DNA of 64,000 nt. It comes from Terriglobia bacterium (lineage in GTDB: Bacteria; Acidobacteriota; Terriglobia; Terriglobales; SCQP01). Made by a program: the position numbers and the translations under genes. Under the pieces are notes generated by a model. That model had not been told where the DNA came from. It saw only the letters and a program-made list of their open reading frames with translations, and did no database searches. Shown in pieces: positions 1-64,000 of this stretch (within the stretch, counting starts at the first letter, position 1; the number at the start of each line of letters is the position of its first letter). Location: NCBI GenBank assembly GCA_021323595.1, contig JAJPKR010000052.1, positions 1 to 64,000 of the forward strand. The letters are read 5' to 3'.

Positions 1-108
1 CAATACCTTCGTGATCGCCGCCGTCAGCGTCGTCTTCCCGTGGTCAATGTGCCCGATCGTCCCCACGTTCACATGCGGCTTCGTGCGATCAAATTTTTCC
101 TTCGCCAA
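1..108 (-). CDS. tuf: Elongation factor Tu, N-terminal fragment (runs off left edge)
   Basis: Reverse complement translates (M/L)[35 protein letters not shown], the EF-Tu N-terminus with the G1 motif; apparent TTG start at 106-108. Confidence 0.95.
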
Positions 109-141
109 CTGGCTACCCTCGTCTTTCGTGTCCAAGCTGCT

Positions 142-216
<75 letters not shown>

Positions 217-339
217 CCCGGCGCGGCGGCAGGCCCTGCCGCTGCTCGCGGAAGGCCGCTTGCGGCGCCGCCGCTACGGCGACTGCGACTGGCACCCTTG
301 GCGCCCCGCGCCGGGCGGAGCCTGCCCTGGATGCCGGAC

Positions 340-415
<76 letters not shown>

Positions 416-472
416 GTCAAGCCGTTCTCGGAACGCGCGGGAGATTCGCAGCCGCGCGCGCCGGCGCCTCCC

Positions 473-886
473 TCACTGGGCCGCCGGCTTCGGATGGCTT
501 TCCGGGCCAGCGTCCTCAGCGGCGCCGAGCGCGACGGCCTGGGCCGCCGGAAGGGCGGCAAGGTCGGCGGGGCGATGCCAAGGGGCGGGGACGTCCTCCG
601 CTTGCCGGCGGAAGAGCGTCAGTCCCATGAGCACGAGAAGCACCGAAACCGTGAACAGCAGCAGGCGACGATCCGTGATCGTCGCAAATGTCAACACCAA
701 CAATCCCAAAAACCCCGCGACCGCGAGCCAGCGGCGCTTTTCCACCGCCGCATCGCGCCCATGCGGGTCCCGCGCACGCTCACCCGGCGCTTCCGTTGCC
801 GCCGGGCCCCGCGCCGGTTCCTCCGGCACGGCGGCCAACGCCGTTTCCGGTTCCGGGCGCGACCTTGTTTCGACAGCTACTTCCAT
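473..886 (-). CDS. Hypothetical protein with two predicted TM helices, located between tRNA genes
   Basis: 137-aa ORF; C-terminal half has WLAVAGFLGLLVLTFATI and LLLFTVSVLLVLMGLTLF; ATG lies 17 nt after the tRNA-Tyr 3' end on the same strand. Confidence 0.55.
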   Translation of the reverse strand: MEVAVETRSRPEPETALAAVPEEPARGPAATEAPGERARDPHGRDAAVEKRRWLAVAGFLGLLVLTFATITDRRLLLFTVSVLLVLMGLTLFRRQAEDVPAPWHRPADLAALPAAQAVALGAAEDAGPESHPKPAAQ

Positions 887-903
887 TTCTGCAACAACTT
901 CTC

Positions 904-992
904 TGGTGGACAGGGGAGGATTCGAACCTCCGTAGCCCGCAAGGGGCGACAGATTTACAGTCTGTTGGTATTAACCACTCACCCACCTGTCC
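904..992 (-). tRNA. tRNA-Tyr(GTA), long variable arm, CCA encoded
   Basis: Reverse complement GGACAGGTGGGTGAGTGGTTAATACCAACAGACTGTAAATCTGTCGCCCCTTGCGGGCTACGGAGGTTCGAATCCTCCCCTGTCCACCA; class II arm, anticodon GTA. Confidence 0.95.
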
Positions 993-1059
993 CAAAAACC
1001 GCTTGGCCCGCCCCGCGCCACGGGCGAAAATGGCGGCCGGGGCCCGCCTCCGCAAGCGC

Positions 1060-1135
1060 TGGAGCTGGCGAAGGGACTTGAACCCCTGACCGGCTGATTA
1101 CAAATCAGCTGCTCTACCAACTGAGCTACGCCAGC
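1060..1135 (-). tRNA. tRNA-Thr(TGT), CCA encoded
   Basis: Reverse complement GCTGGCGTAGCTCAGTTGGTAGAGCAGCTGATTTGTAATCAGCCGGTCAGGGGTTCAAGTCCCTTCGCCAGCTCCA; anticodon TGT. Confidence 0.95.
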
Positions 1136-1243
1136 CCGCCCGCCGTGAACTCGCGCGAACCGTGCGCAGGCACAGGGCTCGCAAAAACAGACAAGGGCGA
1201 CGGGACAGTCCTCTCCGCCGCCATGCCAAAGATCAAAAATTCA

Positions 1244-1272
1244 ATTGTAAGGAACGCCGTCCGAACTTGCAA
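1244..1272 (-). promoter_or_regulatory. Sigma-70-like promoter for the tRNA-tuf operon
   Basis: On the minus strand TTGCAA - 17 bp - TACAAT, about 110 bp upstream of the first tRNA. Confidence 0.55.
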
Positions 1273-1352
1273 ACGCCGCTCGTTCGCTTCCGCCTCCGCC
1301 GCCCCGCACCCGGGCTCCACGAGCAAGTATAGACCCGAAAGGCCGAACGCGT

Positions 1353-2198
1353 CTAGTGCAAGTATTGGTAGGGATTGACCGGAACGCCGTTGATGCGGAC
1401 TTCGTAGTGAAGATGCGGTCCGGTGGAGCGGCCGGAGTCGCCCACGAAGCCGATCACGTCGCCGCGGTCCACGCGCTGGCCGGCGGTGGTGGAGAAAGCG
1501 GAAAGGTGCGCATACAGCGTGCGCAGATGGTGGCCGTGGCTGACCACGATGGCGCGGCCGTAGCCGCGCAGCAGGCCGGCATAGAGCACCACGCCGTCGG
1601 CGGTGACATGCACGGGAGTGCCGATCGGGGTCGCGATGTCAATGCCGGTGTGGAAGGCGCCTTCACCGTCGAAGGGATCCAGGCGCTCGCCAAAGCTGCT
1701 GGAGATGCGGCCGGCGACCGGCCACAGCTCGGGACGCCACAGGCCGGCGCTCAGCTTGGCCAGGAAGTTGCCGTTGAGCGCGCTGGACTCGAGCGCCTCG
1801 AAGTCCTCGACCCCGGCGTTGTAAACAGCTGCGGGATCTTCGTCGGCGGCCTGCGTGGAGCGCCGCAAGGCCACGTCGCGGCCGAGGTTGTACAGCGCGG
1901 CGACTTCGTTGGCCAAGCTGCCCAGACTGGCGACTTCGGCGCGGGTCTGGGCGGCGTCTCGGCGGGCGCTGGCGAGCTGGCTGACCAGCGTGCGCTGCTG
2001 TTCGCGCAAGTCGTCGAGACGCCGCGCCTTCGTCCACAGGCGGGTGTAGGAGCCGGCCAGGCCCAGCAGCGTGCCCGCGCCGACCACCGCGCACACCACG
2101 AACACCAGCACCCAGTGCACCGGGATCGGGATGCGGCGCAGCTGGCCGTCCCAGTCGTGGCGGACCACGAAGATGTAGCAGCGCTTGCGCACGGTCAA
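1353..2198 (-). CDS. M23 family metallopeptidase (LytM/NlpD-type) with N-terminal TM and coiled coil
   Basis: 281 aa; HTGIDIATPIGTPVHVTADGVV, HGHHLRTLYAHLS and GPHLHYEVRINGVPVNP motifs; TTG start. Confidence 0.9.
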   Translation of the reverse strand: MTVRKRCYIFVVRHDWDGQLRRIPIPVHWVLVFVVCAVVGAGTLLGLAGSYTRLWTKARRLDDLREQQRTLVSQLASARRDAAQTRAEVASLGSLANEVAALYNLGRDVALRRSTQAADEDPAAVYNAGVEDFEALESSALNGNFLAKLSAGLWRPELWPVAGRISSSFGERLDPFDGEGAFHTGIDIATPIGTPVHVTADGVVLYAGLLRGYGRAIVVSHGHHLRTLYAHLSAFSTTAGQRVDRGDVIGFVGDSGRSTGPHLHYEVRINGVPVNPYQYLH

Positions 2199-2204
2199 AG
2201 GGGG

Positions 2205-2234
2205 AGACTAGCAATCCCTTCCACCCAGTGTCAA
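2205..2234 (-). promoter_or_regulatory. Sigma-70-like promoter directly upstream of the M23 peptidase
   Basis: Minus strand TTGACA - 18 bp - TAGTCT, followed after 6 nt by the TTG start codon. Confidence 0.55.
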
Positions 2235-2296
2235 GGTACGGAAGCGCAGGGTCGGATCCCGGCCGCCCGGCCAGGTCCAAGACGGAGGGAGGAACC

Positions 2297-2845
2297 CTAG
2301 CGGGCGGCGGCGCCGGGTTTGCGCTCGCGGAGGTAGCGGCGGCGGCCGGCGTTGACGGCGGCATGAGCGGCGGCGCGGCCCGCCCAGCCTTGACTGGTGA
2401 CGTGCTTGTGCTCAAGCGTCTTGTAGCTCATGAAGAAATGCTCGATCAGACGCAGCTCGTCGTGGCTGACATTGCGCAGATCGGTGGCGGCGCGGTAGGC
2501 GGGGTCGCCGGTGGCCACCGCCAGAATCTTGTTGTCTTGCCCCTTTTCGTCCTCCATGCGCAGCACGCCCAGCGGCCGCGCCTCCACCATCACCCCCATG
2601 GCGAGCGGTTCGCTGATCATGACCAAGATGTCGAGCGGATCGCCATCGGGCGCCAGCGTGCCGGGAATGAAGCCGTAGGCGGTGGGGTAGAACATCGAGG
2701 CGTAGAGCAAGCGATCCAGGCGGAAGACGCCGAGGTTCACGTCGTATTCGTACTTGGCGCGCGTGCCGCGGGGAATTTCGATCACCGCGAACACCAGCTC
2801 CGGCGCGCGGCGGCCGATCGGCAGATCCTTCAGGTTGGCCATCAC
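2297..2845 (-). CDS. ppa: Inorganic pyrophosphatase
   Basis: Family I PPase: VIEIPRGTRAKYEYD, LYASMFYPTAYGFIPGTLAPDGDPLDILV. Confidence 0.95.
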   Translation of the reverse strand: MMANLKDLPIGRRAPELVFAVIEIPRGTRAKYEYDVNLGVFRLDRLLYASMFYPTAYGFIPGTLAPDGDPLDILVMISEPLAMGVMVEARPLGVLRMEDEKGQDNKILAVATGDPAYRAATDLRNVSHDELRLIEHFFMSYKTLEHKHVTSQGWAGRAAAHAAVNAGRRRYLRERKPGAAAR

Positions 2846-2868
2846 CTTATTCGAGACCGCAGGCGAGC

Positions 2869-3663
2869 CTAGAGCACGATCGAGGGCAGCGGCACGTCCT
2901 GGCTGGCGACGTGGAGCTGCGGACGGTGGCAGCCGCCGCCCAGCGCTTGCTCGGCGGTGAGCCGGGCGAGTTCGGGCAGATTGTTGTTTTGGCTGAGGTG
3001 CGCCAGCACGAGATGCGCGGCGGCGCCGTCGAAGCCCTCGCTCAAGAAGGCGGCGAGGCAGTCGTTGGAGAGATGGCCGACGCGGCTCAACACCCGCTGC
3101 TTGAGCGGCCAGGGATACGGGCCGGCTTTGAGCATGTCGAGATCGTGATTGGACTCGAAGACCAGGCAGGCGCAGCCGCGCACCGCTTCGCGGACGTTCT
3201 CCGGAATGTAGCCCAGATCCGTGATCAGGCCGATCTTCACGCCCTCGACCCGGAACGTGAAGGCGACGGGATCGGCGGCGTCATGCGGCACCGAGATCGG
3301 CGAGACTTCGATGTCGCCGATCGCGAACGGGCGCCCGGCGGCGAACGCCTCGACGCGCGGCAGCGGCGCGGCGGCGGCGCCGAGCGCGGCGCGGGTGCCC
3401 TCGTTGACAAACACCGGACAGGGCAGCGAGCGCGCCAGCACCGGCAGCCCGGCGACATGATCGTTGTGTTCGTGGGAGACCAGCAGCGCGGCGATGCGCT
3501 CGGGCGATTCCCCCAGCGCCGCCAGCCGGCGCAAGGTTTCGCGGCGGCTGAAGCCGGCGTCGATCATGATGCTGGTGGCCGTGCTCGAGATCACGGCGCA
3601 GTTGCCGCCGCTGCCGCTGCCGAGAATGGAGACGCGCGCCGCCACTTCCGCCATCTTAGCCAT
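2869..3663 (-). CDS. MBL-fold metallo-hydrolase (YycJ/WalJ-like)
   Basis: VSILGSGSGGNCAVI ... SHEHNDHVAGLPVL; start chosen at MAKMAEV; the ORF-track start at 3756 is probably too far upstream. Confidence 0.85.
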   Translation of the reverse strand: MAKMAEVAARVSILGSGSGGNCAVISSTATSIMIDAGFSRRETLRRLAALGESPERIAALLVSHEHNDHVAGLPVLARSLPCPVFVNEGTRAALGAAAAPLPRVEAFAAGRPFAIGDIEVSPISVPHDAADPVAFTFRVEGVKIGLITDLGYIPENVREAVRGCACLVFESNHDLDMLKAGPYPWPLKQRVLSRVGHLSNDCLAAFLSEGFDGAAAHLVLAHLSQNNNLPELARLTAEQALGGGCHRPQLHVASQDVPLPSIVL

Positions 3664-3902
3664 GCCGGGCCGCCCCGCGCACAGGAAAATCCCCCGCCGG
3701 GCCCGCCCTCCGGGCGCAAGCCGCGCCGGCTGGCAGCGGCGGCGGGCGAGTGCCAAAAGCGGCTTCCGGCGAAACCCGCCGGCGGCCGCACCAATCTCAT
3801 GAAGCAGGAGGAATCGAGTTGGTCACGGCCCCCGGCAGCGCCGCCAGTTGCCGCGCGGCGCCGGGCTGGCCGAGAATGCCGGGCTAAGAACGGAGGCAGG
3901 CG

Positions 3903-4505
3903 ATGACGAAGGAAGATGGCTTCCCGCGCGAGGATTCGCGCCTGGCGCCGGGGGAAACGCTGCATGAGTTTTTCGCGGCGCTGGTGGTGAAGAACTACTC
4001 GGCGGTGGGGCTGAGCGAGACCGCGCTCACCGATTACGTCACGCAAGTGCTGGAAGCCTTCGTCCGCGCCGAAGCCTCGCGGCAGCCGGTGGCGGCGCTG
4101 CTGGCGGCGAGCGATCCGGTGTACGGGGAGGCCAGCTCGTTCGCGCGCGAGGCGGCGGTGCGGCGGCGCATCGGCGACGTGACGCTGTTCTTCACCGGCA
4201 TGTTCCCGGAGTCGCTGGCGCGGCGGCGCGGCGCCGACGCCCTGCTCGATTACGTGGCGGCGGGCAAGGAAAGCTACCACATCGTCAGCGAATACGAGCG
4301 CACCCGGCAGGAAATGGAGCCGCCGCCGGAACTGGCGGCGCTGGCGAGCGCGGTGCTGCGCGAAGCCGAGCCGCGCGCGCCCCTCTTCGCGCAGCTGTCG
4401 GCGGAGTTCGAGCGCTGCATGTACGGCCTCAACCTGGTGAAGAGCGAAATCGCCAGCTTCGCCGATCCCCTGCATGCGGCGGTGCGGGCACTTTTGCTAA
4501 ACTGA
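3903..4505 (+). CDS. Conserved hypothetical protein
   Basis: 200-aa ORF with GGAGG-like SD (cggaggcaggcgATG); no family recognised with certainty. Confidence 0.65.
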   Translation: MTKEDGFPREDSRLAPGETLHEFFAALVVKNYSAVGLSETALTDYVTQVLEAFVRAEASRQPVAALLAASDPVYGEASSFAREAAVRRRIGDVTLFFTGMFPESLARRRGADALLDYVAAGKESYHIVSEYERTRQEMEPPPELAALASAVLREAEPRAPLFAQLSAEFERCMYGLNLVKSEIASFADPLHAAVRALLLN

Positions 4506-4519
4506 GCGGCAGGTAAGCC

Positions 4520-4825
4520 GTGCCCATCTATGAGTATCAGTGCCGCCGCTGCGGGCGGCGCGTGGAAAAGATCCAATCGTTTCGCGACGCCGCGCTGACG
4601 ACGTGCGAGGCCTGTGGCGGGGCGCTCGAGCGGCTGGTTTCGCCGCCGGCCATCCAGTTCAAGGGCTCGGGCTGGTACATCACCGATTACGCGCACAAGT
4701 CCACGGCGGCGCCGGCCAAAAACGGCGAGGGCGGCGGCGCCCAGCCGGCCGCGGGCCAGGCCGGCGAGAAGACGGGCAGCGAAACGCCGGGCACGAGCGA
4801 GAGCGGCGCCAAGAAAGACTCCTAG
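4520..4825 (+). CDS. FmdB family zinc-ribbon protein
   Basis: MPIYEYQCRRCGRRVEKIQSF...CEACGG; GTG start; low-complexity C-terminus. Confidence 0.9.
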   Translation: MPIYEYQCRRCGRRVEKIQSFRDAALTTCEACGGALERLVSPPAIQFKGSGWYITDYAHKSTAAPAKNGEGGGAQPAAGQAGEKTGSETPGTSESGAKKDS

Positions 4826-4829
4826 CCGC

Positions 4830-5777
4830 CTAGTCGAGGTGGTAGCGCTTGCGCTTCTCGAGCAGCGTCTTGCGGCTGATGCCGAGCACGCGCGCGGTTT
4901 CGCTCTTTTTGCCGCGGTGGCGCTGCAAGACGGCGGCGATATATTCCTTCTCCACCTGCTCGAGGGTCTTCTCCTCGGCGGCGACGGCGGCGCGCAGCGG
5001 CAGGTCCCGCAGCGCGATCTCCGCGCCGCCGGCGATGAACGCGCGCTCCATCATGTTGCGCAACTCGCGCACGTTGCCGGGGAAGTCGTGGCGCTCGAGC
5101 GCGGCCAGCGCTTCCGCCGTCAGCCGCGGGCGGGCGCGGCGCTGCAGTTGCGCGAACTGCTCGATGAAATGCTCGGCCAGCGGGCGAATGTCGAGCGGGC
5201 GCTCGCGCAGCGGCGGAATCGTCAGCGGCAGCACGTTCAGGCGGTAAAACAGGTCTTCGCGGAACGTGCGCTCGGCCACAGCGCGCTCGAGATCGGCGTT
5301 GGTCAGCGCCATGAGGCGGGCGGAGATGGCGATGGTGGCGCGGCCGCCGAGGCGCTCGAACCGTTTCTCTTCCAGCACGCGCAGGAGCTTCGCTTGCAGC
5401 GGCAGGCCGAGGGCGGCGACCTCGTCGAGCACGAGGGTGCCGCGGCCGGCGAGTTCCAGGCGCCCCGGTTTGCTCTGCTCGGCGCCGGTGAACGCGCCTT
5501 TCTCGTAGCCGAACAGCTCGCTTTCCACCAGATCGGCGGGCAGGCTGGCGCAATCAATTTTGACCAGCGGCTCGGCGGCATTGGGGCCGAGCAGGTGCAG
5601 CAGCTGCGCCAGCAGGTCCTTGCCCACGCCGCTTTCCCCGCGGATCAAGACCGTGGTGGGCGCGGCGGCGACGCGGGCGGCGAGCTCGAGCAAGCGGCGC
5701 GACTTGGGATCGACGGCGATCCAGGCGGCCCACACCTCGGGACGGCGGTCGCGAGCGGCGGAAGAAACTTCGCTCAT
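4830..5777 (-). CDS. Sigma-54 interaction domain AAA+ activator with Fis-type HTH, no receiver domain
   Basis: GESGVGKD Walker A, ESELFGYEKGAFTGA, C-terminal SETARVLGISRKTLLEKRKRY HTH; start at MSEVSSAARD overlaps the rsfS stop by 4 bp. Confidence 0.9.
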   Translation of the reverse strand: MSEVSSAARDRRPEVWAAWIAVDPKSRRLLELAARVAAAPTTVLIRGESGVGKDLLAQLLHLLGPNAAEPLVKIDCASLPADLVESELFGYEKGAFTGAEQSKPGRLELAGRGTLVLDEVAALGLPLQAKLLRVLEEKRFERLGGRATIAISARLMALTNADLERAVAERTFREDLFYRLNVLPLTIPPLRERPLDIRPLAEHFIEQFAQLQRRARPRLTAEALAALERHDFPGNVRELRNMMERAFIAGGAEIALRDLPLRAAVAAEEKTLEQVEKEYIAAVLQRHRGKKSETARVLGISRKTLLEKRKRYHLD

Positions 5778-6187
5778 GGCCGGGACCGGCGGCTCGGCCG
5801 CCGCCGCGCCGGCGCCGGGCGCGCGGCGGGCTGCCAGCGCGGCGCCTTTTGCCATAGCCGCTCGAGCGCGTAAAAGCTCCGGCCCGGCGCGGAGAAGATA
5901 TGCACCACGAAATCGAGATAATCCAGCACGATCCATTCCGCGTTGGCGTAGCCCTCGCGATGCGCCGGCAGCCGCGGCGGGCGGCGCCGGCCCAGCGCGC
6001 GCTCGACTTCGTCGGCGATGGCCTGCACTTGCCGGGGATTGGCGCCGTGGCAGAGCAAAAAATAATCGGTGAAGTTCGCCAGCTCGCGCACGTCCAAGAT
6101 CACCGGATCGAGCGCCTTCTTCGACTCCGCCGCGGCGAGCGCGGCACGCAGCGCCCGGCGCGTCGCTGCGTCGGATTGGGTCGCCAT
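5774..6187 (-). CDS. rsfS: Ribosome silencing factor RsfS
   Basis: DPVILDVRELANFTDYFLLCHGANPRQVQAIADEVE ... WIVLDYLDFVVHIFSAPGRSFYALERLW. Confidence 0.93.
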   Translation of the reverse strand: MATQSDAATRRALRAALAAAESKKALDPVILDVRELANFTDYFLLCHGANPRQVQAIADEVERALGRRRPPRLPAHREGYANAEWIVLDYLDFVVHIFSAPGRSFYALERLWQKAPRWQPAARPAPARRRPSRRSRP

Positions 6188-6276
6188 TCTAAGACAGGTT
6201 ACAAGGTTCGGGGCGGCTTGGGGCCGCCAATTTGCTCCCGCGGGCGGGGCGCCCGCGGCGCGTTGCGCCGCGCGCG

Positions 6277-7149
6277 CTAGCACGCGACTCCGGCTTGCGC
6301 CAGGGCGTCCGCCACGCCGTCGTGATCGTGATCGGCGGCGACCAGCCAGCCGGCGCGCCGCAGCTCGGCGTGGGCGTTGCCTACCACCGCGGCCACGCCG
6401 GCGAACTCCAGCATCTCGAAATCGTTGTAGTTGTCGCCCACCGCCATCACCGCCGCTCGCGCCACGCCCAGTGCCGCCGCCAGCCGCGCCAAGGCCGCGC
6501 CCTTGCTCACCCCCGCCGCCAAGACGTCGAGAATGGCCAGTTGCCGCGCCGGATAGACGGTGCGGTGGCAGGTGATCTCGCCCGTCGTTGTCGCCGCCGC
6601 CAGCTTCGCGCCGATCGCGGCGATCTCCGCCGGCGTCCCGCCATACATCAGCTGCACCGGATCCTCCGTCAGGCAGCGCGCCAGCGGCGCCGCGAAGCTG
6701 AGCGCCTCGCGATTGCGCTCCAGCCAGCCGGCGAAAGCGCGGCGGCGCGTCTCCGCCTCCGCCTGCTCGTCCGGCCCCAGCGCCTTCATCACCAGCTCCC
6801 CGGGCCCTTGCCGCTCGAAGGTGACCACCAGTTGCGCCTCGAACTCCGCCAGCGCCGCCATCACCGCCGCCGCCTGCGCCCGCGGCAGATATTGCCGCCC
6901 GTGCACGGCGCCGCTGCTGTGCCGCAGCAGCGCGCCGTTGCTGGCGATCAGCCAGCATTCCACGCCGAGCGCCTGCGCCACCGGCAGCGCGAAGCGGTAG
7001 CGCCGCCCGGTGGCCAGCGCCACCGTGGCGCCCGCCGCCGCCGCCGCGCGCAGCGCCGCCGCGTTGCGCGCGCTCACCTGTTGTCGGGAGTCGAGCAGCG
7101 TCCCGTCGAGATCGACGGCCAGCAATCGAATCGCGCTTCGCGGCGGCAT
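6277..7149 (-). CDS. Cof-type HAD-superfamily hydrolase
   Basis: LLAVDLDGTLLDSRQQVS, ATGRR, SKGAALARLAAALGV, VGDNYNDFEML; start at MPPRSAIR preferred because ATG at 7161 overlaps a TACAAT hexamer. Confidence 0.9.
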   Translation of the reverse strand: MPPRSAIRLLAVDLDGTLLDSRQQVSARNAAALRAAAAAGATVALATGRRYRFALPVAQALGVECWLIASNGALLRHSSGAVHGRQYLPRAQAAAVMAALAEFEAQLVVTFERQGPGELVMKALGPDEQAEAETRRRAFAGWLERNREALSFAAPLARCLTEDPVQLMYGGTPAEIAAIGAKLAAATTTGEITCHRTVYPARQLAILDVLAAGVSKGAALARLAAALGVARAAVMAVGDNYNDFEMLEFAGVAAVVGNAHAELRRAGWLVAADHDHDGVADALAQAGVAC

Positions 7150-7213
7150 CGCTGGCGCCATTGTACGGCGGTGCGCGCGCCCCGGCGCACCGCCGCCCTG
7201 CGCGGCGGTGCGG

Positions 7214-9523
7214 CTAATGGCTCGAGGTGTTCGCCGCCTTCTGGTACGGCTTTTGCAGGTACTGCCGCGCCAGCACTTGGGCGTTCTGGGTGTTGTCGTG
7301 GGTCTGGATCGCGAGCTGGTATTCGTTGATGGCGCGGTCGCGCTGCCCGGTGAGATCGAAGATCTTGCCGAGCTGGATATGGCTCCAGACCACCACCCAC
7401 GCGGGCTGCGCGTCGCCATCGATGGCGGCGCGGTATTCGTTGGCGGCTTGCTGCCAGTTTTGCTGCAGATAGTACGCCTCGGCCATGCGGTAGTGGGCCA
7501 GCGAACTGATGGGATTGGCCGCCAGCGCCGCCTGATATTGCTTGAGCGCGCCGGCGAAATCCCCCGCCGCGACGTCGTTGTCCCCGCGCGCGATATCCAC
7601 CTTCACCGTCATCTCCGGCGTCTCTTTGAGCAGCCAATTGTCGGGATCGATGGTGATCTTGCGCGGCCGCGCCTCGGTCTCGAAGCTGTAATCGCTGTCG
7701 GTCCCCTCGACCATCACGCGCTTGGTCTCGGTGGCGCCGTCGGTCTCGATGCGCAGATCGACCGGCATCGAGAATAGATCGAGTGGCTGGTGGAGTTTGC
7801 CGGTGACGCGATAATGCGGCCGCGAACTGAACGTGGGCGTGCCCGCCGCCGGCTGCCCGCTCTGCCGCCGCGGCGCGTCGGCCGCTTGCGCGATGTCGCC
7901 GAGGCGGTAAATCACGTACTCGTCGCTGAAGGTCGGCACCCCCGTGCTGCGGTACCACTCGGAGAAAAAGCTGCGCAGGTCGCTGCCGCTCGACTTTTCC
8001 AGCACCGCCTCGAATTGCTCGGTGGTGGCCGGGCGGCCGCGATACGCGGCCAGGAAATCCCGCATGCCGGCGAAGAGCCGCTGGTCGCCCAGCACCCAGC
8101 GCAGCATGTGGAACAGCATCGCACCCTTGTCGTAGGTCAGATCCTGGAACTGCGGCGAAAAGGCGTAGAGCGAGGCGGTATTGGCCAGCGCCACGTCGGG
8201 ATAGCTCAGCGCCCCCACCATGAACTCCTCGATCACGTTCTGGTAGGCGGCGTTCCCCGCCACCTGCTGCACGTAGAGGCCCTCGCAGAAGCGCGCCGCC
8301 CCGTACTCCAGCCAGGCGTCGTTGAGCGTCGCCGGGCTGACCATCATCCCGAACCATTGCTGCGCGATCTCATCCATCAGCAGGCGATAGTTGAGCGTCG
8401 TGCCGATGCTGCTTTTCGAGAGCAGGATCATGTTGGGCGCGCTCAGCGACGGCAAGCTGTCGTCCGGCAGCTCGATGAAGTGCAAGGTGCTGACCGGACC
8501 CGCGCCGAAGCGCTGCGTCAGGAAGTCGTAAATGCGTCCGGCCGCCTGCCCGTACTGCTGCGTGAGGTCGGCAGGCACGTCCGGGTTGAAGTAAAAATTC
8601 GCGGTCAAGCCGCCGGCGCGCAGCGTGGTCGGGCGCAGTTGGGTGACGATCACCGTCCCGGGAAAGCTCGATTCCCGCTGTTCGTAGCGATAAAGCACCG
8701 TGCCGTTGGCTTGGGGGGTCGCGGTCGGCATGCCGCTGGCCACCAGGCCGAACTGCGGCGGCAGCGCCGCGCTCACCGTCATCGTGAAGCGGTCGGTGCC
8801 GTAGCCGAGCATCGGGAACCATTCGCCGGGATAGAGCAGGAACGCGCCGTCGGGCCCGACATAGGCGGTGCGAATGCCCGCGATCGGGCTCATCTCGGCC
8901 GTGGCCAAGATACCGGAGTAATGGAAGGTCAGGCTGGTCGTCGCGCCTTGCTGCAAGGGCGCCGCGAAGGTCACCGCCACGCCTTGGCTGGTGCGCTGCG
9001 TCGAGAGCGCCTGGCCGCTGGCGTCTTCGACCGAGGCCACCTTCAAGTTCGGGTTCAAAGCGAAGGTGACGGAGGTGACCGGCGACAGTGCCGTCAGGTC
9101 CACCTTGGCCACGGTCGCCAGCTCGTGCTGGGGAAAGTTGAAAGTAAGGTTCAGATCGTAGTTGGTGATCGTGACCCCTTGCCCGCTGCTCGGCTCCGGC
9201 GGCGGCGCCGGCGCGGCCGCGGGAGCTTTGGCCGCCTCCGGGGTCCGCGACAGCACCGGCGGGCCTTGCTGCTGCTGAGACTGCTGCTGCTGGGCTTGCG
9301 GCGCAGGTGCCGGCGCGCCCGCCGCGGGAGTTTTCGCCGCGTCCGGGGTCCGCGACAGCACCGGTGGGCCCTGTTGCTGCTGGGCTTGCGGCTGGGTTTG
9401 TTGACGCGCCCACGCCGGCGCGGCCGCCGCCATGGCCAGCAGCAGGACCGCGGCGGTCAGGGGCCGCGGGGCGCCGGCCCGGCGCGGCCGCTCCTCGCCC
9501 CTCGATGAAGATTTGGTGTTCAT
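7214..9523 (-). CDS. M1-peptidase-like protein with TPR C-terminus; zinc-ligand residues apparently lost
   Basis: M1-like N-domain; LLMDEIAQQWFGMMVSPATLNDAWLEYGAARF occupies the HEXXHxW site; C-terminal TPR repeats; signal peptide at MNTKSSSRGEERPRRAGAPRPLTAAVLLLAMAAAAPAWA. Confidence 0.85.
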   Translation of the reverse strand: MNTKSSSRGEERPRRAGAPRPLTAAVLLLAMAAAAPAWARQQTQPQAQQQQGPPVLSRTPDAAKTPAAGAPAPAPQAQQQQSQQQQGPPVLSRTPEAAKAPAAAPAPPPEPSSGQGVTITNYDLNLTFNFPQHELATVAKVDLTALSPVTSVTFALNPNLKVASVEDASGQALSTQRTSQGVAVTFAAPLQQGATTSLTFHYSGILATAEMSPIAGIRTAYVGPDGAFLLYPGEWFPMLGYGTDRFTMTVSAALPPQFGLVASGMPTATPQANGTVLYRYEQRESSFPGTVIVTQLRPTTLRAGGLTANFYFNPDVPADLTQQYGQAAGRIYDFLTQRFGAGPVSTLHFIELPDDSLPSLSAPNMILLSKSSIGTTLNYRLLMDEIAQQWFGMMVSPATLNDAWLEYGAARFCEGLYVQQVAGNAAYQNVIEEFMVGALSYPDVALANTASLYAFSPQFQDLTYDKGAMLFHMLRWVLGDQRLFAGMRDFLAAYRGRPATTEQFEAVLEKSSGSDLRSFFSEWYRSTGVPTFSDEYVIYRLGDIAQAADAPRRQSGQPAAGTPTFSSRPHYRVTGKLHQPLDLFSMPVDLRIETDGATETKRVMVEGTDSDYSFETEARPRKITIDPDNWLLKETPEMTVKVDIARGDNDVAAGDFAGALKQYQAALAANPISSLAHYRMAEAYYLQQNWQQAANEYRAAIDGDAQPAWVVVWSHIQLGKIFDLTGQRDRAINEYQLAIQTHDNTQNAQVLARQYLQKPYQKAANTSSH
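9217..9382 (-). repeat. Two-copy direct repeat (105-bp period) inside the M1-like gene
   Basis: Encodes QQQQGPPVLSRTPDAAKTPAAG and QQQQGPPVLSRTPEAAKAPAA; DNA tccggggtccgcgacagcaccgg present at about 9237 and 9342. Confidence 0.8.
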
Positions 9524-9734
9524 GCTGATTGATCGCCCGGAAAGAGCCTTATTTGCGGAATCGGCGGCGACGACGCCGCTTGCGCCCGCCTCCCGCCATC
9601 GCAGCCGCGCGCCCCAGCGCGCCGGGCTCGGTTGCGGGGAGGGCCGCCGGCGCGGTCCGCTCGCGGTCGCGCTGCGTTGTGCCCAGTTTACAACAGCCGT
9701 TTCCAAGCCCCTCAGCCAGATAGACGGATGCGCC

Positions 9735-9770
9735 GCGCCCCGCAGGTACGGCGCGCCCGGTGCGGGGCGC
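9735..9770 (-). terminator. Strong hairpin downstream of coxC (possible terminator or attenuator, no U-tract)
   Basis: gcgccccgca (9735-9744) pairs perfectly with tgcggggcgc (9761-9770), 16-nt loop. Confidence 0.45.
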
Positions 9771-9796
9771 CGGAGGACGCTATCGCAGGGGCGGGC

Positions 9797-10621
9797 TTAG
9801 AGAAGGTAGATGACGAAGAACAGGAAGATCCAGACGATATCCACGAAGTGCCAGTAATACTCGGCTGCGGTGAGCGAGAAATGGTACGTCTGGTTCATCT
9901 CGCCGCGCTCCATGCGCCAATACACCAGCACCAGGAAGAGCAGTCCGACGCAGACGTGCAGCCCGTGGAAACCCGTCATCCAGTAAAATTGCGAGCCGAA
10001 AACGCCCTGGCTATAGGTGAACTTGTCGAAGGCCTTCAAGAAGCCCCAGTCGTAGCCTTGGATCGCCAGGAAGACGACGCCCAAGATGATCGTCGCCAGC
10101 AGCCAATTCTTCGCCAGCGCGCGCTTGCCGCCGATAAAGGCATGGTGCGACCAGTGATAGGTGAAGCTCGAGAGCACCAGCAGCAGCGTGCCGATCGCGG
10201 GCAGCGAGGTCTCGAGGCGAGGGGCGCCCAGCGGCGGCCAGGTCGTGGCGTGGCCGAAGCGGATATAGAGGTTGTGGGCGAAAAACGAACCGAAGATGGC
10301 GCCTTCCGACAACAGGAAGTACAGAAAACCGCGCCGCAAGATGGCGAAGGTGTAGTTGGGGTCCTGGTGGCGCCGCTCGGCGGCGATCGTCGTCGCCCAG
10401 CCCAGCGCCGGAATCAACACCAGCAAAATCCCCGCCAGCACCAAGAGCGGCAAGGCGTTGAAGCCCGTCGCCACGAGAAAGAAAGCGGTGGCGAAGACGC
10501 CGATGCCAAGGGCGAGCAGGATCGGCCACGCGCTCGGCTGCGGCGCGTGCGCCGAAGGATCGGCATGCGCCGCGGCGGCGGCGTGGGCCGGTGCTGCCGC
10601 GGAATGGGATTCGGTGGCCAT
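9797..10621 (-). CDS. coxC: Cytochrome c oxidase subunit III
   Basis: Seven-TM HCO subunit III; SEGAIFGSFFAHNLYIRFG, TGFHGLHVCVGL, YYWHFVDIVWIFLF. Confidence 0.95.
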   Translation of the reverse strand: MATESHSAAAPAHAAAAAHADPSAHAPQPSAWPILLALGIGVFATAFFLVATGFNALPLLVLAGILLVLIPALGWATTIAAERRHQDPNYTFAILRRGFLYFLLSEGAIFGSFFAHNLYIRFGHATTWPPLGAPRLETSLPAIGTLLLVLSSFTYHWSHHAFIGGKRALAKNWLLATIILGVVFLAIQGYDWGFLKAFDKFTYSQGVFGSQFYWMTGFHGLHVCVGLLFLVLVYWRMERGEMNQTYHFSLTAAEYYWHFVDIVWIFLFFVIYLL

Positions 10622-10642
10622 CGTTCGATCGTTGACCTCGTT

Positions 10643-10903
10643 CTAGAAATCGGCCTTGTAGGCGGTGTGGGACCAGGGGAATTGCCAGATCACCGGCCCC
10701 GGGCGCACCCAGCCGCCGCGCACCAGCCAATACGACGAAAGCAAAAATCCCACCGCCAGGATCCCCAGGATCCATGCGAAGCGCAAATTGCGGCGGCGCA
10801 GCCGCGGATCATAGGGCGAGGGCGGCCAGGCCCGCGACGCGGCGCCGCCGGCCCCGCCGTTGGCGGCCGCGCCGTTCACCGGAAGCAAAATCGGTTTCCT
10901 CAT
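10643..10903 (-). CDS. Small single-TM hypothetical protein in oxidase operon
   Basis: 86-aa ORF MRKPILLPVNGA...FAWILGILAVGFLLSSYWLV between ctaG and coxC, starting 3 nt after the ctaG stop. Confidence 0.7.
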   Translation of the reverse strand: MRKPILLPVNGAAANGGAGGAASRAWPPSPYDPRLRRRNLRFAWILGILAVGFLLSSYWLVRGGWVRPGPVIWQFPWSHTAYKADF

Positions 10904-10905
10904 GG

Positions 10906-11442
10906 CTACTTCGGAAACAGCGTATAGTTCAGCGTCACTTCGGTGACGGTGCCCGGCAAGCCGGGATTGACCTCGTAAATCACCGGCAGCGTCTTGGTCT
11001 GATGCGGCGCCAGCTCCTGGTCGCTGAAGCAGAAGCATTGCATCAGCGCCAGCGTCTTGGCTGCCGCCTCGGGATAAATGGCGTGAATCGCGCGGAACCG
11101 GATCGGCTGGTCGGTCGGGTTGAAGAATGTGTACGCGTTCTCCACCCGTTCGCCCACCTTCACGCGCTGCAGGGAGTCCTTGGGCTCGAACTGGATCGGC
11201 AAGGCCGTCGAGACCTCGCCGGTGAACATCATGTTGAGCGTGCGCCCGTCCGCGGCGGTCGTGGCGGCGCGGTTCACGGGCGCGACGGCAATGCCGTAGT
11301 GCTCGCACCAGACGCGAAACAGCGGGATGTTGGCGAAGGCGAAGGCGAACATCACCGGCACGATCGCCAGCAGCAGCCAAGCCATGCGGCCCCGGTGCTT
11401 GCGCGCGGAAATCGGTGCGGGATGAGAGGAAATCCGGCTCAC
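10906..11442 (-). CDS. ctaG: Cytochrome c oxidase assembly protein CtaG/Cox11
   Basis: FANIPLFRVWCEHYGIA, MMFTGEVSTALPIQFEP, ALMQCFCFSDQELAPHQTKTLPVIYEVNP. Confidence 0.93.
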   Translation of the reverse strand: MSRISSHPAPISARKHRGRMAWLLLAIVPVMFAFAFANIPLFRVWCEHYGIAVAPVNRAATTAADGRTLNMMFTGEVSTALPIQFEPKDSLQRVKVGERVENAYTFFNPTDQPIRFRAIHAIYPEAAAKTLALMQCFCFSDQELAPHQTKTLPVIYEVNPGLPGTVTEVTLNYTLFPK

Positions 11443-11453
11443 TGCGACTCCTT

Positions 11454-13061
11454 TCAACCCTCCTCGTAAACCGGAACTTCGTCGAAGTTCCAGGCCGGCG
11501 GCGGGCTCGGCACCATCCACTCCAGCGACTGCTGCACGTCGTTGATCTTCCACGGATCGGGCTCCGGCGTCGGCTCGCCGTGCCGGATCGAGTGGATCAC
11601 GTTATAGGTGAAGATCAGCCCGCCCGCCAGCAGCAGCAGGAACCCAAGCGAGATGAAGCGGTTCAAGTCGGTGAATTCGGGCCGGTAGAAGGCCACGCGC
11701 CGCGGCATGCCCTCGATCCCCAGGATGTGCATCGGCGTGAACACCCACAGGAAGCCGATGAAGAACAGCCAGAAATGCCAGTTGCCCAGCTTCTCGCTCA
11801 GGCGGCGGCCGGTCATCTTGGGGAACCAGAAATACGTCGCCGCCATCAGCCCCATCACCGAGCCGCCGAAGAGCACGAAGTGCAGGTGGGCGACGATGAA
11901 GTAGGTGTTGTGCACGGCGATGTCGAAGGGCACGATCGCCAGCACCACGCCGTTCAAGCCGCCGATCACGAACAAGCCGATGAAGCCCAGTCCGAACTTC
12001 ATCGCCGCGCTGAAGTCGATCGTGCCGCCCCACATCGAGGCCAGCCAGGAGTAAACCTTCACCCCGGTGGGCACGGCGATGATCAAGCTGGTGGTCGAGA
12101 AGAAGATTTGCGCCTCGGGCGAAATGCCGCTGGTGAACATGTGGTGCGCCCACACCATGAAGCCGAGCACGCCGATCGAGGCCAGGGCGTACACCATGCC
12201 CTTGTAGCCGAAGACCGGCTTGTGCGCGAACGCAGGCAGCACGTGCGACATGATCCCGAACGCGGGCAGGATCATGATGTACACCTCGGGATGGCCGAAG
12301 AACCAAAACAGGTGCTGGTACAGCAGCGGATCGCCGCCCAGGCCCGGCTGGAAAAAGCCGGTGTGGAAAATGCGGTCGCTCAGCAGCATCACCAGCACGC
12401 CGCTGAGAATCGGCACCGCCAGCAGCAGCAGCCAGGCGGTGATTTCCGTGGCCCAGACGAAGAGCGGCATCTGCATCCAGCCCATGCCGGGGGCGCGCAT
12501 ATCGGCGATCGTCACCAGGAAGTTGACCGCGCCCATGATCGAGCTGATGCCCAGCAGAATGATCGCCAGGCACCACAGGCTTTCGCCCGCCCCCGGAGAA
12601 AACTCCGCGCCCGAAAGCGGCGGATAGCTCCACCAGCCGCCCTGCGCCGAGCCGCCCACCGTGAAGAAGCTGGCGTACATCATCAGCGACGGCGGAATCA
12701 GCATCCAGAAGCTGAAGGCGTTGAGCTTGGGAAACGCCATGTCGCGCGCGCCGATCATCAGCGGCACCAAGTAATTGCCGAAGCCGACGAACGCCGGCAT
12801 CACCACCATGAAGATCATCACCGTGGCGTGCATCGTCAGCATCTGGTTGAAGAACTCGGGCTTGATGAAATTCCAGTTGGGATCGTAGAGGCGCAGCCGC
12901 ACCATGCCGGCGAACAGCCCGCCCACCCAGGCGTTGACCAGCGAAAAGATCAAGTACATCAAGCCGATCTTCTTGTGATCGGTGGTAGTCAGCCAGTCGA
13001 GCAAGCCGGTGTAGTGTTTGGCTTCCGGCGCCGCAGCAAGCGCCACTTCCGCGCTGCTCAT
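11454..13061 (-). CDS. coxA: Cytochrome c oxidase subunit I (A-type, GHPEVY)
   Basis: LLDWLTTTDHKKIGLMYL, HLFWFFGHPEVYIMILPAFG, HHMFTSG, HNTYFIVAHLHFVL. Confidence 0.96.
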   Translation of the reverse strand: MSSAEVALAAAPEAKHYTGLLDWLTTTDHKKIGLMYLIFSLVNAWVGGLFAGMVRLRLYDPNWNFIKPEFFNQMLTMHATVMIFMVVMPAFVGFGNYLVPLMIGARDMAFPKLNAFSFWMLIPPSLMMYASFFTVGGSAQGGWWSYPPLSGAEFSPGAGESLWCLAIILLGISSIMGAVNFLVTIADMRAPGMGWMQMPLFVWATEITAWLLLLAVPILSGVLVMLLSDRIFHTGFFQPGLGGDPLLYQHLFWFFGHPEVYIMILPAFGIMSHVLPAFAHKPVFGYKGMVYALASIGVLGFMVWAHHMFTSGISPEAQIFFSTTSLIIAVPTGVKVYSWLASMWGGTIDFSAAMKFGLGFIGLFVIGGLNGVVLAIVPFDIAVHNTYFIVAHLHFVLFGGSVMGLMAATYFWFPKMTGRRLSEKLGNWHFWLFFIGFLWVFTPMHILGIEGMPRRVAFYRPEFTDLNRFISLGFLLLLAGGLIFTYNVIHSIRHGEPTPEPDPWKINDVQQSLEWMVPSPPPAWNFDEVPVYEEG

Positions 13062-13888
13062 AGACCCTCCTTGGCCAGCCCGGCGGGGCGCGGCCGCGCC
13101 GGTGCCGCCGGGCTCGCCGGCTTGGCGCCCGCCGGTGCCGCCGGCTGGGCGGGTGCGGCCGCCGGCGCCGGGCTGGCGTTCGCCTGCAGCCAGGCGGCGA
13201 ACTGCGCCGGCGGAATGACGTCCACGCTGATCCACATCTCGCCGTGCAGCGGCCCGCAAAGCTGCGCGCACTGTCCTTCATAATGGCCCGCCTGCGCGTT
13301 GAACCAGGCGTGCGTGATGCGTCCGGGAACGGCATCCATTTGAATGCCGAGCGACGGCACGTAGAAGCCGTGGATCACGTCCACGCTGGTGATCTGCAAA
13401 TCCACGTTGCGTCCCGCCGGCACCACCAGATCCTTGTTCGCGAAATCGATGCCGTAATCCGGGTAGCGGTACTCCCAGAAGAAGCGGTGGCCGACCACCA
13501 TCACGTTGAGGTCGGGCGGCGGCGTCTCGTCGTAGAAATGCAGCGGCCCGTGAGAGAGGAGGCCCACGACCAAGACCGCGAGCAGGGGCACCACCGTCCA
13601 GAAGATCTCCAGCCCCGGATTCTCGTGGAAGGTCGCGGGTTTGCGGCCCGGGCGGCGGCGGAACTTGAAGATCACGTACACCAGCAAGACTTCCGCGATC
13701 GCGATCAGCGGGAACAAGATCCAGAAGCCCGTCAGCGCGGTGTGGCGCAAGATATGCGCCCACGAACTGGCGGGATCGCCGAAGGCGTTGGTGACCGGCG
13801 CCGAACCCGGCGCTTGCGCCCGCGCGGCGGCCGCCGCGCCCAGCCAGAGCGCCGCGCCGGCTGCGTAACTGCGACAGCGCGATCTCAC
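13058..13888 (-). CDS. coxB: Cytochrome c oxidase subunit II (CuA site present, no fused cytochrome c)
   Basis: FWEYRYPDYG, VIHGFYVPSLGIQMDAVPG, GQCAQLCGPLHGEM; Pro/Ala-rich tail without CXXCH; GTG start. Confidence 0.93.
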   Translation of the reverse strand: MRSRCRSYAAGAALWLGAAAAARAQAPGSAPVTNAFGDPASSWAHILRHTALTGFWILFPLIAIAEVLLVYVIFKFRRRPGRKPATFHENPGLEIFWTVVPLLAVLVVGLLSHGPLHFYDETPPPDLNVMVVGHRFFWEYRYPDYGIDFANKDLVVPAGRNVDLQITSVDVIHGFYVPSLGIQMDAVPGRITHAWFNAQAGHYEGQCAQLCGPLHGEMWISVDVIPPAQFAAWLQANASPAPAAAPAQPAAPAGAKPASPAAPARPRPAGLAKEGL

Positions 13889-14868
13889 TGATTCCCTCCT
13901 GCCAGATGCTGCACGTGCGCGTAGAGCGCCGCCATCTCCGCCTGCGTCAGCGTCCCGAAGCCGGGCATCATGCGCCCCGGCAAGCCGTGCGTCACCAGAT
14001 GCGAAAAGGCGGCGGCGTTGGTTTCCCAGCCGCCGATCAGCGGCTGGCGGAAGGGCGCGGCGGTGACCTCGACGGTCGGCGTGGCCGCGCGGTCCGGCCC
14101 CGGATAGTACGGCGTCAGCATTTGCACCGGAATGCCGCCTTGCCCGTCCGGACCATGGCAGCTGGCGCAATAGGTGGCGTACAGCGCGGCGCCTGCCGCG
14201 TTATCGGCCACCGCCGGCGCCGGCGGATCCGGCGGCGGCCCCTTCTGCGCCATCAGCTTCATCGCCAGATCGATGGGAATGCGCGGCCCCTGCGGCACCG
14301 GCTTGAGCGGCGGCAACGGCGTGGGCCCGCTGGGCGCCGCCGTGGGTGGCGGCAGCGCCGCGATCTGCGCCGCCGTGACCGGCTTGGGGTCGGGAATCCA
14401 ATGCTGCACGTAATGCACCACCGCCATCCGCTGCTCCGCCGTCAGCACGCCCTCGAAGCTGGGCATGGCCGTGCCCGGCGAGCCGTTGGTGACGGTATGG
14501 AACAGGGTCAGGATGTCGGTGCCGTAGCGGAACTTCGGCTGATGGAAGTTGCGCGGCGGCGGATTCAGCCCCGCCGAACGCGGTCCGTTGCCGTAGCCCT
14601 CCTCGCCGTGGCAGGGTACGCAGTTCAGCTCGAAGACTTGCTTGCCTTCCGCCGTGAGCTGCGGCGTGTCCTTGATCAGCGCCCGCAGGTCCACCGTTTC
14701 CGCCGGCTTTTCCTTGATGTCGGGAGTGCGATTGAACAAGAAACGCGCCACGAATTCGGCCTTGCCGTACTCGCCGCCGGCGGCGACATAGATGATCCCC
14801 ACCAGCACCAAAATCACGATCGCCAGCGACACCACCTGCCGGATTTGCGTCTTCGTGGTTGGGCTCAT
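13885..14868 (-). CDS. Diheme cytochrome c
   Basis: Two CXXCH (CVPCH, CASCH), N-terminal TM anchor, Pro-rich linker between domains; 4-bp overlap with coxB. Confidence 0.9.
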   Translation of the reverse strand: MSPTTKTQIRQVVSLAIVILVLVGIIYVAAGGEYGKAEFVARFLFNRTPDIKEKPAETVDLRALIKDTPQLTAEGKQVFELNCVPCHGEEGYGNGPRSAGLNPPPRNFHQPKFRYGTDILTLFHTVTNGSPGTAMPSFEGVLTAEQRMAVVHYVQHWIPDPKPVTAAQIAALPPPTAAPSGPTPLPPLKPVPQGPRIPIDLAMKLMAQKGPPPDPPAPAVADNAAGAALYATYCASCHGPDGQGGIPVQMLTPYYPGPDRAATPTVEVTAAPFRQPLIGGWETNAAAFSHLVTHGLPGRMMPGFGTLTQAEMAALYAHVQHLAGGNQ

Positions 14869-16094
14869 GCCAGATACCTCCCGGCCACCGAGTTCACCAG
14901 CTTCGGATCGCCGATCGGCACCGTCGAGTGCCGCCGCAACAGCCGCGCCACCGTCAAGCCGAAGAGCGCGAAGAAGAACAGGAAGGCGCCGACATCGGTC
15001 CAGTTCGGCAGCACGAAGCTCGCATGATGCACCGGCAGCACCAGCCAGTACACGTCGAACCATTCGGCGATCAGCACCAGCCAGGCCATCGTCAGGATTA
15101 CGTTCTCGTTTCGGCGCACCTTTTGGTTCAGCAAAACGCAGAACGGGAACACCCACTTGGCGAAGAGCAAAAACAGAAACACCCAGCCCCAGCCGCCCAC
15201 GATGCGCCGGTGAAAGAACGAGGTCTCTTCGGGGAAGTTCGAATACCAGATCAGGAAATACTGCTCGAACCCAATATAGACCATGAAGATGCAGAAGGCG
15301 TGCAGCATGCGCGCCAGGTCCACGTAATGCCGGTCGGTGACGATCTCGCCCAGCCAGCCCCGCCGCCGCATGATCACGCTCATCACGATCATCAGCGCCA
15401 GCGCCGCTTCGAAGAGCCCGGCGAAGGTGTAGACGCCGAACATGCTCGACGACCAATCGGGCTGCAGCGACATGATCCAGTCCACCGAGGCCAGGGTGAA
15501 GGTCACGGCGAAGACGATCATGAAGGCGGCGGCCATGCGGCCGTTCAAGCTCGGCAGCTTGCCGAACCCGGTCGCGGCGCGGCGGTTGATCTGGCCGCCC
15601 TCGCGATCCTGCCGCAGCGAGCGGAAGATGAAGAAGAGGCCGAAGAACGCCCAGATCAGCAGATAGATCATGGTGCGTTCGCTATAGAACGGAAAGCTGA
15701 AATAGTGCGCTTTGTTGGCGCGGTCGAAATGAAAGCCCGCCTGCGCCCAGGGATAGATCCGGCGCACGCCCAGCAGCAGCGCCACCCCGAACACCAACGC
15801 CCAGGGCAGGTACGACGCTGCCGCCTCCGCCAGCCGGCGGAAGACCACCGACCAAGTGGCGCTGGTCACGTGCTCGAGCGCGACCAGAAACAGCCCGCCC
15901 AGCGCCAGCACGAGGAAATAGAAGTAGTTGACGAGAAAACTCTCCCATACGCGGCCGGTGTCGAACTTCAGTCCCACCAGAAACAGCACCACGCCGATCG
16001 CCAGCGCCGCCCACAACTGCTGGCGGTAGGCGCGGGAGATGGGCGCCGGGCCCGGATCGCTCACGGAAGTGATTTGCGGTTCATGCATGGGCAA
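14865..16094 (-). CDS. actF: Alternative complex III membrane subunit ActF
   Basis: Ten-TM NrfD-like protein in actABCDE order: WAALAIGVVLFLVGLKFD, YPWAQAGFHFDRANKAHYFSFPFYSERTMIYL. Confidence 0.88.
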   Translation of the reverse strand: MPMHEPQITSVSDPGPAPISRAYRQQLWAALAIGVVLFLVGLKFDTGRVWESFLVNYFYFLVLALGGLFLVALEHVTSATWSVVFRRLAEAAASYLPWALVFGVALLLGVRRIYPWAQAGFHFDRANKAHYFSFPFYSERTMIYLLIWAFFGLFFIFRSLRQDREGGQINRRAATGFGKLPSLNGRMAAAFMIVFAVTFTLASVDWIMSLQPDWSSSMFGVYTFAGLFEAALALMIVMSVIMRRRGWLGEIVTDRHYVDLARMLHAFCIFMVYIGFEQYFLIWYSNFPEETSFFHRRIVGGWGWVFLFLLFAKWVFPFCVLLNQKVRRNENVILTMAWLVLIAEWFDVYWLVLPVHHASFVLPNWTDVGAFLFFFALFGLTVARLLRRHSTVPIGDPKLVNSVAGRYLA

Positions 16095-16097
16095 AAC

Positions 16098-16841
16098 TCA
16101 TTGCGGCGGCGCCGGATTCTTGGGAATCGCGTCCACCCCGGGAATCAGTCCCTTCGGGCCGTTGGTGGGCGGATAGTCGCCGGAAAAATCCGCGCCCAGC
16201 TTCTCCGCCAGCGCCAGGTCGGCGGCGGTGGGATGCGCGGCGCGCTGTAACACCCGCACGTAATGCACCACCGCCCAGCGCTGCGCCGGATCGAGCTCGG
16301 TGCGGTAGGCCGGCATCTGCCCGAAGCCGTTGGTGATGGTGTAGAAGATGCGGCCGTCGCTCCACGCCATCACGTCCGGGCCGAACAGCGGCGGCGGCTG
16401 CGTCATGCGCGGCGTGATATAGCCCAGCCCGTCCGCGCGCGGCCCATGGCAGACGATGCAGTAGGTGTTGAAATACTTCCGCCCCGCCTCGAGCACCGTC
16501 ATGGTCATCGGCAGCGGGTTGTGCTGGGCGTCGATCACCGGCTGATCGTCGTCCAGCGGATAGGGAACGAAATTCACCGGCACCGTTCCCGCCGGCGGCT
16601 GCCGCGTCTCGGGCATGTTGTTGTCCATCGGATCCACCGATTGCGGCTGCACCGGCGCGCCCTCGTACATCTCCGGCAAGAAGGCGGTGCGGTATTGCAA
16701 CTGCGGCTTCGCCTTCGTGCCCAGGTGCGGCCACGCCTGGCAGCCCGCCAGCGCCAGCGCCACCGCCGCTCCCAGCGCCAGCGCGCCGCTCGCGCGCCAG
16801 CCCGCCGCCCGCCGCTCGCGCCCCGCCTCAACGTTCGACAT
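16098..16841 (-). CDS. actE: Alternative complex III monoheme cytochrome c subunit ActE
   Basis: Single CIVCHG motif, N-terminal lipoprotein-like signal (LALAGC), position in act operon. Confidence 0.88.
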   Translation of the reverse strand: MSNVEAGRERRAAGWRASGALALGAAVALALAGCQAWPHLGTKAKPQLQYRTAFLPEMYEGAPVQPQSVDPMDNNMPETRQPPAGTVPVNFVPYPLDDDQPVIDAQHNPLPMTMTVLEAGRKYFNTYCIVCHGPRADGLGYITPRMTQPPPLFGPDVMAWSDGRIFYTITNGFGQMPAYRTELDPAQRWAVVHYVRVLQRAAHPTAADLALAEKLGADFSGDYPPTNGPKGLIPGVDAIPKNPAPPQ

Positions 16842-17349
16842 CGAAGACCTCCAAGGCATGCGCTTGCCGCAACAGCGCGTGCGCCGCCGCGCCGCCCTCG
16901 ACCCCGTGCGGGATCAGCAGCGCGAAATGATCGTTGGTGAGCCGCGGGTCGATGGGCTTGAAATTCGGCGCCGGCCGCAGGCGCCCCGCCGCCAGCACCG
17001 CCAGAAACGTGCAAATGCCCGCCAGCAGGATGCCGCACTCGAAGGTGACCGGCATGAACGCCGGCACGGAGTTGAAAGGCTTGCCGGCGATATTGAGCGG
17101 CCAGGCGATCGCCATCGTCCAGTACTCGAACGAATAGCCCAGCCCCGCGCCCACGAAAAAGCACGTCTTCGTCACCCGCGGCATCCAGCTCACTTTCAGC
17201 CCCAGCGCCTCCGCCAGCCCGTGCACGGGATACGGCGTGATCGCGTCGAGATCGCGGAAGCCGCGCCGCCGCGCCGTCTCGCCGGCGTGCACCAGGCTCT
17301 CGGGATCGCGGAAGATGCCGACCGCCGTCGGCTGCTTGGCCTTAGGCAT
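16828..17349 (-). CDS. actD: Alternative complex III subunit ActD (DUF3341)
   Basis: VGIFRDPESLVHAGETARRRGFRDLDAITPYPVHGLAEALGL plus two TM helices. Confidence 0.9.
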   Translation of the reverse strand: MPKAKQPTAVGIFRDPESLVHAGETARRRGFRDLDAITPYPVHGLAEALGLKVSWMPRVTKTCFFVGAGLGYSFEYWTMAIAWPLNIAGKPFNSVPAFMPVTFECGILLAGICTFLAVLAAGRLRPAPNFKPIDPRLTNDHFALLIPHGVEGGAAAHALLRQAHALEVFDVER

Positions 17350-18793
17350 GGACGTTCTCCAGGGCCCCCGCCGGGCTGGCGGGCGGCTCGCCGATCTGCT
17401 TGCGCAAGGAGTGCTTGATCTCGGCCACCGCCACCACCGGCACGAAGCGGCAGAACAGCAGGAACAGCGTGAAGAACAAGCCGAACGATCCGAGCAGCAC
17501 GCCGTAGTCGAAGCGCGTGGGCCGGTAGTTGCCCCAGCTCGAGGGCAGGAACTGCCGCGACTGCGAGCTGACGATGATCACGTAGCGCTCGAACCACATC
17601 CCCAAATTCACCAGCAGGCTGATGATGAACATCGCCGGCACGCTGCGCCGGATCTTCCGGAACCAGAACAGCCACGGCACCGCGCAGTTGCAGACCAGCA
17701 TCACGTAGCCGCCCATCGCCGTCGGCCCGGTGAAGGCCGGCCAGAAATGGCTGGAGAAGGGAATGCCGTAGAAGCGGTACTGCTCGTACGGGTTCCCCGT
17801 GTACCAGGCCATGAACATCTCCGTCGCATAGGCGTAGGCCACCATCAGCGAGGTCACCAGGATGATCTTGTTCATCAGCTCCATGTGATCCATCGTGATG
17901 TAGTCCTCGAGCTTGAAGACCACGCGGACGATCACCGTGAGCGTGACCACCATGGCGAAGCCGGAAAAGATCGCCCCCGCCACGAAGTACGGCGGGAAGA
18001 TCGTCGAGTGCCAGCCCGGCGCCGTCGCCGTGGCGAAGTCCATGGACACGTTGCTGTGCACGGAGAGCACCAGCGGCGTGGCGATCGCCGCCAGCATGGC
18101 GTAGCCGGCTTCGTAGTGATGCCAGTCGCGCGCCGTGCCCTTCCATCCCAGCGAGACGATGCCGTAAATCTTCTTCGCCAGCGGCCGCTTCAGGATCGCG
18201 TCGCGCACCGTCGCCAGGTCGGGAATCATGCCCTGATACCAGAACAGCAGCGAGATGGTCGCGTAGGTCGAGACCGCGAAGACGTCCCAGATCAGCGGCG
18301 AGCGGAAGTTCACCCACAGGTGGCGCTGGTTGGGGTACGGGAACAGCCAGTAGGCGAGCAGCGTGCGGCCGACGTGCAGCAGCGGAAACATGCCGGCGCA
18401 GATCACCGCGAAGATCGTCATCGCCTCCGCCGAGCGGTTGATCGCCGTGCGCCAGCGCTGCCGGAACAGGAACAAGATCGCCGAGATCAGCGTCCCCGCG
18501 TGGCCGATGCCGATCCAGAAGACGAAATTGGTGATGTAGGTGCCCCACATCGAGGGCCACTGGATGCCGATGATGCCCATGCCCACCAGCAATTGGTAGG
18601 TGACGATGCCCGCGCCGATCGCCAGCGCCCCCACCGCGCAGGCGAAGCACGCCCACCACGCCTTCGTCGGGCGCTGGAAGATCGGCGCGAGAATGTCGCG
18701 GTTGACCTGGGTCAGCGTCAGGTCGGGACGGTACAGCGGCGGCTCCTCGAGCGGCGCCGGCCGCGCCGGTGCGGCGACGGTGCGCGTGCTCAT
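17342..18793 (-). CDS. actC: Alternative complex III membrane subunit ActC (NrfD/PsrC family)
   Basis: FVFWIGIGHAGTLISAILFLFRQRWRTAINRSAEAMTIFAV; multi-TM. Confidence 0.92.
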   Translation of the reverse strand: MSTRTVAAPARPAPLEEPPLYRPDLTLTQVNRDILAPIFQRPTKAWWACFACAVGALAIGAGIVTYQLLVGMGIIGIQWPSMWGTYITNFVFWIGIGHAGTLISAILFLFRQRWRTAINRSAEAMTIFAVICAGMFPLLHVGRTLLAYWLFPYPNQRHLWVNFRSPLIWDVFAVSTYATISLLFWYQGMIPDLATVRDAILKRPLAKKIYGIVSLGWKGTARDWHHYEAGYAMLAAIATPLVLSVHSNVSMDFATATAPGWHSTIFPPYFVAGAIFSGFAMVVTLTVIVRVVFKLEDYITMDHMELMNKIILVTSLMVAYAYATEMFMAWYTGNPYEQYRFYGIPFSSHFWPAFTGPTAMGGYVMLVCNCAVPWLFWFRKIRRSVPAMFIISLLVNLGMWFERYVIIVSSQSRQFLPSSWGNYRPTRFDYGVLLGSFGLFFTLFLLFCRFVPVVAVAEIKHSLRKQIGEPPASPAGALENVHA

Positions 18794-21700
18794 GCTTGCC
18801 GCTCCGGCACGTTGCGCACTTTGAGCAAATAAGTGATCGTCGGCTGATTGTTCATGTCGGCCAAAACCTCGAAGCCGCGCGGCGCGCGTGCCCGCATCAT
18901 GCGGCTCTTGGGATCGTTCATGTCGCCGAAATAGATCGCTTCCGTCGGGCAGGTCTGCTGGCAGGCGGTCTGGATGCCGCCGTCGGGAATCGGCACCCCC
19001 AGCTTCTGCGCCTTGAGATGGGCGTCATTGATGCGCTGCAGGCAGAAGTTGCACTTCTCCATCACGCCGCGGCTGCGCACCGTGACGTCGGGATTGAGCG
19101 CCAGCTCCAGCGGCGCGCCGCGCTGGTACTGAATGCCGGCGTAGTCGTAGAAGTTGAAGCGCCGCACCTTGTAGGGGCAGTTGTTCGAGCAGAAGCGCGT
19201 GCCCACGCAGCGGTTGTACACCTGCACGTTGATGCCTTCGGCGTCGGTGATCGTCGCGATCACCGGGCAGACGCTTTCGCAGCTGGCGTTGGCGCACTGC
19301 TGGCAGAGCATCGGCTCGTTGATGACGTCGGGATTCTCGAACTCCCCGGTGTAGTAGCGGTCGATGCGGATCCAGCTCATCTCCCGGCCCACCTGCACCT
19401 GTTCGCGGCCCACCACCGGCACGTTGTTTTCGGCATGGCACGCCACGATGCAGGCGTTGCAGCCGATGCAGGCGTTGAGGTCGATGGTCATGCCCCAGTG
19501 GTGGCCGGGGTAGGAATGGTCGCTGGGGCCGCCGTTGTGCCAGATATTTTCGTCCGGCGGCGGCGGCACGTTGCCCGCAGTGGGATTGGCCGCCAGCGCC
19601 GCGAAGGTCGTTTGCAGGGCGATGGCGCGGCCGTGCAGGTAATTGTTGCCCTGCGGCTCGGCCAGGTTATAGCCCGAGCCGGCCTTCACCAGCCGCACCC
19701 GCGCGCCCGCGCCGATCCATTGCCCGGCGCGCGCCTGCGCGAGCGGAAAGGCGTTGACCCCCACGCCGTTCCCGATCGCGCCCACCGAGGTCCGGCCCCA
19801 GCCCAAAGCGAGCGCCGCGACCTGCGGATGCACCCCCGGTTGCAAGTGAATCGGCGCCCGCAGCCGGGCCTCGCCCACCGCGATCTCGACGAGGTCGCCA
19901 TGCGCCAACCCCAGCTTCTTCGCCGTGCCCGGCGAGATCGAGACGAAATTGTCCCAGCACACTTTGGCGACCGGGTCGGGCGTTTCCAGCAAGAACCCGT
20001 TGTTGTTGCACCAGCCGTCGCCGGTCATTGGGCTGGCGGCCAGCGCCAGCGCCAGTTCCCCGTCGGCGGGCGGCGCCGGCGCACGGCGCGCGGCCTGCGC
20101 CGCCGCCGCCAGCGCCGCTGGATTGTACGTGCGCGCGCTGCCCGGCTGCAGGCGGTTTGGATCGGGATCGAAAAAGCCCTGCCGCAGCGCGCCGGTCCAA
20201 AAGTCTTCCCAACTGCCCGCCAAGGAATACCGGCCGTAGATCTCCTTCTTCCAAACCGCCTGCAGGTAGTCATGGAAGGTCATCGGCTGCATCTTCGGCG
20301 GCGCGGGCGGGGGCGCGGCGGCCGGCTTCGCGCCCGGCGCGGGCGCGGCGGCCCCGGCCGCCGGCGTCGTCCCGGCGGGCGGCGTGGTCCCGGCCGCCGG
20401 TGTCGTCCCGGAAGGCGGCGTCGCGCCGCCCGGCACCACCGGCGCGGGCTCCGGCGGCGGCGGGGTCGGCACCACCATCTCGAACTGCTTCGAGCCGCCG
20501 GCGCGGGCCAGCGCGATCAGCGAATCTTCGAAGCTGCGCCCGTCGAAGAGCGGCAAGATCGTCGGCTGGATCAAGCTGTACAAGCCCTGTTGCGGCTCGG
20601 CATCGCCCCAGCTCTCCATGCCGTGCAGCGAGGTCAGCACCAGGTCGGAGAGCCGCCCGGTTTCATCCAGCCGCTCGGCGAAGGTGGCGACAAACGGCAC
20701 CTTCGCCAGCGCCGCCTCGAAACCCGCGTTCGCGGGCAGCGTGTAGGCCGGATTGGTGCCGTGAATCAGCAGCGCGCCCACGCGCCCCGCGCGCATGTCG
20801 TCGAGCAGCGCAAACATGGCTTGGTGCGATCCCTGCGCCTGCTGGCTGGGGCTGCGCGTCCCATCCACCGTGGCGCCCTCGTTCTCCAGCGCCGAGTTCA
20901 AGAAGCTGGCCACCATCTCCAGCTCCGCCGCAGTTGCCGTCGCCGCCGCCGGGCCGCCGGCGAAGATCAGACTCTCGCCCCGATGCGCCCACAGCTCCGC
21001 CGCCAGCCCCGCCAGCGTGCCCGCCGGCAACTGCAAGCGCGTCTCGACCGCCGCCGGCGCGAAGCCGGCCAGCGCCGCGGTCACCGCGCCATTGCCGGCA
21101 TAGGCCGAGCGCTTGTCGATCACCACCAACTGGTGCGCCAGGCCCAGCGCCGCTTCCAGCAGTTGCTCGGGGCGCAGCAAATAGCGCGTGTCGGCGTTCA
21201 GGCCCGTTTGCGACATCGCCGGCTCGAACGCCACCACCCGCGACATCCGCTGCCCCGCATACCCGTGCTGCCGCGCCGCCTCGCTGGCGGCGATGAAGTC
21301 GTTGCCTTGCGCCGGCCGCAGCTTGCGCTGCTGTCCGAAGCCCCGCGCATACTCCTGCCGCGAAATGCCCGCCCCCAGGGGATCCCCGCCGAAGGTCACC
21401 AGCATCTCCACGCGGTCGAAGAAATAGCGCGGCACCTCCGCCTTGCCGTAGCTGGCTGCTTGCCCGGCCGTCAGCGCGTCCGGGTTGAAAGCGTCGTACA
21501 CCACGTGCCGCAAGCCGTAGAACGCGCAGAAATCGGCGATCAATTGCGTCCGCGCCGGCCCGTGCACGGTGCCGGTCAGCAGCACCCCGCTCTTGCCCGC
21601 GCGCCGCAGCGCCGCCACGATCTCCTGATCGGCTTCGTTCCAATCCAGGCGCGCGCCCGCCGCCAGCTCGACCGGCCCCGGCGGCGGCGTGTTGGGCACC

Positions 21701-22320
21701 CCCGGCAGCGGCCCGAGCTGCACGTCATAAAGGTCGTGAATCGAATTCTTGCGGTTGAAGATCGGCGAGCCTGCGCGCCCCCGCTGCACGCGCACCGGCC
21801 CCGGCAGCCGGTCGGGATCGTACAAATTCAAAAAGACGCCCTGTCCCCGCGCGCACACCGTGCCCCGATTCAGCGGATGCAGCGGGTTGCCCTCCACCTT
21901 GATCGGCCGCCCGTCCCGCGTCTTCACGAGAATGCCGCAGCCCGCCGCGCACTCCCGGCAGGTGGAGGCGTAATACTCGCTCACCCCCGGCAGCAAATTC
22001 TCCGGCTGGTTGGTGTACGGAACCAGGTAATGCACCGGCTTGCGCGAGCACGCCGCCGTCGCCAGCGCCAGCGCCGCCGTCGACCACTTCATGAAATTGC
22101 GGCGGTCCATGCCCCCGGGCGCCGCCGCCGCGGGCGCCTGGCCCAGAATCGGCGGCAAGCCCGGCGCCGCCGGCCGTGGATCGCTCTTGAACTCCCGCCC
22201 CCGCAGTTCTTCCACCCGGCCTTCGTATTCGGCCAGCGTCGTCCAGACCGCCGGCGCGGCGCCGGCCGCGCCGGGGGCGCCGGCGCCCTGATCCTTCGTC
22301 CCTGTTTTTAGCTGTGACAC
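18790..22320 (-). CDS. actB: Alternative complex III ActB: molybdopterin oxidoreductase-like plus Fe-S ferredoxin-like fusion, TAT signal variant
   Basis: MDRRNFMKWSTAALALATAAC; C-terminal Cys clusters CIGCNACIVACHAENN, CQQCANASCESVCP, CVGTRFCSNNCP, CNFC...CQQTCP; GTG start assumed at 22318-22320. Confidence 0.92.
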   Translation of the reverse strand: MSQLKTGTKDQGAGAPGAAGAAPAVWTTLAEYEGRVEELRGREFKSDPRPAAPGLPPILGQAPAAAAPGGMDRRNFMKWSTAALALATAACSRKPVHYLVPYTNQPENLLPGVSEYYASTCRECAAGCGILVKTRDGRPIKVEGNPLHPLNRGTVCARGQGVFLNLYDPDRLPGPVRVQRGRAGSPIFNRKNSIHDLYDVQLGPLPGVPNTPPPGPVELAAGARLDWNEADQEIVAALRRAGKSGVLLTGTVHGPARTQLIADFCAFYGLRHVVYDAFNPDALTAGQAASYGKAEVPRYFFDRVEMLVTFGGDPLGAGISRQEYARGFGQQRKLRPAQGNDFIAASEAARQHGYAGQRMSRVVAFEPAMSQTGLNADTRYLLRPEQLLEAALGLAHQLVVIDKRSAYAGNGAVTAALAGFAPAAVETRLQLPAGTLAGLAAELWAHRGESLIFAGGPAAATATAAELEMVASFLNSALENEGATVDGTRSPSQQAQGSHQAMFALLDDMRAGRVGALLIHGTNPAYTLPANAGFEAALAKVPFVATFAERLDETGRLSDLVLTSLHGMESWGDAEPQQGLYSLIQPTILPLFDGRSFEDSLIALARAGGSKQFEMVVPTPPPPEPAPVVPGGATPPSGTTPAAGTTPPAGTTPAAGAAAPAPGAKPAAAPPPAPPKMQPMTFHDYLQAVWKKEIYGRYSLAGSWEDFWTGALRQGFFDPDPNRLQPGSARTYNPAALAAAAQAARRAPAPPADGELALALAASPMTGDGWCNNNGFLLETPDPVAKVCWDNFVSISPGTAKKLGLAHGDLVEIAVGEARLRAPIHLQPGVHPQVAALALGWGRTSVGAIGNGVGVNAFPLAQARAGQWIGAGARVRLVKAGSGYNLAEPQGNNYLHGRAIALQTTFAALAANPTAGNVPPPPDENIWHNGGPSDHSYPGHHWGMTIDLNACIGCNACIVACHAENNVPVVGREQVQVGREMSWIRIDRYYTGEFENPDVINEPMLCQQCANASCESVCPVIATITDAEGINVQVYNRCVGTRFCSNNCPYKVRRFNFYDYAGIQYQRGAPLELALNPDVTVRSRGVMEKCNFCLQRINDAHLKAQKLGVPIPDGGIQTACQQTCPTEAIYFGDMNDPKSRMMRARAPRGFEVLADMNNQPTITYLLKVRNVPERQA

Positions 22321-22901
22321 GTGTTGCAATCCGTGGGCGCGTTCACGGGATGGCCGTGGAACGTGCTGAGCTGGTAGTCGCGGTGAATGCGTTCCGCTGC
22401 GGGCGGAAGGAAATTTTGCTGGCGATGGCAATCGATGCACTCGCCCATGGCGAACTGGTGCGTCTCGACGATCTGATCCATGCTCTCGACCGGCCCATGG
22501 CAGGTCTGGCAGGCGATGCCGGCGTCAATGTGCGGCGAGTGCCGGAACTTCACGAACTCGGGCAGGTGATACACCCGCACCCAATGGAACGGCTGATTGG
22601 AGTTGTAGGCCTTCGCGATCTCCTGGATCACCGGGCGCTGGTTGTCCACCACGGAATGGCAGCCCATGCAAACGTTCAGGCCGGGAATCGGCGATTGGCT
22701 GGCGCGCTCGACTCCGGCATGGCAGTACTGGCAGGGGATGTGGTTGATGCCCGCGTGCAGCCGGTGGCTGAAGGGAATTGGCTGCTCCGGGGAATAGCCG
22801 ATATTGGTGAAGGCCGAGAGGAATTTCCACCCCGCCAGCACCAGCAAGATGACCACGATGAGCAGAATGCGCCACTGCTCTCGCACGATTCGAAGATTCA
22901 T
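22308..22901 (-). CDS. actA: Alternative complex III pentaheme cytochrome c subunit ActA
   Basis: Five CXXCH motifs: CQYCH, CMGCH, CQTCH, CIDCH, CNTCH; N-terminal TM. Confidence 0.94.
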   Translation of the reverse strand: MNLRIVREQWRILLIVVILLVLAGWKFLSAFTNIGYSPEQPIPFSHRLHAGINHIPCQYCHAGVERASQSPIPGLNVCMGCHSVVDNQRPVIQEIAKAYNSNQPFHWVRVYHLPEFVKFRHSPHIDAGIACQTCHGPVESMDQIVETHQFAMGECIDCHRQQNFLPPAAERIHRDYQLSTFHGHPVNAPTDCNTCHS

Positions 22902-23175
22902 CCCGTTCCCTTGATCCGCTTGCGTGGCACACGGCGCCACGCCGCCCCGTTTCGCTTACGGAGTGCGCCCGCCCTCGCCATTGCAACTCAGAGCGAACTC
23001 GCGCTTACGCGCGCGTGCATGGCTGCCAGGACGGGACCGGAACGGCGGCGAACCGAATGTCTTGCGGATCGGCGCGGAAAGAAATGAGGCCGGGATGAAA
23101 ATGCGAAGCGATCAAAAAAACGCCGCGATCCGCTTCCTCTTTTCGGTTCTTCCCGCTCCAGCCACTCCCAAGCAA

Positions 23176-23189
23176 CCTAACAAGTTAGG
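23176..23189. promoter_or_regulatory. Short dyad CCTAAC-AA-GTTAGG upstream of the act operon (candidate operator)
   Basis: Perfect 6+2+6 inverted repeat in the AT-richer intergenic region before actA. Confidence 0.35.
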
Positions 23190-23370
23190 ACGGAGCGCCG
23201 GGTATGGTCAAGCACAAAAATACCTGAGGATGGGACAAAGGGATTACGTCGCCGCTGCCGCTTCGCGCCTCGCGCCCGCCGCGCTCGACCCACTCCGTGG
23301 GGCAGGCATTCCAGACTGCCAGCTCAGCCCCTCGAACGACAGACGAGCCCGGATCCGCGCGGCCGGAGCG

Positions 23371-23394
23371 AAAAGCCCGCCCCGGGGCCGGCGG
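23371..23394 (-). terminator. Candidate rho-independent terminator of the RRM gene
   Basis: Minus strand GCCGGCCCCGGGGCGGGCTTTT: GC stem-loop followed by a T run, about 50 nt after the stop. Confidence 0.45.
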
Positions 23395-23445
23395 CGCCAG
23401 CACTGCAACGAACGGTGAATGGTGTCGTGCCGGCCGCGAACCGCG

Positions 23446-23814
23446 TTACCAGCGTGGTTCGCGCGGTTGACGAGCGTGGCCGCGATAGTCGTCGGCGTTG
23501 CGGCCGCCGCCCCGCTCGCTGCGCCCCCGGCTGAAGCCGCCGCGCGGCGGTCCCCCCGGACCGCGCTCCGCCCGCGGCCGTGCTTCATTGACATTGAGCG
23601 TGCGTCCGCCGAGCGTGCCTCCGTTGATGGCCGAGATCGCCGCCTCGGCCTCCTGGTCGTTCCCCATCTCCACGAACGCAAAACCGCGGGAGCGCCCGGT
23701 ATCGCGATCGGTGATGATGCTGACGCGATCCACCGCTCCATACGGCTCGAACAGACTGCGGATCTCGTCCTCGGTGGTGCTGAACGAGAGGTTCCCCACA
23801 AAAATGCTTTTCAA
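23446..23814 (-). CDS. RRM-domain RNA-binding protein with Arg/Gly-rich tail
   Basis: RNP2 IFVGNLSF, RNP1 RGFAFVEM, RGG-like C-terminus. Confidence 0.93.
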   Translation of the reverse strand: MKSIFVGNLSFSTTEDEIRSLFEPYGAVDRVSIITDRDTGRSRGFAFVEMGNDQEAEAAISAINGGTLGGRTLNVNEARPRAERGPGGPPRGGFSRGRSERGGGRNADDYRGHARQPREPRW

Positions 23815-23998
23815 TTACGTTCCTCAGCGAAGGTGAGCTATTTGACTAGAAGCGATGCCCGGGAGGAGGAGAGGCGACCTGCCGTCCACCGATCCGGGCC
23901 AGATCGGCGACCTTTCAAACGCCCTTTTAGCTTACCACGCCGCCTCCGCCCCGCAGAACTCGTCGGGCGCGGCCCGGCGGCCGCTCCGGCGAGCCCCG

Positions 23999-24700
23999 TC
24001 AGGCGTGATGCCCGGGATGCTGGCAGCCCGGATAGCTCGGCCACATCACCTGGCCGTTCCAGCCCAATTCCTTGAGGCCGATCTCGGAGGAGTAATACGC
24101 CCCGCGGGCCCAGCCCTTGAGGGTCTCGAAATGGTCGCGCAGGTTCGTGGCTTCCGGCTTCTTCTCTTCCAAGTGCTCGATGCGCTCGGCCCAGGCGGGC
24201 GTCGGCGCCGGCCGCGTCGGCGCCATCGCCGCGGCATCGGCCAAGATCTGGTTCTGCATGGCCTCGTCGAGATCCTGATACGGATGCCCGCCGCGCCGCA
24301 GCGCCTCGGCGTCGAAGGCGGAAACGGCGTTGACGAACCGCCGCTGCGCCTCCTGGGACTCGACGCTGAGCAGCAGGTCCACGAAACGGTTCACGTTCGC
24401 CCGCGACGAGCCCGGCACGATGCGCTCGGCCAAAACGATGAAGGTCTCGTTCTGATGCGGATCGAGAAAGAGCGGCTGCCACTCGCCCGCCGCCGTCTGC
24501 GCATCCGCCTGCGCCCAAGTCTCGGGATCGGCGAGGTGGCGATGAATCGGATGCGCCGCCGCCAGCATCGGCATCGCCATGCCGGCGCCAGCGCCGGCCA
24601 GCATGCGCTGCACCATTTGGCGGCGGTTCAGGCCGCGTTGGCGGGCGGGATGATGTTGCACGAAAAGCGGCGGGGTGTCGGAAGCGGAAGCGGACGCCAT
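23999..24700 (-). CDS. Gluconate 2-dehydrogenase subunit 3 family protein
   Basis: RRQMVQRMLAGAGAG signal; LAERIVPGSSRANVNRFVDLLL; LRDHFETLKGWARGAYYSSEIGLKELGWNGQVMWPSYPGCQH. Confidence 0.8.
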   Translation of the reverse strand: MASASASDTPPLFVQHHPARQRGLNRRQMVQRMLAGAGAGMAMPMLAAAHPIHRHLADPETWAQADAQTAAGEWQPLFLDPHQNETFIVLAERIVPGSSRANVNRFVDLLLSVESQEAQRRFVNAVSAFDAEALRRGGHPYQDLDEAMQNQILADAAAMAPTRPAPTPAWAERIEHLEEKKPEATNLRDHFETLKGWARGAYYSSEIGLKELGWNGQVMWPSYPGCQHPGHHA

Positions 24701-24809
24701 GGCGGTTTCACCATACCACCACCCGCCCGGCCCGGCAACCCGCGCCTCCGCCCGCCCCCCGCGCTGCCGCGGCGTTCCGCCCCCGCTCGCGGCGGGTAGA
24801 ATACGCGGC

Positions 24810-25760
24810 ATGTCCCTGCGCATCGCCCTGCTCTTCGTCCTCGCCGCTGCCGCGCCGCTCGCCGCGCGCCAGTTCCAATATCCCACCGCCACCGCCCCCG
24901 CCGGCGCCCAGGAAAACAAGCAAGCCATCCTCCTCGCCAAAACCGAAGCCCGCACGCTGGCGCTCGCCCAGGACTTCGACGGCGTCGCCGGCATCGGCGT
25001 CAAGGACCTGACCAGCGGCCAGGCTTGGTTTCACAACGGCGACGAGATCTTCCCCACCGCCAGCACCATCAAGGTCGCCATCTTGCTTGAGCTGCTCCAC
25101 CAGAGCGATCAGGGCACGCTCAAATTGAGCGAAGAAGTGCCGATTCGCCGCGCCTTGGTCGTCGGCGATCGCGAATTGCTGAGTGACTTCGGCGACGGCA
25201 CCACCACCATGTCGCTGCACGACATCGCCGCCACCATGGTCGCGCTCAGCGAAAACTCCGCCGCCAACATCCTCATGGACCGCGTCGGCATCGCCCGCGT
25301 CAACGCCGAGTTGCGCGCCCTCGGCATCGCCCACACCCTGCTGCGCCGCCACATGCTCGACTTAGCCCCGGCCCGCCAAGGCTTGGAAAACGTCTCCACC
25401 GCCCGCGACATGCTGGCGCTGTTCGAGGCCGTCTATCGCGGCCGCGCCCTCTCCGCCGCCGGCCGCCGCGAATTCTTCGATCTGCTGGAAATTCCCGACA
25501 AGAGCGGCACCATGCTCACCGCCGGCATCCCCGACGCCGTGCCCGTGGCCAACAAGCCGGGCTGGCTCGAGGGCGTGCGCTGCGACTGCGGCTTGGTCTT
25601 CGAGCCCCGCCGCCCGTACGAGATCTGCGTCTTCACCACCTACGATCAAGACGTCGCGGCGGCGCAAACCTTCATCGGCGCCGTCTCCCGCCTCTGGTAC
25701 CAATACTTCCACCGCCTGGCGCTGGGCTCCGAATACGGCCGCATGCTGCCGCCGCGTTGA
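24810..25760 (+). CDS. Serine hydrolase of the class A beta-lactamase fold
   Basis: STIK (SXXK), SEN (SDN-equivalent) and NKPG (KTG-equivalent) motifs, N-terminal signal peptide. Confidence 0.85.
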   Translation: MSLRIALLFVLAAAAPLAARQFQYPTATAPAGAQENKQAILLAKTEARTLALAQDFDGVAGIGVKDLTSGQAWFHNGDEIFPTASTIKVAILLELLHQSDQGTLKLSEEVPIRRALVVGDRELLSDFGDGTTTMSLHDIAATMVALSENSAANILMDRVGIARVNAELRALGIAHTLLRRHMLDLAPARQGLENVSTARDMLALFEAVYRGRALSAAGRREFFDLLEIPDKSGTMLTAGIPDAVPVANKPGWLEGVRCDCGLVFEPRRPYEICVFTTYDQDVAAAQTFIGAVSRLWYQYFHRLALGSEYGRMLPPR

Positions 25761-25766
25761 CGCGGC

Positions 25767-26336
25767 TCAGTCCACCAGCGTGTAGCCGGCGGGAATTTCG
25801 AACGCCTCGGGCGGCGCCGCCACGCGCTCCAGCGCCAAGATCTCCCAGCGCCACCGCTCGCGCGCCGATTCGAGCTCTTCGAGCAGCACCAGCCCCCACT
25901 CCGGCGCCACCCAAACCTCGTCGCGCGCCGCGCTGTAGTTCATCGCCCGCGCCGCGCGCACGTGGACGCGCACGCAGTCGAGGCCCCCGATCATGCGCCG
26001 CTCGTCGCCGAAGCGGAACGCCCAGCCGCCGTTCGCCGCCCATTCGTCCAGCCGCGAAATCAGCGCGGCGCCTTGGCAAATGCGCGCCGTGCGCTCCCGG
26101 TGCGAAAGCCACGTCATCGCGCCCGCCGCCGGCCGCCACAGCCGCGACACGCTCGCCGGCCGCCCGTAATCCACGCGGCAATTGCCTAGCGCGTCGCGCC
26201 GCAGCGATCCCCGCCAGCGCGAGCCGCCGCTCAGAGAAACGCGCCACTCTACCGCGATCGGCCGCCCGAACACATTGAGCGGCGGCGCCACTCGAGGATC
26301 CAGGGATTTGAAAACGAACTCGTCGTGTGTCGTCAT
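25767..26336 (-). CDS. Hypothetical protein
   Basis: ORF MTTHDEFVFKSLDPRVAPPLNVFGRPIAVEWRVSLSGGS...; no family recognised. Confidence 0.55.
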   Translation of the reverse strand: MTTHDEFVFKSLDPRVAPPLNVFGRPIAVEWRVSLSGGSRWRGSLRRDALGNCRVDYGRPASVSRLWRPAAGAMTWLSHRERTARICQGAALISRLDEWAANGGWAFRFGDERRMIGGLDCVRVHVRAARAMNYSAARDEVWVAPEWGLVLLEELESARERWRWEILALERVAAPPEAFEIPAGYTLVD

Positions 26337-26484
26337 GTTGCTCCAGACCAAGTGGCTTGACGCCGCTCCGGACCTGACAACGCCCGCGAGCTGGTCTGGC
26401 GCAACCGAGCGGCAACGCAGAAAGGCTGCACAACTCCGACCTGAGTCGCCTAGGGCAAAATCTTAGCGCTTCCTCCCCGTCGAG

Positions 26485-26510
26485 AAAACACCCCCCCCAA
26501 CGGGGGATAA
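26485..26510 (-). terminator. Candidate terminator downstream of the TonB receptor
   Basis: Minus strand TTATCCCCCGTTGGGGGGGGTGTTTTCTC: C5/G5 stem, GTT loop, TGTTTT tail. Confidence 0.45.
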
Positions 26511-26612
26511 AACCGCAAACCTCGCTCCCGCTGGCACCGCTGCACCGGCAGGAAGTATTTTGACAATCGTAAAGAATGGACTGGACCGGCCTTCACGCCG
26601 CAACGCTATCGG

Positions 26613-28859
26613 CTATTCGCCCCACGTGAAGCGCACGCCGGCGGTGATCAGGCGCGGCGAACTCAGCAGCGCTTCCGGCGTCAGCTCAACGGTATATCGA
26701 TGATTCCAAAGGTTTTCAACCGCAAAATAGGGAGCGAAGGCCCCCCAGCTGCGGCTGGCGAACAAATCGGTGCTCCAATACCCAGGCAGCGCCAGCGTAT
26801 TTAGATCATTGTCGAACTCAGCACCGCCGTAGCGCTCCTCCGCCGAAAAGGTCCAACCGCGCCGTCGCGCCAGCAGCCGCAAAGAACCGGCGTTGCGGGG
26901 CACATGCGGCGTCTTGGCGCCGATCAATGCGCGGTTCGGCGCCGAAATCACGACCGAGTCCAGGTGCGTGAAGGCAGCCCAAAGCTCCACGGCCTGCGCC
27001 GGCCGCCAGCGGCCGTCGAACTCCGCGCCGCGGGAGCGCAGCCGCCCCAAGTTTTGCCGCTGCTGCGTGATGAGCGCCGGCGTCGCTGCCAGGGTGACAT
27101 TAATGATGGCGTTCGCCACGGTGCCGTCGAAGTACGTCGCGCGCACCAGGCCGCGTCGGCCCAGGGCGGCATCGAGACCCAATTGGCCGCCGCGATAACG
27201 CTCGGCGGCGAGCGCCGGGTTGGCCAGCGTCTCCACGTTGCCCACCCGGAACGGCCGATAGAGTTCGTTCAGCGTGGGCGCGCGAAAGCTTTCGTAGGCG
27301 CTGGCGCGAAACGAGACCGGCCCGCGCGGATGCCAAACGGCGCCCAAGCTCGGGCTCCAGGCGTGGCTCGCGCGGTCGGGGAAAGGTGTCGCCGCACCGG
27401 CCGCTGCCGCGAAGGCGTCGTAATTGCGCCAATGGTCGGCCCGCAAGGCGGCCACGAAGGAGAGCGCGGCGGAAGGCGCCAGCTCCAGCTCGCCGTAGCC
27501 GCCGGCCAGGCGCTGGCGGCCGTCATTATCGCGCAAGGGGCTGGGCGCCAGCGGCGCCACCTCGTGATCCACCGCGCTCACCGCGCGCCAGGAGCCGCCC
27601 GCCACCGCGTGCAGCGCGCCGAGCCGCGTGGCGCGGTCGCCCGACCAGGCGAGCGCCGCGCCCTGCGCCAGCGACGGCACTTGCTGCTCCAGCACCAGCC
27701 GCTCCGAGTTGCGGTCGGCGGCGACCGAGGTGAACGTGCTGGCGAAGTCCTCCGACTGTCCGAACCAACTCGCCTGCCAGGTGCCGGCCGCCTGCCAGGC
27801 GCCGCGCAGAGAAAGCTGCCGCAGCGCCGTCGAGTTGACCTCGAGCGCGGTGCCGTTGCCGCGCCGTTCGCCGAAATATTCCCCGCCCAGCGCCACCATG
27901 CCGCGCGCCTCCGGCGCCCAGCGCAGCTCCGGCTGCCAGTCCTGGGCGGTGACCCCGGCGGGTGTATCCACCGCGCCCGCCAGCGCCGGCGCGATCGGCA
28001 CGTAGCCGCCCGTATGCACGTAGTTTTGCCCCAGCGCCGCCGCCCAGACGCCGCCGCCGAGCGCGCTGAAGCTGTCGAGCGAGGCCGTGCCTTGCCCGCC
28101 GCCGCCGGCGCGCACGGCGACTTGCGGCGCATTGGGCGGCTTGCTGGTTACGTCCACCACGCCCGCCAGCGCGCTGCTGCCGTAAAGCGGCGACGCGCCG
28201 CCTTCGACGACGCTCAATTCCGCGATGCTGGCCGCCGGCACGCGCAGCCAGTCGATCCAGCCGCCGAAGGGATCGTTGAGCGGCAAGCCGTCGCGCAAAA
28301 CCAGCGCCCGGCTCGCGCCGCTGGTGCCCAGGCCGAGCAGCGATACGCCCTGCGTGGTCGGATGCGAATTGAGCGACGTCGCGCGGCGATAGGTGCTCAG
28401 CGCGGGAAACTCGCGCAGCAGGGAATCGAGGTTGACCGGAGCTTGCGCCGCCAGCCGCCCGGCGCCGGCAACTTGCGTCAGGATCGGCACCGCCGTGACC
28501 GCCTGGTTGCGCGCCGTGGCCGCCACCGTGACCGACTCCGCCAGCGGCGCCGGCGCCAGCACCCACTGCACCGCGCCCGGCCGCGCCACCTGGCGCGTCA
28601 GCGGCGCGAAGCCCCGCGCGCGCACCGTCAGCGTGGCCGGCCATTCGGCAATGGGTAGAAAAAAGCGCCCTTCGGCGTCGGTGGTGGCCCGAACGCCGCC
28701 GCCGGACTCTACCTCCGCGCCCGCCACGGGCAAGCCGTCGCCGGAAACCACCACGCCCTGAATTCCCGCCGCCGGGCCCTGCGCCGCCCGCGCGCCCAGC
28801 CCCAGCAACGTAACCCCCGCGACCATGAGGGCGGCCCAGCGCATGCCCCAGCCTACCAT
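26613..28859 (-). CDS. TonB-dependent receptor with N-terminal carboxypeptidase-regulatory-like domain
   Basis: [18 protein letters not shown] CarboxypepD_reg-like, plug domain with [22 protein letters not shown]-terminal beta-strand ending [14 protein letters not shown]; start could be 28844. Confidence 0.9.
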
Positions 28860-28870
28860 CGCCGCCTAAA

Positions 28871-29980
28871 ATGAATGCAGTGTCCGCGCTCATCCTCGGC
28901 ATCGAAACTTCCTGCGATGAAACCGCCGCCGCGGTCGTCGGCGGCGGCGCGCGCTTACTGTCGAACGTGGTGTTGTCGCAGGTGCCCGTGCATCGCATCT
29001 ACGGCGGCATCGTGCCCGAGCTCGCCAGCCGCGAGCACTTGCGCGGCATCGTCCCGATCGTGCGCCAGGCGCTCGAGCAAGCCGCCTGCGAGTTGCCGCA
29101 AGTCGCCGCGATCGCCGCCACCCGCGGGCCGGGGTTGGTGGGCGCGCTCTTGGTCGGCCTTACCTACGCCAAGGCGCTGGCGCGCGCCGCCGGCAAACCG
29201 CTCATCGCCGTTCATCATCTCGAAGGCCACATCCACGCCGTGCTCCTCGACCGCCGGAACCAGGGCCTCCCCGAGCCGCCCTTCCCCGCCGTGGCGCTGG
29301 TGGTCTCCGGCGGCCATACGTCGCTGTATTGGGTCGAGCGCGAAGACCAGCGCTTTCGCTACGAGCTGCTCGGCAAGACCCGCGACGACGCGGCCGGCGA
29401 GGCTGGCGACAAGGTCGCCAAGATGCTCGGCTTGGGCTATCCCGGCGGCCCGGTCATCGATCGGCTGGCGCCGGCCGGCGACGAGCACGCCGTGCGCTTC
29501 ACGCGCCCCAAACTCAAAGGCAACCCGCTCGATTTCTCCTTCAGCGGCCTCAAAACCGCCGTGCTGCGCCACGTCGAGACCCACGCCATGGCCGCCGGCA
29601 TCGCCGCCCGCCGCGCCGCGCTCGGCGCCGGCGCTCCCGACGTGGAGAAGCTCCGCGCCCTCTGCGATCAGCCCACGCTCGATCTCATCGCCAGCTTCCA
29701 ATACGCCGTCGCCGCCGAACTCGCCGACAAGACCTTGGCCGCCGCCGAGCAGCGCAACGCCGCCAGCGTGCTGCTCACCGGCGGGGTCGCCGCCAACCGC
29801 CGCCTGCGCCGCGAACTCGACGAAGCCGGCCGCGCCCGCGGCTTCGAGGTCTTCGCCCCGCCCATCCGCCTCTGCACCGACAACGCCGCCATGATCGCCG
29901 CGGCCGCCTGGCCCCATTTCCTGGCCGGCGATTTCGCCGGCCCCGAGGTTTCCGCCGAAGCCCAATGGGCGCTGGCGTAG
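28871..29980 (+). CDS. tsaD: tRNA N6-adenosine threonylcarbamoyltransferase TsaD
   Basis: [44 protein letters not shown]; start may be GTG at 28880. Confidence 0.95.
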
Positions 29981-30070
29981 TGGCGGCGCGGGACCGTGAA
30001 CTGCGCAATTGACCGCTGGCGGCAATCGTGAATAAATGAGAAATAGCCTCCGTCTCTGCCCTCGTACTTC

Positions 30071-30772
30071 ATGGCCATCGGTCTCAAGCTGCGTAACCTC
30101 CTTTTCGTGATCCATGCCGTGGCGCCCGAGCGCGTGCGCCGCTTTCTCCCCGCCGGCCTGGAGCCCGACGTGCGCGAAACTCCCGACGGCCCGCGCGCGT
30201 TCCTGGCCACCGTGGCGCTGGAGTCGGGCGCCGCCTTCCCCTACGTGCTCACCGGCTTCCGGCAAGTCAACTACCGCATCTACGTGCGCCATCGCGGCGA
30301 GCCGGGCGTGATGTTCTTGCGCTCCTGGGTCTCCTCGCGCACCGCCGCCGCGGCCATGAGCCTGGCGATTCCTACCGAGCACGCCGACGTGGAAATGGAA
30401 ATCCAAGACGGCGCGGCGCCCTACAGCCATTTCACCGTGCACGGCCGCTCCGGCGATCACGAGTTGGAGCTCGAGGCCCAGGCCGATCCCCAGCCCGCCG
30501 CGCTGCCCTACTTCGCCACGGCCGAGGAGGGCTTCGACTTTCTCACCCATCGCCTCACCGGCTTCGCCACCGGCCGCAACGGGCTTTCGGTGGTGCGCGT
30601 CGAGCATCCCCACATGCATCCCTTGCGCGCGCGCATCGAGGCCAAGCGCGCCGATGAATGGACCGCTCAGGGCGTGCTCACGCCCGAGGAGGTCCGCCAT
30701 CCCCTGCTGGCGCTGATTCAGCCCGAGGTGCAGTTCGACATGAACTTGCCCGAGCGCGTCGCCGCCTCCTAG
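30071..30772 (+). CDS. DUF2071 (YqjF-like) family protein
   Basis: LLFVIHAVAPERVRRFLPAGLEPD, VNYRIYVRHRGEPGVMFLRSW. Confidence 0.7.
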   Translation: MAIGLKLRNLLFVIHAVAPERVRRFLPAGLEPDVRETPDGPRAFLATVALESGAAFPYVLTGFRQVNYRIYVRHRGEPGVMFLRSWVSSRTAAAAMSLAIPTEHADVEMEIQDGAAPYSHFTVHGRSGDHELELEAQADPQPAALPYFATAEEGFDFLTHRLTGFATGRNGLSVVRVEHPHMHPLRARIEAKRADEWTAQGVLTPEEVRHPLLALIQPEVQFDMNLPERVAAS

Positions 30773-30781
30773 CCCCGCGCC

Positions 30782-31606
30782 ATGCCGGAAGGGCTCGTTT
30801 CGCTGTCACACGGGCCGCTCCATTACCGCCATGCGCCTTGCACGCGCAGCCGCGCCGTCGCCGTGCTGCTGCACGGCCTGCTCGCCACCAGCTTCGGCTG
30901 GCGCGCCACCCTGGCGGCGCTCTCGACCCGCTGTAATAGCTTCGCCCTCGACCTGCCCGGCCTTGCCGCCTCCGCGCCCTTGCCCGGTTATCGCGCCTCG
31001 CTCGCCCGCCTCGCCGGCTGCGTCGCGGAATTTTGGCAGGCGCGCGGCTTGCCGCGCGGCGTCTTGATCGGCTCCTCCTGGGGCGGCGCGGTCGCGCTCG
31101 AAACCGCGGCCCGCTTCCCGCATCTCATTGACCGTCTGGTGCTCGCCGCGCCCCTCAATCCCTTCTTTCGCCCCAACTGGCGGCAGCGGCTCTTGCTGCG
31201 CCCGCGCCTCGCGCGCTATGGCGCCGAATTGCTGCGGCGCGCGCCCCGCCGCCTCTACGCCGCCGGCTTCGCCGCCATGTGGAGCGGCCCGCGCCCGTTG
31301 CCCCCGGAGATGCTCGCCGGTTATTGGCGTCCGCTGCGGCAGGCGCGCCTGGGCGCGGTCGTCGCCGGCATGGTCGCCTCCTGGCACGAAGACCTGCGCG
31401 CGCTGGCCGCGCGCCTGCCGGCGATTGACGTGCCTACCTTGCTCATCTGGGGCCGCGAAGATCGGGTCGTCCCGCCCGACTCCGCCCCCTTGCTCCGCTC
31501 CGCCTTGCCGCGCGCCGATCTCGTGTGGCTCCCCGGCGCCGGTCATTTAAGCTTCGAAGAGCGGCCGGAGGATTTCAACGCCGCCCTCCTCCGCTTTCTT
31601 GCCTAG
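30782..31606 (+). CDS. Alpha/beta hydrolase
   Basis: LLHGLLATSFGWR, GSSWGGAVALE nucleophile elbow, LIWGREDRVVPP, GAGHLSFEERPEDFN. Confidence 0.9.
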   Translation: MPEGLVSLSHGPLHYRHAPCTRSRAVAVLLHGLLATSFGWRATLAALSTRCNSFALDLPGLAASAPLPGYRASLARLAGCVAEFWQARGLPRGVLIGSSWGGAVALETAARFPHLIDRLVLAAPLNPFFRPNWRQRLLLRPRLARYGAELLRRAPRRLYAAGFAAMWSGPRPLPPEMLAGYWRPLRQARLGAVVAGMVASWHEDLRALAARLPAIDVPTLLIWGREDRVVPPDSAPLLRSALPRADLVWLPGAGHLSFEERPEDFNAALLRFLA

Positions 31607-31621
31607 CGCCACCCGCCAGCC

Positions 31622-32221
31622 ATGGGCTCGATTCAGCTCTTCTTCGCGCATTACGGCATCTGGGCGGCGGCGCTCTTGCTGCTGCTCGAAAACGCCGGCC
31701 TGCCCGTGCCCGGCGAGGTGGGTTTGGTCTACGCCGCTCATCTTTCCCAGCAGGGCAAGCTCGCCCCCTGGCCCGAACTCGCGGTGGTCGCCTGCTGCGC
31801 CTGCATCCTCGGCGACAATTGCGGCTATTGGGTGGGACGCGGCGCGGGCGTGGCCGCGCGCAACTGGCTGCGCCTCTCCGCCGATCGCGTCGGCTATGCC
31901 CAGCGCTACTTCGATCGTTACGGCGCCTTGACCGTCTTCTTCGCCCGCTTCGTGGCCGGCTTGCGCGTCATCGCCGGCCCCGCCGCCGGCCTCAGCCGCA
32001 TGGGCTGGCCGCCGTTCTTCCTGGCCAACTCCCTCGGCGCCGGGGCCTGGGTCACCGCCATCGTGGCCGCCGGCTTCTGGCTGGGCGCGCCGGTCGGCCG
32101 CTTGCTCAGCTCCGCGCGCGGCCTTTCGCTCGCCTTGCTGGCCGTCGCCGTGGTCGCCATCCTGCTCGCCCTATATAAAATCAGACGGGAGCGCCCCAAG
32201 GGAGCCGCGCATGAATGCTGA
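31622..32221 (+). CDS. DedA family (VTT domain) membrane protein
   Basis: ENAGLPVPGEVGLVYA, GDNCGYWVGR, FDRYGALTVFFARFVAGLRVIAGPAAGLSRM. Confidence 0.9.
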   Translation: MGSIQLFFAHYGIWAAALLLLLENAGLPVPGEVGLVYAAHLSQQGKLAPWPELAVVACCACILGDNCGYWVGRGAGVAARNWLRLSADRVGYAQRYFDRYGALTVFFARFVAGLRVIAGPAAGLSRMGWPPFFLANSLGAGAWVTAIVAAGFWLGAPVGRLLSSARGLSLALLAVAVVAILLALYKIRRERPKGAAHEC

Positions 32222-33095
32222 AAGCAATGCCGCCGTGGGGGAATGGACCGGCCCGTTCCGCCGCGCGCTCGGCGATTGGGAGTTGACCGTCGTCACCGAC
32301 CGCACCTACACGCTGGATGGCGGCGCGTTCTTCGGCGTCGTCCCCAAAACCCTCTGGCATCGCGACGCGCCGTGCGACGAGCGCAACCTCATCCGCTGCG
32401 GCCTCAACAGCCTCGTCGCCCGCCGCGACCGCCAGACCGTGCTCATCGAGACCGGCTGCGGCGACAAGCTCGACGACAAGCAAATGCGCAACTGGAACGT
32501 GGACCCGCGCCGCGATTACCTCGAGCGCCTCGCCGCCGCCGGCATCGCCCCCGACCAGGTGGATGTCGTCATCAACACCCACCTTCATTACGATCATTGC
32601 GGCTGGAATACCCTCCGCCGCGGCGACCGCTTCGTCGCCGGCTTCCCCCGCGCTCGCTATTACGTGCAGCGCACCGAATGGGAGCACGCCCGGCGCCAGC
32701 ACGAGCGCGATCGCATGAGCTATCTCAGCCCCAACTACGATCCCTTGATCGAGAGCGGCCAAATGACCCTCCTCGAGGGCGATCGCGAATTGCTCCCCGG
32801 CCTGGAAGTCCGCGTCTTGCCGGGCCATACCCCCGGAATGCAGGCCGTCGTGATCCATTCCGCCCGCCAGACCGCCTGCTACATCTCCGACCTCCTTCCC
32901 ACCCACTGGCATCTCAAACCCACTTGGGTCATGGGATTCGACCTGGATCCGTTGGCCACGATCGACAACAAGCATCGCGTGCTTGCGCAAGCCGCGCGCG
33001 AGGATTGGCTGCTCGTCTTTACCCACGATCCGGAGCGGCCTTGGAGCCGAGTGGAACGCGATGGCGAGGGCCGCTACGCTTGGCGGTCGGAATAG
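32211..33095 (+). CDS. MBL-fold metallo-hydrolase (AHL lactonase-like subfamily)
   Basis: VVINTHLHYDHCGWNT, VLPGHTPGMQAVVIH. Confidence 0.88.
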   Translation: MNAESNAAVGEWTGPFRRALGDWELTVVTDRTYTLDGGAFFGVVPKTLWHRDAPCDERNLIRCGLNSLVARRDRQTVLIETGCGDKLDDKQMRNWNVDPRRDYLERLAAAGIAPDQVDVVINTHLHYDHCGWNTLRRGDRFVAGFPRARYYVQRTEWEHARRQHERDRMSYLSPNYDPLIESGQMTLLEGDRELLPGLEVRVLPGHTPGMQAVVIHSARQTACYISDLLPTHWHLKPTWVMGFDLDPLATIDNKHRVLAQAAREDWLLVFTHDPERPWSRVERDGEGRYAWRSE

Positions 33096-33268
33096 CAGCG
33101 TCGCCCCGCTCCCCTCGTTCGCCATCCGCAAACCGCGCCTGACCCCGCCCGAGCCGCCGAGCCGGGTGGGAGAGCGACGTCTGCGGCGCTTATCCGCCTG
33201 CCGTTGGCAAATCCTACCCACCCCTCTCCGTCCTTAGGCATCCACCATTAGGGGAGAGAGGAGGAGGC

Positions 33269-33838
33269 ATGAGTACGGTTCGGAATATCGATCGCCGCAC
33301 GTTCGTGCGCCGCCAAACCGATCAGATGGCCTCGGAATCCGCGCCCGGGCTCGCCGCGGCTCCCGACCGCTCCATTCAGTGGAATGGCGTCTGGACCGGT
33401 TACTTGATCTGGGCTGGCTGCGAAGCGATCCTGCTGGCCTTGGTTCTGGGCCTCGGCATGGGAGATCGCGACCCGCTGCAAGCGGCCTCTTGGGGCGCGG
33501 CCGGTAAGGCGACGATCGTCTGGGCCATCATCATCACCTGGATTGCCACCTTCATCGGCTGCTGGATGGCGGCGCGCACCCCCAATAGCCGGAACGGCCG
33601 ATCCAAGGCGCTGACCCTCTGGGGGTTGATCGAGCTCACGCTCTTGGTGGCCATCGGCGCCATCGGTCTGACCAGCGTCCGCGCGCCCGGCGCCCTGGGT
33701 ACGCATTCGGTCGCGGCGAACTTCTTCTGGCTGTCGTTGATCGCCCTCGGCTGCGCGATTGGCGGCGGCATTGTCGGCAGTCGCGGCGCCAAGGAAACCC
33801 GGAGCTCCAAACCGGTGCAGCCGATGAAGGCAGCTTGA
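33269..33838 (+). CDS. Membrane protein, paralog A of tandem pair
   Basis: MSTVRNIDRRTFVRRQTD + IQWNGVWTGYLIWAGCEAILLALVLGLGMG + FIGCWMAARTP; strong purine SD (gagaggaggaggcATG). Confidence 0.75.
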   Translation: MSTVRNIDRRTFVRRQTDQMASESAPGLAAAPDRSIQWNGVWTGYLIWAGCEAILLALVLGLGMGDRDPLQAASWGAAGKATIVWAIIITWIATFIGCWMAARTPNSRNGRSKALTLWGLIELTLLVAIGAIGLTSVRAPGALGTHSVAANFFWLSLIALGCAIGGGIVGSRGAKETRSSKPVQPMKAA

Positions 33839-33862
33839 TCTACATCGAGAAGGGAGAGCAGC

Positions 33863-34723
33863 ATGAGCACAGTTCGCAACATTGAACGGCGCATGTTCAT
33901 TCGCCGGCAGGCCGACCGCGACTTGCAAACCGGCGGCGCGGCCGCGGCGGTGCCCCGCGCCCGCGAATGGGGCGTCGAGTGGAATGGCATCTGGACCGGC
34001 TATATGGTCTGGGCCGGCGTCGAGGCCATTCTCGTGTTCTTGGTCTTGGGAATCGGGTTCTCCAGCCTCAACCCGCTGCGCGCCTCGTCGTGGGCGGGCG
34101 TCGGCCGAGGGTTGGTGATTTGGATCGCGATCATGACCTTCATCGCCACCTATATCGGCAGCTGGGTCGCCGGCCGCACGCCCCCCGCCACCAAGCAGCA
34201 CGGCATCGCCAAAGGCATCACGCTGTGGGGCATGATCGTGATCACCATGGTGCTGCTCGTCGGCTGGATCGCCGGGCAAGCGGTGCAAGTGGCTTCCGGG
34301 GCCGTCTCCGGTGTCGCTTCCGCCGCGCCCACCGCCGCCACGACGGGCATCTCCACCCTGCAAGGCGCTTTGCAGTCGCACGGCATCAACCTGAGCCGCG
34401 CCCAGACCACCGACATCGCCGCCAGAATGGCGGCCGGCGATCGCACCGGAGCGGCATCGACCTTGAGCCGGGATGCCGGCATCAGCAACGCCCAAGCCAA
34501 TGACATTCTGTCCTCGGTGCAGAGTGGGCCCGTCAGTGCGCTCGGCGGCGCGGCGTCGCAGGCTGGTACCGCCGCCGGAAGGGCGGTCAAACAGGGAGGC
34601 GGCAGCATGGCCTGGGGCTTGTTCTGGATCTCGCTGATTACCCTGGGCTGCGCCATCGGCGGGGGCGCCACCGGGGGCGGCGGCCTCAAGCGCATCCGTC
34701 CGCAGCCGGCGCCGGCTAGTTAA
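33863..34723 (+). CDS. Membrane protein, paralog B of tandem pair with ~85-aa soluble insert
   Basis: MSTVRNIERRMFIRRQAD + VEWNGIWTGYMVWAGVEAILVFLVLGIGF + YIGSWVAGRTP; insert before the last TM. Confidence 0.75.
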   Translation: MSTVRNIERRMFIRRQADRDLQTGGAAAAVPRAREWGVEWNGIWTGYMVWAGVEAILVFLVLGIGFSSLNPLRASSWAGVGRGLVIWIAIMTFIATYIGSWVAGRTPPATKQHGIAKGITLWGMIVITMVLLVGWIAGQAVQVASGAVSGVASAAPTAATTGISTLQGALQSHGINLSRAQTTDIAARMAAGDRTGAASTLSRDAGISNAQANDILSSVQSGPVSALGGAASQAGTAAGRAVKQGGGSMAWGLFWISLITLGCAIGGGATGGGGLKRIRPQPAPAS

Positions 34724-34972
34724 ACTTCGGCGCGCTGGCCGCGTGCTGAGACGGCGAGGGTGTAGGCCGCGTGGCGTCTTGTCGGCGCCACTCGCCCTTG
34801 CCCCCGCCGTTTTTGTTTGCGCTCCCGCGCCCCGCGCCGGCCCCGGGGCTCAGCTCCTGCGACGGTCGAGGGCCGAAGCGATCGCGGCCGCCATCCCCGC
34901 CCTGGCCCCAATCCTCGCTGTCCGATCCTCGCCCGCCGGTCCGCGCTCCCCGATCCCTGCTACCCTTCTCCT

Positions 34973-35272
34973 ATGACCTGCTGGCAATGCGGCCGCGAAA
35001 TCAAGCTGCTGGCCGCGGAGCGCGTGAGCACCCGCGACACCTGTCCCGGCTGCGATGCCGACCTGCACGTCTGCCGCAATTGCCGTCACTTCGATCCCAC
35101 CGCGCACAACGAGTGCCGCGAAGATCAAGCCGAATGGGTGCGGACTAAAGACCGCAACAACTACTGCGACTATTTTTCGCCGGTCACCGTTGTCGGCGGC
35201 GCCACGCGCGGCAAGACCTCCGCGCCCGAAGACGCCAAGAAAAAATTCGACCAGCTCTTCGGCAAGCTGTAG
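34973..35272 (+). CDS. Small Cys-rich (zinc-ribbon-like) protein
   Basis: CWQCGREIKLLAAERVSTRDTCPGCDADLHVCRNCRHFDPTAHNECRE...NYCDYF; multiple CXXC. Confidence 0.8.
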   Translation: MTCWQCGREIKLLAAERVSTRDTCPGCDADLHVCRNCRHFDPTAHNECREDQAEWVRTKDRNNYCDYFSPVTVVGGATRGKTSAPEDAKKKFDQLFGKL

Positions 35273-35300
35273 CCCCGCCGCCGCCCCTCCGGCCGCGCAG

Positions 35301-36347
35301 CTACCACCCCAGCCACGTCTCCGCGTTCGTGCGATAAATCTTCTTCAGCACGTCCTTCGGCAATCCCAGCCCGTAAATGCGCCACCGCCCTTGGCCCGAT
35401 TCGTGGGTGGGGTAGGGAAAGTATTCGTCCTCGGTTTCGAGAAAGCGATAGTAGAGCCGGTACATCGCCGGGCTCGGCAGCAGGTCGCTGCCGAAGAGAA
35501 TGCGATCCGCGTAGCGCAGGAAGAACGCGCGCGCGGTGCGCGGCTGCCGCCCGAGCTCGGCGGCGCGCGCGGAGAAATCCAGCGCCAGGTTCGGGCAGCG
35601 TTCGAGCATCGCGGCCGCGCGCGCCAGATCTTCCGCCGCGCCGCCGACATGGGCGCCGAGGAAGCGCACTCGCGGATGGCGCGCGATCACCCGCTCCTGC
35701 GCGTCCAGCAGCTCTTCCCAGGTGGGAAACTCCGGCCCGTAAAAACTCCATTCCGGATGCGCCGCCAGTTCCTCATAGCGTTCGTTGCGCGGATCGATCG
35801 GCTGGAAAAAGGCCGCCGGATCGCCGATGTGCAGCATCACCGGAATTTGCAGCTCGCCCGCCTTCTCGAAAAGCGGCGCCAGGCGCTCGTCATCCACGCG
35901 CAGCAGCGCGCCGCGCGCATCGCGCGCGGTCAGACCCAAATCCTTCCACACCTTGAGCCCGCGCGCGCCTTGCTCGACCCGCCGCTCCAGCTCGTCGGTG
36001 ATCGCCCTCACGCTCTCGCCGCGCGCCAGCGGCGTCCAATCCGCCAGCACGAAGAGCCGGTAGCGCTCGGGCGGCGCCGGGCGCGCCCGCCGGATCGCCT
36101 CGTCCAGCTCCGCCCCCTTCGCCAGCGAGATGTTGACAATGCGTTCGACGCCGCTGGCGTCGAGAATCGGCCACAGCTCGGCGAGCGGGATCGAATCCAG
36201 ATGTGCGTGCGCGTCAATCGCCGGCCATGCCGGGCGCTCGATTTCATGCGCCGCCACGCGCAACTGCGGCACCGGCTGAAAATCGCTCAACGGCAGGTCG
36301 ACTCGCGCCGTCTTGCCCACCATTTCCACGAACGGGTCGTTGGCCAT
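35301..36347 (-). CDS. Amidohydrolase family protein
   Basis: IDAHAHLDSIPLAELWP, MLHIGDPAAFF, FLGAHVGGAAED, ILFGSDLLPSPAMYRLYYRFLETEDEYFPYP. Confidence 0.88.
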   Translation of the reverse strand: MANDPFVEMVGKTARVDLPLSDFQPVPQLRVAAHEIERPAWPAIDAHAHLDSIPLAELWPILDASGVERIVNISLAKGAELDEAIRRARPAPPERYRLFVLADWTPLARGESVRAITDELERRVEQGARGLKVWKDLGLTARDARGALLRVDDERLAPLFEKAGELQIPVMLHIGDPAAFFQPIDPRNERYEELAAHPEWSFYGPEFPTWEELLDAQERVIARHPRVRFLGAHVGGAAEDLARAAAMLERCPNLALDFSARAAELGRQPRTARAFFLRYADRILFGSDLLPSPAMYRLYYRFLETEDEYFPYPTHESGQGRWRIYGLGLPKDVLKKIYRTNAETWLGW

Positions 36348-36595
36348 GCACCCCTAGCCTACTTTGGACAACCATTCGGACCAAAGTGGCATCGCATTCC
36401 CAAGGGGCGGTTAACGCGAAGGGGTTCGTGCATTTCAGCCCTGAAACCACGCTCGCAAAACCGCGCGCCAAAACCGCGCCCTGAAACAGACCGAAGCCGC
36501 GATCGCCGGTGATCGCCTCCGTCGCGCCGCGACACACAAGGCCATGCCATCGCCCGCGCGGCGATTTCGGCAACTTCGCTCACGAGCGCCAGGAC

Positions 36596-36656
36596 CGAGA
36601 CACCCCCCGTTTGGGGACGAGACCATTTTCGCGCGCGTCTCGACCCCGGAGTCTCG
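36596..36656. repeat. Nested inverted repeat CGAGAC..CGAGAC..GTCTCG..GTCTCG
   Basis: CGAGAC at 36596 and 36618; GTCTCG at 36637 and 36651; inner arms extend to GGGG(A)CGAGAC / GTCTCG(A)CCCC. Confidence 0.7.
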
Positions 36657-36887
36657 ACGCTAACATTAAGTAACTAAATGACTTACACGCCGATCCTCGA
36701 CCCCGTAGCCGCATCGGCTGGTCTCGCCCGTCTCGGGCTGGAAGGCGCTCCTGCACCGCGAATCGAGCGTCCGGAATTGAACAACCAGTCGCGGAAGCGA
36801 ACACTTCGAGCGCTGCCGCGCCCGTTATCTGTTCTAGGCTTAGCAACTTACATTGGCTGCCGGCGTGCATTCGCGGCCTTGAGCGCT

Positions 36888-39257
36888 ATGGATCTATTCG
36901 CCGACTTGCGTTCCGCGATGGGCGCCGCCCGCCGGCGTCCCGCCGCGAGCGCTCTGGCCATCGGCTCGCTCGCGCTGGCCATCGGCGCGGTGACCGCGAT
37001 CTTCAGCGTGGTGTACGGCTCGGTGCTGGCGCCGTTGCCGTATCGAAATCCCAGCCGCCTGGTGGCGCTCGAAACTCGCAATCCCTTCGTCAACCTGATT
37101 GGTTACAAGAGTTCGCCGAAGGACTTCCTGACGTGGCGAGCGCGCAGCGACGCCTTCGCGTCTCTCGGTGCGGTCGCCGAAGACACCTTCACCCTGACCG
37201 GCCGGGGTCCGGCGCAAAATCTCTGGCTCGGCGAACTTTCCGCCGGCATGCTGCCGGCGCTCGGCGTCGGTCCGGTCTTCGGCCGCGCGTTCCAATCGGC
37301 GGCCTATAACAAGGATGGCCCGCGCGAAGTCCTGCTGAGCTACGCCTATTGGCGGCAAGACTTCGGGGGTTCGCACAGCGTCCTCGGCCAACCGCTGGTG
37401 CTCAACCACCAGCCCTACACCGTGGTCGGCGTCTTGCCGCGGCATTTTTCGCTCTTGCCCGACCTGAGCCCGAAGCTCTGGATTCCGCTGCCGCTCAGCC
37501 CGGCGGATACCGGTTGGAGGCTCGAAGCCATAGGCCGCCTCAAACCGGGCGTGCCGCTCGCCCGCGCCAACGCCGAGATCGCCGCCATCGAAGCCTCTCT
37601 CGCCCGGCAGAGCCGGGCCGACATCTTCCGCAACATCACCGCCTTCGTCCGCCCGCTGGATGACGCCGTGCGCGGCCAGTCGCGCCCGGTGTTGCTCCTG
37701 CTGCTGGGCGCCGTGGCGCTCTTGCTGCTGATCGCCTGCGCCAACGTCGCCAATTTGCTGCTGACCCGCGCCTCCGAGCGGCGGCGTGAAATGGCGCTGC
37801 GTGCCGCCCTCGGCGCCGGCCGCGCCCGCCTGGCGCGCCAGTGGCTTCTGGAAAGCTTGCTGCTCGCCCTTGCCGCCGCCGCGCTCGGGCTGCTCCTGAC
37901 TTGGTGGACGCTCGGCGGCCTCGCGCGTTTGCTCGAGCGCGAGATTCCCCCCACTGCCGCCATCGCCATCAAGTGGCCAGTGCTGCTGTTTGCGCTCGCC
38001 GCCGCCCTCGCGACCAGCTTGATCTTCGGCATCGCGCCGGCGGCGCAGATGGCGCGCGCGCCGCTCCGCGAGGCCCTCCAACAGGGATCGGCCGCCCTGG
38101 CCGGCGAGCGCCAGGGCGCGCGCCTGCGCCGCATCTTCACCGTTGCCGAACTGACGCTGGCGCTCGTGCTCGTCATCGGCGGCGGCCTGCTGTTCCGCAG
38201 CATGCTGGCGCTCCAAGCCGTCAACCCCGGCTTCGACGCCCGGCATCTGCTCGTCATCTCCGTCAATTTGCCCGCCGAGCGCTACGCCAATCCCGAACAG
38301 CAGGCGGCCTTCTTCGATCGCGCCTTGGCGCGGCTGCGCCGCTTGCCCGGCGTCGCAGCCGCCGCCGTGGCTGGCGGCGCGCCGTTTGAGTACGAACAGG
38401 TCTCGAACATCACCATCCCCGGCCGCCCCGCGCCCAAGGGCTTGACGCCGGTCGCGGATAACTTCTCCGTCGGCGCCGATTATTTCCGCGCCATGGGCAT
38501 TCCGCTCGTGCGCGGGCGCTTGTTCCAGGCCGCCGACTTCGCGCTCAAGGCGCCGCCCGTCACGCTGATTGACTCCAAACTGGCGCAAGAATTTTGGCCC
38601 GGCCAAGATCCGCTCGGCTACAAGCTCAATGGCGCCACCATCGTCGGCGTCGTCGGCCACATCCGCGACATGCATCTGGACAAAGACTCCGGGCCCGAGT
38701 ACTACCGCCCGGCGCGCTCAGGCGGCGCGATCCTCATCCGCGCCTCCGGTCCCCTCGCCGCCACCGCCGGGGCGGCGCAGCATGCGGTCGCCGCGCTTGA
38801 CTCCGAAGTGCCTGTCGGCGCCGCGCTGGGCATGCCGCAAATCATGACGCGGCGTCTCGCCGACCGCCGCGCGCGCATGCTGCTGCTCGGCGCCTTCGCC
38901 GGCCTTGCCGTCTTGCTCGCCGCCCTCGGCGTCTTCGGCGTCGTCTCCTACTCGGTCGCCTGCCGCACCCATGAACTCGGGCTGCGCGCCGCTCTCGGCG
39001 CCCGGCGCGCCGTCTTGCTGCGCATGGTCCTCGGCGAGGGCCTGCGGCTCGCCGCCGCCGGTGTCGCCCTCGGCCTGCTCGGCGCGGCGGCCTTGACCCG
39101 CCTGCTCGCCAGTTGGCTTTACGGCGTCCAGCCGCTAGACGCCGCCACCTTCCTCCTCGCCGCCTTCGGCCTGCTGGTGCTCGCCGCCGCCGCCGCGTGG
39201 TTCCCCGCGCGCCGCGCCGCCGCCGTGGACCCCATGGAGGCGCTGCGCTATGAATGA
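36888..39257 (+). CDS. ADOP-family ABC permease (MacB/FtsX-like), copy 1
   Basis: [51 protein letters not shown] repeated FtsX-like domains, ends VDPMEALRYE; ORF is open to 36678 but the family-like start is MDLFADLR at 36888. Confidence 0.9.
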   Translation: MDLFADLRSAMGAARRRPAASALAIGSLALAIGAVTAIFSVVYGSVLAPLPYRNPSRLVALETRNPFVNLIGYKSSPKDFLTWRARSDAFASLGAVAEDTFTLTGRGPAQNLWLGELSAGMLPALGVGPVFGRAFQSAAYNKDGPREVLLSYAYWRQDFGGSHSVLGQPLVLNHQPYTVVGVLPRHFSLLPDLSPKLWIPLPLSPADTGWRLEAIGRLKPGVPLARANAEIAAIEASLARQSRADIFRNITAFVRPLDDAVRGQSRPVLLLLLGAVALLLLIACANVANLLLTRASERRREMALRAALGAGRARLARQWLLESLLLALAAAALGLLLTWWTLGGLARLLEREIPPTAAIAIKWPVLLFALAAALATSLIFGIAPAAQMARAPLREALQQGSAALAGERQGARLRRIFTVAELTLALVLVIGGGLLFRSMLALQAVNPGFDARHLLVISVNLPAERYANPEQQAAFFDRALARLRRLPGVAAAAVAGGAPFEYEQVSNITIPGRPAPKGLTPVADNFSVGADYFRAMGIPLVRGRLFQAADFALKAPPVTLIDSKLAQEFWPGQDPLGYKLNGATIVGVVGHIRDMHLDKDSGPEYYRPARSGGAILIRASGPLAATAGAAQHAVAALDSEVPVGAALGMPQIMTRRLADRRARMLLLGAFAGLAVLLAALGVFGVVSYSVACRTHELGLRAALGARRAVLLRMVLGEGLRLAAAGVALGLLGAAALTRLLASWLYGVQPLDAATFLLAAFGLLVLAAAAAWFPARRAAAVDPMEALRYE

Positions 39258-39540
39258 AGGACGGCGCGTTCCCGAGATCGGCGTCCGCCGAGAATGACGC
39301 CCCCGCCCATGTCGCATCCCGCAAACGCGATCGCGGAACCCGGCTCGGCCAGCCGCCGCAGGCCGCCGCTCGCGCCTGCGCCCGTCCTCTCGTGCCTGTG
39401 GCAGCGCCGTCGCCGTTTCATTCGCCTCCGCCGCCATTCCCGGCATTGCGTTCGCGGCTTCGTTTCCCGAATCGCCGGCTCGTATTCGACCGGTCCCCGG
39501 CCCCGAATCCCTGCTGGTCCTTCTTGCCCAAGGTGAAATC

Positions 39541-41976
39541 TTGAGTCTTGCCAACGATCTGCGCTACGCCCTCCGCACACTGCGCCAATCCCCCGGCTTC
39601 GCCGCCGTCGCCATCCTCACCCTCGCCCTCGGTATCGGCGCCAACACCGCCGTGTTCAGCCTCGTCAACGGCCTCGTGCTGCATCCGCCGGGAATCAACG
39701 ATCCCGCGCGCGTGATGGCGTTGCGCGCGAGGTACGACAAGCTCAACTTGAAAAGCATCTCGATCTCGCCGCCCGATTTCCGCCTCCTCACCGGCGATCG
39801 TCGCGTCTTTTCCACCGCCGCCCTCGCCGATAACACCGACTTCGATTATTTGGTGGACGATGTGCCGCATCGCATCGCCGGCCTCAGCGTTTCCTGGCAA
39901 TGGTTCGATGTCTTCGGCGCGCGTCCCCTGCTGGGTCGCACGTTCCTCCCGCAAGAGGACCAGCCGCACGCCAACCATGAGGTCGTCCTGTCCTATAGCG
40001 CTTGGCAGCGGCTTTTCGGAGGCGACCCAGCGATCGTCGGCCGCTCGATCCAGTTGAGCGACGAGCCCTATCGCGTGGTCGGCGTCATGCCCGCCGATTT
40101 CGTGCCGATGCCGACGCAGCCGGCCGCGCTCTGGGTGCCGCTGGCGCTGCCGGCCGCGTCCTTCGACCTGCAAAATTCTTTCAATGAAAGCCTCTTCGCG
40201 CTGGCCCGCCTTGCTCCCGGGGTTTCGCAGGCGCAAGCGGAATCGTACGTGCAACTGCAAGCCGAGCGCTTTCGCCAGCGCCGGGATCCGTACGGCAGTT
40301 ATGCGCGCGAAGCCGGCTGGGGTCTCTTCGCGCTGCCCGTGGCCTCGTACCTGTACGGCGATCTGGCCGCGCCGATGGTGATTCTGCTGATCGCAGTCGG
40401 CCTGGTGCTGCTGATCGCCTGCGCCAATATCGCCGGCCTCTTGCTGGCGCGCGCCGGTGGCCGCGCGCATGAACTCGCCATCCGCGCTTCCCTGGGCGCC
40501 GGCCGCGGCGTGCTTTTGCGCCAAGGGCTGACCGAAAGCGGCGTCTTGGCCGCCCTTGGCACCCTGGTCGGCGTCGCCTTCGCGCAACAGGGCATTGCCT
40601 GGCTCTGGTTGATGGCGCCGCGAAACTCCGCCCCGGCCTCCCTCTTTCGCCTGGACGGCACCGTACTCGCCTTCCTGATCGCCATCGGCATCGTCGCCGC
40701 GCTGCTCGCCGGCGCGGCGCCGGCGTGGCGCATGGCGCGGTTCCATCCCGGCCAGCTTTTGCAAGAAGGCGGACGCGGCTCGACCGGCGGCCGCGCGCGC
40801 CAGCGCCTGCGCTCGGCGCTGGTCGTCGGCGAGATCGCGCTCTCGCTGGCGCTCTTGGTCGGCGCCGGCCTGCTGGTGCGCAGCTTGGCGCGGATCGGCC
40901 AGCTCGATCCCGGCTTCCAGCCGCACGGCGTGACCATCGCCAATCTCGACCTGCCGGCCCGGCGCTATGACACCAAGCCCAAACTGGCGCAGTTCTACAG
41001 CTCGTTGCTCGCGCAACTGCGCGCCCAGCCCGGCGTCAGCGCCGCCGCCTTGGTTTTGCCCGCGCCCTTCAGCGGCTACGATCCCACCGCCTCCTTCGCC
41101 ATCGCCGGCCGCCCCACGCCCCCTGGCCTGCCGGCGCCGCATGGCCGCGTGCGCCTCGTCTCACCCGATTACTTCGCCGCCATGGGCATTCCCCTGCGCG
41201 CCGGCCGCTGGTTCACGCCACAAGATACGCTGGCCACGCAGCCCGTCGCCGTCATTGACGAATCCCTCGCCCGCCAATATTGGCCGGGGCAGAATCCGCT
41301 CGGCCAGCGCATCATCGAAGGCCCGCCCGGCCCGCCCGCGGTAATCGTCGGCGTCGTCGGTTTCGCCAAGCAGACCGGGCTCGTCGGCGACACCGGCAAG
41401 GGCGTTTACTATTTCCCGACGGCGCAGCGTCCGCGGCCGCAAATCATGGCCGTGGTCAAATCCACCTTGGCGCCCGCCGCCGCCGCGCGCGCCATCCAGC
41501 ACGCGGTCGGCGCGCTCGACCCCGAGTTGCCCGCCTACGACATCGCCACCATGGATCAGCGGATCGCGGCCTCGCTCGGCCCGCGCCACTTCGCCGCCCG
41601 CGCCCTCGCCGTCTTCGCCCTGATCGCACTCTTGATGGCGGCGCTCGGACTCTACGGACTCGTCAGCTACACGGTCGCCGCCCGCACGCGCGAAATCGGC
41701 CTGCGCATCGCCTTCGGCGCCCGCCGCCGCGATGTGCTGGCGATGATCCTGGGCGAGTCGCTGCGCTTGGTCGCGCTGGCGCTGGGGATCGGCCTGCTCG
41801 TCGCCTACGTCGCGGCGCGTTTCCTCGCCAGCCAGCTCTACGGCATCGGCGCCTTCGATGCGCTGACCTTCCTCGCCGTGGCCGCCGCGCTGGTCGCGGT
41901 CGCGCTCGCCGCCAGTTGGCTGCCCGCGCGCCGCGCCGCCGGCGTGGACCCCATGGAGGCGCTGCGCTATGAATGA
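39541..41976 (+). CDS. ADOP-family ABC permease, copy 2
   Basis: [73 protein letters not shown]; ends VDPMEALRYE; TTG start. Confidence 0.94.
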   Translation: MSLANDLRYALRTLRQSPGFAAVAILTLALGIGANTAVFSLVNGLVLHPPGINDPARVMALRARYDKLNLKSISISPPDFRLLTGDRRVFSTAALADNTDFDYLVDDVPHRIAGLSVSWQWFDVFGARPLLGRTFLPQEDQPHANHEVVLSYSAWQRLFGGDPAIVGRSIQLSDEPYRVVGVMPADFVPMPTQPAALWVPLALPAASFDLQNSFNESLFALARLAPGVSQAQAESYVQLQAERFRQRRDPYGSYAREAGWGLFALPVASYLYGDLAAPMVILLIAVGLVLLIACANIAGLLLARAGGRAHELAIRASLGAGRGVLLRQGLTESGVLAALGTLVGVAFAQQGIAWLWLMAPRNSAPASLFRLDGTVLAFLIAIGIVAALLAGAAPAWRMARFHPGQLLQEGGRGSTGGRARQRLRSALVVGEIALSLALLVGAGLLVRSLARIGQLDPGFQPHGVTIANLDLPARRYDTKPKLAQFYSSLLAQLRAQPGVSAAALVLPAPFSGYDPTASFAIAGRPTPPGLPAPHGRVRLVSPDYFAAMGIPLRAGRWFTPQDTLATQPVAVIDESLARQYWPGQNPLGQRIIEGPPGPPAVIVGVVGFAKQTGLVGDTGKGVYYFPTAQRPRPQIMAVVKSTLAPAAAARAIQHAVGALDPELPAYDIATMDQRIAASLGPRHFAARALAVFALIALLMAALGLYGLVSYTVAARTREIGLRIAFGARRRDVLAMILGESLRLVALALGIGLLVAYVAARFLASQLYGIGAFDALTFLAVAAALVAVALAASWLPARRAAGVDPMEALRYE

Positions 41977-42076
41977 AGCCTCCGCGGCCGGGTGGAATCG
42001 CGTCATCCGCGCAACCGCCGCCGGGCGGCACCGGGCCGCGCCGCGCCCCACACCCGCTACCTAACACCTGCCGCCT

Positions 42077-44494
42077 ATGCTTGCCGACTTACGCTACGCC
42101 CTCCGCACCCTGCGCAAATCCCCCGGCTTCGCCGCCGTCGCCATCCTCACCCTCGCCCTCGCCATCGGCGCCAACACCGCGATTTTCAGCGCCGTGGACG
42201 CCGTGCTCTTGCGCCCGCTCCCCTATCCCGATGCCGGACAACTGGCGGGCGTATGGGAAACCAATCTCGCCAGCGGTAATCGCATCCAAGTCTCCGGCCC
42301 GGACTTCGGCGACTGGAGCCGGCAAACGCGCGGCGTATTCAGCGGCATCGCCGCCTATGCCTCCGCGCCGCTCAGCATCTCCGGCGATGGGATCCGTCCC
42401 GAGCGCGTCATCGTCGGTGCGGTCGGCGCCGGCTTCTTCTCGACGCTGCGCGTCAATCCCGAACTGGGCCGCTGGTTCACTGCCGCCGAGCATCGCCCCG
42501 GCGTCACCGGCGCGACGCTTTTGAGCGACGGGTTATGGCGCCGCCTGTACGGCGCCGATCCCGCGGTCCTCGGCCGCACCGTCGTCGTGGATGGCGTCCC
42601 TTCGGTCATCGTCGGCGTGATGCCGCCGGCGTTTCGCTTCCCCGATGACGCCGAGCTCTGGCTCCCGCTCGAGCATTGGGGCGTGGTTGATTCCGGCAGC
42701 CGCACGGCGATGAATTATCGCGTCGTCGCGCGGCTCGGCGCCGGCGTCTCGCTCGGCAAGGCCCAAGCGGCGATGACCGCGCTTGCGGCCCGCCTGCGCC
42801 GCCAGTACGGCACGCACACCGGCGCGCTGGTCGTCGGTCTCCGCCGCCAGCTCGCCGGCGATCTAGGCCCGGCGCTGTGGATCCTGCTCGGCGCCGTCGG
42901 CTTGCTGCTGCTCATCGCCTGCGTCAACGTGGCGAATCTGCTGCTGGCCCGCGCGGCGGCGCGCCGGCGCGACTTCGCCCTGCGCGCCGCGCTCGGCGCC
43001 TCCCGCGGCCGGCTGCTGCGGCAAGGGGTGACTGAAGGCCTCCTCCTCGCCCTGCTCGGCGGCGCGGCCGGGCTGCTGGTCGCGGCGTGGGGCACGGCGG
43101 CGCTGCGCTCGGCCGCCGCCGCCATCTTGCCCAGCTATGCGCAAGTGCGGCTCGACGCCGGGGTGTTGCTGTTCACCTTCGGCCTCGCGCTCGCCACCGG
43201 CGTCCTGTTCGGCCTCGCCCCCGCCTGGCAGTCGGCGCGCTCCGATCCGCACGCGGCGCTGCAAACCGGAGGCGCGCGGCTGGCCGCCGCGCGCGGCCGT
43301 CTGCGCTCCGCCTTGGTCATCGCCGAAGTCGCCTTGAGCTTCGTGTTGCTGATCGGCGCCGGGCTCATGCTCCGCAGCCTCGGCGCGCTCTTGGCCGTCC
43401 CCCTCGGCTTTCAGCCCCAGCATCTCTGGGTGGCCGACGTCTCGCTGCCCGAGGATGCGCCCGCCTACTCCCAGCCCGCCGCCGTGGCGCGCTTCTTCGA
43501 CCAGTTGCTCGCGCGGGTTCGCGCCTTGCCCGGTGTGACCGCCGCGGCCGCCGCCAGCGCCCTGCCGCTCGGGAACGGCCAGTCGACCAACGGCGCGTTC
43601 GTGATCGCCGGCCGCCCGCCGGCGCAGGAAAATTTGCTGCCCTACGCCGAATACCGCGAAGTCACTCCCGGCTATTTCCATGCCATGGGCATTGCGCTGC
43701 TGCGCGGCCGCGACTTCACCAGTGCCGACACGCAGCACACTCCCTTCGTCGCCGTCATCAATCAGGCGGCGGCGCGCCGCTACTGGCCCGGCCAGAATCC
43801 GCTCGGCCAGCGCATGCGGTTTTTGGGCTTCACTCCCCACGGTGCGCCGCCTTGGATGGAAATCGTCGGCGTCGTCGCGGATACCCGTATCTCGCTGGCC
43901 GCGCCGCCGCGTCCCGCCGCCTTTGTCGCCGCCGCCCAGCAACCCTATTGGATGCTCGGCGACGCCTACGTCCTCGTCCGCGGCTCATTCTCCGCCGGCG
44001 CGCTGCGCGCCGCCTTGGTTCGCATCGCCTCCAGCCTCGATCCGCAGGTCCCCGTGCGCGTCGGCCCCTTCACCGCCCGGCTGGACACAGCCGCCGCGCC
44101 CTCGCGCTTCCGCGCCGCCTTGCTGGGCCTTTTCGCCGCCTTGGCGCTGATTCTCGCCGCCGTCGGCCTCTACGGCGTCCTCTCGTTCTTGGTCGGCGAG
44201 CGCCGCAAAGAGGTCGGCATCCGCCTGGCGCTGGGCGCGCGCCCGGGCCAGGTCCTCGCCGCCGCCATCGGCGAGGGCGTGCGCTGGGTCGTGCTCGGCC
44301 TCGCCGCCGGCGCCGTGGCCGCCTGGTTCGCGGGCCGCCTGCTCGCCCGCTTCTTGTTCGGCGTTTCTCCGGCCGATCCGCTCACCTTTGCGGCGGTCGC
44401 GCTGCTGTTGCTGGCCGTCGCCGTGCTGGCCTGCTGGCTGCCCGCCCGCCGCGCCGCCCGCGTCGACCCCGTGCAAGCGCTGCGCTGCGAGTAG
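42077..44494 (+). CDS. ADOP-family ABC permease, copy 3
   Basis: [50 protein letters not shown]; ends [10 protein letters not shown]. Confidence 0.94.
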
Positions 44495-44597
44495 CGCCGG
44501 CGGCGCGGCCGGCGCCCCGGCGCGCCCGGGACCAGCCCCACCGCCTGCGCGCCGCGTCGCCTGCCGCGCATCGGTGATTCCTTGAGACAATGGACGT

Positions 44598-45077
44598 GTG
44601 CCGAAGACTCATCGTTATTCGGTCACCGTCCGCTGGACCGGCAACACCGGCTCCGGCACCTCGCACTACCGCGATTACCGGCGCGATCACGAAATCTCGG
44701 CAGAGGGAGCGAAGCCCGTCATCCCCGGCTCGTCCGACCCCGCCTTTCGCGGCGATCCCGCGCGCTGGAACCCCGAGGAGCTTTTGGTGGCGGCGGTCGC
44801 GGCTTGTCACCAGCTCTGGTATCTCCATTTGTGCGCGCAAGCCGGCGTGGTGGTGCTCAGCTATCTCGACCACGCCGAAGGCGAAATGGAGGAGACCGCC
44901 GGCGGCTCGGGACGCTTCATCCGCGTTACCTTGCGCCCGCAAATCGTCATCGCCAAGGGCTCCGTCCTCGCCCAGGCGCGGGCGCTGCACGCGCCGGCTC
45001 ACGCCAAGTGCTTCATCGCCAACTCGATGAACTTCCCCGTCCACCACGAGCCCGACATTCGCGTCGAAGCTTCCTGA
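44598..45077 (+). CDS. OsmC family protein
   Basis: DPARWNPEELLVAAVAACHQLWYLHLCAQAGVVVLSY...FIANSMNFPV; GTG start. Confidence 0.9.
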   Translation: MPKTHRYSVTVRWTGNTGSGTSHYRDYRRDHEISAEGAKPVIPGSSDPAFRGDPARWNPEELLVAAVAACHQLWYLHLCAQAGVVVLSYLDHAEGEMEETAGGSGRFIRVTLRPQIVIAKGSVLAQARALHAPAHAKCFIANSMNFPVHHEPDIRVEAS

Positions 45078-45187
45078 CCGCGCCCCGCGCCGGCGATCGG
45101 GCCGCCGCCGGAACCCGGTGGCAACGCCCCCGCGTTCCGCGTGCCGAATCGCTTCGCGCTCCCCTCGCGAACCCTTAAACTTGAGAG

Positions 45188-46003
45188 ATGCAGCGCCTGG
45201 GGGAGGCCGCCGATATTCTCGGTGCGATCATGGCCCGCGAGGAGGCGCGCGTCGCCGAAGCCCGCCGCGCCTTGCCGCTCGACGAGCTGCGCCGCCGCGC
45301 CGCCCGCCGCCGCCCGCGCGACTTCGCCGCCGCGCTCCGCGCCGCCCGCCGCCCGGCCGTGATCGCCGAGATCAAGCAGGCCTCGCCCTCGCGCGGCCTC
45401 TTGCGCGCCGAGCTCGACGTGCCCGCCATCGCCGCCGCCTACGCCGCCGCCGGCGCCGCGGCGCTCTCCGTGCTCACCGAAGGCCCTCACTTTCACGGCT
45501 GCCTCGACTATCTCGCCCAGGCGCGTGCCGCCTGCCCGTTGCCCCTGCTGCGCAAGGACTTTATCTTCACCGACTACCAAATCTGGGAGGCCGCCGCGCA
45601 TGGCGCCGACGCCGTGCTCCTGATCGCCGCCGCCCTTGCCCCGCCCGAGCTGCCGCGGCTGCTGGCCGTGGCACGCGAGGCGGGCCTGGCGGCGCTGGTC
45701 GAGATTCACGACGCCGCAGAGGCGGAGCGCGCCGCCACGGCCGGCGCCGTCCTCATCGGCGTCAACAATCGCGATTTGCGCACGCTGCGTGTGGACCCCG
45801 AACTGGCGCTGCGCCTGGCGCCGCGCCTGCCGCCGGGCGCCCTCAAGGTCGCCGAGAGCGGCTTGCGCGCCGCCGCCGACCTGCGCCGGGCCGCGGCCGC
45901 CGGCTTCGATGCCGTGCTGATCGGCGAGCGCTTCATGCAGGCGCCCGCGCCCGGCGCCGCCCTCGCCGCCCTGCTCGCCGAACTGGAACGCGAGGCGTCA
46001 TGA
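45188..46003 (+). CDS. trpC: Indole-3-glycerol phosphate synthase
   Basis: VIAEIKQASPSRGLL, ALSVLTEGPHFHG, LLRKDFIFTDYQIWEA, GVNNRDLRTL. Confidence 0.96.
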   Translation: MQRLGEAADILGAIMAREEARVAEARRALPLDELRRRAARRRPRDFAAALRAARRPAVIAEIKQASPSRGLLRAELDVPAIAAAYAAAGAAALSVLTEGPHFHGCLDYLAQARAACPLPLLRKDFIFTDYQIWEAAAHGADAVLLIAAALAPPELPRLLAVAREAGLAALVEIHDAAEAERAATAGAVLIGVNNRDLRTLRVDPELALRLAPRLPPGALKVAESGLRAAADLRRAAAAGFDAVLIGERFMQAPAPGAALAALLAELEREAS

Positions 46004-46623
46004 TCAAGATCTGCGGCATCACCTCCGCCGCCGACGCTCTCGCGGCCGCCGCCGCCGGCGCCGATGCCGTCGGCTTCGTCTTCGCCCCGCGCTCGCCCCG
46101 CCGCGTCTCCGCCGCCGCCGCCGCCGCCATCGCCGCCCAACTGCCCGCGCACGTGCTCAAGGTCGGCGTCTTCGCCAACGCCGATCCCGCCGAAATTCGC
46201 GCCACCGCCGACGCCGCCAGCCTCGATTTGCTCCAGTTGCACGGCCGCGAGCCCTCCGCGCTCGCCCGCTACTTCGCCCCGCGCCCGATCTGGAAGGCGC
46301 TGCACATGGGCGCGCCCGGCTACTTGGAAACCGCCGCCGAATGGGGCGAGTGCGCCGCCGCCTTGCTGCTCGACTCCGGCGGCGGCACCGGCCGCGTCTT
46401 CGATTGGCGGCAAGTGGCCGCGTTCGAAGGCCAAAAATTGATCATTGCCGGCGGCCTCACCCCGGAAAACGTCGCCGAATGCATCGCCCGCACCGGCCCT
46501 TGGGGCGTGGACGTCTCCTCCGGCGTCGAATCCGCGCCCGGCCGCAAGGACCCGGCGCGCGTGCGCGACTTCATCCGCGCCGCGCAAGCCGCCTTCGCCA
46601 GCCTGTACGCTAAGAAGGTATGA
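46000..46623 (+). CDS. trpF: Phosphoribosylanthranilate isomerase
   Basis: [56 protein letters not shown]. Confidence 0.95.
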
Positions 46624-47837
46624 GCGCCACCGTCGCCCCGCCGCCCGCCCGCTTCGGCGCCTACGGCGGCCGCTACGTGCCCGAAACGCTCGTCGCCCCG
46701 CTCGACGAGCTTACCGCCGCCTACCAAGCCGCCCAGGCCGATCCCGCCTTCGCCGCCGAGCTCGATGAACTGCGCCGCACCTACGCCGGCCGTCCCACCC
46801 CGCTCTTCTTCGCCCGCCGCATGAGCGAAGAACTGGGCGGCGCGCGCGTCTATCTCAAGCGCGAAGACCTGCTCCATACCGGCGCCCACAAGATCAACAA
46901 CTGCCTCGGCCAGGCCTTGCTGGCGCGCCGCATGGGCAAGCGCCGCATCGTCGCCGAAACCGGCGCCGGCCAGCACGGCGTCGCCACCGCCACCGTCTGC
47001 GCGCTCTTCGGCTTCGAGTGCGTCGTCTACATGGGCGAAGAGGATATGGCGCGCCAAGCGCTGAACGTGGCGCGCATGCGTCTGCTCGGCGCCGAGGTGC
47101 GCGGCGTCGCCGCCGGCAGCCGCACCCTGAAGGACGCCATCAACGAAGCCATGCGCGATTGGGTCACCAACTGCCGCACCACCCACTATCTGCTCGGCTC
47201 CGTGCTCGGCGCTCACCCCTATCCCGCCATGGTCCGCGATTTTCACGCCTGCATCGGCCGCGAGGCGCGCGAGCAGATCCTCGCCGCCACCGGCCGCCTG
47301 CCGGCGGCGCTGATCGCCTGCGTCGGCGGCGGCTCGAACGCCATGGGCCTGTTCTACGCCTTTCTCGCCGACCAATCCGTGCGCCTGATCGGCGTCGAAG
47401 CCGGCGGGCGCGGCGCCGAACTCGGCCAGCACGCCGCCCGCTTTCACGGCGGCTCGCCCGGCGTGCTGCAAGGAACTTTCTCCTACATCTTGCAGGACGC
47501 CGCCGGGCAAATCGCCGCCACCCACTCCATCTCCGCCGGGCTCGATTATCCCGGCGTCGGCCCCGAGCACGCCGAACTCCATGATCGCGGCCGCGCCGAA
47601 TACGTCGCCGCCGGCGACCAAGAGGCGCTGGCGGCCTGCCAATATCTGGCGCGCCGCGAAGGCATCATTCCCGCGCTCGAATCGGCGCATGCCGTCGCCG
47701 AGGCGCGCCGCCGCGCTCCCGGCCTGCCCCGCGACGCCTCCCTCATCGTCAATATCTCCGGCCGCGGCGACAAAGACATGGAGATCATCGCCCGCGAACT
47801 GCCCGGCCTCGCCTCCCCGGAGCGTGCGTGCGGCTGA
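46620..47837 (+). CDS. trpB: Tryptophan synthase beta chain
   Basis: [56 protein letters not shown]. Confidence 0.97.
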
Positions 47838-48619
47838 CCGAAGCCTTCACCGCCGCGCGCGCCGCCGGCCGCTGCGCCCTTGTCCCCTTCGTCACCGCCG
47901 GCGACCCCTCGCTCGCCGCCACTCGCGACATCGTCTGCGCGCTCGCCGCCGCCGGCGCCGATGTCGTCGAGCTCGGCGTCCCCTTCAGTGATCCCGTCGC
48001 CGACGGCCCCGTGATCCAGCGCTCCAGCGAGCGCGCGCTGGCGCGCGGCACGCGGCTGGCCGACGTGCTCGAGCTGGCGCGCGCGATCCGCCGCCGATCG
48101 CCCGTGCCGCTCCTGCTCTTCGGCTATTTCAATCCGATTCTTCGTTACGGCCTCGAGCGCTTCGCCGCCGATGCCGCCGCCGCCGGCGCCGATGGCGCTC
48201 TCGTCACCGATCTCATTCCCGAAGAAGCCGCCGACTACCGCCGCGCGCTGGCGGCGCGCGGCTTGGCCGCCGTCTTTCTCGCCGCGCCCACCTCGCCCGA
48301 CGAGCGCCTCGCCGCCATCGCCGCCGCTTCGACCGGCTTCATCTACGCCGTCTCCCGCACCGGCGTCACCGGCGCGCGCGAGCAAGTGCCCGCCGCCGCC
48401 CGCGAATTGGTGGCGCGCGTGCGCCGCGTCGCGCGCCAGCCGATCGCCCTCGGCTTCGGCCTCGGCACCGCCGCCCAGGTCGCCGAGGTCGGCGCCTTCG
48501 CCGATGGCGCCGTCGTCGGCACCGCGCTGGTGGCGGCGCTCCATCGCGCCGTCGAGCAGGGCGGGGAAGCCGCCGCCGCTCCCGCCGCCGCCGCCTTCCT
48601 GCGCTCCCTGCAACCGTAG
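47828..48619 (+). CDS. trpA: Tryptophan synthase alpha chain
   Basis: [58 protein letters not shown] start. Confidence 0.96.
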
Positions 48620-48770
48620 CCGCCTGGCAACAGCGCCGAGCTCCCCGGTTCCGATGGCCGGCGCCGGCTCTCCCACTGCGCACCGGATCTCTCGCGCACG
48701 CCCCGCGCGCTGGGTGGCGCCGCTTCGGGACCTTCGCCGATCCGGCGGCCCCGGCGCGGCGAACTGGCGC

Positions 48771-49673
48771 TCAGGCCCCGGCGCCCTGCCACGCGTACGA
48801 GCCCGCGCGCAGGTCCTCGAGCACCGGGCGGCCGCGCGGCTGCCAGCCGAGCTCGCGCTCCGCCTTGGCGCCCGACACTTGCTGATCGAGCGCCAGCGCG
48901 TCGGCGAACGCGCCCAGCGTCTTGCGCGCCTCTTCCAGCGGCCATGCCGCCGTCTTGCCGCCCGCGCCGGCGCCGAGGCTCGCCGCTTCCGCCAGTTCCC
49001 GCATCCTCACCGCCGGCCCGTGCGCGGCGTGGAACAGCGAGCCCGCCGGCGCCTTCTCCAGCGCCAGCACGTAGAGCCGCGCCAGATCCTCCACCTCCAC
49101 GAAGGACCAGCGATTGCGCCCGTCGCCCACGTAGCGCGCCGCCCCCGTCTCCCGCGCCGACTGCGTCAACATCCTCAGCAGGCCGCCGCCGCGTCCATAG
49201 ACGTCGGCGGGCCGAATCACGATCACGCGCGGGCCGCGCTCCTTGCCGCTCAGCACTTCCTGCTCCAGCGCCGCGCGGTAGGCGACTAGCGGCGTGGGCT
49301 GAAGCGGGCTGCTCTCATCGGCGATGCGATCGCCCGTCGAACCCAGCACCCAAACGCCGCTCGTATAAAGGAACGGCTTGGGGCTGCCCGCCAGCGCGCG
49401 CAACATCGCGCGCGTCGCCGCGATATCGGCGGCCGCCGCGTTCGCGCCGCCGGTGTTGGCGGTATGAATGGCCGCATCAGCGGCGCGCGCGCCCGCCGCC
49501 ACCGTCTCCGGCTGCAGCAGATCGCCGCGATGCGGGCGCAGGCCGCGTTCGGCCAACTGCCGCGCCTGCTCCTCCGATCGCGCCAATCCGATCACCTCGT
49601 GCCCCGCTGCTTGCAGCGCTTCCGCCACCGCGCTCCCGATGTAACCGCTGGCTCCGGTCAAAAACACTCGCAT
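48771..49673 (-). CDS. NAD-dependent epimerase/dehydratase family protein
   Basis: MRVFLTGASGYIGSAVAEALQAAGHEVIGLAR. Confidence 0.92.
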   Translation of the reverse strand: MRVFLTGASGYIGSAVAEALQAAGHEVIGLARSEEQARQLAERGLRPHRGDLLQPETVAAGARAADAAIHTANTGGANAAAADIAATRAMLRALAGSPKPFLYTSGVWVLGSTGDRIADESSPLQPTPLVAYRAALEQEVLSGKERGPRVIVIRPADVYGRGGGLLRMLTQSARETGAARYVGDGRNRWSFVEVEDLARLYVLALEKAPAGSLFHAAHGPAVRMRELAEAASLGAGAGGKTAAWPLEEARKTLGAFADALALDQQVSGAKAERELGWQPRGRPVLEDLRAGSYAWQGAGA

Positions 49674-49711
49674 GTCCGCATTATCCTGCGCGCCGCCCGC
49701 GAGCGGCTTCG

Positions 49712-49717
49712 TATAAT
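49712..49717 (+). promoter_or_regulatory. Consensus -10 element (TATAAT) upstream of the second M23 peptidase
   Basis: TATAAT with SD AGGAG at about 49734-49738 and TTG start at 49745; divergent GATAAT on the minus strand at 49680-49685. Confidence 0.5.
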
Positions 49718-49744
49718 CAGTTCATCTCTCGCCAGGAGTCTTCG

Positions 49745-51133
49745 TTGCGCGATCCCGAAAAGCCCTCGCATGCCGGGCGCAATGCGCTCGCCGTCCTGAT
49801 CCTTCTCATCGTCCTCGTCTGCGGCTTCGCGTTCTCGCGCGGCGGCGCGCCGCAAGTCACCGCCGCCTGGCCGCGCGCCGTCGGCCGCGAGGCGCGCCTC
49901 GACCTCACCGTGCGCTCCGCGCTCGGCGTGCGCGCGGTGCGCGTCTTCTATCGCCAGAAGGGCCGCGATATTCCCGTCGCCGCCGCCGGCTTCGGCGGGC
50001 GCCACTGGTTCTTCGCGCCCCCCGCCCAGCGCGAGCTGCATCTGGCCCCCACCATCGGCCGCGCGCGCGTCGCCGGGCTCGCCGACGGCGCCGCCGAGCT
50101 CGTGGTGGTTGCCCAGTCCGCCAACCTGCGCGGCTCGCGCCTCCTCCTCGCCCGCCCGGTCGAAGTCCGCTCCATCCCGCCCGCCATCGAGGTATTGAGC
50201 ACGCAGCAATATGTCCGCCAGGGCGGCGCCGAGATGGTGACCTATCGCTTGGTCGAGCCCGGCGGCGGCGGCCTCGAAGACGTGACCTCCGACGTCCGCC
50301 TGGCGGGCCGCCTCTACCCTGGGTATCCCGTGCCGGGCGCCGCGCCCGGCGTGATGTTTTGCCTCTTCGCCTTTCCGTACAACGCGCCGGCCGACTCCGT
50401 GCCGCAACTAGTCGCCCGCGATGCGGCCGGCAATGAGGCTAGCGCCGGCTTTCCCGTCCAGCTCTTTCCCGGCAAGTTCCGCACGCGCACGATGGCGATC
50501 GACGACGCCTTCATCTCGCGCGTCGTCGTGCCCATCATCGCCAACACCCCGTCGCTGACCGATCCGGTCACGCCCTTGCAGCAATTCCTGCTCGTCAACC
50601 GCGACCTGCGCCGCACGGATGCGCGGCTGCTGGCCGAGGCCGCCGGCGAGAGCGTCCATCAATTTCTCTGGCACGGCGCCTTCCTCGCCCTGGCTCATGC
50701 CGCCGTCGAGGCCGACTTCGCCGACCATCGCCTCTACCGCTACGACGGCAAGATCGTGGATCAAGAAGACCATTTGGGCTACGACCTCGCCGTGGTGCGC
50801 CACACGCCCGTGCTGGCGGCCAACTCCGGCCGCGTGCTGTGGACGCATTACTTCGGCATCTACGGCAACGCGATCCTCATCGACCACGGCTTCGGCCTGA
50901 TGTCGCTCTATGCCCATTTGAACGACTTCGTGGTCAAGCCGGGCGACGTGATCGCGCGCGGCCAGCTGATCGCCCACAGCGACTCCACCGGCCTGGCCGG
51001 CGGCGATCATCTGCACTTCAGCATGCTGCTCGACGGCGTGCAGGTGAATCCGATGGAATGGTGGGATCCGCATTGGGTGCACGACCGCATCGAGGCCAAG
51101 CTGGCGGCCGTCGGCGCCAACCCCCTCCCTTAA
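49745..51133 (+). CDS. M23 family metallopeptidase with N-terminal TM and Ig-like region
   Basis: DEEDHLGYDLAVV-type motif (VDQEDHLGYDLAVVRHTPVLAANSGRVLW), HGFGLMSLYAHL, GDHLHFSMLLDGVQVNPMEWWD; TTG start with SD. Confidence 0.88.
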   Translation: MRDPEKPSHAGRNALAVLILLIVLVCGFAFSRGGAPQVTAAWPRAVGREARLDLTVRSALGVRAVRVFYRQKGRDIPVAAAGFGGRHWFFAPPAQRELHLAPTIGRARVAGLADGAAELVVVAQSANLRGSRLLLARPVEVRSIPPAIEVLSTQQYVRQGGAEMVTYRLVEPGGGGLEDVTSDVRLAGRLYPGYPVPGAAPGVMFCLFAFPYNAPADSVPQLVARDAAGNEASAGFPVQLFPGKFRTRTMAIDDAFISRVVVPIIANTPSLTDPVTPLQQFLLVNRDLRRTDARLLAEAAGESVHQFLWHGAFLALAHAAVEADFADHRLYRYDGKIVDQEDHLGYDLAVVRHTPVLAANSGRVLWTHYFGIYGNAILIDHGFGLMSLYAHLNDFVVKPGDVIARGQLIAHSDSTGLAGGDHLHFSMLLDGVQVNPMEWWDPHWVHDRIEAKLAAVGANPLP

Positions 51134-51206
51134 TTTGGGACTGGTCGTAACCGGCGGGCTGCCGGCCTCGTCTCAACCCTGACGGCTTAGGTCCGCTCGC
51201 CCCTTT

Positions 51207-52517
51207 ATGCCTTTTGCACGTTCGCGAGCGCTAGCCTGCTCCTTGGCGCTAACTGCTTGTGTTGTCATGGGCTTGGGAGGGGCAGCGCACGGCCAAACCG
51301 GCCCCGCCGTGACGTTGCCCCCAATTCCCGCCGCCAGCGTGGATCTGGATCAGGCTATCGCCCTGGCGCTCGCCTACAATCCCGCGCTCGCCGCCGCGGC
51401 CACCACCGTGCCGCAAAGCCAGGCGGAGGAGGTCACCGCCAACATCCATCCCAACCCGGTTTTGACCTGGGATGGGTTGTTCTTGCCCCTCAACCCGAAC
51501 AACTGGAATCACAACATCGTCAGCCAGATTTCCGAATTCGACGTGGGCGTGGCCTACACCTTCGAGCGCGGCGGCAAGCGCCAGCATCGCCTCGCTGCCG
51601 CCCGCGCCGCCACCGCGGTGACCCGCTCGCAGTTGGCGGATGCCCGCCGCACGCTGGCCTTCAACGTCGCCCAGCAATTCGTCAACGTGCTGCTCGCGGA
51701 GTCGAACCTCGACTTTGCCCGCCAAGACCTGGCCAGCTTCCAGCGGACGGTCAACATCGGGCAGGCGCAGCTCAAGGCCGGCCAGATCAGCGAAGGCGAC
51801 TTCCTCAAAATCAAGCTGCAACTGCTGCAATTCCAGACCGACGTCTCCTCGGCGCAATTGGCGCTCTTGCAGGCGCGCGCGGCCTTGCGCAATGCCGTCG
51901 GCTATCGCGCCCTGGCGCCCGATGTGCGCGTGGTGGGCAGCTTGCAGTACACGCCGCTGAAGGGCGGCGAGGATGATTACAAGGCGCTGGCGCTCCAGAA
52001 CCGCCCCGATCTGCGTGCCGCGCGCCAAGGCATTACCGCCGCCCAAGATCAATACACGCTGGCGCGCGCCAACGGCAAGCGCGACCTCACCAGTTCGCTG
52101 ACGTTTTCGCACGTCGGCGGCATCACCGGCGCCGGCATCGCCTTCAACATGGAAATTCCCGTCTTCGACCGCAATCAGGGCGAGATCGCCCGCTCGCGCT
52201 TTGCCGTCGCCCAGGCGCAGGATCTCTCGACCGCCACCGCCGAGCAGGTGATGACCGACGTGGCCACCGCCTACGAGGCGGCGCAAACCGGCTCGCAGGT
52301 CGTCGCGCTCTACCAATCCGGCTACTTGCAGCAAGCGCAGGAATCGCGCGACATCAGCGCCTACGCCTATCACCGCGGCGCGGCCAGCCTGCTCGATTTT
52401 CTCGATGCCGAGCGCAGCTACCGCGCCACCGAACTCGCCTACCGCCAATCCCTGGCCGCCTACATGCTCGCCCTCGAGCAGCTCAAGGAAGCGGCCGGCA
52501 CGAGGAAGTTGCTATGA
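51207..52517 (+). CDS. TolC/CzcC-family outer membrane efflux protein
   Basis: DLDQAIALALAYNPALAAA, two OEP domains, adjacent to MFP and RND genes. Confidence 0.92.
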   Translation: MPFARSRALACSLALTACVVMGLGGAAHGQTGPAVTLPPIPAASVDLDQAIALALAYNPALAAAATTVPQSQAEEVTANIHPNPVLTWDGLFLPLNPNNWNHNIVSQISEFDVGVAYTFERGGKRQHRLAAARAATAVTRSQLADARRTLAFNVAQQFVNVLLAESNLDFARQDLASFQRTVNIGQAQLKAGQISEGDFLKIKLQLLQFQTDVSSAQLALLQARAALRNAVGYRALAPDVRVVGSLQYTPLKGGEDDYKALALQNRPDLRAARQGITAAQDQYTLARANGKRDLTSSLTFSHVGGITGAGIAFNMEIPVFDRNQGEIARSRFAVAQAQDLSTATAEQVMTDVATAYEAAQTGSQVVALYQSGYLQQAQESRDISAYAYHRGAASLLDFLDAERSYRATELAYRQSLAAYMLALEQLKEAAGTRKLL

Positions 52518-53677
52518 GTCGCACCCGGCTCGCTCCCTGTTTCGCCGCCCTGGCGGCGCTCGCGGCCCTGCTCGCCGGCTGCGGCCGGCAGGCGCCGGCT
52601 ACCGCCGCTGCCGCGCCGCCGAACGCGTCCGCCGATCCCAACGGCCCCAGCCTGTTCACGATTCCCGCCGCGCAGATGACGCACCTGAGCCTCTACACCG
52701 TCGCGCCCACGACGTTGGTGCGCACCCTGCGCCTGCCCGGCACGGTGGTCTACAACGGCTTCCACACCACCGCCGTCATCACCCAAGTCGGCGGCCGCGT
52801 CACGCGCATCCTGGCGCAGCCCGGCGAACATGTGCGCGCCGGCCAGCCCATGCTCTATGTCAGCAGTCCCGATTACTCCGCCGACCGGGCGGCCTTCTTG
52901 AAGGCGCGCGACGCCTTCCAGCTCGCTGACAAAAACTACCGGCGCGCGCAGGATCTCTACGAGCATCAGGCCATCGCCGAGGCCGATCTGCTGCAAGCCG
53001 CTTCCGCCCGCACCCAGGCCGAAGCCGACTTTCAGAACGCCGAGCAGGCGCTGCGCATCCTGGGCGTCGCCGATCCCGCCGCGGTCGCCGCCCGCCCCTC
53101 CCCCGACATTCCCGTGCTCGCGCCCATCAGCGGCCTGGTCGTCGATCGCGAGGCGATGCCGGGACAAGTCGTGCAAGCCGGCAGCACGCAGCTTTTCACC
53201 CTTTCCGACTTGCACACCGTCTGGGTCCTGGTCAACGTCTTCGAGCGCGACCTCGCCTATGTCCATGTCGGCGACCCCGTCACCGTCCATAGCGACGCCT
53301 ACGGCCGCGACTTTCACGGCCGCATCTCGTATTTGGGCGCCTCCCTCGACCCCACGTCCCGCACCTTGCAAGCCCGCATCGTCACCCGCAATCCCGGCGA
53401 GGAGCTGAAGAACCAAATGTACGTGACCGCCGTCGTCCAGGCCGGCGTCGAGCGCCGCGCCATTGCCGTGCCCGACGCCGCGGTCCTGCGCGACGACGTC
53501 AACCAGCCCTTCGTCTATGTGGCCGTGCCCGGCCGCACCGGCACCTTCGCCCGCCGCCTCGTCCAGATCGGCGAAAGCGAGGCCGGTAGGACCCAGATTC
53601 TGAGCGGCTTGCAGCCCGGCGAGCGCGTCATCGCCGAGGGCAGCCTCTTTGTGCAGTTCGCCAATTCCCTGCAATAG
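52514..53677 (+). CDS. RND efflux periplasmic adaptor (CzcB-like)
   Basis: Lipoprotein signal LLAGCG; GGRVTRILAQPGEHVRAGQPMLYVSSPDYS; LSDLHTVWVLVNVFERDL. Confidence 0.93.
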   Translation: MSRTRLAPCFAALAALAALLAGCGRQAPATAAAAPPNASADPNGPSLFTIPAAQMTHLSLYTVAPTTLVRTLRLPGTVVYNGFHTTAVITQVGGRVTRILAQPGEHVRAGQPMLYVSSPDYSADRAAFLKARDAFQLADKNYRRAQDLYEHQAIAEADLLQAASARTQAEADFQNAEQALRILGVADPAAVAARPSPDIPVLAPISGLVVDREAMPGQVVQAGSTQLFTLSDLHTVWVLVNVFERDLAYVHVGDPVTVHSDAYGRDFHGRISYLGASLDPTSRTLQARIVTRNPGEELKNQMYVTAVVQAGVERRAIAVPDAAVLRDDVNQPFVYVAVPGRTGTFARRLVQIGESEAGRTQILSGLQPGERVIAEGSLFVQFANSLQ

Positions 53678-53683
53678 CGCGCC

Positions 53684-56600
53684 GTGATCAATCGCATCGT
53701 CCAATTCGCCCTGCGGCAGCGCTTCTTCGTTTTGATCGTGGTCGTGCTGATGGTCATCGCCGGCGCCATCTCCTTCCACCGCATGCCCGTGGACGCCTAT
53801 CCCGACCTCTCGCCGCCGATGGTCGAGATCATCACCCAATGGCCCGGCCACGCCGCCGAGGAAGTCGAGCGCTTGGTCACTCTGCCGATCGAATTGCAGC
53901 TCAACGGCACCCCGAATCTGGTCGTGATGCGCTCCATCTCGCTTTACGGCCTTTCCGACGTCATCCTCACCTTCACCGATTCCACCGACAATTACTGGGC
54001 CCGCACCGAAGCCTTCGAGCGCGTCGGCGGCGCCACCCTGCCGCAAGGCGTCACCCCCAGCATGGCGCCGCTCTCCAGCCCCAGCGGGCTGATCTACCGC
54101 TACGTAGTCGAGAGTCCCGACCGCACCCCGCAAGAGCTCAAGACCATCGAGGATTGGGTGCTCGAGCGCGCTTACAAGGCCGTGCCCGGCATCGCCGACG
54201 ACTCCGGCTTCGGCGGCACCGTGATGCAGTACCAGGTGCTGCTCGATCCCAGCCGCCTCTACGGCTACAACCTCAGCGTCGCCCAGGTCATCAACGCCCT
54301 CGCCGCCAACAACGGCAACACCGGCGGCGGCTTCTATTCCCAGGGCGGCCAGTTCTATTACGTGCGCGGCCTGGGCCTGGTGCGCAACACCGAAGACATC
54401 GGCGACATCATCGTCGGCTCCAGCAACGGCGTGCCCATTCACGTGCGCGACATCGGCCAGGTGGTGATCGGCCACGCGCCGCGGCTGGGCGAATACGGCT
54501 TCCAGAACAACAACGACGCCGTCGAAGGCGTGCTCATGATGCTGCGCGGCGCGCGCACCCAAACCGTGCTCAAGCGCGTCGAAGCCGAAACCTATAAGCT
54601 CAACCACGGCCTGCTCCCGCCCGATGTCAAGGTCTTTCCCTTTTACGACCGCACCGGCCTGATCCAGCTCACCACCAAGACCATCGAGGGCAACCTGCTG
54701 CGCGGCATGATCCTGGTCTTCTTGGTCTTGCTCTTCTTCCTCGTCAGCGTGCGCGCGGCGGTGATCGTCGCGCTGACGATTCCCCTGGGCCTGCTCTTCA
54801 GCTTCATCCTGCTGCACGCCAAGGGCGTGGACGCCAATCTCCTCTCCATCGGCGCCATCGACTTCGGCATCATCATCGACGGCACCGTGGTGATGATGGA
54901 GAACATCTTCCGCGAGCTCGGCCTGCGCCACGGCCGGCACTACAACTTGTTCGAGGTGATCGCCGCCGCCGCCCGCGACGTGGACCGGCCCATCTTTTAC
55001 TCCGTCGCCGTCATCATCGCCGGCTACCTGCCGATTTACGCCCTGACCGGGCCGGCGGGCACGCTGTTTCACCCCATGGCCGACACCATGGTCTTCGCGC
55101 TCATCGGCGCGCTCGGCATCACCCTCACCCTCGTGCCGGTGCTCACCTCCTATTGGTTCAAGCGCGGCGCCCGCGACGCCAGCACCCGCGTCTTCGAGTG
55201 GATCAAGGCGGTGTACGCCGGCCGCCTGCGCTGGTGCCTGCGCCATCCCGCCTGGACGGTGGCCGTGATCGTCGCCATCTTCGTCGCCAGCATGTCCGTC
55301 GTGCCCACCATCGGCGGCGAGTTCATGCCTCACCTGGATGAAGGCGCGCTCTGGGTGCGCGCCACCATGCCTTACACCATCTCCTGGCAAGAAGCCGCGA
55401 AAATCTCCCCGCAGATTCGCGCCTTGCTGCGCTCCTATCCGCAGGTCACCTACGTCGGCTCCGAGCTCGGCCGCCCCGACGACGGTACCGATCCCACCGG
55501 CTTCTTCAACGACGAGTTCTACGTCGGCTTGAAGCCCTACGACGATCCCAGTTGGCGCGCCAGCCGCGATCACACCAAGCAGGCCCTGATCGACGACCTG
55601 CGCGGGCGCTTGGCCACCTATCCCGGCATCATCTTCAACTTCACCCAGCCGGCCGAGGACGCCGTGGATGAAGCCCTCACCGGCCTCAAGAGCGCGCTCG
55701 CCGTCAAGGTCTTCGGCCCCGACCTCCAGGTGCTGCAGGCCAGCGCCCTGCGCATCAAGCAGGCGCTCGCCCGCGTGCCCGGCTTCACCGACTTGACCGT
55801 CGTGCGCGAGCTCGGCCAGCCCAGCCTCGTCGTCACCGTGAACCGCGCCAAGATCGCCCGCTACGGCATCAACGTCAGCGACGTCGAAGCCGTCGTTCAA
55901 GCCGCCGTCGGCGGGCAAGCGGCGACGCAGGTGATCCAAGGCGAAAAGCTCTTCGATCTCGTCGTGCGCATGGAGCCGCAGTTCCGCCAAAACCCGCGCG
56001 CGATCGGCAATCTCCTCGTGCCCACGCCCGGCGGCCAGCTCATTCCTCTCAGCCAGCTCGCCGCCATTGACGTGCAGTCCGGCGCCTCCTTCATCTATCG
56101 CGAAAACAACTCGCGCTACATCGGCGTCCAATACAGCATCGTCGGCCGCGACCTCGCCTCCGCCGTGCGCGACGGGCAAAACGCCGTCAACGCCGCGCTC
56201 CGCCTCCCGCCCGGCTATCACTTGCAGTGGGGCGGCGAATACAGCGAATATCTGGCCGCCCGCGCCCAGCTCTCCGTCGTCGGCCCGCTGGCGCTGCTGC
56301 TGATCTTCCTTATCCTGTTCGCGCTCTACGGCAACTTCAAATTCCCCTTGGCCGTGTTCCTCAGCGTCGTGCTCACCGAGCCGGTGGGCGCGGTGCTGGC
56401 GCTGAAGCTGACCGGCACTCCCTTCAGCGTCTCCTCCGGCATCGGCTTTCTCGCCCTGCTCGGCGTCTCGGCGGAAATGGCCGTCATCATGGTCTCCTAC
56501 GCCAACAAGCTCCGCGGCGAGGGCATGAGCATCCATGACGCCGCCTACCAGGCCGCGCTGCTCCGCCTCCGCCCCATTCTCATGACCGCCATGGTGGCTT

Positions 56601-56770
56601 GTCTCGGCTTGCTGCCTGCGGCGCTCTCGCACGGCATCGGCAGCGACACGCAGCGCCCCTTCGCCATCGTCATCGTGGGCGGCATGCTCTGCCCGATGCT
56701 GCTCGGCTTCTTCCTCTACCCGGTGCTCTATCAGCTCTTCGCGCGCGAAGGCGACGTGTTGCAGGTTTGA
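53684..56770 (+). CDS. Heavy-metal efflux RND transporter, CzcA family
   Basis: 1028 aa; DFGIIIDGTVVMMEN motif of HME-RND pumps; YPDLSPPMVEIITQWPGHAAEEVERLVTLPIE. Confidence 0.95.
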   Translation: MINRIVQFALRQRFFVLIVVVLMVIAGAISFHRMPVDAYPDLSPPMVEIITQWPGHAAEEVERLVTLPIELQLNGTPNLVVMRSISLYGLSDVILTFTDSTDNYWARTEAFERVGGATLPQGVTPSMAPLSSPSGLIYRYVVESPDRTPQELKTIEDWVLERAYKAVPGIADDSGFGGTVMQYQVLLDPSRLYGYNLSVAQVINALAANNGNTGGGFYSQGGQFYYVRGLGLVRNTEDIGDIIVGSSNGVPIHVRDIGQVVIGHAPRLGEYGFQNNNDAVEGVLMMLRGARTQTVLKRVEAETYKLNHGLLPPDVKVFPFYDRTGLIQLTTKTIEGNLLRGMILVFLVLLFFLVSVRAAVIVALTIPLGLLFSFILLHAKGVDANLLSIGAIDFGIIIDGTVVMMENIFRELGLRHGRHYNLFEVIAAAARDVDRPIFYSVAVIIAGYLPIYALTGPAGTLFHPMADTMVFALIGALGITLTLVPVLTSYWFKRGARDASTRVFEWIKAVYAGRLRWCLRHPAWTVAVIVAIFVASMSVVPTIGGEFMPHLDEGALWVRATMPYTISWQEAAKISPQIRALLRSYPQVTYVGSELGRPDDGTDPTGFFNDEFYVGLKPYDDPSWRASRDHTKQALIDDLRGRLATYPGIIFNFTQPAEDAVDEALTGLKSALAVKVFGPDLQVLQASALRIKQALARVPGFTDLTVVRELGQPSLVVTVNRAKIARYGINVSDVEAVVQAAVGGQAATQVIQGEKLFDLVVRMEPQFRQNPRAIGNLLVPTPGGQLIPLSQLAAIDVQSGASFIYRENNSRYIGVQYSIVGRDLASAVRDGQNAVNAALRLPPGYHLQWGGEYSEYLAARAQLSVVGPLALLLIFLILFALYGNFKFPLAVFLSVVLTEPVGAVLALKLTGTPFSVSSGIGFLALLGVSAEMAVIMVSYANKLRGEGMSIHDAAYQAALLRLRPILMTAMVACLGLLPAALSHGIGSDTQRPFAIVIVGGMLCPMLLGFFLYPVLYQLFAREGDVLQV

Positions 56771-56790
56771 GCGGCTTCTATAATGACTCC

Positions 56791-57459
56791 ATGAAGCTCC
56801 CCCTTGCGGCGCTGGCGCTCGCCGCTCTGGCGTGGACCGCGGTGGCGGCGCAAAATCCCCCGGCGCTCGCTCCGGCGCTGCCGCCCCGCATCACCTTCAG
56901 CAAGAGCTTTCGCGGCTCGGTGCCCACGTTCGTCGAAATCACCGTGCAGCGGGACGGCTCGGCTTCCTTCGAGGTCATCCAGCAGCCCGGCCAGCCGCCG
57001 GTCAAAATGGAATTCCACGTTGGCAAGGCGCTCGTCGAGCACATCTTCGCCCTCGCCGCCCAATTGCACGACTTCAGCGGACCCGAGCTCGAGGCTAAAG
57101 CCAAGGTGGGCTATATGGGGACCAAGATGCTCGCCTACGACGACGCCACCCGCCACAATCAGCAAACCTACAACTACTCCTCCCGTCCCGCCGCCCGCGA
57201 CCTCACCGACATCTTCGAGCGCATCGCCGGCAGCGGCGAGCACGCCGCCCGCTTGCGCCACGCCGTCCGTTACGATCGTCTCGGCGTGGTGCAAGAACTC
57301 GACGGCATCACCCGCGACTGGAGCGAGCACCAACTGCTCGCGCCCGAACTGCTCGAGCCGGTGCTGGAGCGAGTGGCCAACGATCCCGATCTGATGGATA
57401 TCGCCCACCGCCGCGCCTTGGATCTCTTGACCGAGATGGGCTCCGCTCGCAATCGCTAA
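56791..57459 (+). CDS. Hypothetical secreted protein
   Basis: 222-aa ORF with signal peptide MKLPLAALALAALAWTAVAAQ; TATAAT 7 bp upstream of the ATG. Confidence 0.65.
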   Translation: MKLPLAALALAALAWTAVAAQNPPALAPALPPRITFSKSFRGSVPTFVEITVQRDGSASFEVIQQPGQPPVKMEFHVGKALVEHIFALAAQLHDFSGPELEAKAKVGYMGTKMLAYDDATRHNQQTYNYSSRPAARDLTDIFERIAGSGEHAARLRHAVRYDRLGVVQELDGITRDWSEHQLLAPELLEPVLERVANDPDLMDIAHRRALDLLTEMGSARNR

Positions 57460-57500
57460 CGCCATCGCCCCGGCTCGCATCTGATCCGCAAGGAGTTCTT

Positions 57501-58130
57501 ATGACGGATCCCGACGACGAGAAGCACCGCGCCGACGAGAAAGCGCGCGAGAGTGGCCGCCCCGGCGGCGGCAAGGGCCGCAAGGATGAGGTCGGCAAGA
57601 GCGGCGTCTATCCCATGTCCGGTCCCTTGCCCCAAGGGCCGGCCGAGTTGCGCACGCCCGCTGCCTGGGGCCAAGGCGAGCGCGGCGCCGCTGGCTACGA
57701 GGACTCCGGCCGCTCCGAGTTGGTCTACGAACAAGGCCAGTTGCTGGGCGGGCTCGACGCCGGCGCCCCCGGCTCGCCGCCCCCGGCCGGCCTGCTCATC
57801 CCCCCGCCGGCCTGGGAGAAGGCGCTCGACGACTTCAGCCGCCGCCACCGCAACTGCCCGGTCTTGATCGAGGAGATTCGCGGCGAAGAACGCCGCGTCG
57901 CCATCGAGAATGAGCCGCTCACCGGCATCAGCTCCGATCGCGCCGGCGAGCGCGACAAGATCTACGTCGCCGTTGGCAGCCGCGCCGACCAGTCCCACAC
58001 CCACGTCATCTCCGCGCCCCGCCAGTTGCGTATCTTCGTCGCCCCCGGCGAGGCGCCCAGCGCCGAGGTCGAATCCGCCGACGGCACGCGCACCCGCCTG
58101 CGCTGCCTCGAGCACCGCCCCGCCGCTTAA
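57501..58130 (+). CDS. Two-module hypothetical protein: GVYPxSGPxP...GYEDxGRSEL module plus DUF5335-like C-terminus
   Basis: SGVYPMSGPLPQGPAELRTPAAWGQGERGAAGYEDSGRSELVY then WEKALDDFSRRHRNCPVLIEEI...DQSHTHVISAPRQLRIFV; SD aaggag. Confidence 0.65.
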   Translation: MTDPDDEKHRADEKARESGRPGGGKGRKDEVGKSGVYPMSGPLPQGPAELRTPAAWGQGERGAAGYEDSGRSELVYEQGQLLGGLDAGAPGSPPPAGLLIPPPAWEKALDDFSRRHRNCPVLIEEIRGEERRVAIENEPLTGISSDRAGERDKIYVAVGSRADQSHTHVISAPRQLRIFVAPGEAPSAEVESADGTRTRLRCLEHRPAA

Positions 58131-58138
58131 GGGGAAAA

Positions 58139-58204
58139 GGGGACAGCCTGATCTGCCCCGGTTTCCCCACTTCCAGGGAAACCGGGACGGCCCGGCCCGT
58201 CCCC
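58139..58204. repeat. REP/BIME-like double hairpin with GGGGAC/GTCCCC ends
   Basis: cccggtttccc (58157-58167) pairs with gggaaaccggg (58176-58186); gggacgg (58184-58190) with ccgtccc (58197-58203); outer ggggac 58139 / gtcccc 58199. Confidence 0.6.
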
Positions 58205-58343
58205 GTATTTCGCGACGGCCCCGCTTCGACCACGACTAGCGGCCGCACCCCCGCGACCTTCGCCGACGCTCCGCTCTGCTCCCCGGCGCTGGACGCCCGC
58301 CGCCGTTCCGCTTACGCTTCGATTACGCCTGCGTCCAACGCTC

Positions 58344-60797
58344 ATGCACGCCCTGCTGCGCGACTTGCGCCACGGACTGCGCCTGCTGCGCCGCGATGCC
58401 GGCTTTGCCGCCGTCGCCATTCTCACCCTGGCGCTCGGCATCGGCGCCAACACCGCCATCTTCAGCGTCGTGGATGCCGTGCTCCTCCGGCCCCTGCCGT
58501 TTCCCCATCCCGAGCAGTTGGTTTCGCTTCGCGAATCGGCCCCCACCTTCCCCAGCATGTCGGTCGCCTACCCCGACTATCTCGACTGGGTGAAGCAAAA
58601 TCACGTCTTTTCCTCCCTCGCCGCGTTTCAATGGGATGGCTACACCCTCACCGGCGTCGGCGAACCGGCGGCCATCCCGGCCGGCGCCGTCTCCGCCAGC
58701 TATTTCACGACCCTGGGCGTGCCGCCCCTCCTGGGACGCACCTTCAGCGCCGCCGACGATCAGGCCGGCGCCGGCGGCACGGTCGTGCTCTCCTACAAGC
58801 TCTGGCAGCAGCGCTTCGGCGGCGACCGGAAATGGCTGGGGCGCGCCATTGACCTCGATGGCCAGAGCTACACGATCATCGGCGTCATGCCGCCGGCGTT
58901 CTCCGGCGCCTTCTCGCAGTTCGCCGGCAATGACGTCGGCCTTTGGGTGGCCATCGGCCGCAAAGCGGGTCTGCCCGCGAACAAATTCCTGATGAATCGC
59001 GGCAGCCATCCTGGCATCAACGGCCTCGCCCGCCTGCGTCCCGGCGTCACCCTGGCGCAAGCCCGCGCCGCCATGGACACCATCGCCCAGCGGCTCGACC
59101 GCCAATACCCCGACTCCAATACCGGCGAAGGCGTCAACCTGATGAGCCTCAAGGAGCGCGCCGTGGGCGACACGCGCCCGGCGCTGCTGGCGTTGCTGGC
59201 CGCCGTCGCCTTCGTCTTGCTCATCGCCTGCGCCAACGTGGCCAATCTGCAACTGGCGCGCGCCGCCACCCGGCGCAAGGAATTCGCCATTCGCGCCGCT
59301 CTGGGCGCCGGCCGCGGCCGCCTGATCCGCCACTTGCTCACGGAAAGCGTGGCGCTGGCCTCTCTCGGCGGCCTGCTCGGCCTCGGACTCGCCGCCGTGC
59401 TCATCGCTCTCGCCCCCAAAATCCTTCCCGCCGGCGTGCCGCGCGCCGCCGAGCTCGGCTTGGACTGGCGCGTCCTGCTCTTCACCCTGGTCCTCTCCCT
59501 CGCCACCGGCATTCTCTTCGGCCTGGCGCCGGCGCTGCACGGCCCCGACCGCGATCTGCAAGGCGAACTCAAGGAAGGCGGCCGCTCCTCCCGCGGCGGC
59601 GTCACCGGCCAGCGCCTGCGCGGCGTGTTGGTCGCCGCCGAAGCCGCGCTCTCGCTCGTGCTCCTGCTCGGCGCCGGCCTGCTCTTGCGCAGCTTCTGGC
59701 GGCTCAGCCGCGTCAATCCCGGCTTCGCCACGCGCGGCGTGCTGACCTTCAGCGTCGGCCTGCCGCAAACCCGCTACCCCAAGGATGCGCAAATCGCCGC
59801 CTTCTTCCATCAGGCGCTGGCGCGCATCGCCGCCCTGCCGGGCGTCGCCGCCGCCGGCGCCATCCAGCCGCTGCCGCTCGGCGGCAGCGACTGGGAGAAC
59901 TCCTTCCAGTTGCCCGACCGCCCCAAGTTCCCGCCCGGCCAAGTCCCCAGCGCCCACTTCGCCATGGTCACGCCGGACTATTTCCGCGCCATGCGCATCC
60001 CCCTGCTGCGCGGCCGTTACTTCACCGATGCCGACAATGCCGGCGCGCCCCTAGTCGCCATCATCGATCGCGGCTTCGCCGCCAAATACTGGCCCGGTCG
60101 CGATGCCATCGGCCAGCGCATCGCCATGGATAAAGACGTGCTCACCGTCGTCGGCGTCGTCCCCCACGTCATGCTGGAGGGCCTGGCCGGCGCTTCCCTG
60201 ATCGATAAGTTGCCGCAAATGTATGTGCCGCACGCGCAGCACGCCAATAACTTCATGAGCTTCGTGCTGCGCGCCGCCCCCGGCTTCGCCGATCCCGGCA
60301 AGTTGCTGGCCCCGGCGAAGGCGGCCATCGCCGCGCTCGATCCCGACTTGCCGGTGTACGACGTCAAGACCATGTCCGCGATCGTCTCCGCCAGCTTGGG
60401 CGAAAACCGCCTGTCGCTGATCCTGGTGGGCTTGTTCGCGTTCTTGGCGCTGGTGCTGGCGGCGGTGGGGATCTACGGCGTGATGTCCTACATGGTCGCG
60501 CAGCAATCCCATGACCTCGGACTGCGCATGGCGCTCGGCGCGCAGCGCGGCGATGTCTTGCGCCTCGTGCTCGGCCAGGGACTGCGGCTGGCCGCGGCCG
60601 GCCTCCTCGCCGGAATCCTCGCCGCGCTGGCCCTGGGCAAAGTGCTGGTGCGCTTCCTCTTCGGCGTCCGCCCCACCGATCCCCCGACGTTCGTCGCCAT
60701 CGCCCTGGTGCTGCTGGCGGTCGCGCTGCTCGCCTGTTACTTGCCCGCGCGCCGCGCCACCACCGTGGATCCGCTCGTGGCGCTCCGCTACGAGTAG
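58344..60797 (+). CDS. ADOP-family ABC permease, copy 4
   Basis: [78 protein letters not shown]; ends VDPLVALRYE. Confidence 0.94.
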   Translation: MHALLRDLRHGLRLLRRDAGFAAVAILTLALGIGANTAIFSVVDAVLLRPLPFPHPEQLVSLRESAPTFPSMSVAYPDYLDWVKQNHVFSSLAAFQWDGYTLTGVGEPAAIPAGAVSASYFTTLGVPPLLGRTFSAADDQAGAGGTVVLSYKLWQQRFGGDRKWLGRAIDLDGQSYTIIGVMPPAFSGAFSQFAGNDVGLWVAIGRKAGLPANKFLMNRGSHPGINGLARLRPGVTLAQARAAMDTIAQRLDRQYPDSNTGEGVNLMSLKERAVGDTRPALLALLAAVAFVLLIACANVANLQLARAATRRKEFAIRAALGAGRGRLIRHLLTESVALASLGGLLGLGLAAVLIALAPKILPAGVPRAAELGLDWRVLLFTLVLSLATGILFGLAPALHGPDRDLQGELKEGGRSSRGGVTGQRLRGVLVAAEAALSLVLLLGAGLLLRSFWRLSRVNPGFATRGVLTFSVGLPQTRYPKDAQIAAFFHQALARIAALPGVAAAGAIQPLPLGGSDWENSFQLPDRPKFPPGQVPSAHFAMVTPDYFRAMRIPLLRGRYFTDADNAGAPLVAIIDRGFAAKYWPGRDAIGQRIAMDKDVLTVVGVVPHVMLEGLAGASLIDKLPQMYVPHAQHANNFMSFVLRAAPGFADPGKLLAPAKAAIAALDPDLPVYDVKTMSAIVSASLGENRLSLILVGLFAFLALVLAAVGIYGVMSYMVAQQSHDLGLRMALGAQRGDVLRLVLGQGLRLAAAGLLAGILAALALGKVLVRFLFGVRPTDPPTFVAIALVLLAVALLACYLPARRATTVDPLVALRYE

Positions 60798-60910
60798 CCG
60801 GCGCCGGCGCGGCGTTGTCGCTGAACCCCGATGGATTGCGGGAGAGCTGCGGAATCCCGGCGCGCCGGCCGTCGCCGGTCGCTGCCGCCCGCGCCCGCCC
60901 GCGGCCGCGT

Positions 60911-62281
60911 CTAGCGCGCCGCCGCGGCCGGCTTCAGATGCCGCGCGGCGAACTCGAGAAACGCCGGCCAGTTGGGCAAATCGGTATGGCCGCCCTCATG
61001 CTGCCGCCAGCCGATGTCGACGTCCAGCAACGCCGTGCCGAGCGGCGGCATGACGTCGCTCCCCAATCCTTCGCCGCCCAGCAGCCGATACACCGGCCCC
61101 GCCGCCACCGCCGCCAAGAACATCCCGCGATCGTCGATCCATCCGCCTTCGACCTTCGGCGAACCGGTGCTGATGAAAATCGGCCGCGGCGCGCACATCG
61201 CGATCAACTCATTCGAATCCACCGGCAGGTCGTTCACCGTGCGCGGGCCGTCATAAAGCAAAAAGTTGCCCGCCATCCATTGGTACTCGCCCGTCCCTGC
61301 CAGATTGCCCGCCTGTTCCCCGAAGTTGCGGCGAAAAGGCTTGGCGCCGCCCGCTCCCGACGAACCGATCAGCCCGATCGCGAAGCGCTGATCGTAAGCC
61401 ATCGCCACCAGCGCCGCCTTGCCGTAGCGCGACAGCCCCTCGATCCCCACCTCATGAGCGTTGATTGCCGGATCGCTCTGCAGATAATCGAGCGCGCGGC
61501 TCGCGCCCCACGCCCAGGCTCGCAGCGCGCCCCATTGATCCGGACGCCGCGGCTGGCCGTGGTTGCACAGCCCGATGATTCCTTCCGTCAAGCCCGCGCC
61601 GCTGTCGGCTTGCACGCTCGTCGGCACCAGCACCGCGTAGCCCCAGCCATGCTCGAGCAACTGCTGTTGCCAGCTCGGCCCGGGCGGAGGCGGCGGCAGC
61701 TTGATGCCGCGTGCCCGCATCTGCGCCAAAAATCGCGCCATTTGCGCCGGATCGAAGCCGAGATGGATCATCGCCGGAACCGGCCCCCGGGCGTCGGCGG
61801 GCGTCGTCAGCGTCATCTCGATGTTGACCGCAATCAGCGGATACGCCGAATTGTCCACCTGGCCGCGCAGTTGTTCGGTGACCACCGGAATGCCGTACTG
61901 CGTCTCCCGCTTGCGGCTGACCACGATCCAATCCACGCGCGGCGTGTGGCGCGGCACGCGGCCATAGACGTCGCGATCGAAAGCGGCGGCGATCTGCGGC
62001 CGCCGCTCGCGCCACCACATCGCCGCCGTGGTCACGCGCCGCCCGTCGGCCATCGTCAGCGCATCCGGCAGATCGGCGCCGCCCGCCTTGCTCTCGTCAT
62101 AGTTGGGCGGATTCTTCGCGCCGGGATTGGGATCCGCGCCCGGCCGCAGCGCCCGGATGCGCAGCATGCGCATCAGCAGCGCATGATCTTGCGCCGCCGT
62201 CATGTGCACCGGTGGGCGCGCTTGGGCCGCCGTGAAAACCGTCGCGGCCCCGAGAAAACAGGCGAGTAAAGTTCGCATCAT
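60911..62281 (-). CDS. CE15-like (glucuronoyl esterase-type) alpha/beta hydrolase, secreted
   Basis: Signal MMRTLLACFLGAATVFTAAQA; GIEGLSRYGKAALVAMAYDQRFAIGLIGSSGAGG, i.e. GxSRxGKxA motif; C-terminal HEGGHTDLPNWPAFLEF. Confidence 0.8.
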   Translation of the reverse strand: MMRTLLACFLGAATVFTAAQARPPVHMTAAQDHALLMRMLRIRALRPGADPNPGAKNPPNYDESKAGGADLPDALTMADGRRVTTAAMWWRERRPQIAAAFDRDVYGRVPRHTPRVDWIVVSRKRETQYGIPVVTEQLRGQVDNSAYPLIAVNIEMTLTTPADARGPVPAMIHLGFDPAQMARFLAQMRARGIKLPPPPPGPSWQQQLLEHGWGYAVLVPTSVQADSGAGLTEGIIGLCNHGQPRRPDQWGALRAWAWGASRALDYLQSDPAINAHEVGIEGLSRYGKAALVAMAYDQRFAIGLIGSSGAGGAKPFRRNFGEQAGNLAGTGEYQWMAGNFLLYDGPRTVNDLPVDSNELIAMCAPRPIFISTGSPKVEGGWIDDRGMFLAAVAAGPVYRLLGGEGLGSDVMPPLGTALLDVDIGWRQHEGGHTDLPNWPAFLEFAARHLKPAAAAR

Positions 62282-62520
62282 CGCTCCTCGCGGTGCCCTG
62301 CGCGTGCATCGCATCGAGCTCCCAGCGCAAGCCGCGCCGGGGGCCGCGAAATTTCGCCGCGCCGCTGCGCCGCTGCCCGGCGAGGTCGTCGCGGCGCACG
62401 CAGCGAGCCGTGCGAGGCCGCGGGCCGTGCGGGCCGGCGCAAGTACACCAATGTACCTGATCCCGCCCGCGCGGCCGCGAACGCAGCCCGGCGACGCCGG
62501 TCGCCCCGCCCGCCGCGTCT

Positions 62521-63183
62521 TCAGGCGCGCCCGTAAATCGGTATCACCGCGCCGTTGATCTCGCCGGCCTCGTCCGAGGCCAGCCACACCAGCAGATCGG
62601 CGATCGCTTCCGGCTTCACCCAGCGCGTGGCGTCCGCCTGGGGCATGGCCGCGCGGTTCGCGGGCGTGTCAATGGTGCTCGGCAAAACCACGTTGGCGGT
62701 GATGCCGTGCTCGCGGCCTTCGAGCGCCAGCGTGCGCGTCAGCGCGATCAACGCCGCCTTGGAGACGCCGTAGGCGGCGAAGTTCGCCGCCGCCTCGACC
62801 CCCGTGCGCGATCCCACCGTCAGGATGCGCCCCCGGCCCGCCGCCTTCATCGCCGGCAGCACCGCCCGGCAGAGATAAAACGCCGCGTTCAAATTCAGGT
62901 CGAGCATGCGCTGCCAGGTGGCGTCGTCGGTCGCCTCCACCGGCTGCCCGCCGGCAAATCCGCCCATCAGATGCACCAGCACATCCACCCGCCCCGCTTG
63001 CCGCAGCGCCTCGTCCACCGCCGCGCGCGCGCCCTCCGGCCGCGTCAAGTCCGCGCTCACGTAATTGCCCGCCCCGCGCGCCACGCCAACGACCGTGAAT
63101 CCGGCCCGGGGAAACGCGCGCGTTACGGCCCCGCCCAGCCCGCCGCTCACGCCGCTGATCAACGCTACCCGCCCGGCATTCAT
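62521..63183 (-). CDS. Short-chain dehydrogenase/reductase
   Basis: VALISGVSGGLGGAVTRAF, YGVSKAALIALTRTLALEGREHGITANVVLPSTIDTPANR. Confidence 0.92.
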   Translation of the reverse strand: MNAGRVALISGVSGGLGGAVTRAFPRAGFTVVGVARGAGNYVSADLTRPEGARAAVDEALRQAGRVDVLVHLMGGFAGGQPVEATDDATWQRMLDLNLNAAFYLCRAVLPAMKAAGRGRILTVGSRTGVEAAANFAAYGVSKAALIALTRTLALEGREHGITANVVLPSTIDTPANRAAMPQADATRWVKPEAIADLLVWLASDEAGEINGAVIPIYGRA

Positions 63184-64000
63184 CGCTGCTGCGATTGTAC
63201 CTGCGCCGCCCCGCCCGCCGCCTCCGCTCCCGCCGCGGGAAAGCTCAGCATCCGCGTATCGCCCATCGGCACCAACACCAGCGAACAGGTCGGCTTCGCG
63301 TGCAGCAACGGAACGGATTCACAACTCAAAAGGCCTTGTGCGATCAAGGGCGCGTGCCCGCCGCCGGGCAGCCCCGCCAGCTTCAGCGCCGCGCCCTCGA
63401 CGTGCGCCAACGCCGGCCGCAACGAAGCATCGCCCGTAACCCACTGCGCCGCGCCGATGCGCAACGGCCCCTGTCCGTCGGCGCCGGCGTCCAAACGCAG
63501 CAAGAGCTCCGCGCTCCCGTCCGCTTTCGGTGGCGCGGGAAAATTGAGCGTGCGCAAATTCTGCAAATCCATACGATGCCGCGATTCGGCCCCGCTGACC
63601 GCCTCCGCGCCGATCAGCCCTTCCAGCACCTGCTGGTCCGCGTGGAACTGGTCCGTGCGCGACGCCAGGATGCCGGCGGCCGATTTGGGCACCTTCACCT
63701 TCGCCAACGCTGCGGGATCGATCCTCCCCATCGGAGCTTCTTGCGCCACGATCTGCGCGTAAATCGCGGCCGCTTCGCGCTTATGCCCCAGCTTTGCCTC
63801 CGCCTCCCCCAGCGCCCGCCCCGTCTCTTTCTGCTCCATCAACTCCCAGCTCGCGCGCAAATAGGGAATCGCCCCTTCTGTGTCGCCGAGTTGCAGCCGG
63901 GCCCTGCCGATCGCTTCCCACTCCATCACCAGCGTGCGGGTGAGCGTCAAATCGCGCGCCTGGAGCGGGGCCGCCGCGGCCGCGGCCAGCGCCTGCGCGG
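63180..64000 (-). CDS. Hypothetical protein with TPR-like region, truncated at right edge
   Basis: Open frame continues to the window end (…AQALAAAAAAPLQARDLTLTRTLVMEWEAIGRARLQLGDTEGAIPYLRASWEL). Confidence 0.7.
   Translation of the reverse strand, partial: AQALAAAAAAPLQARDLTLTRTLVMEWEAIGRARLQLGDTEGAIPYLRASWELMEQKETGRALGEAEAKLGHKREAAAIYAQIVAQEAPMGRIDPAALAKVKVPKSAAGILASRTDQFHADQQVLEGLIGAEAVSGAESRHRMDLQNLRTLNFPAPPKADGSAELLLRLDAGADGQGPLRIGAAQWVTGDASLRPALAHVEGAALKLAGLPGGGHAPLIAQGLLSCESVPLLHAKPTCSLVLVPMGDTRMLSFPAAGAEAAGGAAQVQSQQR

Follow-up and report, generated by a model that had tools for sequence, protein, structure and literature searches.

A predicted exported M1-like pseudopeptidase with Ig-like and TPR domains, conserved in Acidobacteriota and typically encoded behind lpxB

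On the minus strand of the window (the whole stretch of 64,000 nucleotides of Terriglobia DNA analysed here), a gene at 7214..9523 with its ATG at 9523 encodes a predicted exported M1-like pseudopeptidase of 769 aa with Ig-like and TPR domains. The locus raises the question of how a protein built like a zinc aminopeptidase came to be without its zinc ligands, and what such a protein may do instead. Pseudopeptidases as a kind are known. The family described below, the repeated loss of its site and its linkage to lpxB appear unreported in the searchable literature, where we found no paper on such a family in Acidobacteria and none on M1 pseudopeptidases with such an architecture (preprints and most subscription papers lay outside the search).

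Architecture and active site of the protein

The gene is a genuine open frame and all its features are given here on the minus strand, the original prediction having named no strand. Its sequence starts with a predicted Sec signal peptide (9404..9523; h-region LTAAVLLLAMAAAAPA, cleavage near AWA/RQ), and in a heuristic scan run without a null control a signal-like segment preceded the domain in 143/144 homologs. The protein is presumably periplasmic. A Q/P-rich linker follows (9201..9410), for which the model has low confidence; it consists of two 105-nt tandem copies that are 75% identical, a duplication correctly recognized in the original prediction, and is not duplicated in the aligned relatives. 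Next comes an N-terminal beta domain (residues 117-312, 8588..9175), delimited by the model and a weak Peptidase_M1_N match, and a thermolysin-like catalytic-fold domain (residues 313-531, 7931..8587), identified by PF01433, the model and M1 matches in the PDB. The Ig-like beta domain (residues 532-626, 7646..7930) was recognized from the model and from conservation, and the C-terminal TPR domain (residues 636-757, 7253..7618) from Pfam, the model and conservation.

The proposal of an M1 fold joined to TPRs was borne out by several lines of evidence. PF01433 matched at 63.3 bits, above its curated cut-off of 27.7, and covered profile positions 67-218 only, and TPR_2 matched at 36.2 bits with a cut-off of 27, while no NCBIfam model, curated aminopeptidase models included, matched above cut-off. 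The AlphaFold2 model, built from a 105-row alignment, was confident (mean pLDDT 86.3, pTM 0.83), with 618 residues at pLDDT ≥90 and the low-confidence part mainly in residues 1-105. This was further supported by Foldseek against the PDB, where the best matches were IRAP, PSA and ERAP1/2, with E-values down to 2.4e-28 and a TM-score of about 0.5-0.56 by query length, so that the three-dimensional arrangement of M1 aminopeptidases is present. With the M1 family (aminopeptidase N, ERAP1/2, IRAP, LTA4H, M1dr 6a8z) the protein thus shares the N-terminal beta and thermolysin-like domains, with significant matches in both sequence and fold, but its C-terminal part consists of TPRs where M1 enzymes usually have the helical domain IV.

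The protein also differs from M1 enzymes in lacking the zinc ligands and the GAMEN Glu. Its motif reads D384-E385-I-A-Q388-Q-W ... W404-L-E-Y407-G-A-A-R, and alignment to solved M1 enzymes (D. radiodurans 6a8z) placed D384 and Q388 at the two zinc histidines (degenerate HEXXH, 8360..8374) and Tyr407 at the third ligand, normally Glu (8303..8305), as had been read from the sequence at the outset. An active M1 enzyme would carry HEXXH and a downstream Glu at these positions. The catalytic Glu is retained as E385. At the position of the GAMEN exopeptidase motif the alignments gave LPSLSAP without a Glu (residues 357-363, 8435..8455; whole region LPSLSAPNMILLS), and the motif is missing from the relatives shown as well. 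Tyr464 (8132..8134, YxKG), which stands where the transition-state Tyr of M1 enzymes would be expected, is present by alignment; it is retained within the GTDB family of the window and missing from most of the wider family. The Gln-Trp right after the motif, Gly408 and Lys466 are near-invariant family-wide.

A conserved family with a repeatedly lost zinc site

Genomes with a match numbered 14/14 in the GTDB family, 147/150 in the order and 292/299 in the class Terriglobia, and nearly all of the matches listed cover the model as far as its TPRs. Outside the class, the whole architecture was recovered at 40 loci in 20 further Acidobacteriota families at 25-32% identity; the figure of 251/396 for the phylum takes in weak matches to M1 enzymes of the ordinary kind and does not measure the pseudo-M1/TPR family. 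The named relatives in the genome collection all belong to Acidobacteriota, including Acidobacteriales/Terriglobales and Acidobacteriaceae, and a scan of the collection for two short motifs returned only this phylum. In a FastTree phylogeny made without the motif columns, the family formed one clade apart from the M1 paralogs of the same genomes (98% local support), and the window protein belongs to it both by its full-length profile match and by its place in that clade.

The gene is under purifying selection, as close pairs gave dN/dS values of 0.10-0.18 over the whole gene and 0.04-0.16 around the pseudo-site by simple Nei-Gojobori counting. Columns with ≥90% identity made up 10/196 of the N-terminal beta domain and 18/218 of the catalytic-fold domain, 12/69 of the Ig-like domain and 25/125 of the TPR domain; conservation in the family is highest in its Ig-like and TPR parts.

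At the zinc site, D, E, Q and Y occur without exception in the 14 sequences of the GTDB family of the window. The DxxxQ signature, for which the original prediction asked whether it is conserved as a clade, is so at this level, but it varies elsewhere across the phylum. At the four positions, 127 homologs read N-T-H-N (15), R-E-Y-Q (15), D-E-Q-Y (14), N-T-H-D (9) and about 50 other combinations, with H-E-H-E in only three of them. Deeper sampling of the GTDB family f5 by 13 more genomes added six, so that H-E-H-E is retained in only 9/143 homologs. Relatives that share the architecture and carry HEXXH had been named in the original prediction as grounds for a local mutation; they do exist, but the mutation is not local, as site loss is the rule throughout the phylum. 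If regain is excluded, the zinc site was lost at least 15 times, and free parsimony gives 7 changes (143 rows), counts that rest on one FastTree tree and vary with it. The nine keepers of H-E-H-E are probably not ordinary aminopeptidases either, since none has a GAMEN-like Glu and 8/9 carry Phe, Ser or Gln where the catalytic Tyr would be expected.

Family f5 also carries H-E-H-D, H-E-H-N, H-E-R-D, H-E-R-Q, L-E-R-D and Y-A-N-A, and losses in progress there are among those counted. At its loci L195-L207, one orthologous gene is found with its zinc site intact, lost in part or lost entirely, which captures a pseudoenzyme in the making. A pseudoenzyme is commonly presented as the outcome of a single loss in a single clade. 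In the present case one orthologous family, near-universal in the class, appears to have gone through at least 15 losses of this zinc site, and with all stages side by side in f5 it becomes testable in which order the site was lost and when activity ceased to be needed.

Linkage to lpxB and position behind the oxidase genes

Clustering of neighbouring genes placed lpxB, the gene for lipid-A-disaccharide synthase (TIGR00215 match above cut-off), immediately upstream and in the same orientation at most loci. Among 101 homolog loci picked without regard to lpxB, of which 5 end at a contig edge, the two genes are adjacent in 72. The gap between the two genes has a median of 11 bp and is ≤100 bp in 56 loci. 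Even where protein identity has fallen to 27-45%, and across many GTDB families, the pair stays together, though the other neighbours vary; MnmA lies upstream of lpxB in some sub-lineages and MsbA-like ABC exporters in others. These two, together with a HIT protein and RlpA, were rejected as conserved neighbours, being confined to sub-lineages. The linkage offers this large family without a name a concrete role that can be tested, and little is known of the envelope biology of its phylum.

At L175, L179, L181, L183-L185, L191 and L192, one or two ABC exporters immediately precede the pair of lpxB and pseudopeptidase gene, an order seen in some Terriglobia; where tested they resemble MsbA, below the curated cut-off, and the arrangement is possibly an operon for lipid A synthesis and export.

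Most exceptions to the linkage fall outside the class in a single clade with good support, which has 20 rows and lpxB adjacent in none. Adjacency to lpxB is a typical and not a necessary feature of the family. The site of this clade (L134, L135, L138, L140, L142, L144, L146-L148, L151, L152, L154, L155, L157, L160-L162, L167, L168, L172) reads R-E-x-x-[YF]...Q with few exceptions; the usual form is R-E-x-x-Y, with Q at the position of the third ligand. Joint absence of the gene and lpxB was also considered as evidence, as 4/5 gene-less genomes of the class outside the order of the window lack lpxB too. It was set aside because these assemblies are 80-94% complete and the two genes are normally adjacent, and a contig gap explains the pattern.

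The genome of the window is itself an exception. Others of its family keep the linkage, but here the gene is not behind lpxB and lies about 270 bp downstream of coxC (cytochrome c oxidase subunit III, 9797..10621, minus strand). The same strand carries COX3, CtaG, COX1 and COX2 between 9797 and 14023. The placement directly downstream of a terminal oxidase operon, noted in the original prediction, is therefore correct locally, but it is not conserved, as cox genes were found next to homologs at 0/81 loci, nearest genera included. The lpxB locus of this genome (L215, 5033-7342, contig G000:C51) is on another contig, where the upstream neighbours of lpxB are as in related genera and the pseudopeptidase gene is gone; a different frame now stands behind lpxB. 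Because this lpxB locus has kept its upstream neighbours without the pseudopeptidase gene, the oxidase position looks like the result of a move next to coxC in the lineage of the window.

Two frames near the oxidase genes gave no Pfam match at E ≤ 1e-5, a small one between coxC and ctaG (10646-10975) and a 409-aa one upstream (14868-16094), which, we presume, resembles the membrane subunit of alternative complex III.

Possible function and alternative explanations

Our best reading, for which we see about an even chance, is that sequence and context describe an exported, catalytically dead M1-fold protein that would act by binding, without proteolysis, in the assembly of lipid A/LPS or of the outer membrane. 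A conserved scaffold or binding role in place of proteolysis had been suggested from the start; a conserved protein without a peptidase site is what we found, and the binding role is plausible. A role in the assembly of LptD or outer-membrane proteins is what the lpxB linkage together with the architecture would suggest. More tentatively, and with the balance leaning against so specific a proposal, this would be an Acidobacteriota-specific outer-membrane/LPS biogenesis factor derived from a periplasmic M1 peptidase, in which cutting was lost many times independently, the old zinc pocket has become fixed in a different non-catalytic form in each lineage (D-E-x-x-Q/Y, N-T-x-x-H, R-E-x-x-Y, N-Q-x-x-R), and the TPR domain is the shared working part.

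The 20-row clade and the genome of the window are both without the linkage, with lpxB elsewhere in such genomes, and operons can persist without a shared pathway. The protein could be a pseudopeptidase scaffold unrelated to lipid A, its place behind lpxB being an inherited operon order and its TPRs binding another periplasmic partner. We regard this as rather unlikely, given that the pair with lpxB is kept over such low protein identities and so many GTDB families while the other neighbours change. As for the oxidase genes, the shared strand and the short distance behind coxC would fit a helper of the terminal oxidase, for example in cytochrome oxidase assembly. This explanation is very improbable; a role with the terminal oxidase was rejected as a guide to function because cox genes are common to no homolog locus, and the position looks like a lineage-specific move.

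The remaining alternatives concern the active site. E385 and Tyr464 remain in the window protein, so that unusual metal or acid-base chemistry is conceivable from the sequence, and an enzyme still active with an altered centre, using either a different metal held by D/E/Q/Y ligands or metal-free chemistry via E385 and Tyr464, would agree with the invariance of D384, E385, Q388 and Y407 in the window's family, as in a functional pocket, and with the retained Tyr464. This we consider improbable, as the corresponding positions in relatives with this architecture are N-T-x-x-H, R-E-x-x-Y, N-Q-x-x-R, R-R-x-x-Y and others, a range to which one common chemistry is hard to fit, and the GAMEN motif is lost. 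The protein was first seen in one draft genome, which also holds M1 paralogs with HEXXH, and an ordinary M1 aminopeptidase marred by a sequencing error or by recent pseudogenisation might have been suspected. There is next to no chance of this; the signature recurs in 13 other genomes of six genera, the frame is open and dN/dS is low, and local mutation, sequencing error and pseudogene are alike refuted by the family data.

For the binding factor that we favour, the following course can be imagined. The ancestor would have been a zinc peptidase of the periplasm whose gene stood behind lpxB. In many lineages, independently of one another, the zinc site would then have eroded, with selection maintaining the fold, the Ig-like domain and most of all the TPR domain. 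A partner may be bound at the TPR face, and an unfolded or edge-strand client may occupy the cleft that once received substrates. By analogy, the mode of action could be that of BepA on LptD, minus the protease.

There are precedents for parts of this proposal. The M1-homology domain of Taf2 is not known to have peptidase function. It serves structurally within a complex (PMC6220335), and TAF2/Taf2 of TFIID (6hqa) was also found by our sequence search. However, Taf2 is a eukaryotic nuclear transcription factor with no TPR and no envelope link, so the resemblance is one of principle only. In pseudoproteases of the iRhom type, a peptidase fold is retained for binding after the catalytic residues are lost (PMC6451368), but their fold and biology are unrelated to those of the window protein. 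BepA/YfgC is a periplasmic protein that takes part in the assembly and quality control of LptD. It combines an M48 peptidase with TPRs and has a chaperone-like function in LptD assembly beside its protease function (PMC8423444). It resembles the window protein in having an exported metallopeptidase-type domain followed by TPRs, the envelope role of the window protein being presumed, but its domain is M48 and not M1 and its HEXXH is intact; it is an analogue and no relative, and the Pfam scan of the window protein gave M1 and no M48 domain. As a point against our reading, the 3.5-Mb genome of the window holds nine M48 matches (contigs C5, C9, C18, C22, C24, C26, C28 and C62), some in frames of about 500 aa, and a BepA-type factor may already exist there.
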